This document shows positions 1 through 64,000 of a DNA stretch of 64,000 nt, piece after piece. Every line of letters starts with the position of its first letter. The stretch's first letter is position 1. The position numbers were made by a program, and so were the translations under genes. The stretch is from a candidate division FCPU426 bacterium (GTDB taxonomy: Bacteria; Oederibacteriota; Muellerivitia; Muellerivitales; Muellerivitaceae). Under the pieces are notes generated by a model, which saw only the letters and a program-made list of their open reading frames with translations, had not been told where the DNA came from and made no database searches. The DNA lies in assembly GCA_030041545.1 (NCBI GenBank), contig JASHNQ010000046.1:1-64000 (forward strand). Reading direction: 5' to 3'.

Positions 1-154
1 AGAGGAACTGTGGGGCGGGGAACTGTGGACGGATGGTTTTTTCGTAGCAACAGTGGGAGAAGGCGGAAACGTGAATGTTATCCGTGAATACGTGAGAAAA
101 CAGGGGCAGCACGACCAAGTGAAGCAGCTAAAGCTTTTCGATTTTCGTCGTTAA
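1..154 (+). CDS. tnpA: IS200/IS605-family transposase (TnpA), C-terminal part only
   Basis: An open frame enters from outside the window and ends at TAA 152-154, giving about 50 residues. The segment LWTDGFFVATVG followed by a helix with VIREYVRKQG is typical of the C-terminal end of Y1 (HUH) single-strand transposases of the IS200/IS605 or REP-associated type, where the final helix carries the catalytic tyrosine (the Y of REYV is the candidate). The catalytic HUH motif would lie upstream and is not visible. A strong hairpin at 159-178 directly follows the stop, as expected for the subterminal hairpin such enzymes recognise. The frame overlaps the 3' end of the membrane-protein gene on the other strand. 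The family call rests on a short fragment. Confidence 0.72.
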   Translation, partial: EELWGGELWTDGFFVATVGEGGNVNVIREYVRKQGQHDQVKQLKLFDFRR

Positions 155-1558
155 GATACCCCGCGGCTTGCCGCGGGGAGAGTCATTGTCGGTTTCAATG
201 AGCTTTTCCCTGTCGACCTCAGCCCGGTTATCCAACCATTCGGCCTGAAGCACGGGCACTATGACCCAAACCCACAAGGCCAAGAGGACCCATCTGAATC
301 CCCTGAGCCCATTTGCCATCGGGGGGGAGGTAAACGCCCACGGCGGTTCCCTCGGATCGGCGTAGTACAGGCAGAGGAAAGAGGTGTAGGAAAACAAGGG
401 CGAAACCACCCAGGAAACCGTTTTTCGAAAATAAAAGAGACAGAAAAAAACAAGAATCAGGAAAAGGAAATTCAGGAGCACCAAAAAATACTTATTTCGG
501 GGGATGAAAAAAAGGAAAAGGGCCAAAAGGAGTAAACGGTCAAGAAGAAAATTCGTCCGAAACAGCCATTGCCAGCTGTGGGTCTTGCCCACATAGGGTG
601 GGCCGGAGCAAGAAATCATTTTAGTCAACCTTTGAATCCCGAATTGGGGGCCCTGCCAAAACCAATTTTTAAACATCACAAAGTCCAAATCATCCCATCC
701 CCCGGATTCGAGGATCTGGGGGAGCCGGGGGTTTAAATCCAGTTGACGTAATTCCATCAAACTCGAGCAGGCATGCAAATAAGGACGGGTATCCTTCCAA
801 CCGGGAGAACGGTTGTAATACACATTGTCCAATAGGGACAGGGAGAAGATAAAAGCCGTTATTGAAAAGGACCAACGTAAAAGACTTTTCCTCCGCGAAG
901 GACTCAGGTTGTGGAATTCGAAGAGAATGAAAGGAACGGAAATCACCGCGGCCAGCAGGGTCCCCTGGATGCGGATGAGGGTGGAAAAGGAAAACAACAC
1001 CATGCAAAGGAAAAAGTATTCCCAGCGGCGATTTTTCCGGATGGAGTCGAGCAGCAGAAAAATGCCAGCGAGGGCCCCCCAAAAAGCGGTAATGGTGAAC
1101 TCGAAATGGGAAAAGTAGTGGAAAAACTCGAAAGAAAAAACAGCCAAGAATAAAATAAGCTTTCTGCAACCGAAGGATCCGGAAAAAGTCAAAAAAACGA
1201 GAAAAAACATGGAAATGAAGAAAAACGCGAACTGGAAAAATCCGTACCAATGGAAAGAGGGGAAAACCGTGTAACAGGCCTTCAGAAAAAGCCCCAGCGC
1301 TACGTTGGAGAAAACCAGGAATTCCGTCGGCTGGATCAAGTCCTTCCCATCCCCTTGGGCCATCATGGTCATGAGTGGATCGTCCCCGGTCACGAAGAAA
1401 GGCTTTAAGAAACAAAAGCCGATCCCGAAAAAAAGAAGGGTCAGGGCGAGCGAAAGCCAAATCACCTTGCCGTCGGTCACCGCCGGAGCCTGGGGAGTAC
1501 TGCCGGGAAGAGGGGGCTGGGAAGCCGAAAAGAAGCCTTTCGGGTTTAGCCTAGGCAT
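128..1558 (-). CDS. Polytopic membrane protein, GT-C-like, 3' end replaced by IS sequence
   Basis: A 476-residue protein with about 12 hydrophobic segments. The first starts near residue 33 and is followed by an acidic loop (FFVTGDDPLMTMM), the arrangement of GT-C membrane glycosyltransferases, where Asp residues in the first outer loop are catalytic. No family signature is certain. The last ~17 residues (SPRGKPRGI onward) are translated from the IS hairpin and transposase 3' end at 128-180, so the native C-terminus has been lost and replaced. The protein may still fold because the lost part is a cytoplasmic or soluble tail. It starts at ATG 1558 (minus strand). Base composition is AT-richer with runs of Phe and Lys codons compared with genes from 1960 on, which suggests a different origin. 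Confidence 0.6.
   Translation of the reverse strand: MPRLNPKGFFSASQPPLPGSTPQAPAVTDGKVIWLSLALTLLFFGIGFCFLKPFFVTGDDPLMTMMAQGDGKDLIQPTEFLVFSNVALGLFLKACYTVFPSFHWYGFFQFAFFFISMFFLVFLTFSGSFGCRKLILFLAVFSFEFFHYFSHFEFTITAFWGALAGIFLLLDSIRKNRRWEYFFLCMVLFSFSTLIRIQGTLLAAVISVPFILFEFHNLSPSRRKSLLRWSFSITAFIFSLSLLDNVYYNRSPGWKDTRPYLHACSSLMELRQLDLNPRLPQILESGGWDDLDFVMFKNWFWQGPQFGIQRLTKMISCSGPPYVGKTHSWQWLFRTNFLLDRLLLLALFLFFIPRNKYFLVLLNFLFLILVFFCLFYFRKTVSWVVSPLFSYTSFLCLYYADPREPPWAFTSPPMANGLRGFRWVLLALWVWVIVPVLQAEWLDNRAEVDREKLIETDNDSPRGKPRGILTTKIEKL
155..182. mobile_element. Right-end hairpin of the IS200/IS605-like element
   Basis: An 8-bp perfect stem (CCCCGCGG at 159-166, CCGCGGGG at 171-178) with loop CTTG lies 4 bp after the transposase stop. 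IS200/IS605 elements carry subterminal palindromes instead of terminal inverted repeats, so this is most simply the element's end. On the minus strand the same bases are read as the SPRGKPRG part of the neighbouring membrane protein. The exact cleavage point cannot be seen. Confidence 0.6.
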
Positions 1559-1607
1559 GTGATTGATATATCGGATTGATATTGGCCTTTCAAGCGGAAA
1601 TGGGTGA

Positions 1608-1742
1608 GCCCGCCGCGGCGACGAGGAAACGGCCCCGAGCCTGCGCTTCGCCCTTCCCTACTACAACGGCAACAGCGAATATGGCCAGTTCTATCTCTCC
1701 AACGACAACCACTGGGGCGTGGGTATCTATTTCGATCCATGA
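1608..1742 (+). pseudogene. C-terminal fragment of an outer-membrane beta-barrel protein (DUF1207-like)
   Basis: 44 codons are open from just after a TGA at 1605-1607 to TGA 1740-1742. The peptide contains YYNGNSEYGQFY and ends GVGIYFDP, the alternating aromatic pattern of a last beta strand. The NGxSxYGQFY motif followed by a final strand resembles the end of DUF1207-type outer-membrane proteins (from memory, unverified). No start codon, RBS or upstream barrel is present, so this is a leftover 3' end in a rearranged region. Confidence 0.5.
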
Positions 1743-1829
1743 AAAATTTTGTTTGTAAATTTTTAGCCTTGCCTTTTTAATTTCTTGAACTTGCATCCAA
1801 GCGGTTGTATAGTTCGAGGAGTTGGCCCC

Positions 1830-1922
1830 CATGCCGACTTTCCATAAAAAACTTTGAAGAAGCCGGTATAGTACCGATTTCCATGTTTTCCTTATTTTTA
1901 TTAAGAGGAAAATCGACACAAG
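1830..1922. repeat. Dispersed structured repeat, copy A
   Basis: This 93-bp element shares long blocks with 26978-27059: a start CATGCCG, the block CGGTATAGTACCGATTTC, and an end reading ATCGACACAA here and ATCGGCACAA in the other copy. Outer arms TGCCGACTTTCC and GGAAAATCGACA are near-complementary (about 10 of 12). The centre CGGTATAGTACCG is a 5-bp hairpin with loop TAG. It lies in the intergenic space between the barrel fragment and polC. It may be a miniature mobile element or a structured RNA; no coding potential is seen. Confidence 0.6.
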
Positions 1923-1959
1923 CCTTATCCATTCCCCATAAACCGCCGCTGGAGGCAGG

Positions 1960-4900
1960 ATGACCCCCGTGGAAAGCCCCGCTTCCGCTCATACGGATCA
2001 AAGCTCCTCCCCTTTCTACCAGCTTCTCCAACAAATCCCCCTCCAATGTTACGAGCAAGAACGCTTCCTCCAATCCGAGCTTTTGGGCGTACAGGTCTAC
2101 CCCGAGAAAGGCATCCTGGTTTTGGGCCTGAAGATGGCCGCCGCCGTTACTCCGGATACCTACTTCAATGTTTCCCGTTATTTAAAGGAAAGCCTGCCCA
2201 ACGTGAACCGAGTGGTCCTGGACGTGCACTACGCGCCCGGCTCCATCAGCCTTTCCGACTACCTCGCCGCCCACGAAAGGGACCTTCTTTTTTGCCTGAT
2301 GGAGGAAGCGGACGTGGCGGAAGGCTGGTTTTCCCATTACCGGATGGAAGTGAAGGAAGGGGAGCTTTCCTTCCAGGTCCCCCATGAGCTGGCCCGCCAG
2401 CAGTTGGAACGCAAGCAATGCGATAAGGTCCTGAAGGACCTTTTGAAGATCCGTTGGGGCGGGGAAGTGAAAGTTAGTCTTTTCATCAATCCCGATATCC
2501 TGCCTCAGGCGCCGGTCGTTGAGGAAAAACCGGCGGAGTTCAACGCGGCCCCCAAGGCGCCCGCCTCGGTGGTGATTTACGGCCGAAAGATCGCCGAGGA
2601 ACCCCAGTCCATGGCCGTGACGGAGGAATGCAACGGCTTCGTGGCCCAGGGTGAGGTCATCAGCTTCGAGCAAATCCAGACCCGAAGCGGCCGGTTCCTG
2701 ATCAAGATGACCATCACCGACTACGCCGATTCCCTGGACGTGCGCCTTTTCCTGGAAGGGGACAAAAAATTGGCCGCCCCGTTGAAGGAGAGGGACTGGG
2801 TGAAGGTGCGGGGGGACCTGCGTCCCGACAAGTATTCCCACGACGAACTCACCTTGTCGGCCAGGGACATCCTGAAGGTGCCTCCGCCGGAGAACCGCAA
2901 GGACACGGCCGCGGAAAAACGCGTGGAACTGCACTGCCATACCCAGATGAGCCGCATGGACGGCCTTTCCAAGATCGACCGGCTCATCGAGAGGGCGGCC
3001 CAATGGGGCCACCCGGCTATCGCCATCACGGACCACGGCGTGGTGCAGGCCTACCCGGAGGCGCGCGCGGCGGCCAAGAAGCACGGCATCAAGCTGATCC
3101 TGGGCATGGAAGGCTACCTGGTGGATGAGTTCAAGCGCGAAAAGGGCATGGCCATCTACCACATCATCCTCCTGGTCAAGAACAAGGCGGGCCTCAAGAA
3201 CCTCTACCAGTTGGTTTCCGAGAGCCACCTCAAGTACTTCTACAAGCGGCCGCTCATCCCCAAGGCCCTTTTGGAGGAGCACCGGGAGGGCCTCATCGTG
3301 GGATCGGCCTGCGAACAAGGCGAAGTCTGGCAGCACTTGTTGAGGAGGGACAAACCCGTCGAGGAAGTGGCGCGGTTCTACGACTATATCGAAATCCAGC
3401 CCTGCGCCAACAACGAGTTCATGATCGGGGACGGCACGGTTAAGGACATGGAGGAACTCCAGCGATTGACCCGTCACCTCTATGAAACGGGCAAGAAGTT
3501 GGGCAAGCCGGTTTTGGCCACGGGGGATTCCCATTTCATCGACCCCCAGGACGACGTGTACCGCAAGATCCTGCACGCCGGCATGGGCTACGGGGTCGAG
3601 CGCCAGGCGCCCCTTTACTTCAAGACCACGGACGAGCTCAAGCGGGATTTCGGTTATTTCGGGGAGGAACTGTCCCACGAGTTGGTGGTGACCAACCCCC
3701 GGAAAGTGGCCGACATGGTGGAGGACGTGGAACCCCTTCCCACCAAGACCCTCTCGCCCATGTGGGAAGGCGCGGATGAGTTGCTTCGGGAAACCGCCAC
3801 GCAACGGGCCCATGAGCTTTACGGGGACCCCCTGCCGGATTTCATCGAGAAGCGCCTGCAAAAGGAACTCAACGCCATCATCAACAACAAGTTCGCCACG
3901 CTTTACGTGATCGCCATGAAACTGGTGAAAAAGTCCCTTTCGGATGGTTACATCGTGGGAAGCCGTGGCTCGGTGGGCAGTTCCTTCGTGGCTTTCTTGG
4001 CGGGCATCACGGAGGTCAACCCCCTCCCACCCCATTACCGCTGCGGAAACTGCCGCGCCCACGAGTTCCCCCAAAACCCCTCCTCCATGGCGGGCGTGGA
4101 CCTGCCGGAAAAGAAATGCGCCCCATGCGGCAAGGACATGGTACGGGACGGCTTTTCCATCGCCTTCGAGGTCTTCATGGGCTTCAAGGGCGACAAGATG
4201 CCGGACATCGACCTGAATTTCTCCGGCGAGTACCAGCACGAAGCCCACAAGTACGTGGAGGAACTTTTCGGCAAGAACCACTGCTTTAGAGCCGGCACCA
4301 TTTCAGCGGTCAAGGACAAGATCGCCTTCGGCTTCGTGAAGAAATTCGTGGAGGAGGCCGGCCGCACGGCCCGCAACGCGGAACTCAACCGGCTGGTCAA
4401 GGGCTGCTCGGGCGTTTCCAAGACCACGGGCCAGCACCCGGGCGGCATCGTCATCCTGCCCAAGGAGTTCGAGATCACCGACGTGTGCCCGGTGCAGTAC
4501 CCGGCCGACAACAAGGAAGGGGACGTCATCACCACTCATTTCGACTACGACAGCATGCACGACTGCCTGGTGAAGCTGGACATCCTGGGCCATGACAACC
4601 CCACCAGCCTCAAGCGCCTGGAAACCATGACGGGCGTGTCCGCCACCGGTATCCCCTTGAACGATCCCAAGACCATGAGCCTTTTTTCCGGGGTCCAGGC
4701 CCTGAGCCTCAAGGAAAGGATCGAGAAGGACCTCGGGACCCTCGGCGTGCCCGAGTTCGGCACCCAGTTCGCCATGGACATGCTGCGCGACACCAAGCCC
4801 ACCAAGTTCGAACACCTGGTGCGGCTCTCCGGCCTGGCCCACGGCACCGACGTGTGGCTGGGCAACGCGCAGGATCTCATCCAGAAAAAAACCGCCACCC

Positions 4901-5652
4901 TCTCCACCGTTATTTCCACCCGCGACGACATGCTCAACGACCTGGTGGCCAAGGGCATGGACGAGGCCTTGGCCTTCAAGATCATGGAGGACGTGCGCAA
5001 GGGCAAGGGGCTCAAGCCCGAGCACGAACAGGCCATGACGGCGGCCAATGCGCCCCATTGGTACATCGACAGCTGCAAGAAGATCAAGTATATCTTCCCC
5101 AAGGCCCACGCCGTGGCCTATTGCATCATGAGTTTCCGCATCGCTTACTTCAAGGTGCACCATCCGCTGGCCTTTTACGCCGACTTTTTCACGAATAAGT
5201 CCTTCGGGTTCGACGCCACGGTCGCCTGCGGCGGCCTGGGACGGGTCAGGGACCGCATCAAGCTCATCCGGTCGCTGGAAAAGCCAACCCACAAGGAGCT
5301 GGACGAAGCCTCGGTTTTGGAAGTCGTTGAGGAAGTCTACGCCAGGGGTTTCCAGTTCCTGCCGGTGGACCTATACCAATCCGACGCTCACCAATTCCGA
5401 ATCGAGGACGGCGCCCCTTCGGGCGGCTCTTCGAGCCCCTCAGGGCAGGCTTTAAGGCCGCCCCTGGTAGGCCTGCCGGGCCTGGGCGAGACCGCCGCGG
5501 ATTCCATTTCCGAGGAGCGCAAGAAGGGCCCCTTCGGGTCCGTGGAGGACCTGCAGGACCAATGCGGGGTGAACAAGAACGTGGTGGAAATCCTCAAGGC
5601 CCACGGATGCCTTAGGGAAATTCCCGATTCCAAACAGGTTTCCCTGTTTTAA
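1960..5652 (+). CDS. polC: DNA polymerase III alpha subunit, PolC-type, lacking the 3'-5' exonuclease domain
   Basis: A replicative C-family DNA polymerase of 1230 residues. Order: N-terminal domain (~20-180), OB fold (~225-305), PHP domain from RVELHCH near residue 323, zinc-finger cysteines CGNC and CAPC in the palm region (~690-720), palm signature PDIDLNFSGEYQ with catalytic aspartates near 749/751, then TTGQHPGG, a helix-hairpin-helix and the typical end VSLF. The signature and the OB-before-PHP order are specific to PolC, not DnaE. In usual PolC (~1430 aa) a DnaQ-like exonuclease is inserted in PHP after GMExYLV; here that point runs on within about eight residues to YHIILLVKN, so the exonuclease is cleanly absent. 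PHP metal-ligand motifs (HCH, TDHG, DSHF) remain. GGAGG at 1951-1955 fixes the ATG. Residues ~1150-1167 (SGGSSSPSGQ) are an in-frame low-complexity insertion. Confidence 0.95.
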   Translation: MTPVESPASAHTDQSSSPFYQLLQQIPLQCYEQERFLQSELLGVQVYPEKGILVLGLKMAAAVTPDTYFNVSRYLKESLPNVNRVVLDVHYAPGSISLSDYLAAHERDLLFCLMEEADVAEGWFSHYRMEVKEGELSFQVPHELARQQLERKQCDKVLKDLLKIRWGGEVKVSLFINPDILPQAPVVEEKPAEFNAAPKAPASVVIYGRKIAEEPQSMAVTEECNGFVAQGEVISFEQIQTRSGRFLIKMTITDYADSLDVRLFLEGDKKLAAPLKERDWVKVRGDLRPDKYSHDELTLSARDILKVPPPENRKDTAAEKRVELHCHTQMSRMDGLSKIDRLIERAAQWGHPAIAITDHGVVQAYPEARAAAKKHGIKLILGMEGYLVDEFKREKGMAIYHIILLVKNKAGLKNLYQLVSESHLKYFYKRPLIPKALLEEHREGLIVGSACEQGEVWQHLLRRDKPVEEVARFYDYIEIQPCANNEFMIGDGTVKDMEELQRLTRHLYETGKKLGKPVLATGDSHFIDPQDDVYRKILHAGMGYGVERQAPLYFKTTDELKRDFGYFGEELSHELVVTNPRKVADMVEDVEPLPTKTLSPMWEGADELLRETATQRAHELYGDPLPDFIEKRLQKELNAIINNKFATLYVIAMKLVKKSLSDGYIVGSRGSVGSSFVAFLAGITEVNPLPPHYRCGNCRAHEFPQNPSSMAGVDLPEKKCAPCGKDMVRDGFSIAFEVFMGFKGDKMPDIDLNFSGEYQHEAHKYVEELFGKNHCFRAGTISAVKDKIAFGFVKKFVEEAGRTARNAELNRLVKGCSGVSKTTGQHPGGIVILPKEFEITDVCPVQYPADNKEGDVITTHFDYDSMHDCLVKLDILGHDNPTSLKRLETMTGVSATGIPLNDPKTMSLFSGVQALSLKERIEKDLGTLGVPEFGTQFAMDMLRDTKPTKFEHLVRLSGLAHGTDVWLGNAQDLIQKKTATLSTVISTRDDMLNDLVAKGMDEALAFKIMEDVRKGKGLKPEHEQAMTAANAPHWYIDSCKKIKYIFPKAHAVAYCIMSFRIAYFKVHHPLAFYADFFTNKSFGFDATVACGGLGRVRDRIKLIRSLEKPTHKELDEASVLEVVEEVYARGFQFLPVDLYQSDAHQFRIEDGAPSGGSSSPSGQALRPPLVGLPGLGETAADSISEERKKGPFGSVEDLQDQCGVNKNVVEILKAHGCLREIPDSKQVSLF

Positions 5653-5703
5653 ACCGAGTCGCGGAATCCGTCCTCTCCCTGTTTTGAAAGCGAGACCCTT
5701 TTC

Positions 5704-7776
5704 TTGAAACCGCTTTTCATCCGGTTATTCCCCGTTTCCGTGCTTCTGACCGGCCTGGGGACGGCGCCTGCCCGGGCCCTCCTTCCCATTTCCCATTACC
5801 ACGACTTGGTGGCGGGGGAAGGCGCGCAAGGCTACCGCGATGGGGCTTTTTTTTCCGCTTTGTTCAATTTCCCGCAGGGGTTGGCAGTGGACCCCCAAGG
5901 CCGGTTCCTTTACGTCGCGGACCGGGACAACAACTGCATCCGGGTAATCGACCTGGATAAGGCCAACCAGGTGAAGACCCTCGCGGGAAGCCCCACGGCC
6001 GGATTCGCCGACGGCCCTTTCTCCAGGGCTTCCTTCAACCATCCGACCGCCTTGGCCTTCCTGCCGGGAAACCGCCTGGCGATTTTTGACAGCGGCAACC
6101 AGCGTTTGCGCCTGGCGGATCTTTCCCGCAAGACCCTATCCACCCTGGCGGGCAACGGTTCGGAGGGTTTTGGCGACGGCAAGGCCCTTCAAACCCCCGT
6201 GAGCGGAGTCTGGAACTTGGTTTACGACCTGGCGGACGGGGCCCTCTACTTCACCCAGCCGGAGGATGGCGCCCTGAGGAAACTGGATCTGCTCCACCGC
6301 CGCATCACCTCCGCCTTTCGGCAGAACCCGAGGATTCCCAAGCCCCAAGCCTTGTGCCTTTTCCAAGGCCATGTTTGCGTGGCGGGGGACGGTCTCAAGG
6401 CCCCGGTGTGCCTGATGGAACGGGATACGGAAGGGCGCGTCAACCTGCGGCCCATTGGAACGGGAAGCCATGTGCTTGCCCTTGGAAGCTCGCAAGGGTC
6501 GCTTTACGCGGTGCAAGCGGGCAGCCTGGCGCCCTGGGCGAGGGTCTTCCCGCCGCCGCCCCTGGGAGGGGATTCCCTCTTAAAGTCCGTTTGGGGAGGG
6601 GGCCTGGGATATGCCCCCAACGAGAGCGACCCCTTTCTTTGGCCCGACCAGTCCGACCAGGCCGGCCTGGTCGCCGACCCGAGGCAGCCTGGAAGATTTT
6701 TCGTCTCTTCCGGCTACCTGCAGTCGGTCGTGGGCGTGAAGGATTATTCCTTCGCCGAACTGATCCGGGGCAATACGGTCAACCGGGAAGGCCTGCACGA
6801 TTTCGAGTACCCCCTCTCCAAGCCGCCGCATACCTTCCGCCTATTGGTCGTCGGAAACTCCTATCCCTTCCACCAGTCGACCCAGGACGACCGGCGCTGG
6901 GGATGGCCGGGCGGGGGCGGTTTTGGAAACCGCATGGAAAGCATGCCCAAACGGCTGGAGCTGTTCCTGAACACGCAAGCCGCACTCCGGGACGTTCCCT
7001 GGCATTACGAGGTTTTGACCCTCAGCGCGCCCGGGCCTTCCTTTGTCTGGCTGCGCTACCAGGCGCCCGCCGTCATCCGGGAATACGGCGTCGACTTGGT
7101 GCTTTATTTCGTCGAATCCTCTTCCAAGGAAATCAACCGGACCTTCAAGCTCTATTTTGAAAGGCCCCTGACGACGGAAGGCATCCCGCAGGCCCAGGAG
7201 GACCCCGAATACCCCCTCAAGCCCTGCGAGGAAAAGGTTCCCGGCGGGCTGCCCGGCGACTTTTACCGCCATGTTTCCACCAAGGGATGGGCGAGCCCCC
7301 TGCCCAATCACCAGTTTGCCTTCGCGGACGCCGTCACCCTCCTCGGGGATCCCGTGACGAAGGCACAGGTGGAAGCCATGGCCGGCAAGCCCCTGGAACG
7401 GTTCCAGGAGGAGTTGAAAAAAATACAGGCTCAGGACCGCCGTCCGGTCGGGTTCGAGGTGTGCTTCCTCCCAATGAGGGACGCCGATAATTCGCGGTTC
7501 CACCTGAACCATTTGGAGGAACTCCGACACTTCTGGGAGGATACCTCCCGCAGGATCCACGCGCCTTTCCTGGACCTGACCGCGCCCATGGTGGCGCTGG
7601 AGAAAACCTTCTGGCCCGTGGACGAGTCCGGTGGCGGTCAGCATTTCGACGCCAACGGGCATTTGTGGTTCGCCTATCTCCTGGCCCAGGAACTTATCGA
7701 CCAGCGCTTAATCCCTTTCACCCCGATTCAGGAGAAGGCCGGAGAGGAAACCAGCCCCGACAAGCTGAAGAATTAA
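5704..7776 (+). CDS. Secreted NHL-repeat beta-propeller fused to an SGNH-hydrolase-like domain
   Basis: A 690-residue protein starting at TTG 5704 with a signal peptide (cleavage after TAPARA). Residues ~35-330 hold NHL-type blades (GLAVDPQGRFLYVADRDNN, then FADGPFSRASFNHPTALAF), which usually bind or scaffold rather than catalyse. From about residue 378 a second domain begins with FRLLVVGNSYPF; the GNS replaces the GDS of SGNH esterases. Near residue 650 there is DANGH before a final helix, a candidate Asp/His pair although the spacing is one residue longer than the usual DxxH. This resembles carbohydrate O-acetyl-esterase or O-acyltransferase helper proteins of the SGNH fold, exported to periplasm or surface. 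Substrate is unknown. It lies 50 bp after polC on the same strand; terminator 7928-7958 follows. Confidence 0.65.
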   Translation: MKPLFIRLFPVSVLLTGLGTAPARALLPISHYHDLVAGEGAQGYRDGAFFSALFNFPQGLAVDPQGRFLYVADRDNNCIRVIDLDKANQVKTLAGSPTAGFADGPFSRASFNHPTALAFLPGNRLAIFDSGNQRLRLADLSRKTLSTLAGNGSEGFGDGKALQTPVSGVWNLVYDLADGALYFTQPEDGALRKLDLLHRRITSAFRQNPRIPKPQALCLFQGHVCVAGDGLKAPVCLMERDTEGRVNLRPIGTGSHVLALGSSQGSLYAVQAGSLAPWARVFPPPPLGGDSLLKSVWGGGLGYAPNESDPFLWPDQSDQAGLVADPRQPGRFFVSSGYLQSVVGVKDYSFAELIRGNTVNREGLHDFEYPLSKPPHTFRLLVVGNSYPFHQSTQDDRRWGWPGGGGFGNRMESMPKRLELFLNTQAALRDVPWHYEVLTLSAPGPSFVWLRYQAPAVIREYGVDLVLYFVESSSKEINRTFKLYFERPLTTEGIPQAQEDPEYPLKPCEEKVPGGLPGDFYRHVSTKGWASPLPNHQFAFADAVTLLGDPVTKAQVEAMAGKPLERFQEELKKIQAQDRRPVGFEVCFLPMRDADNSRFHLNHLEELRHFWEDTSRRIHAPFLDLTAPMVALEKTFWPVDESGGGQHFDANGHLWFAYLLAQELIDQRLIPFTPIQEKAGEETSPDKLKN

Positions 7777-7927
7777 AGCCCCTCAGAGTCTTGCTTGGGG
7801 GCCAAACAAGGGCCGAAAAAGGGCGCAAGGACTCAAATCCTTTATTTGTAGCCCTTTCCCAGGGCCGCCCCTTGCCAAACCCGCCCCTTTCTGCTAAAAC
7901 AATGGCGCAATTCAAGGTTGTCCCAAA

Positions 7928-7958
7928 AAGTGGGCCCTTTCCGGCCCACTTTTTTTTT
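7928..7958 (+). terminator. Rho-independent terminator before the rimP operon
   Basis: Stem AAGTGGGCC (7928-7936) pairs perfectly with GGCCCACTT (7943-7951), loop CTTTCC, then a T-run to 7958. It separates the NHL/SGNH gene from the translation operon. Between 7777 and 7928 I see only a weak inverted repeat and no gene. Confidence 0.85.
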
Positions 7959-7984
7959 CTTATCTTTTCGGCTGAATGGTAGCA

Positions 7985-8153
7985 GACAAGGTTTGATGCA
8001 CCCGTCCGACGGCCGAAAGGCCGTTTGTCATTTGTACCCTTATTTTTTTCTTTGAAATATCGGGCGAGGCCCGGGAAAGGCAATAAGGGCGACGCAGTTC
8101 CCAATATTGGGGCCGAAGGCCCCTTTCAATTTTGGGGAACTGAGGGGGCAAAA
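7985..8153 (+). promoter_or_regulatory. rimP operon leader with two hairpins
   Basis: This untranslated stretch holds a GAAA-tetraloop hairpin at 8009-8024 (ACGGCC-GAAA-GGCCGT) and a long two-part hairpin at 8096-8141: outer arms AGTTCCCAATATTG and CAATTTTGGGGAACT (one bulge) enclosing GGGGCC-GAA-GGCCCC. The hairpin ends exactly where the rimP Shine-Dalgarno GAGGGGG begins (8142). A forward open frame runs through it from 8025, but that would give RimP a 43-residue extension not expected in the family, so I read it as leader. A role in translational control is inference. Confidence 0.5.
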
Positions 8154-8627
8154 ATGGGGCTTCTCGACGAAACGAAAACAACCCAGCTTCGGTCTTTGGC
8201 CGAAGGAGTGGTCAAGGACAACTTCCTGGAGCTTTTCGACTTTAAAGTTAGGCCCCAGGGTAAAAAGCTGGTTTTGACCGTTGTTTTGGATAAGAAAAGC
8301 GGCCCCGTGAGCCTGGATGAGTGCACGGCGGTGAGCCGGGACCTGGAAAAGAAGCTGGACGACTTGGACTTGATCGAGACGTCCTACCTCCTGGAGGTTT
8401 CCTCACCAGGGTTGGACCGGCCTTTAAGGAGCCTGGAGGACTGCGAAAGGTTCAAGGGCCGAAGGGCCCAAATGACGCTGGCCGAGCCCCTGGAAGGCCA
8501 GGTGAACCTGGAGGGGCGGCTGGGCGAGATCCAAGAAGGCAAAGTGGAAATTTGGACCGGCAAGGAGAAGACCCTTTGGGTGCCCTTCTCGATGGTGAAG
8601 AACGCGAAACTAGTGGTGGAACTATAA
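8154..8627 (+). CDS. rimP: Ribosome maturation factor RimP
   Basis: A 157-residue protein needed for maturation of the 30S subunit, acting in the cytoplasm with S12. The N-terminal domain carries the SPGLDRPLRSLEDCERFKG signature near residues 82-101, preceded by the LTVVLDKK strand and the DECTAVSRDLEKKLD helix; the C-terminal SH3-like domain (LEGRLGEIQEGKVEIW) completes the family length of ~150. The start is ATG 8154, supported by GAGGGGG seven bases upstream. First gene of the rimP-nusA-infB operon, the usual bacterial order. Confidence 0.93.
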   Translation: MGLLDETKTTQLRSLAEGVVKDNFLELFDFKVRPQGKKLVLTVVLDKKSGPVSLDECTAVSRDLEKKLDDLDLIETSYLLEVSSPGLDRPLRSLEDCERFKGRRAQMTLAEPLEGQVNLEGRLGEIQEGKVEIWTGKEKTLWVPFSMVKNAKLVVEL

Positions 8628-8630
8628 ACC

Positions 8631-8737
8631 AGTTCTAAATTTTGAGTTTTAAGTGTTGAGTTTTGGAAAATTTTTTTTTCGTGAAACGAAGACAAATTTC
8701 CTTAACTCAAAACTAAGAACTCAAAACTCAAAACTTT
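8631..8737. repeat. AT-rich intergenic inverted repeat between rimP and nusA
   Basis: The left arm is made of TTTTGAGTTTTAAG-type words and the right arm of CTTAACTCAAAACTAAG-type words, forming a long imperfect stem in the spacer of a co-transcribed operon. The same architecture with different words recurs at 12718, 14206, 16677, 18961, 21724, 22930, 26958, 28802 and 50445. No coding potential. Confidence 0.65.
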
Positions 8738-8752
8738 TTTCAGAGGTTTAAG

Positions 8753-10080
<1,328 letters not shown>

Positions 10081-10084
<4 letters not shown>

Positions 10085-12369
10085 CGAAACGCCTTTTTGA
10101 ATTCGCCAAGGAACTGGGCCTGCCCAGCAAGGACGTCCTGGAACGCTGCAAAAAACTGGGCCACAACATCCCCAGCCAGCTGACCGTGGTGGACGAAAAG
10201 ATCCAGTCCGACGTACGGCGGGACCTGGGGCTGGCGGACCTGCATTCGGCCTCCGCCGCGTCCACCGCGCCGGTTTCCACCGTGGCCCGCCCGGCCGCGG
10301 CCAAGGCACCGGTCGTCCCACCGTCCCCCTCCGCCACCGCGGCCCGCACCATGGTGAAGCCCGCCACGGGCCTTTTTGCGCCCACCGCCACCTATCCGAG
10401 CCTGAAACCCGCTTCCAAGCCCGCCGCCTCCAAGCCGGCTACGGCTCTGCGGAAAACCGGGCCCTCCGCCAAGCCGTCTTCCCTTAAAGCCGGCGGACAT
10501 GGGTTGGCGGCTGGACGGCCAAAAAACGTGGCCTCCGTGGTCCGGGAAACCCCCGAGGAAAAGCCCCCAGCCGAGGAGACGGGCGGGGAGGGCGCCCCCG
10601 CCACCCCCAAAGTCCTCACCCGGATCAAGGTCACCGAGGGCATCACGGTGGCCGAGCTGGCCCAGAAGCTCAACGTGAAACCCGGCGTGCTCATCAAGGA
10701 ACTTTTGGATTTGAAAATCCTGGCCACCATCAACCAGAGGCTCGACATGACGGTGGCCGAAACCCTGGCCTCGGCCCACGACGCCGAGGTGGAGGTGGTG
10801 CCCCTTTACGGGGCCGAAATGTTCCAGGACACGCCCGACGACCCCAAGGACCTGAAGCCCCGACCGCCGGTGGTCACCATCATGGGGCACGTGGATCACG
10901 GCAAGACCCTGCTTTTGGACGCCATCCGCAAGACCAAGGTGGCCGAGGGCGAGGCCGGCGGCATCACCCAGCACATTGGCGCCTATCAAGTGAAGCACGA
11001 AAAGGGCACTATTACCTTCCTGGACACGCCGGGCCACGAGGCCTTCACCCTCATGCGCGCGCGCGGCGCCAAGGCCACGGACATCGTGGTGCTGGTGGTG
11101 GCGGCCGACGACGGGGTCATGCCCCAAACGCTGGAGGCCATCGACCACGCCAAGGAAGCCAAGGTGCCCATCATCGTGGCCCTCAACAAGATCGACAAGC
11201 CCGAGGCCAACCTCGACCGGGTGAAAACCCAGCTGGCCGAGCGGGGCCTGTCGCCCGAGGCCTGGGGCGGGACCACCATTTTCGTGGAAGTCTCGGCCAA
11301 GAAGCGCCTCAACCTGGATAAGTTGCTGGAAATGATCCTTTTGCAAGCCGAAGTCCTGGAACTCAAGGCCAACCCGGACCGTTCGCCGAAGGGCGTGGTG
11401 CTGGAAGCCCGCCTGGACAAGGGCCGCGGGCCGGTGGCCACCTTCCTGGTGGAAAAAGGGACACTCAAGATCGGCGACAACATTATCGCGGGTTCCACCT
11501 ACGGCCGCGTCAAGGCCCTGCAGGACGACCTGGGCAAACCCGTCAAATCCGCCCCCCCCGCCATGCCCGTGGAAGTGCTGGGCCTCTCGGATGTTCCCCA
11601 GGCGGGTGACGTGTTTTACGGCGTGGAGGACCCCAAGGTGGCCCGCGAGATCGCCAGCCGCCGCACCGAGGCCCTGAAGGACAACCGCCTGGTGGGAGCC
11701 ATGAAGCATATCACGCTGGACAACCTCTTCGACCAGATCAAGGAAGGGCAGATCAAGGAACTCAAAGTTATCGTCAAAGCCGACGTGCAGGGCTCGGTCG
11801 AGGCCTTGACCCAGTCCCTGGAGAAGCTTTCCACCGAAAAAGTGGCGCTCAAGGTCATCCACAGCGGCGCGGGCAACATCGTCAACTCCGACATCCTTTT
11901 GGCCTCCGCCTCCAACGCCATCATGGTGGGCTTCAACGTCAAGGCGGACTCCAACGCCAAGGCTACGGCCGAAAAAGAGGACGTGGACGTCCGGGTTTAC
12001 AAGATCATCTACGATGCGGTGGAAGACGTGCGCAAGGCCATGGAAGGGCTCTTGGAGCCCACCTACCGGCAGGTTTCCATCGGCCGCGCGGAAGTGCGCC
12101 AGCTCTTCAACACGCCCAAGGGCACCATCGCGGGTTCCATGGTGACCTCGGGCAAGATCACCAGCAAGGCCAAGGTCAAAGTGCTGCGCGTGGAAGAGGT
12201 CGTTTACGAGGGGGCCCTCACGTCCCTGAGGCGCTTCAAGGACGACGTCAAGGAAGTCAACAACGGGTTCGAGTGCGGCATCGGTATCGAGGGTTTCGAG
12301 GACATCCAGGTGGGAGACCAGCTGGAGGCCTACGTGCTGGAGGCCGTGGCACAGAAGCTGGAAGACTAA
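10081..12369 (+). CDS. infB: Translation initiation factor IF-2
   Basis: A 762-residue GTPase that brings initiator tRNA to the 30S subunit and promotes subunit joining. The N-terminal three-helix domain ([20 protein letters not shown]) is followed by a Pro/Ala-rich linker (~55-170), the IF2_N domain ([20 protein letters not shown]), then the G domain with G1 GHVDHGKT near residue 269, G3 DTPGHEAF and G4 NKID, and C-terminal beta-barrel and initiator-tRNA-binding domains. The linker is shorter than in enterobacteria. Overlaps nusA by four bases and is followed by the DUF503 gene. Confidence 0.97.
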
Positions 12370-12428
12370 ACAAAGTTCTTAGTTCGTAGCGTAAAACCGC
12401 GGACTTCGAACCACAGACTGGTGTTCAA

Positions 12429-12710
12429 GTGGTGATCGGTTTATTGAGGGTGGAAGTCCACTACCCCGAAAGCGGCTCGCTGAAAACCAAGCGGTTCACC
12501 CTCAAGAGCGTCATGGACCGGCTGCGGCGACAATTCAACATTTCGGTGTCCGAAGTGGAATACCAAAACCTCTGGCAAAGATCGGTTTTAGCCGTTGTGA
12601 CGGTCAATACGGACAGGAAGCACGCGGATTCCACCCTATCCAAGGCCCTGGAACTAATGGAAAGCGAGGGGGATTGGCAGGTCACCGGGATCCAAACCGA
12701 ATATCTTTAA
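12429..12710 (+). CDS. DUF503 (YlxP-like) family protein
   Basis: A 93-residue protein. The start MVIGLLRVEVHYPESGSLK and the core KTKRFTLKSVMDRLRRQFN followed by SVSEVEYQNLWQRS match the DUF503/YlxP family, a small ferredoxin-like fold found between infB and rbfA in many bacteria and linked by position to ribosome assembly. The biochemical role is not settled. Start GTG 12429; GTG 12432 is an alternative. No strong Shine-Dalgarno is visible. Confidence 0.85.
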   Translation: MVIGLLRVEVHYPESGSLKTKRFTLKSVMDRLRRQFNISVSEVEYQNLWQRSVLAVVTVNTDRKHADSTLSKALELMESEGDWQVTGIQTEYL

Positions 12711-12715
12711 CATCA

Positions 12716-12824
12716 AAGATATTCGGAATTTTAAATTATGAATTTTTAATTTTGAATGATGGTGGATTTCCACCAAGTGGAAATCTTCTTAAATTTAAAA
12801 TTAAGAATTCAAGATTCAAAATTG
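12716..12824. repeat. AT-rich intergenic inverted repeat between DUF503 and rbfA
   Basis: Left arm words TTTTAAATTATGAATTTTTAA and right arm words TTAAATTTAAAATTAAG form an imperfect stem; the apex has GGTGGATTTCCACC, a perfect short palindrome. It sits within the operon and belongs to the word-like hairpin class described at 8631. Confidence 0.6.
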
Positions 12825-12837
12825 AGTGAGCGATTTT

Positions 12838-13206
12838 ATGTCTTTCAAACGGGCGGACAGGGTTTCGGAGGCCATTAAACGCGAAGTGAGCCTCATGCTG
12901 GGGCGGGAAGTGAAGGATCCGGGCATCCACTTTGTGACCGTGACGGCCGTGGAAACCACCGACGATTTGCGCCATGCAAAGGTATTTGTATCGGTTTTGG
13001 GCGACGAAAAAACGCGACAAGAATCCATGGATGGATTGGAACGAGCCAAGGGATTTTTGAGAAGTGAATTGGGACACCGGCTTCAATTACGCTATACTCC
13101 TGAGATTCAATTCCGGTTGGACAAATCCCTGGACCACGCCATGAAGATCAAGGGCCTCCTGAACGGTTTGAAGGCCGTCGAGGAAAAAAACGATGATGAA
13201 GCTTAA
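12838..13206 (+). CDS. rbfA: Ribosome-binding factor A
   Basis: A 122-residue KH-fold protein that binds the 5' helix of 16S rRNA during late 30S maturation. The core is RADRVSEAIKREVSLMLGRE, then DPGIHFVTVTAVETTDDLRH (KH strand and turn) and the end RYTPEIQFRLDKSLDHAMKI, all family hallmarks, at the usual length. ATG 12838 is chosen over GTG 12826 because it gives the conserved beginning. Its 3' end overlaps the next gene by 14 bases. Confidence 0.92.
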   Translation: MSFKRADRVSEAIKREVSLMLGREVKDPGIHFVTVTAVETTDDLRHAKVFVSVLGDEKTRQESMDGLERAKGFLRSELGHRLQLRYTPEIQFRLDKSLDHAMKIKGLLNGLKAVEEKNDDEA

Positions 13207-14200
13207 GCCTAAAACGATTTTAAAATCATCCGTCAAACGCAAGGCCAATCCTTTCCGCGACGTGGCCAAGCTCATCAAAGCCCGCCAGACCTTCCTCATT
13301 ACCACCCACGTGAACCCGGACGGGGACGGATTGGGGGCCCAATCCGCCCTTTTTATGGCACTCCGCAAGCTGGGCAAAAAAGTGCAGGTCGTCAACCATG
13401 ACCCCCTCCCCAAGCGGTTCAGTTACCTGGCTTTCACGCCTTACTACCAAACCAGCGACAAACTGCCGGCTCACGAGGTATGCTTCGTCCTGGACGCCGG
13501 GGATTTCACGCGAATCCGCGAGGATGTCCGGCGTGAGGAATTCAGCACGCTTGTCAATATCGACCACCATTATTCCAACAACCATTACGGGGACCACAAC
13601 TTGGTCATGCCGGAAGCCGCCGCCACCGGCGAGGTGGTATACCGCCTCATTAAGGCCCTCAAGGTGAAGGTGGACAAGAGCATCGCCGAGGGGGTTTACA
13701 CCTCCATCGTGACCGATACCGGGAGGTTCCGCTATTCCAATACGACCTCCCATATCTTCCGGCTGGCCGCCGAGTTGGAGGAAGCCGGAGCGGATATTTG
13801 CCATATCAGCGAGCACATTTTCGGGGACACCAGCCGGGAAGCCATGGAGCTGAACCGCCTGGCCCTGGCCACCGTCCAAACCTATGACGGAGGCTCCATC
13901 GGCTCCATGAGCCTCACGCAAAGCGATTTCCTCAAGTCCGGCGCCTCCGACGACGACACCGAAAACCTCATCAACGTGGTGCGTAACCTGGATACGGTGA
14001 AGATCGCCATTTTCCTCAAGGAAAGGCCCGATGGGAAGGTCAAGATTTCGCTGCGCTCCAAGAACGGCGTCAACGTGGCCGAGGTGGCCAAACGCTTCAA
14101 GGGCGGAGGCCACGCCTACGCGGCCGGCGCCGTGCTGCCGGGCCCCCTCGAAAAAGCCCTCCAGGAAGTGCTGAAAGCCTGTCAGTCGGCCCTTCGTTAA
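13193..14200 (+). CDS. nrnA: DHH/DHHA1 phosphoesterase (NrnA-like oligoribonuclease / pAp phosphatase)
   Basis: A 335-residue cytoplasmic phosphoesterase. The DHH domain shows THVNPDGDGLGAQ (metal-binding Asp residues), DAGDFTRI, NIDHHYSN (the DHH motif) and TDTGRFRYSNT; the DHHA1 substrate domain ends with FKGGGHAYAAGA. NrnA enzymes degrade nano-RNAs and dephosphorylate 3'-phosphoadenosine 5'-phosphate. The position between rbfA and truB is common. Start ATG 13193 overlaps rbfA; the first ~20 residues are basic and longer than usual, so ATG 13196 is equally possible. Confidence 0.88.
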   Translation: MMKLKPKTILKSSVKRKANPFRDVAKLIKARQTFLITTHVNPDGDGLGAQSALFMALRKLGKKVQVVNHDPLPKRFSYLAFTPYYQTSDKLPAHEVCFVLDAGDFTRIREDVRREEFSTLVNIDHHYSNNHYGDHNLVMPEAAATGEVVYRLIKALKVKVDKSIAEGVYTSIVTDTGRFRYSNTTSHIFRLAAELEEAGADICHISEHIFGDTSREAMELNRLALATVQTYDGGSIGSMSLTQSDFLKSGASDDDTENLINVVRNLDTVKIAIFLKERPDGKVKISLRSKNGVNVAEVAKRFKGGGHAYAAGAVLPGPLEKALQEVLKACQSALR

Positions 14201-14205
14201 AACCT

Positions 14206-14333
14206 CATACAAATTTTGAATTTTAAATTATGAATTTTGAATCGTGGACGCTTTCACTCCGTGAAAACTTGGATTTTCCTTCCTTGAACTCAAAATTCGG
14301 TTTTCCATGCCTATTTTAAATTCCCTCCGAGGC
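14206..14333. repeat. AT-rich intergenic inverted repeat between nrnA and truB
   Basis: Left words TTTTGAATTTTAAATTATG and right words TTGAACTCAAAATTC with CTATTTTAAATTCC; an inner GGACGCTTTCACTCCGTGAA part is self-complementary. Same class as the repeats at 8631 and 12716, and shares the word AATTTTAAATTATGAATTTT with the latter. Confidence 0.55.
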
Positions 14334-14341
14334 AAAAGACC

Positions 14342-15226
14342 ATGAATGGCGTCCTTATCCTCAACAAACCCAAAGATTGGACATCCCATGACGTCGTCGC
14401 TATGGCTAGGGGAATTCTCCAGGAGAGGCAAATCGGGCACCTGGGCACACTGGACCCCCTGGCCACGGGCGTCCTGCCGCTGGCTGTGGGGGCGGCCACC
14501 CGCCTGGTTGAGTTTACGGACTACTCCAAGGAATACACGGCTACCTGTTTGCTGGGAAAATCCACCGACAGCTGCGATATTACGGGGAAGGTCCTGGAGG
14601 AAAAACCAGTCCAGGGACTTTCCGAACAGGAGGTCCGGAGGGAAATCTTGGCACTGAAGGGACTTACCGAACAAGTCCCGCCCATGGTTTCGGCGGTCAA
14701 AAAAGACGGTCAAAAACTCTACGAACTGGCCCGCCGAGGCGTGGAAGTGGAACGGAAGGCCCGGCCCATCCGCATCGAATCCATTGAAATGATCAGCATC
14801 GCCTTGCCGAGGGTCACTTTCAAGGTCGCCTGTTCGGCGGGCACCTATGTGCGCGTTCTTTGCCAAACCCTGGGGGAACGCTTAAGGGTGGGGGGCTGCA
14901 TGGAAGCCCTAGAAAGGACCCGCGTGGGGCCCTTTTCCATCGGTGATGCCCTAACCCTGGAGGAAGTGAAAAAAAAGGCGGCGGGTGGGGACCTTTCGGA
15001 TATGTTGCTTCCCGCAAGTAAGTTGGTGAACCACCTGCCCGCGGTCAAAATGGACTACGACACCCTGGCTGCGTTATGCCGGGGCCAAAGCGTCCAAGCC
15101 CCGGTTTCCGCCGTCGGCTTGTACCGCGTTATGAACGGCCAGGACCGATTGTCCGCCGTCGCGGAGGTTTCGGGAAAAGAGCGGATTAAACCCCGGAAAG
15201 TATTTGGAATGGAAGGGCTTCTATGA
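14342..15226 (+). CDS. truB: tRNA pseudouridine(55) synthase TruB
   Basis: A 294-residue enzyme that isomerises U55 in the T-loop of tRNAs. GVLILNKPKDWTSHDVV opens the catalytic domain and GHLGTLDPLATGVLPLAVG carries the catalytic aspartate at residue 38. Further motifs are KEYTATCLLGKSTDSCDITG, QVPPMVSAVKKDGQKLYELA and FKVACSAGTYVRVLCQTLGE. The C-terminal ~60 residues are a short PUA-like domain. It overlaps ribF by four bases (ATGA at 15223-15226). Confidence 0.96.
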   Translation: MNGVLILNKPKDWTSHDVVAMARGILQERQIGHLGTLDPLATGVLPLAVGAATRLVEFTDYSKEYTATCLLGKSTDSCDITGKVLEEKPVQGLSEQEVRREILALKGLTEQVPPMVSAVKKDGQKLYELARRGVEVERKARPIRIESIEMISIALPRVTFKVACSAGTYVRVLCQTLGERLRVGGCMEALERTRVGPFSIGDALTLEEVKKKAAGGDLSDMLLPASKLVNHLPAVKMDYDTLAALCRGQSVQAPVSAVGLYRVMNGQDRLSAVAEVSGKERIKPRKVFGMEGLL

Positions 15227-16128
15227 AAACCGGAAAACCCATCGTCCTCACCATCGGCGTTTTCGACGGCGTGCACTTAGGGCACCAGGCTCTGCTGCGG
15301 CACGCCGCCCGTTTGGCCCAACGGCTCAAGGCCCGGCCGGAAGCCTTGACCTTCCACGACCACCCCATGCATGTTTTAAAGGGTGGCCCCCGTATCCCCT
15401 TTCTCCTGCCCCGGCAGGAGACCATCGACCTCTTGAAGCGGGAAGGGGCCCGGAAGGTCCATGTCCTTCACTTCACGCGAACTTTTTCGAGGAAAGATCC
15501 GGAACAGTTCGTCCAATGGCTGCGGGGCCTCGGAGTCCCCAAGGGACTTGTGGTGGGGGAAAACTTCCGCTTTGGGCGGGGCGCCAAGGGTGACGTGGCC
15601 ATCCTGCAAGATTTGGGAAAGAAATACGGCTTTCAAGTGGAGGCGGTCCAACCCGTCCGAATCGCGGGCAAGGTCGTTTCCTCAAGCCAAATCCGGCAAT
15701 CGCTGGCCGAGGGGAAAACCGAGCTCGCCAACCGAATGCTGGGGCGTCCCTATGCCATTGAGGGTGAAGTGGTCCATGGCCGGCATGTGGGCCATAAGAT
15801 TGGTTTTCCCACCGCCAATCTTCATGCGGTCAAACAATTCCTTCCCAAGGACGGCGTTTACGCCTGCGCGGTCAAGCTGGGGGCCCGGTTTTACCGGGCA
15901 GGGATGAACCTGGGAAAGAGGCCGACCTTCCAGGACGACAGCCACCACCGCCAAGCCGAGGTGCACCTTCTCCATTACTATGGCAAGTTGTATGGAAAGA
16001 CTATGAAGGTCTACCTTTTGAAATACTTGAGACCTGAAATAAAATTTCCCTCCACTGCGGCCCTTGTCCGCCAAATTAAGAAGGACTTGGTCCGAGCCCA
16101 CAGGGTCACCCTGAAGGGCCTCAAATAA
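15223..16128 (+). CDS. ribF: Bifunctional riboflavin kinase / FAD synthetase
   Basis: A 301-residue enzyme making FMN from riboflavin and FAD from FMN. The N-terminal adenylyltransferase domain has TIGVFDGVHLGHQALL with the nucleotide-binding GxHxGH; FRFGRGAKGDV and SSSQIRQSLAEG follow. The C-terminal flavokinase domain contains GEVVHGRHVGHKIGFPTANL with the catalytic PTAN, and the conserved end EVHLLHYYGKLYGKTMKVYL. Translationally coupled to truB by a four-base overlap. Confidence 0.96.
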   Translation: MKTGKPIVLTIGVFDGVHLGHQALLRHAARLAQRLKARPEALTFHDHPMHVLKGGPRIPFLLPRQETIDLLKREGARKVHVLHFTRTFSRKDPEQFVQWLRGLGVPKGLVVGENFRFGRGAKGDVAILQDLGKKYGFQVEAVQPVRIAGKVVSSSQIRQSLAEGKTELANRMLGRPYAIEGEVVHGRHVGHKIGFPTANLHAVKQFLPKDGVYACAVKLGARFYRAGMNLGKRPTFQDDSHHRQAEVHLLHYYGKLYGKTMKVYLLKYLRPEIKFPSTAALVRQIKKDLVRAHRVTLKGLK

Positions 16129-16407
16129 GCCAGAAACGGCTCTTTACCGAAGGTGATCTTCCTTTACACCCCCCGGCAAAGCCCCTACAATACTGCCCCT
16201 GTCCCGACAAGGGATGTTTTTGCAAGCCCTTCGATTTTAGGGACATCCGGCTGAGCTCAGTCGAAGCCCTCAGGGCGCGGACCGTTTGCTTAAAAAGTGT
16301 TGATGCGGTCCTTGGCATTGATCCTTTACTTGGCGTTCGTTCACTCTAACGGCCGCTCGGTTTAAGGGGAGTCCATCCGTAAAAATTCGCTTTGAGGAGT
16401 GGCCGTT
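16129..16407 (+). promoter_or_regulatory. rpsO upstream region and leader
   Basis: No gene is seen in these ~280 bases. At 16250-16276 there is a REP-like palindromic word, CTGAGCTCAGTCGAAGCCCT followed by CAGGGC, of the type found elsewhere in the window (inside polC near 5420 and near 39085). The rest is likely rpsO promoter and leader. GAGGAG at 16394-16399 is the rpsO ribosome-binding site. I cannot identify -35/-10 boxes with confidence, nor an S15 autoregulatory pseudoknot. Confidence 0.35.
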
Positions 16408-16674
16408 ATGATGACGAAAGAGAAGAAGACCCAGCTGATTCAGGATTTCAAGCAAAAGGACGGAGATACCGGTTCCCCCGAAGTCCAGATCGCCCTCGTC
16501 ACCGAGAGGATCAAGTACTTAACGGAACATTTCAAATTCCATCCCAAGGACCATGCGTCCCGCCGTGGATTACTCAAGTTGGTCGGGCACCGGCGCCGCC
16601 TTTTGGACTACCTGAAAAAACACGACGTGAAGCGCTACGCAGGGCTTCTCGATCGTTTGGGCCTTCGCAAATAG
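16408..16674 (+). CDS. rpsO: 30S ribosomal protein S15
   Basis: An 88-residue protein matching the usual 89-residue S15, which binds the central domain of 16S rRNA. Motifs are [40 protein letters not shown] and the end [23 protein letters not shown] 16408 is chosen because GAGGAG lies eight bases upstream; a GTG at 16399 would overlap that site. rpsO-pnp is the conserved gene pair; here they are separated by an inverted repeat. Confidence 0.96.
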
Positions 16675-16676
16675 GA

Positions 16677-16765
16677 AAAACAGACAGCTGATAGCGGGTG
16701 GCCGATGGCGGGTAGCAACAGATTAAATCCAGCCACCAGCCAAAGGCTACTAGCCATCAGCTGCC
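16677..16765. repeat. Intergenic inverted repeat between rpsO and pnp
   Basis: Left words CAGCTGATAGCGGGTGGC and right words GCTACTAGCCATCAGCTG form an imperfect stem of about 40 bp per arm, with CCAGCCACCAGCC repeats near the apex. In E. coli the rpsO-pnp spacer holds a hairpin cut by RNase III to autoregulate pnp; a similar role here is possible but inferred from position only. Confidence 0.6.
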
Positions 16766-16810
16766 TTAATTCCCGACTTCATCCAACCAAACTTATCGAG
16801 GAGGCAGTAC

Positions 16811-18916
16811 ATGGAACGTGTGAGTGGCGCGCTTGCGCATTCGACTTTAAGCTTTGAGACCGGACGCCTGGCCAAGCAGGCCGACGGAGCCATCCTGGCC
16901 CAGTACGGCGAAACCATGGTGCTGGTGGCCGTGGTGGGCGCCAAGGAGCCCATGCCGGGCAAGGATTTCTTCCCCCTGACCGTGGAGTACCGCGAAAGGA
17001 CTTCGGCCGCCGGGCGCATCCCGGGCGGCTGGTTCAAACGCGAGGGCCGTCCCCGCACCAAGGAAATCCTGACTTCCCGCCTGATCGACCGGCCCATCCG
17101 GCCCCTTTTCCCCGACGGTTTCTTCAACGAGGTCCAGATGCACGCCACCGTCATTTCCGCGGACCAGGAGAATGACTCGGACGTGTTGGCCGTTTCCGCC
17201 GCCTCGGCGGCCCTGGCCGTTTCCGACATCCCGGTGGCCGATATGTTCGGTTGCGTGCGCGTGGGACGGGTTAACGGCGACCTGGTGGTCAACCCCACCT
17301 TCGAACAGCGGGACAAGAGCACCCTGGACTTGATCGTGGCCGCCAGCCGCAAGGCGGTGGTCATGGTGGAAGGGGAAGCCCACGAGGAATCCGAATCCGT
17401 TGTCTTCGAGGCCATCAAGCTGGCCCACAAGGAATGCCAGAAGATCATCGACCTGCAGGAACAACTGGTGAAAAAGGCCGGCAAGGCCAAACGCGCCCTC
17501 ACCCTGGTCAAACCCGAGGAGGCCCTGGTCAAGGACGTCAAGGACTTCGCCTTGGCCAAGATGCGGGAAGCCATGGCGGAAAAAGACAAGCTGAAACGCC
17601 AGGACAAGATCGCCCAAGTGGGCAAGGACTCAGTCGAGGCACTGAAGGCCAAGTACCCCGAGAAGGACAAGGACATCCTGGGCATCCTGCACTCCGTCGA
17701 GTCCGACCTGGTCCGGGAGGCCATCCTAGACCGCCACGAGCGCCAGGACGGCCGCAAGTTCGACGAATTCCGCCCCATCACCGCCGAGGCCGGTGTTTTG
17801 CCACGCACCCACGGCTCGGCCCTCTTCACCCGGGGCCAAACCCAGGCCCTGGTGGTGACCACGCTGGGCACCAAGGACGACCAGCAGATCCTGGAGGAAC
17901 TGGAAGGCGAGTTCAAGAAGACCTTCATGCTCCACTACAACTTCCCGCCCTACTCGGTGGGCGAGATCAAGCGCCTGTCCGGGCCGGGCCGCCGCGAGAT
18001 CGGTCACGGCAACCTGGCCGAGCGGGCCCTGGAGCCATTGCTCCCCAAGCACGACGATTTCCCCTACACTATCCAGGTGACGTCCGACATCCTGGAGTCC
18101 AACGGCTCCTCCTCCATGGCTTCGGTCTGCGGCGGGGCGCTGTCCCTCATGGACGCTGGCGTGCCCCTCAAGGCGCCTTGCGCGGGCGTGGCGCTGGGGC
18201 TGGTCTCCAACGAGGACCTGTCCAAGTACGCCATTTTGACCGACATCCAGGGGCTGGAGGACCACTTCGGCGACATGGACTTCAAGGTGGCGGGCACGCG
18301 CAAGGGCATCACCGCCATCCAGATGGACATCAAGATCTTCGGACTCCCCTTCGAGGTCATCGAGAAGGGCCTCTCCCAGGCCAAGCAGGGCCGGCTGACC
18401 ATCCTGGACATCATGGACAAGACCCTGGCTTCCCCCCGCGGGAAACTTTCGCCCTACGCGCCCCGGATCGTCACCATGAAGGTGCCGGTGGACAAGATCC
18501 GCGACGTCATCGGCAAGGGCGGCGCCACCATCAAGAAAATCCAAGAGGATTTCCACGTGGAAGTCAACGTGGAGGACGATGGATCGGTGCATATCGCCTC
18601 CGCCAACGGCAAGGACATCGAAGCCGCGCAGAACTTCATCGACGGCCTCATGGCCGAGGCCGAGGAAGGCAAGGTGTACCTGGGCACGGTCAAGAAGATC
18701 ATGGATTTCGGCGCTTTCGTGGAAATCCTGCCCGGCACCGACGGCTTGGTGCACATCTCCCAGCTGGACCGCCGCCGCGTGGAGCGGGTGGAGGACGTTG
18801 TGAAGGAAGGCGACGAGCTCCTGGTCAAATGCATCGGCATCGACCCCAAGACCAAGAAGATCAAGCTCTCGCGCAAGGAAGCGCTGGACCTGAAGATCGA
18901 GGACTACCGGAAGTAA
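16811..18916 (+). CDS. pnp: Polyribonucleotide nucleotidyltransferase (PNPase)
   Basis: A 701-residue phosphorolytic 3'-5' exoribonuclease of the RNA degradosome. Two RNase PH domains: the first from FETGRLAKQADGAILAQYGE to ~210, the second from FRPITAEAGVLPRTHGSALF with the active-site block SSSMASVCGGALSLMDAGVP and GDMDFKVAGTRKGITAIQMD. These are followed by KH (IRDVIGKGGATIKKIQEDF) and S1 (GTVKKIMDFGAFVEILPGTD) domains. Length is normal. An RBS GAGGAGG lies just upstream of ATG 16811. Confidence 0.97.
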   Translation: MERVSGALAHSTLSFETGRLAKQADGAILAQYGETMVLVAVVGAKEPMPGKDFFPLTVEYRERTSAAGRIPGGWFKREGRPRTKEILTSRLIDRPIRPLFPDGFFNEVQMHATVISADQENDSDVLAVSAASAALAVSDIPVADMFGCVRVGRVNGDLVVNPTFEQRDKSTLDLIVAASRKAVVMVEGEAHEESESVVFEAIKLAHKECQKIIDLQEQLVKKAGKAKRALTLVKPEEALVKDVKDFALAKMREAMAEKDKLKRQDKIAQVGKDSVEALKAKYPEKDKDILGILHSVESDLVREAILDRHERQDGRKFDEFRPITAEAGVLPRTHGSALFTRGQTQALVVTTLGTKDDQQILEELEGEFKKTFMLHYNFPPYSVGEIKRLSGPGRREIGHGNLAERALEPLLPKHDDFPYTIQVTSDILESNGSSSMASVCGGALSLMDAGVPLKAPCAGVALGLVSNEDLSKYAILTDIQGLEDHFGDMDFKVAGTRKGITAIQMDIKIFGLPFEVIEKGLSQAKQGRLTILDIMDKTLASPRGKLSPYAPRIVTMKVPVDKIRDVIGKGGATIKKIQEDFHVEVNVEDDGSVHIASANGKDIEAAQNFIDGLMAEAEEGKVYLGTVKKIMDFGAFVEILPGTDGLVHISQLDRRRVERVEDVVKEGDELLVKCIGIDPKTKKIKLSRKEALDLKIEDYRK

Positions 18917-18960
18917 AACGGCCTATTACCGCGACCCATTGGCCTCCGGCCAAGGGCTGT

Positions 18961-19050
18961 CAAAACCACGAGACGCGAAGACCGCGAAGAAAAACGAAGA
19001 ATAAATATTCTGAAGTTTACTTCGCGTTTTTCGCGCCTTCGCGGTTAAGA
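18961..19050. repeat. Intergenic inverted repeat after pnp
   Basis: Left words CACGAGACGCGAAGACCGCG and right words CGCGCCTTCGCGGTTAAG with TTCGCGTTTTTC form an imperfect stem around a short AT-rich apex (AATAAATATTC). It precedes the pnp terminator. Confidence 0.55.
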
Positions 19051-19062
19051 TGTCTTTGTTTT

Positions 19063-19096
19063 AAAAGCCCTGGTTGAAGAAACCAGGGCTTTTTTT
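19063..19096 (+). terminator. Rho-independent terminator of the rpsO-pnp unit
   Basis: A perfect 13-bp stem (AAAAGCCCTGGTT at 19063-19075 with AACCAGGGCTTTT at 19081-19093) and loop GAAGA, followed by T residues. It marks the end of the translation/RNA cluster. Confidence 0.9.
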
Positions 19097-19124
19097 ATGC
19101 CCGAAGGTGTAAAATTTCTTTACT

Positions 19125-19526
19125 GTGAAAGAATCCTCCAACCACAAAACCATGCTGAAAAAGGAAGAATGGGGCGGCCTCACCTTCCTGGCCCTTTTCG
19201 CCGCTTACGCCTTTCCCCCCTATTTCATCTACCTGATGACCATGGCGGCCCTGACCGCCTCCTCCTACCTTTGGACCACTCACCTGTCCGAGGTGGATAA
19301 GCAGCGGTTCATCGACTTTGAAAAGGAGTTCCGTAAGGGCTACAAACTGGAAAAGACCGGACGGGTGAAGGAGGCGCTGGAGTGGTACCAAAAGCTGGAT
19401 CAAAGCTACGCGGACCATCCCCAGGCCCACCACCTGGTGACGTTCCAAATCAAAAAACTCACCTCCGGAAAAGAACCCCCGCCGAAGAAAACCGCTTCCC
19501 GCAAGGCCCAACGAGAGGAAGGGTAA
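19125..19526 (+). CDS. Small membrane-anchored protein with one TPR-like unit
   Basis: 133 residues if GTG 19125 is used; ATG 19152 (124 residues) is an alternative and neither has a clear RBS. A hydrophobic stretch of ~35 residues (LTFLALFAAYAFPPYFIYLM onward) could form one or two membrane helices; it is followed by a helical hairpin RVKEALEWYQKLDQSYADHP resembling a single TPR, then a basic tail. It ends three bases before the sigma-54 regulator gene on the same strand, so it is probably co-transcribed with it and may act as a membrane partner for its TPR domain. Function unknown. Confidence 0.6.
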   Translation: MKESSNHKTMLKKEEWGGLTFLALFAAYAFPPYFIYLMTMAALTASSYLWTTHLSEVDKQRFIDFEKEFRKGYKLEKTGRVKEALEWYQKLDQSYADHPQAHHLVTFQIKKLTSGKEPPPKKTASRKAQREEG

Positions 19527-19529
19527 GCC

Positions 19530-21410
19530 GTGGCCGCCTTTACCTGCCGCGAATGCGGCCACAGCCTGGAGTCCGAATTCCGCTTTTGCCCCATTTGCGG
19601 GGCTGTCCATGAACCGCTGGACAAGCTGACGGAAGAAGGCATTGCCGCCTTTGAGGAGGGCGAATACGAAAAGGCCCTGCGGCTCTTCAAATCCGTGGCC
19701 CAAAAGCAGCCCTTCAGCGCCTTCGGCCACCGGGATGTCGGCCACGCGGCCTTCCACCTGCAGGATTTCAACGCCGCGCTGGAATATTACGAAAAAGCGC
19801 TCAAGATCCATGCGAACCTGCTGGATGTGCACTTCAATATCGGCCTGATTCACATGAAAAGGGGACATGTGAGCGACGCCATGTTTTCGTTCATGGAGGC
19901 GCTGCATTTCATCCACCCGCTCACGCCGGGCAGCTATTACCTGGGCCTTTTCCACAGCCAGGAAAGCCTGGTCTTCCAGTGCCGGCTAAACCTGGGCATG
20001 CTTTTCCGGCAAAGGGGGGAACTGGAAAAGGCGCTGGAACAGTACCAGATCGTGGCCGATTCCAATTCCCGCAACGTGCCCGCCCTGGGAAGCCTGGGGG
20101 ACTGCTTGATGGCGCTGGAGCGTTACGATGAAGCCATCAAGGTTTATAAGAAGGCCCTCAAGATGCTTCCCGATGGCAATGAAAAACTGAACCTGCAAAA
20201 CGACCTGGGCATCGCCTACTTCAAGAAGGGCGAACTGGAGAAGGCCGTGGCTGAATTCAAGGCGGTCCTGAAGAAGGACCCGGACCACGTGAACGCCATC
20301 TACAACCTGGGGCAGGTGTACTACCACGAGGGATTAACCGGCCGGATGAAAGAGGATTACGAGGAATTCGTCAAATCCTCCAAAAACGCCGCTTCCATCC
20401 TTTTCGCCCTGTCCAAATCCATGGTGTCCGCGGCCTCGGCGGGCAAAGACCGGCCCGTGGAGGAAACCAACCTCATCGGGGAAAGCCCCCCCCTACGGCG
20501 CATCCTGGACCTCCTCAAGCGGGCCGCGGCCAGCGACGCCACGGTGCTCATCCTGGGCGAGAACGGGACGGGTAAGGAACTGGCGGCCCGGGCCATCCAC
20601 CAGCAGTCGTCCCGGCACGATAAGCCCTTCGTGGCCCTGGCCTGCTCGGCCCTGAGCGAGTCCCTTTTGGAAAGCGAGCTTTTCGGCCACGAGAAGGGGT
20701 CCTTCACGGGCGCTGTCGGCCAGAAAATAGGAAAATTTGAGGCCGCCGACCAGGGCACGGTGTTCTTGGACGAGATCGGGGAAATCTCCCTTTCCACACA
20801 GGTGAAGCTCCTGCGGGTGCTGCAGGAAAGGGAGTTCGAGCGCGTGGGCGGGACCCAGGCCGTGCGGGTGGACATCCGGGTTATCGCGGCCACGAACCGC
20901 GACCTGAAGAAGGCCATCCAGGAAGGAAGGTTCCGGGAGGACCTTTTTTACCGGCTCAACGTGATCGTCATCGAGATGCCCCCCTTGAGGGAACGGGAGG
21001 GGGACCTGCCCCTTTTGGTCAAGTATTTCCTGGAGAACCTCAAAGCCAGCCGCCCCACGCGGTTTGAGGGCATCTCCAGCGAAGCCTTGGCGGTGATGCA
21101 ACGTTACCGGTGGCCCGGTAACGTGCGGGAACTGGAAAATGTCATGGAGCGGATCGTGACCTTGAACGACGACATCATTATCAAGCCCGAACACCTGCCG
21201 GAGGAAATCACCGGCGCCACCCCCGCGGCAGGTTCGGGGGGCAGCCTTTCCATTCCCCCAGCCGGGGTTTTGGAATCCGTGGAAAAAGACATGATTTTGC
21301 GGGTTTTGAAGGAATCCCATTTCAACAAAAAGCAGGCGGCGACGAGGCTAGGCATCAGCCGTCCTACGCTCTATCAAAAAATTAAGAAATATAGAATATC
21401 TTTGAGATAA
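19530..21410 (+). CDS. Sigma-54-dependent activator with N-terminal zinc ribbon and TPR sensor domain
   Basis: 626 residues. Residues 6-23 are a zinc ribbon (CREC then CPIC). Residues ~35-275 are TPR units ([20 protein letters not shown] and further repeats), a protein-binding sensor in place of a receiver or GAF domain. Residues ~310-535 are the AAA+ domain: Walker A GENGTGKE, the sigma-54 contact loop as GSFTGA (consensus GAFTGA), Walker [13 protein letters not shown] and the [20 protein letters not shown] segment. The C-terminal Fis-type helix-turn-helix is [23 protein letters not shown] 19530 follows GGAAGG. Immediately downstream lie operator-like dyads and a consensus sigma-54 promoter, so the protein probably activates the adjacent small RNA. 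No phosphorylation domain is present; activation is likely by protein or ligand binding to the TPRs. Confidence 0.88.
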
Positions 21411-21422
21411 ATGTTTGACAAA

Positions 21423-21470
21423 TTGTAAATATATTATACAATTCATTTAGATGTGTAATTATTTTTTACA
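21423..21470. promoter_or_regulatory. Tandem operator-like dyads (candidate upstream activating sites)
   Basis: In an AT-rich stretch directly after the activator gene are TTGTA-N9-TACAA (21423-21441) and TGTAA-N7-TTACA (21454-21470). Centres are 30 bp apart (about three helical turns) and lie about 138 and 108 bp upstream of the predicted sigma-54 start, the usual distance for enhancer sites of these activators. An overlapping TTGACAAATTGTAA sits at 21416-21429. Binding by the Fis-type domain of the 19530 protein is inference. Confidence 0.5.
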
Positions 21471-21543
21471 TAATTAATTATGTCCGATTTTAAAAAATCT
21501 TTAATTTAAGGCTTTTTTGCAATGTTATTAACCGCTCAATAGG

Positions 21544-21559
21544 TGGCACGGACATTGCT
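21544..21559 (+). promoter_or_regulatory. Sigma-54 (-24/-12) promoter
   Basis: TGGCACGGACATTGCT matches the sigma-54 consensus TGGCACG-N4-TTGCW at every fixed position, with the invariant GG (21545-21546) and GC (21557-21558) exactly 10 bp apart. The expected start point is about 21570. Only ~60 bp separates it from the sRNA's terminator hairpin. Confidence 0.85.
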
Positions 21560-21569
21560 TAATATAAAA

Positions 21570-21663
21570 CCGAAGCTGGCTAGCGACAACTGGCAAGCTT
21601 CTTAAACGAATCAAAATAAAACTCACCTCCAAGCCTCGGTCCGACCCACCGGGGCTTTTTTTT
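21570..21663 (+). ncRNA. Candidate sigma-54-dependent small RNA with an anti-Shine-Dalgarno arm
   Basis: The ~94 nt between the sigma-54 start point and an intrinsic terminator have no open frame with an RBS. A 5' hairpin (GAAGCTGGC 21572-21580 with GCAAGCTTC 21593-21601, one mismatch) is followed by a 29-nt A-rich, probably unpaired stretch (21602-21630) ending ACTCACCTCC, complementary to a Shine-Dalgarno, then the terminator. This architecture matches trans-acting regulators such as the Qrr RNAs of Vibrio, also sigma-54-driven. The arm 21611-21632 is complementary to the start region of the AraC-type gene at 34635 (19 pairs, one 3-nt bulge). The ncRNA call is inference from promoter, fold and terminator together. 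Confidence 0.65.
21631..21663 (+). terminator. Rho-independent terminator of the candidate sRNA
   Basis: Stem AAGCCTCGGT (21631-21640) pairs with ACCGGGGCTT (21648-21657) with one G-T pair, followed by a run of eight T (21656-21663). It isolates the sRNA from wecA. Confidence 0.85.
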
Positions 21664-21723
21664 GCCTTTTTCTAATGTTCCCAGAGCTTTTGAGGGTTTT
21701 TTTCGCTGTGTTATAGTGCCTGA

Positions 21724-21803
21724 ACGGCAGTTTACGGCTCACAGTTAACAGTTGGCAGTTAAAATCCTCACTGCCACCTGTCAGCTGTGGACCGTTAGCT
21801 GTT
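21724..21803. repeat. Intergenic inverted repeat upstream of the wecA-like gene
   Basis: Left arm ACGGCTCACAGTTAACAGTT then GGCAGT pairs imperfectly with ACTGCCACCTGTCAGCTGTG then GACCGT. Same class as the other word-like hairpins. A GTG at 21752 opens the wecA frame inside this repeat, but that start is unlikely. Confidence 0.6.
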
Positions 21804-21817
21804 CTTGGAGGACACCT

Positions 21818-22936
21818 TTGAACGCCAACTGGATTCTATTCCTCGTCACCTTCGCCCTTTCCCTTGGGTTGACCCCGTTTTTCCGCAAGATCGCCCTGCG
21901 GTCCAATTTCCTCGACAGTCCCATCGGCCAATTGAAGAAGCACACGGCTCCCGTACCCTATTTAGGTGGGCTGGCTATTTACTTTTCCTTCCTCTTGGGA
22001 ATCCTGGGGGTATTGATTTTGGCCAAGCCGCCGGATTTTCCCAGGGTTTTGGCCATCTTCGTTGGGGGGACCGTCGTGGCCCTGATGGGGCTGGCCGACG
22101 ACCTTTTCTCGCTTTCGCCAGCGGTTAAGTTCCTCATCGAGATCATCGCCGCGGCGCTGCTTATCCTTTTTGGCGTACAGCTTGAATTTTTGCCCAGCCA
22201 CCTTGTCTTAGGCTGGGTGTTGACGGTGTTTTGGGTGGTAGGGGCCACCAACGCCCTCAACCTCATCGACATCATGGACGGACTGGCGGGCGGGGTGGCC
22301 GTGATCGCCTGCCTGGGTTTCGTGCTGGTGCCCTTTTTGGGGGCCCAAAGTTACGTGCACCTCATTGCCGCGGCCCTGGGTGGAAGCGTGTTGGGGTTTC
22401 TCCCCTATAATTATCAGCCCGCCCGCATCTACATGGGCGACTCAGGCGCGCTTTTCGTGGGGTTCGTCCTGGCGGGCATCGCCATGGGACACGGCTACAG
22501 CCAAGTCAACATCGTGGCCCTTTGCGCGCCGCTTTTAATCCTGGGCGTCCCCCTTTACGACACCGCCTTAGTGATGGCGCTCCGGTTCCTGAAGGGCCGC
22601 TCCATGTTCCGCGGTTCCAACGACCACCTTGCCTTGCGGCTGCGCTCCCTGGGAATGACGGTCAAGCAGGTCACGGGGTCGCTTTGGGCCCTGTCGGCCC
22701 TCTTGGCGGCCGCGGCCGGGTTCCTAGTGCGGTTTTCGGAAAAACGGGCGCTGGTCTTCATGGTGTTCTTCTCCTTCGCCGCCCTGGTTTTCACGATGTA
22801 CGTCTCCAGCATCCGCGTCGATGAGGGCGTGAAGAAGATCAAGGAAAACCCCTTCCGCATCTTCCTCCCGGACAACCCAGGCACGGATAAAAAGCGACCT
22901 CAAAAGGCCAAAAGAAGAGATTTTGGCCACCGGTGA
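21818..22936 (+). CDS. wecA: Undecaprenyl-phosphate N-acetylglucosaminyl-1-phosphate transferase (WecA/TagO/MraY family)
   Basis: A 372-residue integral membrane enzyme of the polyprenyl-phosphate sugar-1-phosphate transferase family, starting O-antigen, enterobacterial-antigen or capsule-type glycan synthesis on the lipid carrier. About 11 hydrophobic segments. Motifs: KKHTAPVPYLGGLAIY, catalytic DD in LMGLADDLFSL, NALNLIDIMDGLAGG, GDSGALFVGFVLAG and SNDHLALRLRSLG (the HLH-like cytoplasmic loop). Start TTG 21818 is chosen because GGAGG lies seven bases upstream and the family N-terminus begins there. The following FAD protein fits a cell-surface polysaccharide context. Confidence 0.85.
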   Translation: MNANWILFLVTFALSLGLTPFFRKIALRSNFLDSPIGQLKKHTAPVPYLGGLAIYFSFLLGILGVLILAKPPDFPRVLAIFVGGTVVALMGLADDLFSLSPAVKFLIEIIAAALLILFGVQLEFLPSHLVLGWVLTVFWVVGATNALNLIDIMDGLAGGVAVIACLGFVLVPFLGAQSYVHLIAAALGGSVLGFLPYNYQPARIYMGDSGALFVGFVLAGIAMGHGYSQVNIVALCAPLLILGVPLYDTALVMALRFLKGRSMFRGSNDHLALRLRSLGMTVKQVTGSLWALSALLAAAAGFLVRFSEKRALVFMVFFSFAALVFTMYVSSIRVDEGVKKIKENPFRIFLPDNPGTDKKRPQKAKRRDFGHR

Positions 22937-23060
22937 ATGGGATGAATGGGATGGCAAAATCAAAAAATAAAAAGCCGATAAGATGGAACAAAACCATTGG
23001 TGGGTCTTGCCCCTGTTTGTCCCCTTTATCCCATTCCCCTGTGGCCCCATTCGCTTTGGG
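22930..23060. repeat. Intergenic inverted repeat between wecA-like and flavoprotein genes
   Basis: GGTGAATGGGATGAATGGGA on the left and TCCCCTTTATCCCATTCCCC then TGTGGCCCCATTCGC on the right form a long imperfect stem. A forward open frame crosses it from 22983 but the peptide before 23070 is repeat-derived. Confidence 0.55.
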
Positions 23061-23069
23061 CTTTCTTTT

Positions 23070-24383
23070 ATGAAAGTTGAAACCCTGATCGCCGGAGGGG
23101 GGCTGGCCGGACTCTCCTGCGCCCGCGAGCTTCATAGCGCCTTCCATCCCTACTTGTTGGTGGAAAAAGAGAGGGAAGCGGGCGGCCTTTGCCGGACGGT
23201 CTTGGACCGGGGTTTCACCTTCGACTACACCGGCCATTTCCTCCATTTCCAAAAGGAAGAAATGAAGGAATGGGTGCTTCACCTGGTGGGGGGGGGATTG
23301 AAAACCCGTACCCGGCACGCGGTCATTTACAGCCAGGGGACCTACAGCGAATATCCCTACCAGGAAAACAACGCGGGGTTGCCCTCCCAAACAGTCCGGG
23401 AAAACGTGCTGGGTTACCTGGAGGCCGCCCTTCGCCGGCGGTTCCTGGGGGCGGATCCTTCCCGCGCCGGTGACTTCAAGACCTGGTGCCTGCAGGCCTT
23501 CGGCCCGGGCCTTTCCAAGCATTTCATGTTTCCCTATAACGAGAAGCTTTGGAAGTTCCCCCTTTCCCATTTAACCACCCACTGGATGGGCCGTTTCGTT
23601 CCATCGCCCCGCGTTTTGGAAGTGCTGCACGGCGCCTTCACCCGGCGGCCCTCGGCCTCAGGCTATAACGCCACTTTCCTGTATCCGGACCAAGGGGGTA
23701 TTTCCATCCTGCCCCGCGCCATCGGCCGCGGCCTTCCCGGCGTTTGGACGGGCGTGGGGCTGCGAAGCTTGGACCTTTTAAAGGGCAAAGCCCACCTGAC
23801 CAACGGGCGGGAAGTGGAGTACGGCCGCTTGGTCTCCAGCCTTCCCCTTCCCCGGCTGGCGGCCCTGTCCCGGGGACTTCCCGCCACCCTGGCTCGTTCC
23901 ATCCGGGACCTGAAAGCCACGTCCATTTACAACATCAACCTGGGCCTCAAGGGGAAACAGCCCATTCCCTACAGCTGGGTGTATTTCCCGGAAAAAGAAT
24001 TCATGTTTCACCGCGCGGGGTCGGTTTCCGCTTGCGTGCCAACGGTGGCGCCCCAAGGCCACGCCTCGCTTTACGTGGAATTCTCCTACCGGAACGGAAA
24101 ACCCGATGCCGGAAAACTTGGGAAACACGCCCTCCGAAAACTGAAAGAACTGGGATGGATCCAAAGGGAAAGGCAAATCGTGAGCCGCGTGGACCTCAAC
24201 CTGCCCGGCGCCTACGTGATTTACGACGGGAAAAGGGATGAAACCGTGGCCGGCCTTTTGGCTTTTTTCCGGAAACACCGCGTTTTATCCGTCGGCCGCT
24301 ACGGCCGGTGGGAATACGGCAGCATGGAATCGGCCATGGAACAAGGCCTGACGGCCGCCCGGGAGATCCTGGGAAGCCGTTGA
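23070..24383 (+). CDS. FAD-dependent oxidoreductase of the UDP-galactopyranose mutase / protoporphyrinogen oxidase type
   Basis: A 437-residue flavoprotein. The N-terminal Rossmann motif is ETLIAGGGLAGLSCARELH, followed by EREAGGLCRTV and FTFDYTGHFLHF, the pattern of UGM- and PPOX-like amine-oxidase-fold enzymes. The end has VLSVGRYGRWEYGSMESAM, the FAD-binding closing motif, with GRWxYxSME typical of UGM-like proteins of surface-polysaccharide loci. Start ATG 23070 is preferred because upstream codons derive from an intergenic repeat. The neighbouring WecA-like gene supports a role in sugar-nucleotide or glycan modification; exact substrate unknown. Confidence 0.75.
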   Translation: MKVETLIAGGGLAGLSCARELHSAFHPYLLVEKEREAGGLCRTVLDRGFTFDYTGHFLHFQKEEMKEWVLHLVGGGLKTRTRHAVIYSQGTYSEYPYQENNAGLPSQTVRENVLGYLEAALRRRFLGADPSRAGDFKTWCLQAFGPGLSKHFMFPYNEKLWKFPLSHLTTHWMGRFVPSPRVLEVLHGAFTRRPSASGYNATFLYPDQGGISILPRAIGRGLPGVWTGVGLRSLDLLKGKAHLTNGREVEYGRLVSSLPLPRLAALSRGLPATLARSIRDLKATSIYNINLGLKGKQPIPYSWVYFPEKEFMFHRAGSVSACVPTVAPQGHASLYVEFSYRNGKPDAGKLGKHALRKLKELGWIQRERQIVSRVDLNLPGAYVIYDGKRDETVAGLLAFFRKHRVLSVGRYGRWEYGSMESAMEQGLTAAREILGSR

Positions 24384-24494
24384 GGACCCGTCGAAGAACC
24401 TCCCGGTCAAGCTCACCGCAGAAGATATCCACCCCACGGAAAGTCCTTTCCTGACCTCATCTTGCCCAAACGCCCCAACCGCCGAATTTTTCCC

Positions 24495-24529
24495 TTGACG
24501 GTTCTAGTTTGATATTGATAATCATTTTC
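24495..24529 (+). promoter_or_regulatory. Fur-box-overlapped promoter of the TonB receptor
   Basis: TTGACG (24495-24500) and GATAAT (24517-24522) with 16-bp spacing form a sigma-70-type promoter. GATATTGATAATCATTTTC (24511-24529) matches the Fur consensus GATAATGATAATCATTATC at 16 of 19 positions and covers the -10 box, so iron-bound Fur would block it. About 170 bases of leader follow, containing the inverted repeat CCTTCCAA / TTGGAA and a GGACGG / CCGTCC hairpin. Confidence 0.85.
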
Positions 24530-24701
24530 AATTAAGCCGCCCCGCGCCGCGAAAGAAACGGGGCCGCTGGATCGGGTGAGGAAAGGGAACCGGGATGGGC
24601 CTTCCAATCGAGCATCAAATCATCGCGGTTGGAAATTGAAGGACGGCATGCCCCCGTCCGCGGCCGGCCGGGGCGCCGCTAAGACAAAACAGGATAAAGA
24701 T

Positions 24702-26936
24702 ATGAAACTCAAAAGCATGGCTTCAACCGCATTAGTCCTCTGCGCCACCCTGTTTTGGGCGGGAGGGGATGTGCAAGCCCTTGCGGCGGACGCCGCGGGG
24801 GAAACGCCCCCCGGGGAGGCCTCCTCCAACACCCTTTCAGCTTCCGCAACCCCGAGCTCGGCGGTCGTCACCCTGCCGGAGGTCACCGTGCTGGGGGATT
24901 CGGAGGCGCTCTGGCAGAAGAACCAGGCGCTGGATGAGGCCCGCGATAAGAACCTGCTGCCCCCCATCGGCAATACCACTTACAACATGGGCCAGGAGGC
25001 CCTCCAGGCCCTGCCGCAAGGCGATAACACGCCGATCGACAAGGTCCTCCTCCAGGCACCCGGCGTGTCCTACGATTCGGCCATCAGTAACCCGGATTTC
25101 CACGTCCGCAACGAGTACGCGAACGTCCAATACCGCGTCAACGGCATCCAGCTCCCGGACGGGGTCTCGGCGCTGGGGCCGATCCTGGAAACGGGTTTTA
25201 TCGGGAACCTCAACCTGCTCGACGGCTCCCTGCCCGCCCAATACGGGCTTCGCACCGCGGGGGTGGTGGACATCACCACGAAAACCGAGTTCGATCCGGG
25301 CGGGAACCTGGACCTTTACGGCGGCACATGGGAGACCCTCAGCCCCACCCTTGAATACGGCGGGGGCAGCGGCCGGACGCAGTATTTCTTCACTGGAAGC
25401 TACCTTCAAAGCCAGCAAGGCCTGGAGAACGCCATGCCGACGGCGGACCCGGTCCACGACGATACGACCCAGGGCCGGTTCTTCGGGTATGGATCAACCC
25501 TTTTCGGGGACTCCACCCGGCTGACCTACATGGCCGGCGCCTTCATCGGCCAGTTCCAGATCCCGGACATCGCCGGCCAGACGCCCCTGGGGGATTACGG
25601 GCCCAGCACCCTGGATTCGACCCTCGTCAACGACAACGAAACCGACCAGGCTTACTTCGGCATCGCGGCCCTGCAGACGCATAACGACGACCTGGACACC
25701 CAGGCGTCGGTTTACACGCGTTACGCCTCCATCCACTATGTTCCGGACGTATACGATGAACTCGTCTTCAACGACGAGGCCTCGGACGTTTCCCGCCAAA
25801 GCCTCCTGGGCGGATTGCAATTCGACGCCGCCCAACGCCTGGGCGACGGCCACACCCTCCGGGGGGGTATCGTGTTCAACCTGGAGAACACATGGGTGGA
25901 CGACCTCTCGACCGTGTTGACCCTGGACTCGAACGGGAATCCCGAGGCCAATCCCGAGACCATCAACGACTCCACCACCGAGCTCGGCTGGACCGGGGGG
26001 GTTTATGTCCAGGACGAGTGGCGCTTGGGCGGCGACCTGACCGTGAACGGGGGCCTGCGCTTCGACCTGATGGACGAGTTCGTCTCCGCCGACCAGCTCA
26101 GCCCGCGGCTGGCCCTGGTCTACAAGCCGGGCGGCGGCACGACCTTTCACGCCGGGGTCTCGCGGTATTTCACCCCGCCCATGCAGTCCCAAGCCACGCC
26201 CAACAACCTCGCCTTGTTCCAGGGCACTACCCAGCAGCCGCAGACTCCGCTGGACGACCCGGTGGAACCGGAGCGGGCCTGGTATTTCGACGCGGGCCTG
26301 GACCAGGCGCTCTTGCCCGGGCTCACGGCCGGCCTGGACGCCTATGACAAGGTCTCGACCGACACCCTGGACGACGCCGACTTCGGGTCCTCCGTGGTGC
26401 TCGACCAGTTCAATTACGCCAACGGCTACAGCCAGGGCCTTGAGTTCAAGGCCGACTACGCCCAAGGGGGCTTCCGGGCCTACGGCAACCTGTCCTACGA
26501 GATCACCCGGGTCGAGGACGTGGTCTCGAACCAATACCTTATCGACGGTCCCGCCTACAGCTACAGCCCGCCCGACGAACTGGCTTACCTCGCCGACCAT
26601 TACGTCCCTTCCTCCGACGCCCAGCTGGTCACCTCTTCTTTCGGCGCCTCCTACCGCTGGAGCGGCCTGCTGGCCAGCGTGGACGGCATCTACGGCAGCG
26701 GGTTGGCCGCGGGTTTCGCCAACGAGCAGAGCGAACCCGCCTATACGGAGTTCAACTCGGCGCTGGCCTGGTCCTTCGACCCCTGGCGCGACCCGGAACC
26801 ATTGACACTGCGCTTGAGCGCCGTCAATATCTTTGACACCATTTACCTGTTGCGCGGCGGCACGGGTATCGGCGAGTTCGCCCCCCAGTACGGGCCGCGC
26901 CGGGGGCTGTTCGCCGACCTATCCCAAAAGTTCTAG
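24702..26936 (+). CDS. TonB-dependent outer-membrane receptor, Fur-regulated
   Basis: A 744-residue receptor for uptake of an iron complex or similar ligand. Signal peptide MKLKSMASTALVLCATLFWA (cut after VQALA), TonB-box-like TLPEVTVLG near residue 60, plug domain (LLQAPGVSYDSAI, VQYRVNGIQLPDG, AGVVDITTK) and a beta-barrel ending LFADLSQKF with the terminal Phe required for barrel insertion. Start ATG 24702 has AGGATAAAG upstream; an in-frame ATG at 24576 would give 42 extra non-signal residues. The Fur box points to iron. exbB-exbD-tonB follow on the same strand and would energise it. Confidence 0.92.
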   Translation: MKLKSMASTALVLCATLFWAGGDVQALAADAAGETPPGEASSNTLSASATPSSAVVTLPEVTVLGDSEALWQKNQALDEARDKNLLPPIGNTTYNMGQEALQALPQGDNTPIDKVLLQAPGVSYDSAISNPDFHVRNEYANVQYRVNGIQLPDGVSALGPILETGFIGNLNLLDGSLPAQYGLRTAGVVDITTKTEFDPGGNLDLYGGTWETLSPTLEYGGGSGRTQYFFTGSYLQSQQGLENAMPTADPVHDDTTQGRFFGYGSTLFGDSTRLTYMAGAFIGQFQIPDIAGQTPLGDYGPSTLDSTLVNDNETDQAYFGIAALQTHNDDLDTQASVYTRYASIHYVPDVYDELVFNDEASDVSRQSLLGGLQFDAAQRLGDGHTLRGGIVFNLENTWVDDLSTVLTLDSNGNPEANPETINDSTTELGWTGGVYVQDEWRLGGDLTVNGGLRFDLMDEFVSADQLSPRLALVYKPGGGTTFHAGVSRYFTPPMQSQATPNNLALFQGTTQQPQTPLDDPVEPERAWYFDAGLDQALLPGLTAGLDAYDKVSTDTLDDADFGSSVVLDQFNYANGYSQGLEFKADYAQGGFRAYGNLSYEITRVEDVVSNQYLIDGPAYSYSPPDELAYLADHYVPSSDAQLVTSSFGASYRWSGLLASVDGIYGSGLAAGFANEQSEPAYTEFNSALAWSFDPWRDPEPLTLRLSAVNIFDTIYLLRGGTGIGEFAPQYGPRRGLFADLSQKF

Positions 26937-26957
26937 GAGCTTCTGACAAAACCACCA

Positions 26958-27140
26958 AACTCTTGCCACAAAGTACACATGCCGGCCTTCCATAAAGTTG
27001 TTAAAGAGGTCGGTATAGTACCGATTTCATTAACTCTTTTAAGGTGAATCGGCACAAAGGACACAAGGCAAGGCCTGAAACCGGGATAAAATCAAAAGAT
27101 TTAACTTCGTGTACTTTGTGTCCTTCGTGGTGAGAGGATT
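26958..27140. repeat. Intergenic inverted repeat carrying a nested element
   Basis: Left arm words CTTGCCACAAAGTACAC and CAAAGGACACAAGGC; right arm ACTTCGTGTACTTTGTGTCC and TTCGTGGTGAG. The left arm is interrupted by the 82-bp dispersed repeat at 26978-27059; removing it joins CACAAAGTACAC to CAAAGGACACAAGG, restoring a continuous arm. This shows the dispersed repeat inserted into an existing hairpin. Confidence 0.6.
26978..27059. repeat. Dispersed structured repeat, copy B
   Basis: The 82-bp relative of 1830-1922. Shared blocks are CATGCCG, CTTCCATAAA, CGGTATAGTACCGATTTC and the closing CGGCACAA. The outer ends TGCCG and CGGCA pair, and inner TTAAAGAG pairs with CTCTTTTAA. The central CGGTA-TAG-TACCG hairpin is identical in both copies. 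Confidence 0.65.
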
Positions 27141-27184
27141 TTGTTAGAGGCTCTCAATCAAAAAAAATTGAAAAGGAGGGGAGA

Positions 27185-27787
27185 TTGATCCAGTTAATGA
27201 CGAAGGGCGGGCCGGTGATGTGGCCCCTGCTGGTGGTTTCCATCCTGACCGTGACCGTGGTCCTGGAGCGGCTGTGGTTCCTCATCCGCGAGGCCCGGTT
27301 TAGAAAGCCCGGCGACGTTGAGAAGTTCCTGTCCTTGCTGGAAAAGGGCAGGGCCGCCGAAGCCCTGGAGGCGGGGAAGCAGTCCACCGACTACGTGGCG
27401 CGGGCCCTCACCTACGCCCTGGGCCACAAGGAGGAATCCCTGGCCAACGCCTTCCTGCAGGCCTCCAACCGCGAACTGGGCCGCTTCAACCGGGGCCTGC
27501 CCATCCTGGACACGGTCATCACCTTGGCGCCGCTGCTGGGCCTCTTGGGGACGGTCACGGGGCTGATCCATTCCTTCGGCATCCTGGGCGACCAGGAACT
27601 ACAGGCCCCCACGGCCCTCACCGGCGGCATCGCCCAAGCCCTCATCGCCACGGCCTTCGGCCTGGTGATCGCGGTGACCGCGCTCATCCCCTTCAATTTC
27701 CTCAACGCCCGGCTGGAACAGGCCCGGCAGGAACTGGAGGACACGGGCACCCAGGTGGAGCTGATCCTGCGCAAGGACGGCGCCTGA
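27185..27787 (+). CDS. exbB: ExbB/TolQ/MotA-family proton channel protein
   Basis: A 200-residue inner-membrane protein that with ExbD forms the proton-driven motor for TonB. A first membrane helix (VMWPLLVVSILTVTVVLERL) is followed by a cytoplasmic helical domain and two C-terminal helices with LDTVITLAPLLGLLGTVTGL and GGIAQALIATAFGLVIAVTA, the conserved MotA/ExbB signature. It starts at TTG 27185 with AAGGAGGGG just upstream. Spacing to exbD is one base after the stop, so the two are coupled. Confidence 0.92.
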   Translation: MIQLMTKGGPVMWPLLVVSILTVTVVLERLWFLIREARFRKPGDVEKFLSLLEKGRAAEALEAGKQSTDYVARALTYALGHKEESLANAFLQASNRELGRFNRGLPILDTVITLAPLLGLLGTVTGLIHSFGILGDQELQAPTALTGGIAQALIATAFGLVIAVTALIPFNFLNARLEQARQELEDTGTQVELILRKDGA

Positions 27788-27788
27788 C

Positions 27789-28202
27789 ATGAGGATCCCC
27801 TCCCCCGCCGCCCGGCGGCGGGCCCGCATCGAGATCATCCCCTTGATCGACATCATGTTCTTCCTGCTGGCCACCTTCATCATGGTTTCGCTTTCCATGA
27901 TCCAAAACCAGGGGCTGCCCGTGAACCTGCCCTCGGCCTCCTCGGCCAAGGCCGACTCCTCCCATCCCTCGGCCGCCCTCTCGGTGACGTCCGACGGGAG
28001 GGTTTATTGGAACAAGGAGGAGGTCACGATGGATTCCCTCACCGGGCGCCTCCAGGGCCTGGCGGGCTCCGATCCCGACGCCAAGGTCATCATCAACGGC
28101 GACAAGAAAGCGGATTTTGGGACGGTGGTGGCCGTCTTGGACGCGGCGCGCAAGGCGGGCATCCGGCACACGGCCATCCGGACCACCCCGTCCCGGAAAT
28201 AG
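27789..28202 (+). CDS. exbD: ExbD/TolR-family biopolymer transport protein
   Basis: A 137-residue protein with one N-terminal membrane helix: IEIIPLIDIMFFLLATFIMV holds the conserved proton-pathway aspartate (LIDIMFFLL). A periplasmic TolR-fold domain follows, with VIINGDKKADFGTVVAVLDA. It lies between exbB and tonB; a four-base gap separates it from tonB. Confidence 0.92.
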   Translation: MRIPSPAARRRARIEIIPLIDIMFFLLATFIMVSLSMIQNQGLPVNLPSASSAKADSSHPSAALSVTSDGRVYWNKEEVTMDSLTGRLQGLAGSDPDAKVIINGDKKADFGTVVAVLDAARKAGIRHTAIRTTPSRK

Positions 28203-28205
28203 GCC

Positions 28206-28796
28206 ATGGACGCGGCTTCCTATTTTGGAAGGGCCACGGACCGCACCCGGTTCCTCCTTTGCGCCGGTTGCGCGGTCTTGCTCCACGCCCTCGCTTTCAC
28301 CATCGGTGGGCTGGCCCTGGCCACCAAGCCCGAGTACGGGATGGCCGGGGCCGTGGCCCGCGGCGGCCCGCCCCGGCCGGTGGCGCCGCCCGCGGCGGAT
28401 ACGGTGGTTTTGGACGATGAATCACCCGTGGTCACCGTCCACCAAAAACACATCCCCCAACCCGCGCCCACGCCGGTTCCCGCCCAGGCTGTCGGCGGGC
28501 CCTCCTCGGGCGGCGCCCTGGCGGTTCCTTCCTATTTCCAAAACCCGCCCCCGCCCTATCCCGAGGAAGCCCGGAGGCTGCGCGAGGAGGGCTTGGCCGT
28601 CCTGCACGTGGAGGTGGACGCCCAAGGCAACGTGACGTCGGCGGTCCTCAAGCAAAGCACGGGCTTTCCGCCGCTGGATGACTCGGCCCTTGCGACGGTC
28701 AAAACCTGGAAGTTCAAGCCGGCCCGCATGGGGGGAATCCCGGTTTCCACCTCGGTGGACATCCCGGTGCGCTTCAAGCTGGAGGACACCCGTTAG
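28206..28796 (+). CDS. tonB: TonB-like energy transducer
   Basis: A 196-residue protein with an N-terminal membrane anchor (CAVLLHALAFTIGGLALA), a short Pro-rich periplasmic linker (~60-115) and the TonB C-terminal domain: PPYPEEARRLREEGLAVLHV, GNVTSAVLKQSTGFPPLDDS, TVKTWKFKPA. The linker is shorter than in E. coli. With exbB, exbD and the upstream receptor it forms a complete uptake system under one Fur box or nearby promoters. Confidence 0.92.
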   Translation: MDAASYFGRATDRTRFLLCAGCAVLLHALAFTIGGLALATKPEYGMAGAVARGGPPRPVAPPAADTVVLDDESPVVTVHQKHIPQPAPTPVPAQAVGGPSSGGALAVPSYFQNPPPPYPEEARRLREEGLAVLHVEVDAQGNVTSAVLKQSTGFPPLDDSALATVKTWKFKPARMGGIPVSTSVDIPVRFKLEDTR

Positions 28797-28801
28797 GAAA
28801 T

Positions 28802-28892
28802 GGGCCACAGATGCAGGGATAAATGGATTGGGCAAGAAACGACTCAAAAAATGATTTTAAAGTCCCATGAATCCCCTGAATCCGTGGCTAAA
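28802..28892. repeat. Intergenic inverted repeat after tonB
   Basis: GCCACAGATGCAGGGATAAA then TGGATT and AATCCCCTGAATCCGTGGC form an imperfect stem around an A-rich loop. It may act as the transcript's end; no T-run is present. Confidence 0.5.
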
Positions 28893-28956
28893 TTTTATTC
28901 TGCACAGGTATGGAGTGATATAATCTGCGGCAAATTATTCCCAACACCGAGGCGAT

Positions 28957-29409
28957 ATGGCACCCCCACTGGATCTTGAAACCCTCAAGCCCTTGTCCCT
29001 GTTCAAGGACCTGACCCCCGTGGAACTGGCCAGCGTGGCCCCGCTGTTTTTCGAGAAGTCCTACCTGCAAAACGCCACCCTCTTCGTGGAGGGCATGACC
29101 GGCGAGATCCTTTATCTCATCAAAAAAGGCTCCGTCCACATCACCAAGAAGGGGCCCAACAACCAGGAAATCGTGCTGGCGACGCTCAAGGAGGGGGAAT
29201 TCCTTGGGGAAATGTCCTTGATCGACAACCGGCCCCGGACGGCCACGGCCAAGGTGGCCGAGGAATCGCAGCTATTGGTGATGACCAAGAAGGCTTTCAC
29301 CACGCTTTTGGAAAAACACCCGGATATTGCCTTGAAAATACTGCTGGTCTTCCTGAGAATAGCCAATGAACGCCTCCGGAAGGCCAACGAGTCCATCAAA
29401 CAGTTATAA
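28957..29409 (+). CDS. Stand-alone cyclic-nucleotide-binding domain protein
   Basis: A 150-residue single cNMP-binding domain of the CRP/FNR superfamily. FEKSYLQNATLFVEGMTGEI and LYLIKKGSVHITKKGPNNQE form the jelly roll; GEFLGEMSLIDNRPRTATAK is the phosphate-binding cassette with the Glu and Arg expected for a cNMP site. There is no helix-turn-helix after it, so it is not a DNA-binding regulator by itself and may act through protein contacts. Followed by a strong terminator. Confidence 0.8.
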   Translation: MAPPLDLETLKPLSLFKDLTPVELASVAPLFFEKSYLQNATLFVEGMTGEILYLIKKGSVHITKKGPNNQEIVLATLKEGEFLGEMSLIDNRPRTATAKVAEESQLLVMTKKAFTTLLEKHPDIALKILLVFLRIANERLRKANESIKQL

Positions 29410-29423
29410 AACGTCTAAAAACC

Positions 29424-29465
29424 ATTGAACCACAAAGGCGCCATGCCTTTGTGGTTCAATTTTTG
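29424..29465 (+). terminator. Strong rho-independent terminator
   Basis: A perfect 16-bp stem (ATTGAACCACAAAGGC at 29424-29439; GCCTTTGTGGTTCAAT at 29445-29460), five-base loop, then TTTTTG. It isolates the cNMP-domain gene from the TPR gene. Confidence 0.92.
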
Positions 29466-29497
29466 TTTTGTCTTAATTAACGTAAACGGATCTTCCC

Positions 29498-31246
29498 ATG
29501 AAAAAGAAATTGGCCGTCTTAAACGCCCTGCTCCTGGGACTGGGGCTTTGGCTGTCGAGCAGCGCCCCGGCCAAGGCCGACATCGACGGCGAGGGCCTCT
29601 CCGTCGATCCCAGCGCCTATTGGTATTACGCCTGCGCCGTCTACGCCCAGCGCACCGGGGATCCCAACCAGGCCCTCTCCGACTTCCAGCAGGCGGCCCG
29701 CTACGACCCCACGTCCTCCTCCATCCACGACCGGCTGGCCTACCACTACTACGTGGAAGGGCTGGACTACAAAAGCGTGGAGGAACTCCAAAAGTCCATC
29801 CAGATCGAGCCCAATAACATCGAAACCCGCCTGATGCTGGCCGAGCTTTTTTCCAGCCAAGGCGAATACGGCAAGGCCCAAAAGGAATACCAGGAAATCC
29901 TCAAGATCGACCCGAAAAACGTCGACGCGCATTATTACCTGGCCGGGGTGCTGGCCAGCCAAAACCGCATCGAGGACGCCCTGCAACAGTACGAGGCCAT
30001 CCTCAAGGACAACCCCAAGGCCGCGGGGGTCTATTACAACATGGGGCTCATTTACACCCGCGCCAACCAGGCCTTCAAGGCCGAGGATTCCTTCAAGAAG
30101 GCCATCGAGCTGGACCCCGACATGGAAGCCGCCTATACCTCCCTGGGGCTGGTGTACGAGCTGGATGAGAAACCCCAGGAAGCCATTGACGCTTACCAAG
30201 CCCTCCTGAAGATAAACCCGGACAACCCCCAGGTTTACCTGGCCCTGGGCCAGCTTTACTACAACAACAAGCAGGACCCGAGGGCCCTGGACGCCTTCCA
30301 GCACTATGCCCGCCTGAAGCCCGACGACGCCACGGTCGACGACTACATCGGCCTGTGCTATTTCCGCCTGCAGCGGTATACCGATGCCATCGACAGCTTC
30401 CAGAGGCTCCTGGACAAGGAACCGGCCAACGCGCTGGTGCGGTTCCGCCTGGCGGCGGCCTACGAGGAAACCAAGGATTACGCCTCGGCCGAGGACCAGT
30501 TGAAGTCCATCCTGGACAACGACGACAAGTCCGTGGACGCCTGGGTGCGCCTGGCCCTGCTTTACGACAAGCAGAAGGACGACGCGGCCGCCCAAAAGGC
30601 CGTGGAGAGCGGGCTCAAGGCCATGCCGGCCCAGCCGGACCTCTTGCTGGTGCAGGCCATGCTGTACCAGGAAGGGGACAAGAACGACCAAGCCGCCCCC
30701 TTCTACCGGAAAGTCGTCGAGATCGAGATGGGTTACAAGCACAAGCAGGCCGCCGAGTACAACGTGGGCACCTTGGCCCAGGCCTATTTCAACCTGGGCG
30801 CGCTCCTGGACAAGCAGGGCAGGTTCGACGACGCCATCGACGCCATGAAGAAGGTCATCGAGGCGCAGCCCGACAACGCCGACGCCTACAACTACATCGG
30901 CTATTCCTACGCCGACAAGGGCATCCAGCTGGACGACGCGGAAAAATACGTGCAAAACGCCTTGAAGCTGGACCCGGACAATTCCTACTACCTGGACAGC
31001 ATGGGATGGGTTTATTTCAAGAAGGAGAAATACAAGGAAGCCCAGGAGCAGCTGGAAAAGGCCGTCCAAAACCTCAAGAACGCCCAGAAGGACGACGCGG
31101 TCATTTACGACCACCTGGCGCAGACGCTGGTGAAGCTGGGCCAAAAGGACGACGCCGTGGTCCAGTGGAAGAAAGCCCTCGAGTTGGACCCGGACAACAA
31201 GGACTATTCGGAAAAAATCGAGAAGAACTCCCCCCCCGATTTGTGA
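29498..31246 (+). CDS. Exported multi-TPR protein
   Basis: A 582-residue protein with signal peptide (cut near PAKA|DIDG) and at least 14 TPR-like units from residue ~40 to 575, e.g. YYNMGLIYTRANQAFKAEDS and AYTSLGLVYELDEKPQEAID. It is a periplasmic or outer-membrane-associated scaffold of unknown partner, like TPR proteins of exopolysaccharide or lipoprotein assembly. ATG 29498 is preceded by a weak RBS. Gene-internal codon use is highly GC-biased like the core genes. Confidence 0.82.
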   Translation: MKKKLAVLNALLLGLGLWLSSSAPAKADIDGEGLSVDPSAYWYYACAVYAQRTGDPNQALSDFQQAARYDPTSSSIHDRLAYHYYVEGLDYKSVEELQKSIQIEPNNIETRLMLAELFSSQGEYGKAQKEYQEILKIDPKNVDAHYYLAGVLASQNRIEDALQQYEAILKDNPKAAGVYYNMGLIYTRANQAFKAEDSFKKAIELDPDMEAAYTSLGLVYELDEKPQEAIDAYQALLKINPDNPQVYLALGQLYYNNKQDPRALDAFQHYARLKPDDATVDDYIGLCYFRLQRYTDAIDSFQRLLDKEPANALVRFRLAAAYEETKDYASAEDQLKSILDNDDKSVDAWVRLALLYDKQKDDAAAQKAVESGLKAMPAQPDLLLVQAMLYQEGDKNDQAAPFYRKVVEIEMGYKHKQAAEYNVGTLAQAYFNLGALLDKQGRFDDAIDAMKKVIEAQPDNADAYNYIGYSYADKGIQLDDAEKYVQNALKLDPDNSYYLDSMGWVYFKKEKYKEAQEQLEKAVQNLKNAQKDDAVIYDHLAQTLVKLGQKDDAVVQWKKALELDPDNKDYSEKIEKNSPPDL

Positions 31247-31298
31247 AAAAGAATTTCTTTGTGTCTTTGTGCCTTCGTGTTGGAAGTGGGTTTTAGCC

Positions 31299-32213
31299 GT
31301 GAAGACCACCGCGCTCCTTCGCGCGCCCGCCAAGGTTAACCCCATCCTGGAAGTCCTGGGGAAACGGGACGACGGTTATCACGAATTGGTGTTGGTGTTC
31401 CAGGCCGTCGGCCTTTACGACGAGTTGGAGTTCGCGCGGGGCGGGGAAGGGGTGCGGCTGGAAATCGTGGAATCCCCTTCGCCCTCCGCCTTTTCCCAGG
31501 CCCCGCCGGGCAAACTGGCCGCGGACGATTCCAACCTGGTGATGAAGGCCGCGCGGCTTTTCCTCAAGGAAGTCCTCAAGGGGGAGGCGGACGTCCTGAT
31601 CCGCTTGAAAAAAAGGATCCCCCTGGCCGCGGGCTTGGGGGGCGGCTCCAGCGACGCAGCCGCGACGTTGATGGGGCTCAACCTGGTTTTTAACGCCCTG
31701 GCGCCTCCCCAAACCTTGGAAGCCCTCGCCGCCCGGCTGGGATCGGACGCGCCGTTTTTCTTGACCGGCGGCACGGCCTTGGGCACGGGGCGGGGCGAGG
31801 TCATCACGCCCCTGGAACCCGCGCCCCCCATGCCCCTGGTCTTGGTCAAGCCCGCCGCGGGCCTCTCCACCCCCGCCGTCTACCAGTCCGGAAAGGCCCT
31901 CTTTAGCTCCGGGGAAAGGGCGCGAAACTTCCGGAGCCTCCTGCGCGAAAAGAATTTGCCCAAAATCGCCGGTTCTTTGTTTAATAGCCTGCAACCGGCG
32001 GCCTTCGCCCTGATGCCCGAGGTGGAGGCCATCAAACAAGGATTGATGCGGGCGGGCGCCCTGGGCGCCCTGGTTTCGGGAAGCGGTCCCACGGTTTTCG
32101 GCATCGCCCCCGGCAAGGCCGCGGCGGAAAAGATCGCCGCACCAATGGAGGGCGAGGGGAGGTGGGTGTTCGTCACTTCCACCATTGGCACCGGGATCGA
32201 GGTCATAGGGTAG
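31299..32213 (+). CDS. ispE: 4-diphosphocytidyl-2-C-methyl-D-erythritol kinase (IspE)
   Basis: A 304-residue GHMP kinase phosphorylating CDP-ME in the MEP isoprenoid pathway. RAPAKVNPILEVLGKRDDGY and HELVLVFQAV open the protein; IPLAAGLGGGSSDAAATLMG is the ATP-binding loop; GALVSGSGPTVFGIA is the third GHMP motif. GTG 31299 (VKTTALLRAPAKVN) matches the family start and follows GGAAGTGGG; 31269 would add ten residues from a repeat-like spacer. Confidence 0.93.
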   Translation: MKTTALLRAPAKVNPILEVLGKRDDGYHELVLVFQAVGLYDELEFARGGEGVRLEIVESPSPSAFSQAPPGKLAADDSNLVMKAARLFLKEVLKGEADVLIRLKKRIPLAAGLGGGSSDAAATLMGLNLVFNALAPPQTLEALAARLGSDAPFFLTGGTALGTGRGEVITPLEPAPPMPLVLVKPAAGLSTPAVYQSGKALFSSGERARNFRSLLREKNLPKIAGSLFNSLQPAAFALMPEVEAIKQGLMRAGALGALVSGSGPTVFGIAPGKAAAEKIAAPMEGEGRWVFVTSTIGTGIEVIG

Positions 32214-32232
32214 GTTATGTTGATCTATTCAT

Positions 32233-32438
32233 GTGTCATTGCGAGGAATGCACGCCGAATAGGCGGGCGTCTATGACGAAGCAACCCCAGTTGAAACATG
32301 CCGTTTCAAAGAATGTACGGCCACGGCTAAAACCACCCATGAACTGAGGTTGTCCTTGGCCTATGGCCAAGGATGGTTGGCCTGAATTTCAGGCCAACTA
32401 CTTCAATCCTGCCTCAAAATTTGAGGCTCGCAATGACA
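32233..32438. mobile_element. MITE-like repeat with 12-bp terminal inverted repeats
   Basis: The stretch starts TGTCATTGCGAG (32233-32244) and ends with its exact inverse CTCGCAATGACA (32427-32438). Inside are three short perfect palindromes: CTTGGCC-TATGGCCAAG, TTGGCCTGAATTTCAGGCCAA-type and GCCTCAAAATTTGAGGC. No coding potential. The TGTCATTGCGAGGA word is a common bacterial intergenic repeat. A diverged partial copy lies at 46276-46360. Confidence 0.7.
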
Positions 32439-32460
32439 GATTAAAAAAACGAGTTAATCA

Positions 32461-33471
32461 ATGAACCCAACCAACAAAAAGAAAAGCCGCCCGATCCTGT
32501 GGGCCGCCATAGCGGTCGTGGCCGTCCTTTGGGCAGGCGGCCTTTATGTCATCTACCAGGTGCTGCCCGAAAAGGTGGCCGAAGGCATCGTGGCCCAGGC
32601 CCAAGTCCGCAAGCCGACCACGGAGACCCCCAAGGATTACGGCATCACCGGCTACCAGGACGTTTCCTTCCTCACCTCGGACGGCGTGACGCTTTCGGGC
32701 TGGTGGCTGCCGCAGAAGGCCCCGAAAAAGCCCTTGGGAACCATCCTCCTCTCCCACGGGGTTTTCAGGAACCGCCAGCAGGTCCTGGGCCGGGCCGTGT
32801 TTTTATGGAACCTGGGCTACCAGTGCCTGCTTTTCGACCTGCGGGGCAACGGCGAAAGCGGACCCAGCCCCGTCTCGGGGGGCGTTTTGGAGGCCAACGA
32901 CTATTTGGCCGCGGAAAAATTCCTGGAAAGCCGGCATGAGGCGGGAAAGCCCCTGGTCTTTTTCGGCTTTTCCCTGGCGGCCATGAGCGCCTTGAGGGCG
33001 GCGGTGGGGGATTCCGCCCTGGACGCGGTCATCGCCGACAGCCCCCTGGCCAACCTGAAATCCTACGTTTCCCGGCGCACCATCGGGGGGGCCTTCACCT
33101 CCCTGCCCGGGTTCCTCGGGGCATGCCTCAAGGATTACGACCAATTGACCGGCCTCACCCTCACGGAAAAGGACCTAGACCTGACGCCCGTGGTGGAAAA
33201 GCTGGACCAAGCGCCCGTGCTTTACATCACCGGCGAGGAGGACGACCTGGCCAAGTCCGACGAGGTGCGCCAGCTCTTTGACCATACGCCCGCCCATCAC
33301 CGCAGGCTGGCCTATATCCCCGACGCGGGGCACGAGGAAACCTTCAAGAAATACCCGGTTATCTACGAGAAGGTAGTCACGGAATTCTTGACGGACTTAA
33401 GGAACGGCTTCCCCAAGCCGCAGGATGAGACGGCGAAAGGGGAAGATAAGAAACCAGCCATTAAAAATTAA
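32461..33471 (+). CDS. Membrane-anchored alpha/beta hydrolase
   Basis: A 336-residue protein with an N-terminal membrane helix (ILWAAIAVVAVLWAGGLYVI) and an extracytoplasmic alpha/beta-hydrolase domain: oxyanion-hole SHGVFRNRQ, nucleophile elbow FFGFSLAAMSA (Ser in GFSLA, where the usual last Gly is Ala), acid in ITGEEDDLAK and catalytic His in DAGHEETF. Resembles BEM46/FrsA-like hydrolases; substrate unknown. It ends just before the tRNA-Gln-derived repeat at 33498. Confidence 0.8.
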   Translation: MNPTNKKKSRPILWAAIAVVAVLWAGGLYVIYQVLPEKVAEGIVAQAQVRKPTTETPKDYGITGYQDVSFLTSDGVTLSGWWLPQKAPKKPLGTILLSHGVFRNRQQVLGRAVFLWNLGYQCLLFDLRGNGESGPSPVSGGVLEANDYLAAEKFLESRHEAGKPLVFFGFSLAAMSALRAAVGDSALDAVIADSPLANLKSYVSRRTIGGAFTSLPGFLGACLKDYDQLTGLTLTEKDLDLTPVVEKLDQAPVLYITGEEDDLAKSDEVRQLFDHTPAHHRRLAYIPDAGHEETFKKYPVIYEKVVTEFLTDLRNGFPKPQDETAKGEDKKPAIKN

Positions 33472-33497
33472 ACCCAACCTCCCTTTTTGGGGGGGAT

Positions 33498-33524
33498 AAA
33501 ATGGCTGGGGCGGTAGGATTCGAA
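33498..33524. repeat. Attachment-site remnant: 27-bp copy of tRNA-Gln 3' end
   Basis: These 27 bases are identical to 38673-38699, same orientation. 23 of them (33502-33524) are the last 23 nt of the tRNA-Gln gene including CCA and the T-arm half. The rest of the tRNA is absent here. A truncated tRNA 3' end in direct repeat with the intact gene marks the distal att site of an integrated element 33525-38676. No integrase gene is present in between. Confidence 0.85.
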
Positions 33525-33699
33525 GCTAAAACTTTTACATGTCATCTCTGCCTCAAACACCTTGAACTGTATAAGCTTTTAGCGCGATTGGCTTACAAGA
33601 GCCTCCACAAAACGGACCCATGATTTTGACGCGTTTTGAATGGTTATGTCCTTGTTTGAGGTCAAAAGGGTAGATGAAAGGTAGATTGGTTAATTCCGG

Positions 33700-34635
33700 T
33701 TAAGCCTCGCCCACACCCACCATCTGTTCACGCAACTTCGCGATGTCCTTCGTGGGCGTGCCGCCGAAGAAGCGCCCATATTCCCGGCTAAATTGGGAAG
33801 CCGAAAGATATCCCACCTGTCGGCTGGCGATGCCCGCATCCTTGACCTCCGAGAGCATGAGCCGACGGGCTTCTTGCAGGCGCAGGACCTTTTGGAACTG
33901 GAGCGGGCTCATGGAAGTAACCGCCTTGAAGTGCATGTGGAAGGTCGAAACGCTCATGTTGGCCAGCTTGGCCAGCACTTCGGTCTTCATGGGCTGGGAG
34001 AAATTGGACTTTATCCAGGCGACCGCCTTGGCCACGCCGTTCACGCCCGAATCCTTCAGACCGATCTGGGCCGTCCTCGGGCCGATGGGACTGCGCAAAA
34101 CGCGGATCAAGATCTCATCGACCACCAAGGGGCCTAAAAGCTCGGCTTCGCCGGCTTGGGACACCAACTCCAGCAGACGGATGCCTGCGTCCTGCACCTT
34201 GTAGTCGGCCTCGCCCAGGTAAATGGCCCGGCTCTCCCGAACCGGTGGGATTCCCTTGGGGTAGACCCGCAAGGTCAACTCGGCAATCTTCTGGGGAGTC
34301 AGGTCGAGCCGGAGGGCCAGAAAGGGTTCGGCGGCGCTGGCCTGCGTGATCTGGAAGGTCGCCGGAATATCTACCGAGAAAACGATCATCTTCGTGGAAT
34401 CGTAGACGAAAACTTCATTGTCCAGCATGACGCTCTTGGCTCCCTGGGCCACGACGCACAAGGCCGGTGTGGCCAAGCCATGTGCCACACTGCTGTTCAC
34501 CTTGGACCGGCGGATGGCGTGCACTCCGGGGATCTTGGTCTCAAAACAACCGTCGTAGGGCGCGTAGGTTTTGATCAACTCCGCCAGCCTGGATAGTTTG
34601 AGCCCGATGGATTCGGTCTTTTTAGACGTTTTCAA
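33700..34635 (-). CDS. AraC-family regulator (AraC_N type, YqhC-like)
   Basis: A 311-residue transcription regulator. The N-terminal half (GCFETKIPGVHAIRRSKVNS, ALCVVAQGAKSVMLDNEVFV) is the AraC_N domain (PF06719) shared with E. coli YqhC, which activates an aldehyde reductase and an aldo/keto reductase in response to reactive aldehydes. The C-terminal AraC helix-turn-helix is TEVLAKLANMSVSTFHMHFK plus IASRQVGYLSASQFSREYGR. TTG 34635 is chosen because GGAGG (34648-34644) lies eight bases upstream; the longer TTG at 34650 would use that site as codons. It is the last gene of the island operon and probably controls it. Its start region is complementary to the candidate sRNA at 21611-21632. Confidence 0.85.
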   Translation of the reverse strand: MKTSKKTESIGLKLSRLAELIKTYAPYDGCFETKIPGVHAIRRSKVNSSVAHGLATPALCVVAQGAKSVMLDNEVFVYDSTKMIVFSVDIPATFQITQASAAEPFLALRLDLTPQKIAELTLRVYPKGIPPVRESRAIYLGEADYKVQDAGIRLLELVSQAGEAELLGPLVVDEILIRVLRSPIGPRTAQIGLKDSGVNGVAKAVAWIKSNFSQPMKTEVLAKLANMSVSTFHMHFKAVTSMSPLQFQKVLRLQEARRLMLSEVKDAGIASRQVGYLSASQFSREYGRFFGGTPTKDIAKLREQMVGVGEA

Positions 34636-34693
34636 AATACTCACCTCCAATGGGTTCTTATTGTAATGGTCTCTTGGTCCAAAGGCATCCAGG

Positions 34694-35011
34694 CTATTTC
34701 GCGAATACTTCTTTCGCTACGCCCATCCCCGTCATGGCGCAGGGCCAGCCCCCGTAAAAGGCCAAATGAGTAATGGTTTCCTTAAGTTCCTCTTTCGTCA
34801 CCCCGTTGTCCAAAGCCCGACCAAGGTGGTGCCGCAGTTGGTCTGGGCGGTTCAAGGCCACTAGGGCCGCCACTGTGACGAGGCTGCGGTCTCTCTTGGA
34901 AAGTTCTTCCCTTTCCCACACGTCATCGAACAAAACCTTGTCGGTGAGTTCAACCAGCTTTGGGGCGAAATCCCCGAACATCTTTTGCGCTCCTGTCGGT
35001 TCTTTACTCAT
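34694..35011 (-). CDS. Carboxymuconolactone decarboxylase family protein
   Basis: A 105-residue protein of the CMD family (AhpD-like all-helical fold). KLVELTDKVLFDDVWEREEL, SKRDRSLVTVAALVALNR and DNGVTKEELKETITHLAFYG are family-typical. It lacks the CxxC redox pair of AhpD, so it fits the decarboxylase-like branch often found beside AKR, ADH and cupin genes. Strong RBS AAGGAGG precedes ATG 35011. Lies in the island operon. Confidence 0.88.
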   Translation of the reverse strand: MSKEPTGAQKMFGDFAPKLVELTDKVLFDDVWEREELSKRDRSLVTVAALVALNRPDQLRHHLGRALDNGVTKEELKETITHLAFYGGWPCAMTGMGVAKEVFAK

Positions 35012-35029
35012 GTCGATCCTCCTTGTTTT

Positions 35030-35668
35030 TTAAAACCACTCGAACTGGTATGCCATTTCAGGGCCCTTTGCCCCGCCATAGGCGATCTCCGCCACCATCA
35101 AAGCGAAAGGTTCGGTATAACGAGCTGCCTTCAGGCCGCCTAGATCAAAGGGCTCGAACCCCACATCGCGGATGAGTCCTGCGGCCGTCCTTTTAGCACC
35201 TAGGTCGTCCCCACAATAAACCAGACTAGGCATGGAGCTTCTGGACTTAGCCTCAAAGACACCGAAAAGAACCTCGCTGGGAATAGTATTGAAGGCCCCG
35301 ACCACTTTGGCCTTGGGCACTTTCTTGGCTAGTTCCTCGGCCCCCGAAGTGGTCAACCCCAGCACGAGTCCCGAATTATCGGCATCCATCGGAAGTGAAC
35401 AGGTGAGAATCACCTTGCCAGAAAGGTTACCCGCCTGCTTAAGCACATCATCCACTCGGGACCAATGAACGGCCAAAAGCAGGGCGTCTGCGCTTTCCGC
35501 TGCCTCGGCGACAGTACCGGCTTTTGCCTTAGCGCCTGCCTCTTTCGCCAACCTTTCCAGCTTTCCCTTGGTCTTGGCGTAACTAAAAACGACTTCATGC
35601 CCGGCCTGGGCGAAGATCGTGCCGAGTTTTCCGCCCATCAAACCTGAACCCAAAATGCTGATTTTCAT
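35030..35668 (-). CDS. NADPH-dependent F420 reductase-like oxidoreductase
   Basis: A 212-residue Rossmann protein (F420_oxidored family, PF03807): [20 protein letters not shown] begins the dinucleotide site; [20 protein letters not shown] and [14 protein letters not shown] follow. Proteins of this group in bacteria without F420 probably use NADPH with another partner. Its start overlaps the tautomerase stop by four bases, and GGAGG lies upstream, so translation is coupled. Confidence 0.82.
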
Positions 35669-35901
35669 ATGTCCTCCGGTTTATAACCTGGCTTTTTGTA
35701 GAGGTTCTTTGGCTTGTCCAGGATTTCGGGTTTATATACCTTTTCTACCCAATCCTTTGCGGAAACCTCCTCCATTGAGACCGAAACGGATTCCTCCCCG
35801 TAACGAAAGGCTTTCATCACGTCCTGGGTTATGGCCTCGGCCAACTTTTTCTTCTGCTCTTCAGATTTCCCAGGATAAAGTTTGACGATGACATGTGGCA
35901 T
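35665..35901 (-). CDS. 4-oxalocrotonate tautomerase family protein
   Basis: A 78-residue protein. After Met removal Pro is the N-terminal residue ([20 protein letters not shown]), the catalytic base of tautomerases; [10 protein letters not shown] and [14 protein letters not shown] match the fold. The C-terminal ~16 residues are longer than in the 62-residue enzyme. It probably handles keto/enol or small electrophilic substrates with its operon partners. RBS GAGGAGG is at about ten bases. Confidence 0.85.
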
Positions 35902-35915
35902 AAAGGTGTCCTCCT

Positions 35916-36932
35916 CTAAACCTTTAAAAGTGTTTTAATCGCTCGGCGCTCATCCATTGCCTTGTATCCTTCGGCAACCATTTCCAAAGGCAATGTCAGA
36001 TCAAAGACCTTCCCCGGATCAATCTCCCTTTTCATTACCCGTCCGATCAAATCGGGCAAAAACCGCCTCACCGGGGCCGGCCCGCCATGCAAGTGAACAT
36101 GGGAATAAAAGAACTGATCTCCATTAATCTCCACTCCATGAGAGACCCCCACGAATCCCACATACCCACCTGGACGAGTAGACTGTATCGCTTGCATCAT
36201 CGACTCTTGCGTACCAACACACTCCAAAGTTGAATCGACTCCGATACCTTTGGTCATGTCTTTGACCCGGGCGACACCAGCATCCCCGCGTTCGGATACT
36301 ATGTCGGTAGCTCCAAACTCTTTCGCGATCTTTTGTCGAGTCTCATGACGGCTCATGGCGATAATACGATTAGCCCCCATTAACTTGGCCGAAAGCACAC
36401 CCAGGAGCCCCACCGCCCCATCTCCTACAACCAATGCCGTTGAACCCTGCTTCACTTGGGCAGCCTCAGCCGCGAACCAACCAGTGCCCATGACATCCGA
36501 AAGGGTTAAAAGACTTGGAATAAGCTCTTCTGAAGGAACTTCAGATGTTGGTACCAACGTCCCATCTGCCAATGGCACTCGAAGATAAGGGGCTTGAGCC
36601 TCTGAAACGAATTCCCGGTGCTGGCAAGATGTCTGATACCCATTCAGGCAATGAAGACATGTGTTGTCTGATGCGAAGAAAGAACCAATAACGAACTGGC
36701 CCTTTTTTACGTTCTTCACCGCACTTCCCACTTCCTGGACTATCCCACAATACTCATGGCCCATCGGCATAGGTTTATCGATCTTATTAATCCCACGATA
36801 AGGCCATAGATCTGACCCACAAACACAAGTCGCTGAAAGTTTGATGATCGCATCGGTCGGTTTTTCAATCTTCGGCTCAGGACGGTCTTCGAACCATATA
36901 TCTTTTGATCCGTGTATAAAAGTACCTTTCAT
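35916..36932 (-). CDS. Zinc-dependent alcohol dehydrogenase (MDR superfamily)
   Basis: A 338-residue enzyme. Catalytic zinc ligands are in [12 protein letters not shown] and MGHEYCGIV; the structural-zinc loop is [15 protein letters not shown], with three Cys and a nearby Asp in place of the usual four Cys. The NAD(P) motif is [20 protein letters not shown]. It would oxidise or reduce small alcohols/aldehydes. Start ATG 36932 overlaps the cupin stop by four bases. Confidence 0.9.
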
Positions 36933-37354
36933 GACTTATTCCCCTGGTTGTATTGCTCATCGGTTACCTTCTCCATCCAATTGCCCACTTTCCCATCCAA
37001 ACTTTCTTGGATGGCCAAATGGGTCATGCTGGAATCCGGAGCGGCCCCGTGCCAGTGTTTGACCCCCGGTGGGGTCCAAATAACGTCTCCTTTTTGGATA
37101 CGCTGAACCGGCTTACCCCATTCCTGAACGAACCCGGAACCTTCTCGAACCACTAAAAGTTGTCCTTTCGGGTGATTGTGCCAAGCCGACCGGGCCGAAG
37201 GGTCAAAGGTGACGCAGCCAAACGTCATACAAGAGGGGTCTTCGCCTTGTACCAGTGGCGTGACTCTTACAGTTCCAGTGAAATTTTCAACTGGCCCCAG
37301 ATGGGTTGGTAGTGTTTCTGGCTTTAGCAATTTGATGACTGTTTCTTGTTCCAT
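36929..37354 (-). CDS. Cupin-domain protein
   Basis: A 141-residue single-domain cupin. Motif 1 is [20 protein letters not shown] and motif 2 [14 protein letters not shown], with three His and a Gln/Glu position as metal ligands. This pattern is shared with (R)-mandelonitrile-lyase-like and quercetinase-like cupins found with CMD and AKR genes. ATG 37354 has AAAGGA eight bases upstream; ATG 37369 is possible. Confidence 0.85.
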
Positions 37355-37385
37355 GGCTTTTCCTTTCAAGATGTTCTTTAATTTC

Positions 37386-38396
<1,011 letters not shown>

Positions 38397-38434
38397 CTAG
38401 TTTGTCTTACGGGAGGAATCATAAGAAAGGCGGT

Positions 38435-38449
38435 GGCAAAACATTTGCC
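38435..38449. promoter_or_regulatory. Palindromic operator upstream of the island operon
   Basis: GGCAAA-ACA-TTTGCC is a perfect 6-bp dyad in the promoter region of the AKR gene (minus strand), the natural binding place for the operon's own AraC-type regulator. The rest of 38373-38676 holds no gene. Confidence 0.45.
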
Positions 38450-38672
38450 CAATCCTACGAATGTTTAACCTGATTCAACGATAACTGTCGGTTTCTTAAA
38501 ACCTCAAGAAATTGCGATTCATCGTGAACCTGTTGGCCAAGGACAGATATCCTCGGGTGGTAGGATTAAATGAGTAATGTTGTGGAGTTTTAAGGTATTT
38601 CGTGGCGTGAAAGGTAGACGATTGGGTAGATGGTTTTTAAAACCAAGCAGAAACCCTAATGTTTAGGGTAGA

Positions 38673-38699
38673 AAAATGGCTGGGGCGGTAGGATTCGAA
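38673..38699. repeat. Attachment site overlapping the tRNA-Gln 3' end
   Basis: The 27-bp sequence is identical to 33498-33524 and in the same orientation. It covers the last 23 nt of the intact tRNA and four A beyond it. This is the typical location of an attB/attL core used by tyrosine recombinases. Confidence 0.85.
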
Positions 38700-38751
38700 C
38701 CTACGAATGCCAGATCCAAAATCTGGTGACTTACCGCTTGTCGACGCCCCA
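38677..38751 (-). tRNA. tRNA-Gln (anticodon TTG)
   Basis: On the minus strand the 75 nt begin TGGGGCG, which pairs with CGCCCCA before discriminator G and an encoded CCA (38677-38679). Anticodon stem CCAGA/TCTGG encloses the loop TTTTGGA, giving anticodon TTG; the T-arm is GTAGG-TTCGAAT-CCTAC. The UGGGG start is typical of bacterial tRNA-Gln. Its 3' end forms one border of the genomic island. Confidence 0.96.
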
Positions 38752-38872
38752 ATCCTCATGAATTTTATAGGGTTTTGAAACGCAGGGGGGCTAATTTAAT
38801 TCGGACCTATCCCTTATTCAAGCGTCAAATGTAGGCGTTGAGGCCGTGAAATCGCCGTGTTAACCTGGAAAC

Positions 38873-39073
38873 ATGGACGATCCGAAAAACCCGCCTGCCA
38901 TTACTCCCCTGCCTTCATTGTTGGATCTTGGCCCAAAGACGGGAAAGAATTCCCATGCCAATGAAACCGAACAGCTCTTCTATACCTGCCCCCAATGCGG
39001 CCACGGCATGGTGACCAAGAAGTGCAAGGTCGTCTGCTACCACTGCCATTACTTCATTGGATGTGTGGAGTAA
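38873..39073 (+). CDS. Small zinc-ribbon protein
   Basis: 66 residues. CPQCGHGMVTKKCKVVCYHC has two paired-cysteine knuckles (CPQC and CYHC) typical of a zinc ribbon; the first half is unstructured. Function unknown. The C-terminal codons for FIGCVE and the stop are repeated 68 bp downstream (39121-39141). RBS is weak. Confidence 0.6.
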   Translation: MDDPKNPPAITPLPSLLDLGPKTGKNSHANETEQLFYTCPQCGHGMVTKKCKVVCYHCHYFIGCVE

Positions 39074-39141
39074 ATAAACCCTGAGCCGGCCTGCGGTGAG
39101 CCCGTCGAACCGTCGAAGGGTTCATTGGATGCGTTGAGTAA
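39053..39141. repeat. 21-bp gene-end duplication flanking a REP-like palindrome
   Basis: TTCATTGGATGTGTGGAGTA at 39053 and TTCATTGGATGCGTTGAGTA at 39121 (19 of 21 bases identical over 21 bp) both encode FIGCVE-stop. Between them is a REP-like palindromic stretch (CTGAGCCGGCCTGCGGTGAG ... CCGTCGAAGGG). Confidence 0.6.
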
Positions 39142-39223
39142 CCCCCGCCAGCATTTTAGGCAAGGTTCCTGAGGTCGTCGTCGAGGGGTCGCCGGTCGTG
39201 AAAAAAACAAGCGGGAGATTTTG

Positions 39224-40180
39224 ATGAAAGCGGCCATCGTGCGGGGGGTGGGACAAGCCCCGGTCTACGGGGATTTTGAGGAGCCGAAGGCCGGGGCAGA
39301 CGAACTGTTGGTCACGGTCACGGCCTCGGCCTTGAGCCGCCTGTCCAAGACCCGGGCCCAGGGCAGCCATTACAGCTCGACCGGGGTTTACCCCCTGGTG
39401 GTGGGCGTGGACGGCGTGGGAAAGGGTCCGGACGGCCGCAGGGTCTACTTCGCCAGGCCCCGGGCGCCCTTCGGGGGAATGGCCGAACGCACGGTGGTGG
39501 CCGCCTCCCTCTGCATCCCCTTGCCTGAAAAATTGGGGGACGTGGCGGCCGCGGGGCTGGCCAACCCGGGCATGTCCTGCTGGCTGGCCCTCAAGGAAAG
39601 GGCCAGGCTCCTGCCGGGGGAGACGGTCCTCATCAACGGCGCCACGGGCAGCGCGGGCCGCCTGGCGGCGCAGGTGGCCAGGCACCTGGGGGCGAAAAAA
39701 ATCATCGTCACGGGCCGAAAGGCCCCGGCCCTGGAAGCCCTCCGCGCCCTGGGCGCCGACGAAACACTGCTCCTCACGGAGGACGGCGACGCGCTGGAAA
39801 AGACCTTCCGGGAGAAGTTCCAGCTGGGCGTACACGTGGTCTTGGATTACCTCTGGGGCTTAAGCGCCGAGCGGTTGCTGATCGCGGCGGCCAAGGCGGG
39901 CAACGAGGATATTTCCCACCGGTACGTGCAGGTCGGTTCCCTGGCCGGGCCCACCATCCCCCTGCCCAGCGAGGTGCTGCGGGCCATCCCCCTTCAGCTG
40001 ATGGGCAGCGGACTGGGCAGCGTGCCGGTCAACCGGATCCTGTCCGGCATCGGGGAATTCTTCGAGGCGGCCGCGGCCAAGGGGTTCGCCATCGACCTGA
40101 AGACCGCGCCCCTTTCGGCCATCGCCGAGGCCTGGGCCTCGGATACCGGCACGCCCCGCACGGTGGTGACGGTCGGGTGA
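39224..40180 (+). CDS. Quinone oxidoreductase-like protein (zinc-free MDR)
   Basis: A 318-residue medium-chain reductase. The zinc-ligand positions of ADH are absent. VLINGATGSAGRLAAQVARH is the NADP-binding turn with AxxGxxG form, as in quinone oxidoreductases; an Arg/Lys pair (TGRKAPALEALRAL) supports NADPH. ATG 39224 follows GCGGGAG. It is likely an NADPH-dependent enone or quinone reductase, on the opposite strand from the island operon and just outside the island. Confidence 0.85.
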   Translation: MKAAIVRGVGQAPVYGDFEEPKAGADELLVTVTASALSRLSKTRAQGSHYSSTGVYPLVVGVDGVGKGPDGRRVYFARPRAPFGGMAERTVVAASLCIPLPEKLGDVAAAGLANPGMSCWLALKERARLLPGETVLINGATGSAGRLAAQVARHLGAKKIIVTGRKAPALEALRALGADETLLLTEDGDALEKTFREKFQLGVHVVLDYLWGLSAERLLIAAAKAGNEDISHRYVQVGSLAGPTIPLPSEVLRAIPLQLMGSGLGSVPVNRILSGIGEFFEAAAAKGFAIDLKTAPLSAIAEAWASDTGTPRTVVTVG

Positions 40181-40206
40181 AAGGCAGCCCGGCTTAAAGT
40201 ATTATT

Positions 40207-40301
40207 GATGTCTACATTATTAATCGAATAGAGCGCCTTCCATTTCTATTGTTGGCAAAGCGGTTTGGAAGGCCCTCTACTCGATTATTTTGGCAGACAT
40301 C
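40207..40301. repeat. Long intergenic inverted repeat
   Basis: Arms 40207-40242 and 40266-40301 are complementary at 29 of 36 positions, both beginning or ending in GATGTCT / AGACATC. Loop of 23 bases. Lies between the oxidoreductase and TauE genes; no T-run follows, so it may be a mobile or structural element rather than a terminator. Confidence 0.7.
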
Positions 40302-40389
40302 AAAATAAGAAGCGGGCTTGGCGCCTTGGTTGGTCTTGACGACAGAGGCGCTGATCCCTTCCATCCCATCCTCTTTTAAGGCGGTCCCC

Positions 40390-41166
40390 TTGCACTCCGT
40401 GAATTTTTCCCTGCTTCCAGTCGGGTTTTTCATCGGCTTCCTCACCAATTCCCTGGGCGGGGGAGGGGGCGCGCTTTTCGTGGGCGTCTTGACCGCCTTC
40501 TTCAACGTGCCGGGGGCGATCGCGGCCTCCTCGTCGCTGGCCACCGTGCTGCCCACCACCCTGGCCGGAAGCTTCAGCCACTGGCGCAACGGCAATATCC
40601 GGCTCGCCCTGGGGATTCCCATGGCGGCCGGGGGCGTGGCGGGCGCGGTGGGCGGGAGTCTTTTGAGTTCCCATATCCCGCCTTCCCTCTACCAGCCCCT
40701 TTTCGCCGCGCTTTTCGTGTACGTGTCGGTCCAGATGCTCCTCAAGTTTTTCCGGAAGAAAAAGGCCAAGGCCGAACCCGCGGTGAAGGGCCAACAGGAA
40801 TGGATCGGGGTGGGCTACGGCGTCTTTGGCGGCGTGCTTTCGGGCGTCATGGGCATATCCGGCACCCCGCCCATCCTGGTGGGCCTGGCGGTCCTGGGCT
40901 ATTCGGCCCTTCACATCATCGGTACGTCGGTCTTCGTGCTCACGGCCATCTCGGCGGCGGGGTTCCTGACCCACCTGCGGGCGGGCGACGTGCAGTGGGC
41001 CGTGGTTTTGCCCCTGGCCGGGGGATCCATCCTGGGCGGGCTGGCCGCGCCCTGGGTGGTGAGCCGGGTGAAAAAGCAGACCCTGGAGGCGGTTTACCAG
41101 CCCATCATCCTTATCCTGACCCTGTCCATGACCTTCGCCCTGGTGGTGAAACTTTTCAGGGGATGA
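40390..41166 (+). CDS. Sulfite exporter TauE/SafE family membrane protein
   Basis: 258 residues, about eight membrane segments in two homologous halves. SLLPVGFFIGFLTNSLGGGG and YGVFGGVLSGVMGISGTPPI are the two repeats' first helices with the family's Gly-rich/Pro signature. Exports sulfite or small organosulfonates by homology; true substrate unknown. TTG 40390 is chosen because AAGGCGG lies five bases upstream; GTG 40399 is an alternative. Confidence 0.85.
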   Translation: MHSVNFSLLPVGFFIGFLTNSLGGGGGALFVGVLTAFFNVPGAIAASSSLATVLPTTLAGSFSHWRNGNIRLALGIPMAAGGVAGAVGGSLLSSHIPPSLYQPLFAALFVYVSVQMLLKFFRKKKAKAEPAVKGQQEWIGVGYGVFGGVLSGVMGISGTPPILVGLAVLGYSALHIIGTSVFVLTAISAAGFLTHLRAGDVQWAVVLPLAGGSILGGLAAPWVVSRVKKQTLEAVYQPIILILTLSMTFALVVKLFRG

Positions 41167-41199
41167 CTGGTATTCGGATAAGGAATCCCACCAATGAGC

Positions 41200-41328
41200 C
41201 TAATAACCGCCGCCGGGGACGGGCGTGCCATTTGCGTTGGTCGGGCTGGAACTGCTTTTGCAGGACCAACTCAAACCTAAACAAACCCTCCCTAAAAATA
41301 TCAATCCCACAGCCATCCACCTTTTCAT
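41200..41328 (-). CDS. Small exported, lipoprotein-like peptide
   Basis: 42 residues: basic start MKRWMAVG, hydrophobic core LIFLGRVCLGLSW, then SCKSSSSPTNANGTPVPGGG, the Ser/Gly-rich linker usual after a lipoprotein cysteine. The lipobox SWS-C is imperfect (Trp at -2). An AAGGGGG RBS is well placed. It may be a genuine small lipoprotein or the 5' remnant of a longer one. Otherwise 41167-41503 holds no gene. Confidence 0.45.
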   Translation of the reverse strand: MKRWMAVGLIFLGRVCLGLSWSCKSSSSPTNANGTPVPGGGY

Positions 41329-41503
41329 AGGCCGCCCCCTTTTCGCTGAGTACCGCCCTGGAGGCAAAAAGTTACCGGGATTCCGTCTTTAAGCGCGGTT
41401 TTTCCAAATTTAATCTTTCAAGGAGTTCGTCCCGGCATTGATGTTCAAAGCCGGACCGGTCATATTGTCCCCGCCGGAAAATAACAAAGGCGGATCCGCG
41501 CGA

Positions 41504-42112
41504 ATGATTCGAAAAATGCTCGTCATTGTGGCCCTGGCTTTACCCCTGCCCGCGGGGCCCTTGTTGGCGGATGGGAACGCGGTTTCCAAGGACGGCCCCA
41601 AAGCCGGCAACCACCCGGCCGCCCCGTCGTTGGAAGACCTCGGTTTTTCCCAGGATGAAATAAAAAGCGACCCCCAGTACCAAAAAGAACTGCAAATCCG
41701 TTCCGATATGCTGCAAATCCACCAAACCTTGGGGCTCATCACGGCGGTTCCCCTGGCCACCGAATATGTCCTGGGATTCGTCACGGCGGGCAATGTGGCC
41801 AACGGAAGCACGAATACGGGGCTCCACGCGGTTTTGGGCGTCTCCACCACGGCCCTCTACGCAACAACCGCCCTGTTCGCCATCCTCGCCCCCAAGCCGA
41901 AAGGGTTAAAACCCAGCGGCAACACCCAAACGCACGTGGACCTGGCCTGGGTGCACGCGCCCCTGATGGTCGCGGTGCCGGTCCTGGGGGACATTGTCAA
42001 CAGCCGCGTGCAGAACCACCAGCCCCTGGGGGATTTGGGAACGATCCACGGCGTCCTGGCCACGGCCCTGGTGGCCTCCTATTTGGCTTCCTTGGCGGTC
42101 ATGACTTTTTAA
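41504..42112 (+). CDS. Four-helix membrane protein with conserved histidines, possible b-type cytochrome
   Basis: 202 residues with a signal-like N-terminus (MIRKMLVIVALALPLPAGPL) and four later hydrophobic helices. Three helices begin with a histidine: MLQIHQTLGLITAV, GLHAVLGVSTTAL and GTIHGVLATALVA; the remaining one has LAWVHAPLMVAVPV. The spacing could hold two haem b groups as in cytochrome b561. It is followed after 10 bases by a YceI gene; in E. coli yceI pairs with the cytochrome b561 gene yceJ. Haem binding is inferred. Confidence 0.55.
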   Translation: MIRKMLVIVALALPLPAGPLLADGNAVSKDGPKAGNHPAAPSLEDLGFSQDEIKSDPQYQKELQIRSDMLQIHQTLGLITAVPLATEYVLGFVTAGNVANGSTNTGLHAVLGVSTTALYATTALFAILAPKPKGLKPSGNTQTHVDLAWVHAPLMVAVPVLGDIVNSRVQNHQPLGDLGTIHGVLATALVASYLASLAVMTF

Positions 42113-42122
42113 AAGGATAAAG

Positions 42123-42695
42123 ATGAAAAAACACCTGATCGTCGCCGCGCTTTTCCTGGCGCCCGTCCCCGGGTCCGCCGGGGATGTCAAGGAGAAATGG
42201 AAGCTCGAAAAATCGGAGATCACCTATACGGTGACCCACCCCCTCCACGTGGTGCACGGGACCAGCCTTTCCGCGAGGGGGGAAGGATTGTGTTATTCGG
42301 ACGGTGCCTGCGAATTCCTGGTCGCGGTCCCGGTGAAATCGTTCGATTCCGGGGACGCCAACCGCGACCTTCATATGCAGGAAGTGACCCGGGCGGGATT
42401 AAATCCCCTGGCGCAGGCCCATGTCGGGATCACGAGGATGACCGAGGGGGAAGCCCCGCAAATCTTGACGGCGGACGTTGAAATCGAATTCGCCGGTAAA
42501 AAGGCTTCCTACCCCCGGGTGAAACTGGATGTCCTGGAATGGAAGAACGGAAGGGCCCACATCACGGGGACGGTTCCCCTGGCTTTGACGGACTTTGGGA
42601 TCACGCCCCCGGCGCTGTTGACCCTGCCGATCAAGAACGAGGTCCCGGTTAAGCTGGACATGTGGTGGGCCCTCGAACATCCGGATAAAAAATGA
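42123..42695 (+). CDS. YceI family periplasmic protein
   Basis: A 190-residue lipocalin-like beta-barrel with signal peptide (cut near GSAG|DVKE). KLEKSEITYTVTHPLHVVHG, VAVPVKSFDSGDANRDLHMQ and VKLDMWWALEHPDKK fit YceI. The family binds polyisoprenoids such as ubiquinone. Coupled to the upstream membrane protein; likely a quinone- or lipid-binding partner. Confidence 0.85.
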   Translation: MKKHLIVAALFLAPVPGSAGDVKEKWKLEKSEITYTVTHPLHVVHGTSLSARGEGLCYSDGACEFLVAVPVKSFDSGDANRDLHMQEVTRAGLNPLAQAHVGITRMTEGEAPQILTADVEIEFAGKKASYPRVKLDVLEWKNGRAHITGTVPLALTDFGITPPALLTLPIKNEVPVKLDMWWALEHPDKK

Positions 42696-42770
42696 ACACG
42701 CCGTTCTCGCGCGCTGCCGCCGGATAATGAAGGCGGTCCAGGGCCCCCCCAAAATAATTCACTTTGGCGC

Positions 42771-42812
42771 TTGACAATCTACCACTAAGTAGGTAATATC
42801 TACCTGTAGATA
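42771..42812 (+). promoter_or_regulatory. Promoter and operators of the tetR-emrAB region
   Basis: TTGACA (42771-42776) and TAATAT (42794-42799) with a 17-bp spacer form a near-ideal promoter. TACC/GGTA half-sites in the spacer (CTACCACTAAGTAGGTA) and TCTACCTGTAGATAGA just after the -10 are dyads where the TetR product could block transcription of its own gene. Confidence 0.75.
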
Positions 42813-42835
42813 GATAAGGCATCACCGAGGTTTTT

Positions 42836-43426
42836 ATGGGACGTCCTACTTTAGCCGACAGAAAAGACACCCGCTCCGAGTTGACCAAGGTGGCCCTGGA
42901 GATGATCCAGACCAAGGGCTACAACGCCTTCAGCTACAACGACCTGGCCGAGCGCCTGAACATCCGCAAGGCCAGCATCCACTACTATTTCCCCACCAAG
43001 GAAGACCTGGGGATCGGCCTGATCCAGGACCGGCTCAAGGCCGCCGACGTCTGGCAGAAGGCCATTGAGGACAAGAACCTGGACCCGCAGGGACAGCTCC
43101 AGGCCTATTTCGATTACTTCGCGGGCCTCTCGCAAAACTGCACCCGCATCTGCCCGGTGGGGGCGCTCTCTTCCGAATGGGGTTCGCTGCCTCCCAAACT
43201 GCAGCAGGCCGTCAACGCCCTGGTGAAACGCCACCAGGTTTGGCTCTCCGGGGTCCTGGAAAAGGGCCGCGCCGCGGGCCAATTCAACAAGAAGGGAGCG
43301 GTCGAGGAACAAGCCCAGTTCATCTACGCTTCCGTCCAGGGAGCCTTGCAGACCAGCCGGGCGCAGAACAACCTGGACTACTTCAACCAGGTCACCCGCC
43401 AGTTGAGGGAGGCCCTGAAAGCCTGA
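42836..43426 (+). CDS. TetR/AcrR-family repressor
   Basis: A 196-residue repressor. The N-terminal helix-turn-helix is FSYNDLAERLNIRKASIHYY followed by FPTKEDL, the classic TetR motif. The ligand domain is helical with paired Cys (NCTRICPVGA). It precedes emrAB-like genes and its own promoter carries dyads; a matching palindrome lies at 43453-43468 ahead of the efflux genes. Expected to derepress efflux on binding an organic compound. Confidence 0.9.
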   Translation: MGRPTLADRKDTRSELTKVALEMIQTKGYNAFSYNDLAERLNIRKASIHYYFPTKEDLGIGLIQDRLKAADVWQKAIEDKNLDPQGQLQAYFDYFAGLSQNCTRICPVGALSSEWGSLPPKLQQAVNALVKRHQVWLSGVLEKGRAAGQFNKKGAVEEQAQFIYASVQGALQTSRAQNNLDYFNQVTRQLREALKA

Positions 43427-43452
43427 GGGAGATTTTTTTTGACCTCTAAACC

Positions 43453-43468
43453 TACCTATTGGTAGGTA
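43453..43468. promoter_or_regulatory. TetR operator ahead of the efflux genes
   Basis: TACCTA-TTGG-TAGGTA is a perfect 6-bp dyad related to the TACC/GGTA elements at 42779-42795, placed between tetR and the efflux genes. Confidence 0.65.
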
Positions 43469-43545
43469 AGTGGCCGGTCCGCCGTAACGGGGAGGCGGCC
43501 CGACCCCAGAACCAACCCCGATCACCTTTACCAGAAGGAGGACCC

Positions 43546-43722
43546 ATGAAGGCCGCAATGCCGTACCCGTCGCTGTTGGAAGTGGAAAGACCCCACGATT
43601 TCCGGGGGACGGAGGAAATCCAGAAGTTCATCCACCTCAACGACAACATGGTCCGCCGGGTGGTTTCGGTCCAAACGCAACAGCAGAAAAACCGCCAGCT
43701 CCTTTGGGGCCGGTCCTACTAA
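43546..43722 (+). CDS. Small protein in the efflux operon
   Basis: 58 residues, starting at ATG 43546 with AGAAGGAGG six bases upstream, a very strong RBS. MKAAMPYPSLLEVERPHDF then IQKFIHLNDNMVRRVVSVQT suggests one amphipathic helix; no membrane segment. Lies between tetR and emrA, so it is probably co-expressed. I recognise no family. Confidence 0.6.
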   Translation: MKAAMPYPSLLEVERPHDFRGTEEIQKFIHLNDNMVRRVVSVQTQQQKNRQLLWGRSY

Positions 43723-43765
43723 AAAAATTCCGGCCGAGGCCGGAGACAAGAGAAAGGAAAAGGAA

Positions 43766-44683
43766 ATGAAGGCGAAAAACAGGAATCCAAAATCAGTGAC
43801 GACGGATAAAAAAAGGGAAGCGGGGCCCGCGGCGCTTAATTGGAGGAACCGGACCGCGCTGATCGGGGCGCTGCTCTTGATCTTCGGATCCGGCTGGGCC
43901 TTTTTCGGGGGCCGGTCCGAATCCACGGACAACGCCTATGTGCAGGCCAACGTGGCCACCCTTTCCCCCAAGGTGCCGGGCCTGGTGACCCAGGTGCTGG
44001 TGGAGGAAAACCAGAAGGTGAAGAAGGACCAGATCCTTGCGGTCATCGACCCCCGGGACTGCCAGAACGCCCTGGATGAGCAGCAGGCCCAGCTGCGGTC
44101 GGTGGAAGCCAGCCTGGCCCTGGCCCGCAAGGACGAAAAAAGGGCCGTGGAGCTTTTCGCCGAGGAGGCCGTGAGCGCCCAGTACCGCGACGCTGCCGTG
44201 GCCAAGGTGCAGGAACTGGAAAACCAGTGGGACTCGCTCCGGGCCCAGATCCAGCAAAGCGAGCTGAACCTCCAATACACCTTCCTGAGGGCGCCGGCGG
44301 ACGGAACCGTGGGCAAGAAATCCGTGGAGGCGGGCATGGTGGTCTTGCCCGGCGAGCCCCTGATGGCCTTCGTGGACTCGGCCACGCCCTGGGTGGACGC
44401 CAACTTCAAGGAAACCCAGCTTCGGCAGATCCGCCCGGGCCAGAGGGCTTTAGTGTCGATCGACTCCATCGGCGGCAAGAAGTTCGACGCGGTGGTGGAA
44501 TCCATCGCGCCCGGCACGGGCGCCACCTTCGCGCTGATCCCGCCGGAAAACGCGACGGGCAACTTCACCAAGATCGTCCAGCGGGTTCCCGTGCGGCTTC
44601 GCTTTATCAGGCAGTCCATCCAGGGCTATGAGGACCGCATCGTGCCGGGACTTTCGGTGGAAGCCAAGATCTTTACGAACTGA
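43766..44683 (+). CDS. emrA: HlyD/EmrA-family membrane fusion protein
   Basis: A 305-residue periplasmic adaptor: N-terminal membrane helix (TALIGALLLIFGSGWAFFGG), the EmrA-type STDNAYVQANVATLSPKVPG, a lipoyl half (VTQVLVEENQKVKKDQILAV), coiled coil and second lipoyl half (LNLQYTFLRAPADGTVGKKS). Works with the following MFS pump and an outer-membrane channel not present here. ATG 43766 follows AAGGAAAAGG. Confidence 0.92.
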   Translation: MKAKNRNPKSVTTDKKREAGPAALNWRNRTALIGALLLIFGSGWAFFGGRSESTDNAYVQANVATLSPKVPGLVTQVLVEENQKVKKDQILAVIDPRDCQNALDEQQAQLRSVEASLALARKDEKRAVELFAEEAVSAQYRDAAVAKVQELENQWDSLRAQIQQSELNLQYTFLRAPADGTVGKKSVEAGMVVLPGEPLMAFVDSATPWVDANFKETQLRQIRPGQRALVSIDSIGGKKFDAVVESIAPGTGATFALIPPENATGNFTKIVQRVPVRLRFIRQSIQGYEDRIVPGLSVEAKIFTN

Positions 44684-44695
44684 GCGAGGCGGGCC

Positions 44696-46255
44696 ATGAA
44701 AAAAACCACGACGCCGGAAAAAGCCACGCCCAAGCAGTGGGTGGGGGTCGCGGGCTCCCTCCTGGGGGCCTTCATGGCCATCCTGGACATCTCCATCACC
44801 AACGCGTCGCTGCAGGACATCCAGGGCGGGCTCAACGCCACCCTGGACGAGGGGTCCTGGATCTCCACCGCCTACCTGGTGGCCGAGATCATCGTGATCC
44901 CCCTGACCGGCTGGTTTTCCAGGGTCTTCGGCCTCAGGCGCTACCTCATCGGGAGCGCGGCGGTCTTTTTGGCCGCCTCGATGCTTTGCGGAACCGCCGG
45001 GAGCCTTCCGGCCATGATCCTCTTCCGCATCGTGCAGGGCTTTTCCGGCGGGGCGCTGATTCCCTTGAGCGTCAACGTGGTCCTGGCCTACCTGCCCCCG
45101 GCCCAGCGGGCCCTGGGCCTGGCCCTTTTCAGCCTGTCGGCCACCTTCGCGCCCTGCATCGGCCCCACGGTGGGCGGCTGGCTCACGGTCAACTATTCCT
45201 GGCCCCTGGTGTTCTACATCAACCTCATTCCCGGCATCTTCCTCATGGCCTTGGTGGCCTACGGGTTGGAGAAGTCCCCCTTGAACCTGGACCTGCTGAA
45301 GCACGGCGACTACCCGGGCATCTTCCTCATGGCCACCGCCCTGGGTTCCCTGACCGTGGTGCTGGAGGAAGGCGCGCGCGACGACTGGTTCGGGTCCAAC
45401 CTCATCACCGGCCTGGCCGTGCTTTTCGCCGCGGCCGCCGCGCTTTTCCTGGCCGTGGAGGCCCACAACCCTAGCCCCTTCATCAACATCCGCCTGCTGC
45501 TTCGCCGCAACTTCCTTCTGATCAACCTGAGCGCCCTGGCCTTCGGGGTCGGCATCTACGGCTCGGTCTTCATCCTCCCGCTTTTTTTGGCGCAGATCGA
45601 GCGCTTCGACGCCAGCCAGATCGGCCAGGTCATGATGTGGTCGGGCCTGCCCCAGCTTCTGGTCATCCCCTTCCTGCCCGTCCTGGTGAAACGCTTCGAC
45701 AACCGCCTGCTGGCGGGCGCCGGGTTCCTGCTTTTCGGCGTGAGCGCGCTCATGAACTCGGGGCTGACCGGGGAATGGGGCTACGACCAGTTCCTCTGGT
45801 CCCAGGTCGTCCGGGCCCTGGGCCAGCCCTTCATCATCACCTGCATGTCCAACCTGGCCTACGCAGGGCTGGAGCCCCAGGAAGTCGGGTCGGCTTCCGG
45901 GCTCTTTAACATGATGCGCAACCTGGGCGGCTCCATCGGCATCGGAAGCCTGGGCGCATTGCTGGACAACCGCTACCACCTGCACTTTACCCGCATCGCC
46001 GAGGATACCAGCCGGTTCTCGCTTTCGGCCCAGGCCCTCCTCACGCAAAGGCAGGGCCTGATGGCCCTTCGCTCCACTGGGGAAAGCCTCAACCAGGCGC
46101 TGGCCACGGTTTTTGCCACCGTCAACCGGCAGGCCTTTGTCATGGCCTATGGCGACTGCTTTTTGGCCATCGGGATGGTGTTCTTTCTGAGCGTGGCGCT
46201 GATCGCGATGGTGAGGAAAGCCGCGGGCGCCGCCGCCCCGGCCGGGGGGCACTAA
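44696..46255 (+). CDS. emrB: DHA2-family drug efflux permease (EmrB/QacA type)
   Basis: A 519-residue major-facilitator protein with about 14 membrane helices. LGAFMAILDISITNASLQDI is the DHA2 motif (LDxTIVNVALP-like), and IPLTGWFSRVFGLRRYLIGS carries the loop 2-3 motif. It exports hydrophobic compounds using the proton gradient. Twelve bases after emrA; under the TetR operators. Confidence 0.93.
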   Translation: MKKTTTPEKATPKQWVGVAGSLLGAFMAILDISITNASLQDIQGGLNATLDEGSWISTAYLVAEIIVIPLTGWFSRVFGLRRYLIGSAAVFLAASMLCGTAGSLPAMILFRIVQGFSGGALIPLSVNVVLAYLPPAQRALGLALFSLSATFAPCIGPTVGGWLTVNYSWPLVFYINLIPGIFLMALVAYGLEKSPLNLDLLKHGDYPGIFLMATALGSLTVVLEEGARDDWFGSNLITGLAVLFAAAAALFLAVEAHNPSPFINIRLLLRRNFLLINLSALAFGVGIYGSVFILPLFLAQIERFDASQIGQVMMWSGLPQLLVIPFLPVLVKRFDNRLLAGAGFLLFGVSALMNSGLTGEWGYDQFLWSQVVRALGQPFIITCMSNLAYAGLEPQEVGSASGLFNMMRNLGGSIGIGSLGALLDNRYHLHFTRIAEDTSRFSLSAQALLTQRQGLMALRSTGESLNQALATVFATVNRQAFVMAYGDCFLAIGMVFFLSVALIAMVRKAAGAAAPAGGH

Positions 46256-46275
46256 GAGAACTTATTCAGCTTTTC

Positions 46276-46360
46276 TGTCGTTGCGAGGAGTGGACCTTCA
46301 GGGCGCCTGTCCTCCGAAGCTTTAGCGTAGGAGGATGGCGAAGGGGGATGGCAATCTCAG
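46276..46360. repeat. Partial, diverged copy of the MITE-like repeat
   Basis: TGTCGTTGCGAGGAG matches the left end of 32233-32438 with one change, and GGCAATCTCAGG is the internal word usual in this repeat family. The right terminal repeat is missing. Confidence 0.5.
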
Positions 46361-46367
46361 GTTTTGT

Positions 46368-46443
46368 GAACAAAGGGGTCAGGCCAACAGATTACACTTT
46401 AGAGCGAATTGACGTGTTAAATGGTGGCCTGGCCTCTTTGTTC
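46368..46443. terminator. Inverted repeat between convergent genes, possible bidirectional terminator
   Basis: Arms 46368-46386 and 46425-46443 (GAACAAAGGGGTCAGGCCA and TGGCCTGGCCTCTTTGTTC) pair at 17 of 19 positions. The 38-base loop is long for a classic terminator, but the position between convergent emrB and the catalase-like gene fits. Confidence 0.45.
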
Positions 46444-46451
46444 TACGGCCT

Positions 46452-47477
46452 TTATTCAAATTTCTCCGACCCGTCCGGCTCGGGAAGGGCCTGGCGCTCC
46501 TTGACGCTGGCCTTATAAGCCACCCCCCGCGCCCGCATGACATTTCCTAATGGTCGGAACTCCTCCGGCGCATGCCAGATATCAAACGAAAGCTTCTCCA
46601 CGAACTCGTAGAGCTTGCGGCCCGGGGCCGAATCCGGGTCCTGCTGGGGCAGGGTCAGCCGGGCCAGGGTCACCAAGGGCGCGACTTCTTCCTTCCACGC
46701 CACCGAAAAGTCCTCAATGGGTGTTTGGGCCTCCTCCACGAAAAATTGAACCGCGAAATCAAAGGCCAGGGGCCCCTGCTTGATCCGGGCCGAAAGATCC
46801 TCGGCCAGGTAATTGGGGGTCTGTCCCGGTTGGGCGCCGGGGGTGTCCATCGCTTGGGGTTTTAGGGTGTAACGGGCGGCGTAAGGGCCGAATTGGATGG
46901 CCGCCGCGCTGTAATAGCGCATCGTCGCCAGGGAAATCGTGGGGGGCTTCGGCGACTTGACGATTTTGAGGATGGCCTGGGTGCGGCCTAACCCGATTTT
47001 AAGGATGATCTTGGGCAAGTCGAACAAGGGATTGGCCATGGTGACGAAAGAAACGAACTCGTCGGCGTTCTTGAAGGGAAGGGCCGGGGCCCCGATGAGC
47101 AGAAAATCCTGGGTGGACGCGTTTTCCAGCCCGGGAATGATCTTCTTGCCCCCGACCCCCAAGAGCTTGACCGCGACGGCCCGGGTGCCCCCCTGGCGGT
47201 CGTCGTCGACCGTGCTTCCTCCGTTGGAGAACCGGACGTAAGCCTGGTAAGTCGCCGGTTGGGCGAAGATGCCCACCTGGGCGTAGTCCGGAAGGCCGGG
47301 GAGCACGGTGAATTCGGCCTTGAGCCCCATGTGCCCCTTGGCATGAAGGGCCCGCCGCTTGACGGAACCTTGGGAGTCTCTTTTTATTTGAAGGGCGTGG
47401 ATGGCTTCGCCGTATTTTTCCAGCCGGGCCACTTCCCCGGGTTCGATGTTTTCTTTCCATTGGGTGGAGGGAGTCAT
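46452..47477 (-). CDS. Catalase-like haem protein
   Basis: A 341-residue member of the catalase superfamily's short branch. KRRALHAKGHMGLKAEFTVL holds the distal haem His in the HAxGxG context, and AYVRFSNGGSTVDDD the following substrate-channel motif. It is much shorter than true catalases (~480-500 aa) and resembles SrpA / allene-oxide-synthase-like peroxidases that act on lipid hydroperoxides. No signal peptide. ATG 47477 with AAAGGAACG upstream is preferred; ATG 47498 is possible. Confidence 0.75.
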   Translation of the reverse strand: MTPSTQWKENIEPGEVARLEKYGEAIHALQIKRDSQGSVKRRALHAKGHMGLKAEFTVLPGLPDYAQVGIFAQPATYQAYVRFSNGGSTVDDDRQGGTRAVAVKLLGVGGKKIIPGLENASTQDFLLIGAPALPFKNADEFVSFVTMANPLFDLPKIILKIGLGRTQAILKIVKSPKPPTISLATMRYYSAAAIQFGPYAARYTLKPQAMDTPGAQPGQTPNYLAEDLSARIKQGPLAFDFAVQFFVEEAQTPIEDFSVAWKEEVAPLVTLARLTLPQQDPDSAPGRKLYEFVEKLSFDIWHAPEEFRPLGNVMRARGVAYKASVKERQALPEPDGSEKFE

Positions 47478-47651
47478 GGTCGTTCCTTTTCGATTCAAGA
47501 TCCGGCAAGGGAACGAAAATCACACAGGCGGGATTAAAAAGCAATATGGCTTTAAGCGGATAGGAGCGGTTTAACGGCCGCTTAACGGGTTCTACAGCGT
47601 ATCGAGGGGAAAGCTGGCGGCGTGGACGAGATCGGGCTTATGAAGCCGGAC

Positions 47652-47681
47652 AAAAAAAGCCGGGCCCCAAAGGGCCCGGCT
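47652..47681 (-). terminator. Rho-independent terminator of the Thr/Pro-stalk protein gene
   Basis: Read on the minus strand: AGCCGGGCCC pairs with GGGCCCGGCT (10-bp perfect stem, loop TTTG) and is followed by a T-run (47658-47652). It lies 38 bp after the 47719 stop. The rest of 47478-47718 shows no gene. Confidence 0.9.
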
Positions 47682-47718
47682 CCCCTTCAAGTTAAGTTTG
47701 TTCCGAAATGAGTGACGC

Positions 47719-49821
47719 TTAAAGCCCCAACAGCCCCGTTATTTGGACGTTCACCGAAGCGCTCAGGGCGGCCGCCAGGCTGGGGCAGGTGAGCGTGGCG
47801 GTATTCGTCAGGAGCGACCCCACCAGTCCCGACAAAAGGTTGTTGGCCTGGGCCACGTAGGTCATGGTGCAGCTGCAGGGCCCGACCGTGTTGTAAACCC
47901 AGGTCATGGTCTGCCCGGTGCAGTTGAAGACCCCTCCCGCAATCGTGGTGGCCGTGCCCTGGACGTAGGTCAAACCCGTGGGCAGGACGTCCACGATCGT
48001 GACGGAATTGGCCGCGCAGTTGGTGATGGTCATGTTCAGGGTGTAAGTCACCGACCCGCCCAGGGACAACGTGGGGGATGAGGCCCCTTTCGACAGGCTG
48101 ATGGTCGGGATGGGAACGGCCGTATAGGTGAAGGTGGGCGTGGCGGTAGGCGGCACCGGGGTGAAGGTGTTGGTGGGCGTCCCCGTAGCCGTAGACGTGA
48201 AGGTATTGGTGGAAGTAAAGGTGTTGGTGGGTGTGGCGGTGGGCGTAAAGGTGTTGGTAGGCGTATTCGTGCACGTCGCGGTGAAGGTGCTGGTGGACGT
48301 GAACGTCAACGTAGCCGTGCTTGTCGGCGTCAACGTTGGCGTGTTGGTGGCCGTGGAGGTGGCCGTGAACGTATTCGTGGGCGTAGCCGTGGCCGTGAAG
48401 GTATAGGTGGGCGTATTGGTGGGTGTGGCGGTGGCCGTGGAGGTGTTGCTGGGCGTGTTGGTGCACGTAGCTGTGAACGTCAACGTAGCCGTGCTTGTCG
48501 GCGTCAACGTTGGCGTATGGGTGTAAGTGAAGGTATTGGTGGGTGTGGCGGTCGCCGTAAAGGTGTTAGTCGGCGTATTGGTGCACGTCGAGGTGGCTGT
48601 ATTGGTGGCCGTGAACGTGCTGGTGGCCGTAGCAGTGGGCGTGGAAGTCGCCGTGAACGTATTTGTGGGCGTCGAAGTGGCCGTGAAGGTGTTGGTCGGC
48701 GTATTCGTGCGCGTCGCGGTGGCGGTATTGGTGGCCGTGAAAGTGTTGGTGGCCGTGGAGGTGGCCGTGAACGTATTCGTGGGCGTAGCCGTGGCCGTGA
48801 AGGTATAGGTGGGCGTATTGGTGGGTGTGGCGGTGGCCGTGGAGGTGTTGCTGGGCGTGTTGGTGCACGTAGTCGTGAACGTCAACGTAGCCGTGCTTGT
48901 CGGCGTCAACGTTGGCGTATGGGTGTAAGTGAAGGTATTGGTGGCCGTAGCGGTGGGCGTGAAGGTATTGGTGGGCGTAACCGTGAAAGTGGGTGTGGGG
49001 GGCACGGGCGTGAAAGTGTTGGTGGAAGTGAAGGTGAAGGTGGGCGTCGGCGGAACAGGAGTGAAGGTATTGGTGGGCGTAACCGTGAAAGTAGGCGTGG
49101 GGGGCACGGGTGTGAAAGTCGGGGTCGGGGGTACCGGGGTGAAGGTATTGGTGGGCGGCAGGGTGAAGGTGAAAGTGGGCGTCGCCGGCACCGGGGTGAA
49201 AGTCGAGGTCGGAATGGGCGTGCTCTGGACCTGGGAGCATATGGTCAGGCCCGTCGTGGTGGAGACGGCCGCGGAAAGGCTGGTGCTGGTCAAGACGCAG
49301 GTGTTTTCCAGCAACTGCCCCAACGCGCTAAGCGTGCTGCTCACCTGGGCCACGTAGTTCATGGCGCAGGTGCAGGGGCCCACGGTGGTATAAACCCAAG
49401 TCAAGGTGGGGCCCACGCAAGTGAAAGTGCCCCCCGAAAGGGTGGAGGCCGTGCCCTGGACGTAGCTCAAGCCCGTGGGCAGGACGTCCGTAATCACGCA
49501 TCCCAAGGCCGCGGAGCCCGAAACGGCCAGGTTGATGGTATAGGTGACCGAGGCCCCCGGGCAGGCCGTCGAGGGGGAACAGGTTTGGTTGCAGGTCACT
49601 GTGGGCAACAGGCTCAACAGGGCGGCGGATTTGGCCGGTACGGGAGTTTCCGTCGGAGTATCGGTGGGAGCTTTTACCGGCGTTGGAGTATCCGTCGGCG
49701 CGCTGGCGGCGGGCTCGGACAAGGCGGAGCTCTCCGATTGGCTCGCCTTCGGATGGGTGGAACCAAAGGCCGTGGTGAACACCGCTAACAACAAAACGAC
49801 GACTTTACCGTAGTTTTTCAT
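47719..49821 (-). CDS. Secreted surface protein: two DUF11-like domains joined by a Thr/Pro stalk
   Basis: 700 residues. Signal peptide MKNYGKVVVLLLAVFTTAFG. After an Ala/Thr/Pro linker comes a DUF11-like domain (PGASVTYTINLAVSGSAALG, VITDVLPTGLSYVQGTASTL). Then about 360 residues of near-pure TNTFTATATPTNT-type repeat, and a second DUF11-like domain (GGSVTYTLNMTITNCAANSV, IVDVLPTGLTYVQGTATTIA) at the C-terminus. Such stalks are extended and often glycosylated, holding domains away from the cell. No sorting signal or anchor is seen. ATG 49821 has GGGAGGGAAGG upstream; an earlier in-frame start would lack a signal peptide. Confidence 0.8.
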   Translation of the reverse strand: MKNYGKVVVLLLAVFTTAFGSTHPKASQSESSALSEPAASAPTDTPTPVKAPTDTPTETPVPAKSAALLSLLPTVTCNQTCSPSTACPGASVTYTINLAVSGSAALGCVITDVLPTGLSYVQGTASTLSGGTFTCVGPTLTWVYTTVGPCTCAMNYVAQVSSTLSALGQLLENTCVLTSTSLSAAVSTTTGLTICSQVQSTPIPTSTFTPVPATPTFTFTLPPTNTFTPVPPTPTFTPVPPTPTFTVTPTNTFTPVPPTPTFTFTSTNTFTPVPPTPTFTVTPTNTFTPTATATNTFTYTHTPTLTPTSTATLTFTTTCTNTPSNTSTATATPTNTPTYTFTATATPTNTFTATSTATNTFTATNTATATRTNTPTNTFTATSTPTNTFTATSTPTATATSTFTATNTATSTCTNTPTNTFTATATPTNTFTYTHTPTLTPTSTATLTFTATCTNTPSNTSTATATPTNTPTYTFTATATPTNTFTATSTATNTPTLTPTSTATLTFTSTSTFTATCTNTPTNTFTPTATPTNTFTSTNTFTSTATGTPTNTFTPVPPTATPTFTYTAVPIPTISLSKGASSPTLSLGGSVTYTLNMTITNCAANSVTIVDVLPTGLTYVQGTATTIAGGVFNCTGQTMTWVYNTVGPCSCTMTYVAQANNLLSGLVGSLLTNTATLTCPSLAAALSASVNVQITGLLGL
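48341..48944. repeat. 202-bp direct duplication inside the stalk-coding region
   Basis: 48341-48542 and 48743-48944 are identical apart from two adjacent bases (AGCTGTG versus AGTCGTG), offset 402 bp (134 codons). The surrounding 48150-49220 is a shorter-period repeat of GTGGGCGTA / GTGAAGGT words. Confidence 0.8.
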
Positions 49822-50113
49822 CCTTCCCTCCCCCTGGAAGACCCTTCGAAGGCTGGTGCCGGCGCAAATCCAAGTCCGGTTTCGAAGAACCGGTTCGCGC
49901 CCCTTCGAGGCCTCCCTTCTCAAGGCAAAGGGAATGCCAAAGGGAAACGCAAAAAAGAAAGGGTTCCAGCAAGAGGAGAAAGGCGGGTTCGGGCTTTCGG
50001 GCGTCCGCGCCCGGGCGGGCAGTACCTAATACCCAGAAGGGCCAACCCCCTTTATAAAGTTGGCACGCCCCAACAGCCTCGGTTTGGGACCCCGGGCCGT
50101 GTTACATCAGCCA

Positions 50114-50386
50114 TTACCACATCTTAAACGGCGCCAAGGGGTGGTAGGTCACATCAATGAGTCCTTCTTGGACAAAGATGAATGAATCGATATGCGTCTT
50201 GGCTTCGGCCACGTCTTTGCATTCGAGAATCAGAATAAGACCGGGGTGGTCGGCTTGCTGGTAAAGCTCGCGGCATACCCCTTTGAGATAGAGTTCTTGC
50301 ACCTGACGCAGTTCCTGCTCCGCGTGAAGTTTAACTTTTTCCGGCGAAAACGCCTTTCCGGGCTTGGACATCACTATGATTTTCAT
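50114..50386 (-). CDS. Muconolactone isomerase-like small protein
   Basis: A 90-residue ferredoxin-like (dimeric alpha+beta barrel) protein resembling muconolactone delta-isomerase (PF02426) by length and pattern: HAEQELRQVQELYLKGVCRE, PGLILILECKDVAEAKTHID and FVQEGLIDVTYHPLAPF. Whether it is an enzyme or a ligand-binding relative is open. TAGGAGG precedes ATG 50386. Separated from the nitroreductase cluster by an inverted repeat. Confidence 0.65.
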   Translation of the reverse strand: MKIIVMSKPGKAFSPEKVKLHAEQELRQVQELYLKGVCRELYQQADHPGLILILECKDVAEAKTHIDSFIFVQEGLIDVTYHPLAPFKMW

Positions 50387-50444
50387 TTCAGCCTCCTAAA
50401 AATTAATGACTAAAAGCCATTTCAAAACCCAACTCTTACCACAA

Positions 50445-50523
50445 AGGGCACAAAGTAAGTCGAAAATGTCTTGAAAGAGTCTTAGGTTTACTTCGCGGCC
50501 TTCGTGTACTTCGTGGTGAGAGG
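50445..50523. repeat. Intergenic inverted repeat
   Basis: CTCTTACCACAAAGGGCACA on the left and TTCGTGTACTTCGTGGTGAG then AG on the right; same word family as 26958-27140. Confidence 0.55.
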
Positions 50524-50544
50524 GGTTTTTAAGCAGGTTCTAGA

Positions 50545-51090
50545 TCAAAACGAAATCCACTTATCCGCCAGAAAAGGCGTGAAGACCTCGACACCCGAGC
50601 CTTTGAGAAAGGCCAGCAGTTCCGGACTTGGGGTCCCGCATAACACCGCCTCCCTGGAGCAGGTTTGAAAAAGCACGGCGCTGGTTTCACCCAGGTTCCT
50701 GGCGTGGTCCAGGAGCGCCTGCGAGTCCCGGTACCGCTCGAGCACAAAGCACTCGGTGTTGTCGCTGTTGAAGTACAACTCGTATTGCAAGGTCCCTTTG
50801 TCCTTGGCGCGGGCCAATTCAAAGCATTCCGCGGCGAGCCGCTTAAACTCGCCCAGCTTGCCCTCGTGAATCTTGAGCCGGGCGATACCTTGAATTTCAC
50901 TCATGGATCTAACCTCCTGTTTTGACAAGGCGGCGGTTTTGATGGACGTGAAGACGGCCCCCATGATCCCGCCGAAGAAAAAAAGGGCGAGCATCCTGGC
51001 GGCAGCGGGGCCGCGCAGGGTCCCCGCCAAACCCAGAGCCACGGCCATAGCGGCCAGCACCCCGACGATATAACCGACGGAATTCCCCAT
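50545..51090 (-). CDS. Membrane segment in frame with an ABM-like (antibiotic biosynthesis monooxygenase) domain
   Basis: 181 residues from ATG 51090. Residues 1-60 hold two hydrophobic segments (VGYIVGVLAAMAVALGLAGT, ARMLALFFFGGIMGAVF). Residues ~63-181 form an ABM fold (IARLKIHEGKLGEFKRLAAE, LQYELYFNSDNTECFVLERY). At the junction there is AGGAGG five to six bases before ATG 50904, so the ABM part could also be made alone (119 residues); there is no stop between the two. Either a fusion or two genes joined by loss of a stop. ABM proteins act on quinones or are heat-stable small oxygenases; function unproven. Confidence 0.6.
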   Translation of the reverse strand: MGNSVGYIVGVLAAMAVALGLAGTLRGPAAARMLALFFFGGIMGAVFTSIKTAALSKQEVRSMSEIQGIARLKIHEGKLGEFKRLAAECFELARAKDKGTLQYELYFNSDNTECFVLERYRDSQALLDHARNLGETSAVLFQTCSREAVLCGTPSPELLAFLKGSGVEVFTPFLADKWISF

Positions 51091-51103
51091 CCTTAAAATC
51101 CCC

Positions 51104-51466
51104 TCATCCCTTTTTGAGGGATTTCCAACGTCCCCACGCGACAAAGAGATTCAATCCCATCAAGACGAGGACCATGGGCAAGTGGGACCATTGGGCCCTC
51201 TGGACGTGGTAACCGAGGGCCAACAGCATGACGACGGCCAATCCCATGGCGGCCAGGGGGGTCAGGCGGCGTTGGACGCCCGTCAGCCAGGGAAGGATCA
51301 AGCCCGCGGCTCCCAGCATTTCACTGGCGCCGATGAAGGCCGCCAGCCCTTGCGAAAGATCCGGCATCATCAACTTGGATTGTTCATAGGAGAAAACTTT
51401 TGTGGCCCCGGAAAAACCGTACAAGGCCGCGAGAAGAACTTGTAAAACCCAGAGCGCGATGTTCAT
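51104..51466 (-). CDS. DoxX-family membrane protein
   Basis: A 120-residue protein with four membrane helices. ALYGFSGATKVFSYEQSKL and IGASEMLGAAGLILPWLTGV are the DoxX_2-like signature. Members are linked to redox stress at the membrane. Between nitroreductase and the ABM gene, 14 bp from the latter. Confidence 0.8.
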   Translation of the reverse strand: MNIALWVLQVLLAALYGFSGATKVFSYEQSKLMMPDLSQGLAAFIGASEMLGAAGLILPWLTGVQRRLTPLAAMGLAVVMLLALGYHVQRAQWSHLPMVLVLMGLNLFVAWGRWKSLKKG

Positions 51467-51491
51467 GACGATCTCCTAAAATTTTTCTTGA

Positions 51492-52082
51492 TCAAACGAT
51501 CTTGCAAGCCACTTCGAAGTCATGGCGCGGACCGCGGGGATAGAGTTTGGCGTCGTCCCCATAGCCTATGTTGCAAAGGAAGTTCGACTTCCAAGTGGTC
51601 CCCTTGAAAAAGGCCTCATCGACCTTCGCATTAACGAAACCGGCCATGGGGCCTACGTCGAGCCCCAAGGACCGAGCGGCTAGCATGAAATAGGCCCCCT
51701 GAAGGGTGCCGTTCACCAGGGCGGTCAAATCCGCAAAGGCCTTGTTTCCCTCGAACATGGGTTTCATGTCAAAGGCCGGGAATAATTCCGGTAAATACTC
51801 ATAAAACTTCTCGTCATGGGCAATGACCGCTGTCACAGGGGCCTCCGCGACTTGGGTCATGTTCGATCCCATCAATGCCGGGTAGAGTTTCTCCTTGGCG
51901 GCTTTGGATTTCACAAACAGGATCCGCATGGGATTGGAATTAGCGCTGGTGGGCCCCCACTTGGCCATTTCATAGATCTGCTTGAGCACATCCTCCGAAA
52001 CGGGTTTTTGCAGCCAACTGTGATGGGTCCTGGCTTCGGTAAAGATTTGTTGGATGGCCCCATCGGCGATAGCGGTTCTCAT
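51492..52082 (-). CDS. Nitroreductase family protein (RutE-like)
   Basis: A 196-residue FMN-dependent reductase. THHSWLQKPVSEDVLKQIYE and AKWGPTSANSNPMRILFVKS closely follow RutE, the malonic semialdehyde reductase of the pyrimidine-degradation pathway, but no other rut genes are here. The alternative is a general enal or nitro reductase. First gene of a cluster divergent from the LysR regulator. Confidence 0.88.
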   Translation of the reverse strand: MRTAIADGAIQQIFTEARTHHSWLQKPVSEDVLKQIYEMAKWGPTSANSNPMRILFVKSKAAKEKLYPALMGSNMTQVAEAPVTAVIAHDEKFYEYLPELFPAFDMKPMFEGNKAFADLTALVNGTLQGAYFMLAARSLGLDVGPMAGFVNAKVDEAFFKGTTWKSNFLCNIGYGDDAKLYPRGPRHDFEVACKIV

Positions 52083-52157
52083 GGTTCACCTCTCGATATT
52101 TTGTTAAGCCGCGGCCCGGCGACTTGAATTATCGGAAGACGCCCCTACCTTGATTAG

Positions 52158-52171
52158 CTCACTTAAATGAG
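52158..52171. promoter_or_regulatory. Dyad in the nitroreductase-LysR intergenic region
   Basis: CTCACTTAAATGAG is a 14-bp dyad with one mismatched pair, about 75 bp upstream of the nitroreductase start and 200 bp from lysR. It is a candidate LysR-type binding site. The rest of 52083-52373 holds no gene. Confidence 0.4.
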
Positions 52172-52373
52172 AAACACTGTTCCACGTCAGCAACAGTGAG
52201 GGAGACACTTACGCGGGGAATGAGTCGGTTGGTTCTTCAAAAAAACGCAAGGGGGGAATGGCCGACACAATTTCAGTCAAATGGGTGTAATCTGCGGCTG
52301 TTTTCCAAAGTTGTTGGGATGTTTTGTTGATACGGTGGGTTCCACGCGGGCAAAATTGAAAGGGGAGGGTTGA

Positions 52374-53264
52374 ATGCGCGACTTGAACGAAATCCAGTGT
52401 TTCGTGAAGACGGTCCAACTCAAAAGCCTGACGGCGGCGGCCAAGGCGCTGGACCTCCCCAAATCCAGCATCAGCCGGAAGATCCGCAGCTTGGAGAACC
52501 GGTTAGGTTCCACGCTCATCCTGCGAACCACCCGGGCCTTGAACCTGACGGATGCCGGCCGCCAATTTTATGAGAAGACACTCATGGCGTTAAAAGACCT
52601 GGATTCCGCCGAACAGACCGTGGACCATTCCCGCCAAGAAGTGGAAGGCACCTTGCGGATCACGGCGCCGGAAGATTTTGGCACCAGCCCGATCAATGCG
52701 GTCCTGGCGTCTTTTATGAAGAAATATCCAAAAGTGAATGTGGATCTTTTCCTGACGGTTCGGGTCGTGGATCTCATCGCCGAAGGATACGACCTGGCTT
52801 TTCGGATGTGCAGTATGGCCGATTCCACGCTGATCTCAAAAAAACTCAATCGTCATCGCGTGCACCTTTATGGAAGCCCACAATACTTGAAAGAACAAGG
52901 CACGCCGAAATCCCCCGCTGATCTTGCCTCGATTGATCTGATCGGGTTCAACCCGGAGGGCGCGCCGCTCAAGCTAAAATTAGAGGGCCCCGCCGGCGCC
53001 AAAAGGGAAGTCACATTGCAAGGCCGGCGTTTGAACGCAAATAATATTTTGTGCGTCAAAGAAGCGGCCGTCCATGGTCTCGGCTTCGCCGTTTTACCGG
53101 ACTACCTGGTCAAATCCGAGATAGAAAACCGCACCCTTCGATTGGTGTGTCCCGATTGGTCGATACCAACGGGCACAACCTATTTGATATACCCGAGTCA
53201 AAAGTTTTTGGCCCTCCGGATGCGGGCTTTTATCGATCATGTATCCAAGGAGCTCGCTCTTTGA
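52374..53264 (+). CDS. LysR-family transcription regulator
   Basis: A 296-residue regulator. The N-terminal winged helix-turn-helix is SLTAAAKALDLPKSSISRKI; the effector domain begins GTLRITAPEDFGTSPINAVL. Divergent from the nitroreductase-DoxX-ABM cluster, so probably its activator. GGGGAGGG precedes ATG 52374. Confidence 0.93.
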   Translation: MRDLNEIQCFVKTVQLKSLTAAAKALDLPKSSISRKIRSLENRLGSTLILRTTRALNLTDAGRQFYEKTLMALKDLDSAEQTVDHSRQEVEGTLRITAPEDFGTSPINAVLASFMKKYPKVNVDLFLTVRVVDLIAEGYDLAFRMCSMADSTLISKKLNRHRVHLYGSPQYLKEQGTPKSPADLASIDLIGFNPEGAPLKLKLEGPAGAKREVTLQGRRLNANNILCVKEAAVHGLGFAVLPDYLVKSEIENRTLRLVCPDWSIPTGTTYLIYPSQKFLALRMRAFIDHVSKELAL

Positions 53265-53290
53265 TCCAGCCGACGGCATCCGAGTGCAGA

Positions 53291-53320
53291 ACAAGGGGGC
53301 CACTTGGCCCCTTTGTTTCT
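53291..53320 (+). terminator. Rho-independent terminator after lysR
   Basis: ACAAGGGGGCC (53291-53301) pairs with GGCCCCTTTGT (53306-53316) with one G-T pair, then TTTCTT. Confidence 0.75.
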
Positions 53321-53358
53321 TAGCCGGATTCCGGAAATGATTTCCCCGCCTACGGCTT

Positions 53359-54600
53359 TCAGAAGCCCGCGGGAGACGCGCCGGCTTGGGCGGCCTGATC
53401 CTCGTCGAAGGCCCCGGGGCCGTAGGAATTACCCTGGCCGTCGAACATGTCGAAGGTTCCGTCGTTGAGTTTCAGGACGATTTCCATAGGTCTCCCGTTG
53501 TTGGGGTCGGAAAAGGACACGCTTTCCACGCCCGAGGCCAGGTACACCGGCTCAAAGGATGGCGGGTTGGCCGTGTCGTAAAGGAAGGCGTCCTGGGTGT
53601 CGGTGGTGACCTTCACCACGCGGGTTCCATCCGGGCTGGTGTAGGTGTTGAAGTTACCGGTGTCGGGAGCCGTCACGACCACCTGGTCATCCGCCGAATT
53701 ACAGGGTATGTAGTCGCCGTTGTTGTAGCAGTAGAGGTCGCCCACGTGGTTGGGGTCCTGCCACCACCAGTAGCCATTGTTCCAGAAGCACCAGCGGGAG
53801 TCATCCGAGTCATACCACCACCAGCGGCCTTGGAAGTACCGGTTCCAAAAAAATTGGTCCCCCACGTACCATCCCCACCAGTTGTATCCCTGGTTGTCGA
53901 TGTAATGGCAATAGTTGAAGTTGTCATTGTGCCAGTAATAATGGCCGCGCTCGGTCTCCGAAGCGTCGAAGCCGTTGATGCGGTCGTGCCATTGCGGGCT
54001 GTCCACCAGGGTCATGTGGTCGCGCACCACCTGGTCGCTGAATTGGCCGCGGGAAACGGCCACGGCGGAGAGGGCGGCATTGCCGGGACCCTGGGTGGGG
54101 AAAGGGATGGTGGAATGCCGCCGGTCCGTGTTGATGATCTCGGAGCGGTCCGTGATCAGGCTGGGCTCGGAGGTGACGCCGATTTTTTGCAGTTTCGCGC
54201 GCACATAACCCTGGGTGTAGGGATGGTGGTGGACAGCCACCGCCGCCCGGACGCCGGGGCTGGCATAGGCGCCGGCGCGCGGCCTCGAGGACAGGGGCGC
54301 CATTTGGCCCTGGGGAGGTATGGCCTGGGGCCGCGGCTGGTTTTCGGTTGGGGCGTTCCAATGCAGCTGGCCGTAGGAAGGCTGGGGGCGGCTGGCGGCC
54401 GGCCGGGGCGCCTGCTGGGACGGGAAGTTGCGGTTTTGGAAGCCGCTACTAGGGCGGCTCATGTTGATGACCACCGGCTGGCGTACGCTGGAAGGCCGCG
54501 CGAAGCCGGCTCCCATGCCCCCGCCCCGGACGTCGGCGGCCCGGGAAGCCGCGGCCAAAACGAGAAAAAGCGCCGGCACTAAAAGCTTCCTACGTCTCAT
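53359..54600 (-). CDS. Secreted Trp/Tyr-rich protein
   Basis: 413 residues. Signal peptide MRRRKLLVPALFLVLAAASR. Residues ~25-130 are Pro/Arg/Gln-rich and disordered. Residues ~215-290 are extraordinarily aromatic (GHYYWHNDNFNYCHYIDNQG; GRWWWYDSDDSRWCFWNNGY) with repeated WWW and YYW clusters; a beta-sheet-like end domain follows (residues ~300-400). No known family comes to mind. The pattern suggests stacked aromatic beta structure for glycan binding or a matrix protein. ATG 54600 has GGAGATAAG upstream. GC-rich codon use as in the host. Confidence 0.7.
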   Translation of the reverse strand: MRRRKLLVPALFLVLAAASRAADVRGGGMGAGFARPSSVRQPVVINMSRPSSGFQNRNFPSQQAPRPAASRPQPSYGQLHWNAPTENQPRPQAIPPQGQMAPLSSRPRAGAYASPGVRAAVAVHHHPYTQGYVRAKLQKIGVTSEPSLITDRSEIINTDRRHSTIPFPTQGPGNAALSAVAVSRGQFSDQVVRDHMTLVDSPQWHDRINGFDASETERGHYYWHNDNFNYCHYIDNQGYNWWGWYVGDQFFWNRYFQGRWWWYDSDDSRWCFWNNGYWWWQDPNHVGDLYCYNNGDYIPCNSADDQVVVTAPDTGNFNTYTSPDGTRVVKVTTDTQDAFLYDTANPPSFEPVYLASGVESVSFSDPNNGRPMEIVLKLNDGTFDMFDGQGNSYGPGAFDEDQAAQAGASPAGF

Positions 54601-54763
54601 GGCTTATCTCCTTGGGATAGCTGTGCCGGGAAGCGGTTTCCCCGGCACCCTGAATCTGGCTATCGGCAGATCATGAAGGCCTCGACCGGAACCACTTGGT
54701 TACCGCTCCCCGGCCTTCGTTGATAGGCCCCTCTCCATTCCGCCCCAAGGCGGTCGCGAGGCG

Positions 54764-55414
54764 TTAGTTTCGGGCGGCGTCAAGCTGGTGGCCCAGGGGA
54801 ATCGCGGTTTCCCCTTGGCGGGAATGTCCTGCCAGCAGCCGCTTCACGTTCTTTCTTTCCTCCAACAGGCCCTTTCGGACCGCCGCCAATTGGCCGGCTA
54901 GGTCCAGTTCCCCGTCGAAAACCTCGATGGCCTTTTCAATGAGCTTGAGGAACTCTTCCTGGAGCGCGGATTCCCCCCGGAGGGTTTCCGCCAAGCCGCG
55001 GCTCTTTTCCACCTGGGGAAGTTCCATGAGCAGGGGGACACCCGCCCTTTCCGAGAGCGCGGCCCGGAGGGCCTGGTAATCCCGGAGGGCTTGGCCGAGA
55101 AGCTCCCCGACGACGGCGGGGGAACCTCCATCCTGGACGGCGGCCCCGGCCAGGCCCCAAACGCGCCGGTGCGCCGTTTCCAGGGCCTGGAAGAGGATGG
55201 CCGTGCGGCGGAGTTGAACCTTGCTGACATGGACCTTGGAATTTAACAATTCCTTGGCGCCCTGGAGCATGTCCCCGCACCGCTCCAGGTGATGGCGGTT
55301 GGCCTGGCCTTCCCCGGGGCTGGTGCGAAAGGCGTTGGCGGCCAGGTGTTTCACCCACCCTTCCAGGCGTTCGGCGGCCAAGGTCAATTGGTAAAACATG
55401 AAATAGAAATTCAT
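54764..55414 (-). CDS. Helical protein of unknown function
   Basis: 216 residues from ATG 55414 (RBS GGGAGG). Almost all helix: MNFYFMFYQLTLAAERLEGW, HHLERCGDMLQGAKELLNSK, EEFLKLIEKAIEVFDGELDL. No membrane segment or signal peptide. It might be a four-helix regulator. First of a tail-to-head series of small genes on this strand (downstream of the HPr-like and Cys-motif genes). Confidence 0.55.
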   Translation of the reverse strand: MNFYFMFYQLTLAAERLEGWVKHLAANAFRTSPGEGQANRHHLERCGDMLQGAKELLNSKVHVSKVQLRRTAILFQALETAHRRVWGLAGAAVQDGGSPAVVGELLGQALRDYQALRAALSERAGVPLLMELPQVEKSRGLAETLRGESALQEEFLKLIEKAIEVFDGELDLAGQLAAVRKGLLEERKNVKRLLAGHSRQGETAIPLGHQLDAARN

Positions 55415-55530
55415 TTTCGCTGCCTCCCTCGATTTTTTTGAGACTTCCCAAAAGATGGGGGCGGTTTTCCCCGTTCTTGAAAAACCGCCCCCATTTTCAT
55501 CCGCTTGGGCCGGATCCCCCGGGGGCCCCT

Positions 55531-55713
55531 TTATCCGCTTCCATTCCTCCGGTGGGGCGAGGTTTCCTGGAAACGGGCCCCGTTTTCCTGCCAATCCATC
55601 ACGAAACAATCAACGCAGTCCCGGATATGGTCGGCCACGGCCTTGCTTTCGCTCTCCGGCAATTTTCCCAGGAGATAGTCCTTGTATTCCTTCTTCACTT
55701 GTTCGCAATCCAT
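55531..55713 (-). CDS. Small HC2-type zinc-finger-like protein
   Basis: 60 residues from ATG 55713 with CGGAGG upstream. MDCEQVKKEYKDYLLGKLPE then AVADHIRDCVDCFVMDWQEN has the C...HxxxCxxC arrangement of anti-sigma-factor zinc domains (ZAS / zf-HC2). There is no membrane anchor, so it may be a soluble regulator or a remnant. An earlier in-frame start would add 11 residues. Confidence 0.55.
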   Translation of the reverse strand: MDCEQVKKEYKDYLLGKLPESESKAVADHIRDCVDCFVMDWQENGARFQETSPHRRNGSG

Positions 55714-55788
55714 GAAACACCTCCGTTTCACGCCGGATGGTTCCATCCGCCCGGGCCGCCCTGGGCCGGGCGGTGGAAGGACCGGTCT

Positions 55789-56061
55789 TCAACTGTCGGG
55801 GGCGATGAATCGGCCCATGTCGGATTCGCGGATGGACCGGTAGGCTTCCTCCTCGTCGTGGCCCCGGAGGCCCACTTCCACCCTGCGCAAATCGGGGCGG
55901 CGCAACAGGGCGATGACTTCCAGGAGTTTTTTCCCGTCGATCCGGATTTCGTCGTCATGGAGGCTGATATGACAGTGGAACTGACGGGCGATGCGCACGA
56001 GGTCGGTCAAGGCCCAGGATGGGATCCCGGGGTTGTTTTGAAGCGTGATTTTTTTGGACAT
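55789..56061 (-). CDS. HPr-like protein lacking the phosphorylatable histidine
   Basis: 90 residues with the HPr fold pattern: ITLQNNPGIPSWALTDLVRI, FHCHISLHDDEIRIDGKKLL, VEVGLRGHDEEEAYRSIRES. In HPr the block is N-x-x-G-L-H-A-R-P with His15 as phosphoacceptor; here it reads NNPGIPSWA, i.e. Pro at the His site and Trp at the Arg17 site. It therefore cannot carry PTS phosphate at that site. Might be a Crh-like regulator. RBS AGGAGG is near ATG 56061. Confidence 0.6.
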   Translation of the reverse strand: MSKKITLQNNPGIPSWALTDLVRIARQFHCHISLHDDEIRIDGKKLLEVIALLRRPDLRRVEVGLRGHDEEEAYRSIRESDMGRFIAPDS

Positions 56062-56171
56062 TTTTTCCTCCTTTACTTTTTGAGCGGGAATGCGGGCGCG
56101 AAACCGAAAATTTTCGCGGGCGCGGGAAGACGCAACCGTCCCCGCGGGACGGCCGGAAAGGGGGATCTATC

Positions 56172-56531
56172 TCAGATTCTTAATGGGGTTGGAGCGGCGG
56201 GAGGGAAGGACCTTTTTTCCAAATCCGGCGGGGCCGTTTGCGCCGTCATTCCGCGGAAAAAGGCGGCCTCCTCAAATGGGGATACCGTGGCCGTGCCCGG
56301 CCCGTGGCCCGTGTCTTTTTCGCCGGGTTGCAGGGATTGGCAGTTCAGCGCGTCCAAAAACTGCCTCCCGAAGTACTGGCGGCTGGTTTTGTGCAAGGAA
56401 TCGCGGGTGATCGCGCCCATTCCGCCCACATGGACCATCCCAAGGACCAATTGCCGGCAAGCCATGGAAAGCAGCACGGCGGCCACGAGATAAGCCAGTT
56501 GGTTCCCGCGAAAACGGGTTAATTTCAGCAT
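56172..56531 (-). CDS. Small exported protein of unknown function
   Basis: 119 residues from ATG 56531. An N-terminal hydrophobic helix (LAYLVAAVLLSMACRQLVLG) may be an anchor or signal; the C-terminal half is polar with no recognisable fold. It heads the small-gene series. The coding evidence is open reading frame and RBS-like G-run only. Confidence 0.4.
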   Translation of the reverse strand: MLKLTRFRGNQLAYLVAAVLLSMACRQLVLGMVHVGGMGAITRDSLHKTSRQYFGRQFLDALNCQSLQPGEKDTGHGPGTATVSPFEEAAFFRGMTAQTAPPDLEKRSFPPAAPTPLRI

Positions 56532-56888
56532 CGGTTCAATCCCCCCCCTCAAAAAAGGGCCATCGTCAGGATGAAGATTGTCTTTTTTACGTTGCGCCGC
56601 TCCCGGGAACCCGGGCCGGTTGAAACTTCCGGCCGAATTCCTTTTTGTTTAGACGCTCCGGGTGCTCCGTAAAGTACCGACTAAAATCGCCGTTTCAATT
56701 CATGTGGCCAACCACCCGTTAAGAGCTTCCGGAAAAAAACCATTCCCCACAATTCCCCCGTGTCTCTGCGTTAAGAAATCGTTTTTTGTCCAGCAGATTG
56801 TTGAAAAAGTCGCTTCCACAGGTAAATTTCCCGGCTCGAAGGGAATTTGGGTATAGCAGGCTGCATCAAAGGTGATTATTTTCGTTTT
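56532..56888. other. Gene-free stretch
   Basis: No open frame of conviction. The right end (56854-56864 with 56892-56902, TAGCAGGCTGC / GCAGCCCGCTA) is an 11-bp near-perfect inverted repeat at the 3' end of the DUF2007 gene. It probably also contains the promoter for the minus-strand small-gene series. Confidence 0.4.
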
Positions 56889-57356
56889 TCAGCAGCCCGC
56901 TAGTATTTGGTTAAAGTTACTAATGTTGGCATTAAAGCAAAATGGAAGGTTTTTCAATATTCGCGCGGCCTTTTCCCCGTCCGCTGCCCTCACCCTTAAC
57001 CAGACCGGGACGATAAAAGGATCCTCCATCAGCCCGCAGGACGCTTCAACCGGGAAACATTCCAATCCTTCCAACCCCAACTTGGCTTTGACCGCGTTCG
57101 CCTCGGAGGCATGGGGATAGAGGGCCAGGAAGACCAGGTTTTCAGGCGGGGTTCCAGGGGATTCCAGGGGTCCCGCCACCGAGGGAGCGGGGGGATGGAG
57201 TTCCGCTTCCAAGGCATGGAGGCATTCGGGTTTTTCGCAGTAATAAAAATCCGAGCCTTCCTTCAAACACTCGTGGCAAAAGTACCTTCCGCAATGATGG
57301 CAAAGGCTGAGGGCTTTGCGGTCCGGATGGTTTGAACAGATTTGTTCCAGGTCCAT
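56889..57356 (-). CDS. Zinc-finger (B-box-like) plus DUF2007-like protein
   Basis: 155 residues. Residues 7-45 hold CSNHPDRKALSLCHHCGRYF and CHECLKEGSDFYYC, a B-box-like cluster binding two zinc ions. Residues ~70-150 resemble DUF2007 (LVFLALYPHASEANAVKAKL, LECFPVEASCGLMEDPFIVP), a small putative signalling domain often paired with such fingers. ATG 57356. Last bases overlap a hairpin. Confidence 0.7.
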   Translation of the reverse strand: MDLEQICSNHPDRKALSLCHHCGRYFCHECLKEGSDFYYCEKPECLHALEAELHPPAPSVAGPLESPGTPPENLVFLALYPHASEANAVKAKLGLEGLECFPVEASCGLMEDPFIVPVWLRVRAADGEKAARILKNLPFCFNANISNFNQILAGC

Positions 57357-57488
57357 GGATGCATTTTATCCAAAAACCTTCGACAGCTGAAAACCCATGT
57401 AAAATTCAACCTTATTTGGAGTGGACGGATTCGGCCCCACGGGTAAACTGGGGCCGTCCATCCAACCCGGCGAAAGGAACCCCGGTAT

Positions 57489-58820
57489 ATGAAACCGAAC
57501 CCGATGAAGGAACTGAAGCCGATCCGCCCCGCGATGTCCCGCAAGGCCTTGACGACCTTCCTGGCGGGCACGGGGATCGCCCTGGTGGCCGTCATCTGGC
57601 TGGTCTCCCTCCTGCACCCCCTCCCGCCCCGCCGCATCGTGATGGCCACGGGGCCGGACGACAGTTCCTACGCCTACTACGGCAAGCGCTACAAGATCCT
57701 GCTGGCCAAGGCCGGGATCGACGTGGAGTTGAAGCCCACCAACGGCGGGTTGGAAAACCTCCAGCTGTTGCGCGACGCCCATTCGGGGGTCGACCTGGGC
57801 TTCGTGGAGGGCGGCGTGGCCTCGGATACGGACTCGCCCGACCTGCTTTCCCTGGGCACCCTGGGCTACGAGCCCGTCTGGCTCTTCACGCGCAAGCCCG
57901 TCACCGACCGGGCCCTCTTCGCCCTCAAGGGCCAGCGGGTGGCGGTGGGGCCGGACGGGAGCGATTCCCGCGCACTGGTGGAGGAACTGCTCAAGCGCAG
58001 CAAGCTGAACATCGGGTTTTACCAGGCTTCGGCCCTGGAGCCGCAGGAGGCCGCCCACCAGCTCCTCCAGCGCCAGGTGGACGCCGCCATCCTGATGATG
58101 AACTGGGGCAACCCCCTCATCGCCAAGCTTCTCACCACCCCCGGCATCTACGTGGCCAATTTCTCCCGCGCGGAGGCCTACGTGGCCCTTTTCCCCTCAC
58201 TGTACAAGAAGGTGATCCCGGCGGGGGTGGCCGACCTGGAGCACAACAAGCCGCCCATGGACACCACCCTCCTGGCCACCAAGACCAGCCTCATCATCCG
58301 CGGCGACCTGCACCCGGCCCTCCAGTACCTTTTACTGGAGGCGGCAAGCCAGATCCATGCCCACGCCGGCATCCTGCAGAAGGCCGGCGAATTTCCCGCG
58401 CCCGAGGCCCTGGAGATCGAACTCTCCCCCGACGCCCGGCACTTCTACAAGTCCGGCCGGCCCTTCCTGCAGCGCTACCTGCCCTTCTGGCTGGCCGCGC
58501 TGGCGGAGCAGTTGGTAGTGGTGCTCATCCCGGTGCTGGGCCTCATGTACCCGGTGGGCAAGGGCCTGGCGTCCCTTTACGGCTGGGGCATGCAGCGGAG
58601 GATCTACCTGATTTACGGCGAGCTTTCCTGGCTGGAGGCGGAAATCAACAAGCTGGGGAACAAGCCCCCCACCAAGGAAATCCTGGACCGGATGCAACAC
58701 TTGGAACACCGCGCCAACCGGGTCAAGGTTTCGTCCAACTACATGCCGATGCTTTACAACCTCAAGGAAACCCTGGCCTACGTGCGCGGCCGATTGGAAC
58801 GGCAGGGACGGCGGAAATAA
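57489..58820 (+). CDS. TAXI-family (TRAP-type) solute-binding protein with C-terminal membrane segment
   Basis: A 443-residue protein. An N-terminal membrane helix (LTTFLAGTGIALVAVIWLVS) is followed by a periplasmic binding domain with RRIVMATGPDDSSYAYYGKR, VELKPTNGGLENLQLLRDAH and KPPMDTTLLATKTSLIIR, matching TAXI-type TRAP receptors. A second hydrophobic segment (~340-370) and a C-terminal coiled coil (EAEINKLGNKPPTKEILDRM) are extra compared with ordinary TAXI proteins (~320 aa). No TRAP permease genes are nearby, so it may be a sensor or work with a remote permease. Confidence 0.75.
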   Translation: MKPNPMKELKPIRPAMSRKALTTFLAGTGIALVAVIWLVSLLHPLPPRRIVMATGPDDSSYAYYGKRYKILLAKAGIDVELKPTNGGLENLQLLRDAHSGVDLGFVEGGVASDTDSPDLLSLGTLGYEPVWLFTRKPVTDRALFALKGQRVAVGPDGSDSRALVEELLKRSKLNIGFYQASALEPQEAAHQLLQRQVDAAILMMNWGNPLIAKLLTTPGIYVANFSRAEAYVALFPSLYKKVIPAGVADLEHNKPPMDTTLLATKTSLIIRGDLHPALQYLLLEAASQIHAHAGILQKAGEFPAPEALEIELSPDARHFYKSGRPFLQRYLPFWLAALAEQLVVVLIPVLGLMYPVGKGLASLYGWGMQRRIYLIYGELSWLEAEINKLGNKPPTKEILDRMQHLEHRANRVKVSSNYMPMLYNLKETLAYVRGRLERQGRRK

Positions 58821-58868
58821 GGCCGGATATCCCCACCGAAAAAGCCCAAGATTTGAAAAACTTTTTTA

Positions 58869-60317
58869 TCAACCTTTCCAAAGCAACCCCATGAAATCAT
58901 GGGCGGGCAGGGAATCCAGCCTTTGCGGGTCGTCGAAAACCCGGAGGATTTCCTCCAGGCGTCTCCCGGAAAAAACCCGCTCCAGGCCCCGTTTAAACTT
59001 CTCCCGGACCATGGGAAGGCCTTCCCCGCGGCGGCGCGGGTGGCCCAGGGGGTATTCCACCACCAAGTTTTCCGTGGAAGCGCCGTCCTTGAACCGCACC
59101 CGCACGGCGTTGGCCACGCTGCGGCGGGCCGGGTCGTAATAGGCGCGGGTGAATTCCGGGTCCTCTTTCACCGTCATTTTCGCGCGCAGCCCGTCGATGC
59201 GCGGGTCGCGGGAGGCCTCCTCGCCATAATCCCCCGAATCCAGCGAGCCTTTGAGCAGGCAGACCGCCGTGATGTACTGCAGGCAATGGTCCCGGTCCGC
59301 GGGGTTCCGCAAGGGCCCGGTTTTGTGAATGATGCGCAGGGCGGGCTCCTGCGTGGTGAGGAGGATTTCCCGGATGTCCCCCACCCGGTCCCGCACCCGG
59401 GGGGAAAGCTGAAGCGCGGCCTCGGCCGCGGTTTGGGCGTGGAATTCCGCCGGAAAGGCGGCCTTGAAAAGGATGTTCTCCACCACGTAGCTCCCGTAAG
59501 GGCGGCTCCTCCTTAAACCCTCCCCCCCCAGGAAGGTCTTGTAGAAACCCCAGTGGCCGTCGCTTAAGGCCGTGGGATAGCCCATTTCCCCTTCCAGCGC
59601 CAGGAACGACAGCCGCACGGCCCGGCTGGCCGCGTCCGCCGCAGCCCAGGATTTGCGCGATCCCGTATTGGGCGCGTGGCGGTAACAGCGGAGCGTCGGC
59701 CCGTCCACCCAAGCGTTGGAAAGGGCGGAGAGAACCTGGTCCCGGCCGCCCCCCATCAAGTGGGTCACGACCGCCGCGGAAGCCACCTTGACCAGCAGTA
59801 CGTGGTCAAAGCCGCGGCGGTTGAGGCTGTTTTCCAGCGCCAGCACCCCCTGGATCTCGTAGGCCTTGACCAGGGCCGCCAGCACATGGGCCATGGAAAG
59901 GCCCTGGGCCCCGCCCACCGCCCTTTGGCGCGAGACGTAATCCGCCACGGACAGGATGGCGCCCAGGTTGTCGGAAGGGTGCCCCCATTCGGCGGCCAGC
60001 CAGGTGTCGTTATAGTCCAGCCAGCGGATCAGGCAGCCCAGGCCAAAGGCGGCGGCCACGGGGTCCAGTTCCAGGTCCGTGCCCGGGACCCGCGAGCCCC
60101 CCGGCACCCGCGTGCCCGGCACCAGGGGCCCCAGGAGCCGCGCGCAGGCGGGGAAGGAAAGCGCCTCGAAGGCGCAGGCCAGGGCGTCCATGAGGCAATA
60201 GCGGGCCGTTTCAAAGGCTTCCCTGCGCTCCACCGGCTGGCGGAGGACGTAGTCGGCGATGTCGCACAGTTCCTTGTCCGGCGCGGGAGGCGGGGGTTCG
60301 GGGGAAGAGGGGGCCAT
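58869..60317 (-). CDS. prpD: 2-methylcitrate dehydratase PrpD (MmgE/PrpD family)
   Basis: A 482-residue enzyme dehydrating 2-methylcitrate to 2-methylaconitate in propionate catabolism. LIRWLDYNDTWLAAEWGHPS and DNLGAILSVADYVSRQRAV then NTGSRKSWAAADAASRAVRL are family signatures. Last gene of the prp operon, 40 bp after prpC. Confidence 0.92.
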   Translation of the reverse strand: MAPSSPEPPPPAPDKELCDIADYVLRQPVERREAFETARYCLMDALACAFEALSFPACARLLGPLVPGTRVPGGSRVPGTDLELDPVAAAFGLGCLIRWLDYNDTWLAAEWGHPSDNLGAILSVADYVSRQRAVGGAQGLSMAHVLAALVKAYEIQGVLALENSLNRRGFDHVLLVKVASAAVVTHLMGGGRDQVLSALSNAWVDGPTLRCYRHAPNTGSRKSWAAADAASRAVRLSFLALEGEMGYPTALSDGHWGFYKTFLGGEGLRRSRPYGSYVVENILFKAAFPAEFHAQTAAEAALQLSPRVRDRVGDIREILLTTQEPALRIIHKTGPLRNPADRDHCLQYITAVCLLKGSLDSGDYGEEASRDPRIDGLRAKMTVKEDPEFTRAYYDPARRSVANAVRVRFKDGASTENLVVEYPLGHPRRRGEGLPMVREKFKRGLERVFSGRRLEEILRVFDDPQRLDSLPAHDFMGLLWKG

Positions 60318-60357
60318 GGCGAAACCTTTTAATTCGGAAATTTTCCGGACGAAATTT

Positions 60358-61491
60358 TCACTTTCTTTCGGGAAGCGGGACCCACGCTTTGGGCGGGGGG
60401 CCCACGTAGTCCGCGTTGGGCCGGATGAGCCGGTTGGTTTGGCGCTGCTCCAGGATATGGGCGGACCAGCCGGCGGTGCGCGCGATCACGAAAACCGGCG
60501 TGAAAAGCGGCGTGGGAATGCCCAGCAAGTGGTAGGCGGGCGCGCTGTAAAAATCCAGGTTGGGGAAGAGTTTTTTTTCCCTCGCCATCACCGCCTCGAT
60601 GGTTTCCGCGACCCGGTAAAGGTCCATGCGGCCGCCTTCCCCGCAAAGGCGCCTGGCCCATTTTTGGATGACGGGGGAGCGGGGGTCCGAGCGCCGGTAA
60701 ACGCGGTGGCCGAAGCCCATGATGAGTTCCTTGGCGGCCAGGGCCCCCAAGACCCCCTTTTTCGCCTCCTCGGGCGAGGCGAAGCGGGCCAAAAGCCCCA
60801 TGGCTTCCTCGTTGGCGCCGCCGTGCAGCCGGCCCCGGAGGGCGCCGATGGCCGCGGTCACGGCCGAGTAAAAATCCGCCAGGGTGGAAGCCACGACGCG
60901 GGCGGCGAAGGTGGAGGCGTTGAACTCGTGCTCGGCGTAAAGGGTGAGGGAGGCGTCCAAGGCCCTCTCGTGCGAGGGGGCGGCCTTTTTCCCGTGCAGC
61001 AAATGGAGGAAATGGCCCGCCACGCCCCCGTCCTCCGTGGCCGTCTCAATGCGCGCCCCGTTACGGGCGAAGTGGAACCAGTAAAGCAGCATGGAGGGGA
61101 AACAGGCGATCAGCCGGTCCGCGATGGAAACCGCGTCCCGGTCCGGGGATTCCCTTTCCAGGGTGCCCAGCATCGAACAACCGGTCCTCAAGACGTCCAT
61201 GGCGTGGGCTTCGGCGGGTATCTGCTCGATCGTGGTTTTCAACCGCGGGGGCAGGCCCCGCAGGCCCCGCAAGCGGCCGCGGTAGGATTCCAATTCCCGG
61301 GTCGGGGGAAGCTCCCCGCGCGTGAGGAGGTAGGCCACCTCCTCGAAGGACGCCTTTTCGGCGAGGTCCTCGATGGAGTAGCCCCGGTAGGTCAGGCCCA
61401 CCCCTTCCTTGCCGACCGTGGAGATGGCGGTTTCCCCGGCGATGACCCCGGCCAAGCCGCCGGATTTTTTTTCTTCCTCCTGGGCGCTCAT
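60358..61491 (-). CDS. prpC: 2-methylcitrate synthase PrpC (citrate synthase family)
   Basis: A 377-residue enzyme condensing propionyl-CoA with oxaloacetate. [20 protein letters not shown], then [15 protein letters not shown] and [20 protein letters not shown] with the catalytic His residues, and [20 protein letters not shown]. Placement between prpB and prpD favours methylcitrate over citrate synthase. Start overlaps the prpB stop by four bases. Confidence 0.93.
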
Positions 61492-62390
61492 GGCCGTCCC
61501 CTCCCGGACGTTTTTCCACCCGTGCGGTTCAAGGCCCTGTCCGCCCGGCGCTCCATTTCATCATAGCCCAGGAACCGGTAAAGCTCCTCGCGGGTCTGCA
61601 TGGACTTTAAAAGCCGCTTTTGGGTGCCTTGCTTCCTCAAGGCTTGGTAAACCCGCAAGTCCGCCCGGCTGGAGGCCCGGAAGGCGGAAAGGGGGTAAAG
61701 GGCCATGGACACACCGGTTTTTTGAAGCTCCGCCAAGGTGAAAAGGGGGGTTAAGCCGAATTCGGTCAGGTTGGCCAGGACTGGAACCGGGAGGGCCTTG
61801 ACGATCTCGCGGTAAAGGGGGAGGCTTCCCACGGCTTCGGGAAAAACCATGTCCGCGCCGGCGCGCACATAGGCCCCCAGCCGGTCCAGCAGGGCCTGCT
61901 TTCCCTCGACGGCCAAGGCGTCGCTCCGGGCCATCACCGCGAAACGGCGGTCCCGGCGGGCGTCCACCGCGGCCTTGATGCGGTCCGCCATTTGGCCCGC
62001 GGTCACCAGCCGTTTGCCGGGCCTGTGGCCGCAGCGCTTCAGGTCCACCTGGTCTTCCATGTGAAGGGCGGCCGCCCCGCGGCGCTCCAGTTCCCGCAGG
62101 GCCTTGCCGGGGCCGCCGAAGCCCGTGTCCACGTCCACCAGCACGGGGAGGGAAACGGCCCGGGTCAGGCGCTCCAGCTCGAGGGCGACGTCCCCCAGGG
62201 TCAAATAACCCAGGTCGGGAAGGCCCAGGGCGCCCGCGGAAACGCCCCCGCCGGAAAGGTAGAGCGCCTTAAAACCCGTTTTTTCCGCCAAGATGGCGGC
62301 ATAGGCGTTCGGAACCCCCACGATCTGGAGGGGCTTTTCGGCCTTCAAGGCCTTTTGGAACCTCATCCCCGGCGAAACTGGGTTGCCCAT
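61488..62390 (-). CDS. prpB: Methylisocitrate lyase PrpB
   Basis: A 300-residue lyase of the ICL/PEP mutase superfamily cleaving 2-methylisocitrate to succinate and pyruvate. [20 protein letters not shown] carries the metal-binding Asp residues; [13 protein letters not shown] is the catalytic KxCGH loop; [15 protein letters not shown] closes the site. 26 bp after the acyl-CoA dehydrogenase gene. Confidence 0.95.
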
Positions 62391-62416
62391 TTTCTACCTT
62401 CGCTTAAGGCAGTTTA

Positions 62417-64000
62417 TCACTCTTCCGACAAGGCCAACCCTTTGGAATCGGCAAGATAAGCGGGGCCGGCTGGTCCGGGCTCCCCAAACCCTTGGGAACG
62501 CCATCGCAGGGCCGCGGCCGTGGAAAGGCGCCCCTTGCCGTTCGTTAAATCCCACTGGGCCTGCTCCAAAAGAAGGCCGGCGCCGTAAAGGCGGGCCATG
62601 GAAAAGGAAACCTCCCTCATGCGCGCCTCGGGAAATCCTTCCCTTTCCCCCTGGGCCACCAGCCGGGAACCCGCTTCCCAAAGCCCCTTGGCCGCGTCCT
62701 TGAGGGGCGCCGCGGTCACGGCGGCCAGCCGGGCTTGGACATCCGCCCAAAAGGGCCCCAAGGCGTTCTCCTTTTGGATGGCCCTTAAAACATCCATGCT
62801 AAGAACGTCGGTCGTGCCCTCCCAAATGGGCAGCACGTGGGCGTCCCGCAGCAGGCCCGGAATGCCCGTGTCCTCCACGTAGCCAGCCCCACCAAAACAC
62901 TCAGCCACCTCACCCACGACCTGGACACCCCGCTTGCCGGTGAAGAGTTTGGCAAGGGGGGTCAAAATCCTCAAAAGTTTGGCCTCGTCCCCGCCGCCTT
63001 TTCCCGTTTCCACCCGGCCCAAAACCTCGGCGGCGCGGAAGGCCAGGGCAAAGGCGGCGCGGAACTCCACTTCCAACCCGGACAGGGTTTCCAGGTAAAG
63101 GGGCGTTTCGGAAAGCAGTCTCCCAAAGGCCCGGCGTTTTCTCGCGTAATCCCGCGCCAGGGCGAGGCCCCGCCGCATGAAGGCCGCCGCATCCACTGAA
63201 TTGTGCAACCGTGTGATGTTGAAAAGGGAAGCGATCTTCTTGACCCCGTCGCCCAGGCCGCCCAGGGGCCGGGCCCAGGAGCCCTCCAGGGACAGCTCGG
63301 CCGTGGGAAGGGCCCGGGTGCCCAGTTTATCCTTGAGCCGGTTCACCCGGATGCGGTTCAACCCCCCTTCGGGGTTTCCCAGTTCCAGGTAAAAAAGGCC
63401 CAGGCCCCGGCTGCCGGCCGGGGCCCCCTGGGGCCGGGCCAGGGTCATGGCCATCTGCGCGGTGACGGCCGAGGTGAACCATTTGTCGCCGTAAAGGCGC
63501 CAGCCGCCGTCCTCGACGCGGGCTTCGGTGGTCGTGACGCCCACGTCGGAACCGCCGCCGCGCTCGGTCATCCATTGGCCGGAAGTCCAAAAAAAGGCCG
63601 GGTCCCGGCTGGTGAGGCGCCGCAAGGCGCCGGCCTTGAGGCCCTCGTCCCCATAAAGTTCCACAACCCGCGCGGCGCCGTCGGTCATGGCCAGGGGGCA
63701 GGAATAAAGGGCGGAGGAGGGATGGAAGAGGTAGAGCTTGGCGAACTGGTAAAGCCGGGACCAGGGGCCGTATTGGCGCTCATAGGCGATGGCCACCAAG
63801 CCCTCTTCGGCGGAAATCCGGTCCAGGTCCCTCCAGGCTTGGGAGACCTCGATTCGGTCGATCCGCCGGCCCCAGGGATCGAAGGGGATGTGGCGGGGAG
63901 GCTGGGCTTCGGCCTGCCGGGCAAGTTCCAGGATGTCGGTGGCCGCCCGCTCGCCCATGCGCCGGAGGTCGGGTTCGATTTCCCACAATACATCGGGCGG
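62417..64000 (-). CDS. Acyl-CoA dehydrogenase, AidB-like, 5' end outside the window
   Basis: At least 523 residues are visible (ATG 63988), but the frame stays open to the window edge and the AidB family has additional N-terminal residues, so the start is probably beyond 64000. WTSGQWMTERGGGSDVGVTT then LYGDKWFTSAVTAQMAMTLA are the flavin-binding ACAD motifs; AECFGGAGYVEDTGIPGLLR then DAHVLPIWEGTTDVLSMDVL is the helical C-domain with the WEGTTDV arm typical of AidB. First in the prpB-C-D operon; it may feed propionyl-CoA by oxidising a branched or short acyl-CoA, which is inferred from context. Confidence 0.85.
   Translation of the reverse strand, partial: PPDVLWEIEPDLRRMGERAATDILELARQAEAQPPRHIPFDPWGRRIDRIEVSQAWRDLDRISAEEGLVAIAYERQYGPWSRLYQFAKLYLFHPSSALYSCPLAMTDGAARVVELYGDEGLKAGALRRLTSRDPAFFWTSGQWMTERGGGSDVGVTTTEARVEDGGWRLYGDKWFTSAVTAQMAMTLARPQGAPAGSRGLGLFYLELGNPEGGLNRIRVNRLKDKLGTRALPTAELSLEGSWARPLGGLGDGVKKIASLFNITRLHNSVDAAAFMRRGLALARDYARKRRAFGRLLSETPLYLETLSGLEVEFRAAFALAFRAAEVLGRVETGKGGGDEAKLLRILTPLAKLFTGKRGVQVVGEVAECFGGAGYVEDTGIPGLLRDAHVLPIWEGTTDVLSMDVLRAIQKENALGPFWADVQARLAAVTAAPLKDAAKGLWEAGSRLVAQGEREGFPEARMREVSFSMARLYGAGLLLEQAQWDLTNGKGRLSTAAALRWRSQGFGEPGPAGPAYLADSKGLALSEE

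Follow-up and report, generated by a model that had tools for sequence, protein, structure and literature searches.

Canonical PolC enzymes of the B. subtilis, G. kaustophilus and S. aureus type share an OB-PHP-Pol3-HhH domain order, three palm aspartates (DDD) and a C-terminal QxxLF motif, and they carry a DnaQ-like exonuclease (Exo) in a loop of the PHP domain, a PolC hallmark that is not universal. As summarised in Timinskas et al. (2013, PMC3919608), Exo-less PolCs, in which PHP is continuous, make up 6% of PolCs, come almost entirely from Clostridia and Negativicutes and occur beside a DnaE1 that has kept all the features of a full replicase; the same summary asks whether such a PolC is the principal replicase or is reserved for particular circumstances. 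According to PMC5636811, M. tuberculosis DnaE1 proofreads through its PHP domain, a nine-ligand 3'-5' exonuclease, and exonuclease activity is absent from G. kaustophilus PolC, in which one PHP ligand is changed. In B. subtilis, according to the summary of PMC12926913, PolC-Exo proofreads for DnaE3 in trans. No PolC with demonstrated PHP exonuclease activity was found in the literature excerpts surveyed.

The window, that is, the whole 64,000-nucleotide stretch of candidate division FCPU426 DNA analysed here, contains a complete polC reading frame without internal stops (Table 1). Its product scored 1389 bits against the NCBIfam PolC profile NF001688 (cut-off 873) and 1260 bits against TIGR01405 (cut-off 1043), and Pfam recognised OB, PHP, DNA_pol3_alpha, finger and HHH_6 domains. 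As in canonical PolC, OB precedes PHP, Pol3 and tandem HhH domains follow, the clamp motif lies at the C-terminus and all three palm aspartates are kept; in contrast to canonical PolC, the DnaQ-like Exo is missing from the PHP loop. The C-terminal part of the PolC profile match picks up at position 611 of the profile, bypassing its Exo segment, and Pfam gave no RNase_T match (E<=1) that would place an exonuclease domain elsewhere in the protein. Lack of Exo and a DnaE1 partner, the two attributes of Exo-less PolC in Timinskas et al. (2013), were both found. The enzyme is a genuine, complete PolC of Exo-less architecture and, judged from its sequence, belongs to this subset and not to canonical PolC.

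Table 1. Features of the polC locus and other positions referred to in the text.
Feature	Position	Strand	Remarks
polC	1960..5652	+	1230 aa; Exo-less PolC-type DNA polymerase III alpha subunit
N-terminal region, residues 1-218	1960..2613	+	weak match to PolC N-terminus II domain (DNA_pol3_a_NII), E=0.006, below cut-off
OB-fold domain, residues 230-304	2647..2871	+	Pfam; inside AF2 model
PHP domain, continuous	2926..3534	+	Pfam 323-473, extended to last ligand H525
Loop, residues 385-400 (16 residues)	3112..3159	+	site of ~190-aa DnaQ-like insertion in Exo+ PolC
Palm catalytic aspartates D749, D751, D874 (span)	4204..4581	+	alignment
Tandem helix-hairpin-helix domain, residues 1130-1225	5347..5634	+	Pfam
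Beta-clamp-binding motif QVSLF (QxxLF), C-terminal	5635..5649	+	sequence motif
rimP	8025..8627	+	downstream of polC
nusA	8753..10084	+	downstream of polC
infB	10081..12369	+	downstream of polC
TonB-dependent receptor	24576-26936		evidence for diderm host
RNase_H_2-type protein, genome G000 (family f1)	C104:52453-52932		273 aa, zinc-ribbon-like start; weak match

The preliminary description had PHP continuous, its metal motifs kept and the joint clean rather than frameshifted, and alignment with PolC families confirmed this picture. The fifth and sixth ligands, E384 and H401, are spaced by 16 residues, a DnaE-like length, and the stretch of the alignment occupied by the Exo insertion spans ~170-210 residues in every aligned Exo+ PolC versus 10 in the window PolC. 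All nine PHP ligands are present (H325, H327, D358, H359, E384, H401, C451, D523 and H525; HHDHEHCDH), which would amount to the nine-ligand, three-metal site of the M. tuberculosis DnaE1-type PHP exonuclease. Thermus Pol III alpha has the same site, although that enzyme and M. tuberculosis DnaE1 are both of the DnaE1 type, whereas the window's is a PolC; unlike G. kaustophilus PolC as described in PMC5636811, the window PolC has a complete metal site. By phmmer, residues 219-1230 align end to end with G. kaustophilus PolC 3f2b, and the match to the 1474-aa PolC 9qpc_A breaks in two where the latter has its Exo insertion (query 132-390 to 170-431 and query 391-1230 to 634-1471). An AF2 model of OB and PHP (residues 219-604; pLDDT 91.1, pTM 0.85) superimposed on G. 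kaustophilus PolC 3f2c with Z 43.2 and an rmsd of 3.6 over 363 residues, and on Taq Pol III alpha 2hpi with Z 31.2 and an rmsd of 2.1 over 257.

The nearest PolCs come from candidate division FCPU426 (94, 78, 76, 79, 62 and 48% identity), followed by one from Firestonebacteria (47%) and two from other MAGs; the remainder belong to Bacillota, with one from Mycoplasmatota. The host was correctly described as diderm, because its genome encodes an Omp85 protein (E=1.5e-55) and a TonB-dependent receptor. A gene for an NHL-repeat protein separates polC from rimP, nusA and infB. The polC-rimP-nusA-infB neighbourhood is a known Firmicutes synteny, and Negativicutes are diderm. The novelty implied at the outset therefore shrinks, since the 2013 summary of Exo-less PolC (PMC3919608) already included Negativicutes.

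Among 45 sampled genomes of the window's phylum, PolC scored above the cut-off in 32, two more contained fragments and 11 had none (families f3-f5). Of the distinct PolCs whose joint could be read, all 30 were Exo-less (two partial rows dropped). In the Bacilli/Mycoplasma-type sample, PolC was matched in 149/149 genomes, the great majority of matches spanning the Exo region. The clostridial sample yielded PolC in 112 of 149 genomes and no match in the other 37; scored from match start and frame length, 41 of these enzymes were Exo+, ~66 were Exo-less (~66/107 scorable) and five were too partial to score. The Exo-less architecture, described in 2013, is thus a known minority form that turns out to be widespread. 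The new findings are that it is fixed throughout a diderm candidate phylum and that, in the window's own family (f1, eight genomes), the PHP site of the partner DnaE has decayed. In the literature excerpts covered, nothing was found on PolC of an FCPU426/Firestonebacteria-type phylum, and FCPU426 turned up community surveys only.

PHP ligands were intact in 71/71 Exo-less PolCs, 41 of 41 in the clostridial set, versus 84/96 Exo+ enzymes (five partial rows dropped). Absence of Exo was associated with PHP intactness by Fisher's test (p 0.0013) and not significantly so in tree-independent pairs (six pairs; PHP state differs in 0.1 of them on average). Given this outcome after correction for relatedness, we do not take the association as proof, and since most Exo+ enzymes are intact too, intact ligands are not peculiar to Exo-less PolCs.

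The absence of Exo had been called a loss; the absence stands, while the loss itself does not follow. The Exo state changed at least nine times on the PolC tree (77 rows), and the hypothesis that all Exo-less PolCs share one origin was rejected (AU p 7.8e-54; LG+G4, 37 rows). The sampling behind these trees comprised FCPU426-type and Bacillota/Mycoplasmatota PolCs, with no record named Thermotogota, Fusobacteriota or Negativicutes. FastTree with a DnaE outgroup divided the phylum's PolCs into two groups; a C20 model run without the outgroup joined them in one (100), so the split probably reflects long-branch pull. In the DnaE-rooted C20 tree all Bacillota PolCs, whether Exo+ or Exo-less, formed one clade that excluded the phylum (SH-aLRT 95), and an alternative root on the Bacilli-type Exo+ branch was slightly better, by 17 log units (AU 0.79). 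With the PolC root free to take either position, Exo was either lost or never present in the phylum. It is conceivable, if rather improbable, that these PolCs retain an architecture that predates the DnaQ insertion and in which PHP was the original replicative proofreader, an ancient site that would alone guard f1 genomes after the loss in DnaE.

The preliminary description had also proposed looking for dnaE and dnaQ in the genome: dnaE was found with its PHP site destroyed, and dnaQ was not found. The DnaE is of the DnaE1 type by profile NF004226 (1385 bits; cut-off 1002), and its PHP ligand positions read HHDKEPGDR. The site is destroyed in 8/8 f1 genomes: four carry HHDKEPGDR, and the others HHDREPGGR, HHDKEPGAR, HHDKESGDR and HHDKERGNH. 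All eight retain the clamp motif, and the palm DDD is present in G000 and G024, the only f1 members among 11 DnaEs tested. Measured against the window genome, conservation of PolC within f1 equals or exceeds that of DnaE (PolC/DnaE identities from 94.4/93.4 down to 76.5/72.1%; six pairs), the G024 and G029 PolCs being 77-81% identical to the window's. Elsewhere in the phylum, f2 shows one ligand change (HHDKEHCDH), the single f10 DnaE is destroyed (HHDTEHGHF) and all three of f15 have a conservative D-to-E substitution; every other readable main DnaE is intact. Apart from these, G017 has an additional DnaE that reads HHDTQY-CR, and the rows of G002 and G043 are truncated. Clostridial genomes with Exo-less PolC differ in this respect, for there the main DnaE PHP is nearly always intact. 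A DnaE match was obtained in 27 of 28 such genomes (one row without the first two ligand positions, two not covering the PHP site), and the main enzymes covering the site were all intact except in G242, whose sole DnaE reads HHDHEHCNH, as do three second DnaEs in this set.

PF00929 (RNase_T) matches occur in 26 of the 45 phylum genomes. The profile search found no stand-alone DnaQ/epsilon in the window's MAG (98.5% complete), whose single PF00929 protein is an oligoribonuclease; across f1 and f2 there is exactly one such protein per genome, an oligoribonuclease above the NCBIfam cut-off in 9/9. This again separates f1 from the Exo-less clostridial genomes, 22/28 of which have some RNase_T protein. 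Families f3, f6, f7, f9, f10, f13 and f14 gave no PF00929 match. The PolC-less families f4 and f5 have stand-alone DnaQ proteins that resemble PolC-Exo (4/9 classified), all nine being matched by the PolC profile at positions ~406-624, and DnaQ-BRCT-like proteins below the NF004844 cut-off occur in f8, f11, f12, f15 (1/3) and f16. RNase_H_2 proteins are present in 32/45 phylum genomes but in just 2/8 of f1, where the match in G029 sits in a 1113-aa frame and the other is listed in Table 1. Divergent exonucleases would escape a profile search, and a genome of this completeness may miss a gene.

Proofreading had been assigned either to PHP or to a separate protein. No separate protein was found, and with an oligoribonuclease as the only RNase_T protein and a dead DnaE PHP, the PolC PHP becomes the leading candidate; as far as sequence can indicate, it is the only intact candidate proofreading site in either f1 replicative polymerase. 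We therefore favour, at a probability of about 0.6, the reading that the window PolC proofreads by its own PHP, which in f1 would be the replisome's only proofreading site. PHP would act as a three-metal-site 3'-5' exonuclease, as in M. tuberculosis and Thermus DnaE, and would correct PolC's own synthesis and perhaps that of DnaE in trans, with Exo-less PolC as the presumed main replicase. Because the other PolC-bearing families of the phylum mostly have an intact DnaE PHP, some with DnaQ-BRCT-like proteins, the sole-proofreader claim is confined to f1, f10 being similar.

PHP might instead be maintained for a structural or a different hydrolytic role, with no proofreading nuclease in the replisome and fidelity resting on base selection and mismatch repair. 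The ligands kept in most Exo+ PolCs and the lack of association in tree-independent pairs agree with such a role; their loss from all eight f1 DnaEs while the rest of the protein is conserved, which marks the site as dispensable for the fold in that enzyme, and their intactness in every Exo-less PolC speak against it, and we regard it as unlikely, if the least so of the alternatives. Somewhat harder to credit is a secondary role for Exo-less PolC with bulk replication by DnaE1, an idea raised for clostridial enzymes in the 2013 summary (PMC3919608). It draws on the intact main DnaE PHP of nearly all Exo-less clostridial genomes covering the site and of most families in the window's phylum, and on the genomes of both groups that have no PolC match at all. 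In f1, however, the DnaE PHP is destroyed, no DnaQ was found and PolC is intact with its clamp-binding motif, the reverse of what one would expect if DnaE alone carried out bulk replication.

Less probable again is an unrecognised or borrowed exonuclease acting in trans, be it the oligoribonuclease, an RNase_H_2-type protein, a PolX-type PHP or a member of another family. G000 does carry one oligoribonuclease and one weak RNase_H_2 protein, and DnaQ or DnaQ-BRCT-like proteins exist elsewhere in the phylum, yet every RNase_T match in f1 and f2 is an oligoribonuclease, and RNase_H_2 is too sparse in f1, with one of its two matches embedded in a long frame, to fit readily. That the missing Exo is an artefact of assembly, frameshift or annotation has practically no chance of being right: the reading frame is intact, and the clean in-frame joint recurs with identical architecture in 30/30 distinct alignable PolCs of the phylum, which rules out frameshift and misassembly.

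If the PolC PHP is indeed the proofreader, f1 would parallel the Bacilli replisome of PolC and DnaE3, which likewise pairs one proofreading-competent PolC with a dead-PHP DnaE, the competence being presumed for f1; unlike in Bacilli, the retained site would be PHP and not DnaQ, and the DnaE is of the DnaE1 type. By its sequences, the f1 combination of an Exo-less PolC with a seemingly live PHP, a DnaE1 with a dead PHP and no DnaQ appears to differ from the arrangements in the summaries of PMC3919608 and PMC12926913. Fig. 3A of PMC12926913 may contain a similar combination elsewhere.

Family f1 offers a natural test of the question posed by Timinskas et al., since the DnaE1 PHP is gone, no DnaQ is recognisable and the PolC PHP is kept, and the window PolC provides a substrate for PHP-exonuclease work free of a confounding DnaQ domain. 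Should PHP proofreading by PolC prove real, PHP can suffice as the sole corrector of a replisome, and PolC would be the high-fidelity partner in these bacteria, unlike in the DnaQ-based arrangement of Bacilli.

In the DnaE1 proteins of the window's own family (f1) and of f10, the PHP metal site is destroyed while the polymerase and clamp motifs are kept, and the decay in the f10 genome (G022) is separate from that in f1. PHP ligands are also eroded in 6 of 34 aligned Exo+ PolCs from the Bacilli/Mycoplasma-type sample (rows among L114-L143, L208-L210 and L039), some sites being almost wholly gone (e.g. ARDLTETDR, SRDHTDGER).

The window's genome carries both an NrnA-like DHH protein and an Orn-type oligoribonuclease. 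An RNase_H_2 match was found in just one other of the eight f1 genomes. The NHL-repeat gene interrupts the usual polC neighbourhood, which in Firmicutes is polC-rimP-nusA-infB.

Features of the window and its genome (G000)
Feature	Position	Remarks
NrnA-like DHH protein	window 13193-14200	score under NCBIfam cut-off
Orn-type oligoribonuclease	L001:1462-2016	
RNase_H_2-domain protein	L266:825-1646 (G000:C104)	273 aa, zinc-ribbon-like start
DnaE1	G000:C24:58210-61254	loci L240, L211
NHL-repeat protein	window 5704-7776	690 aa, between polC and rimP

Families f4 and f5, which lack PolC, encode a stand-alone DnaQ (190-275 aa, loci L088-L096) that matches the PolC-Exo portion of the PolC profile; this type never shared a genome with PolC in the 45-genome sample. 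In the f3 genomes G001 and G002 (loci L217, L254) neither PolC nor an RNase_T match was found, leaving DnaE alone, with PHP ligands intact at readable positions. This combination makes both genomes further candidates for proofreading by PHP only.
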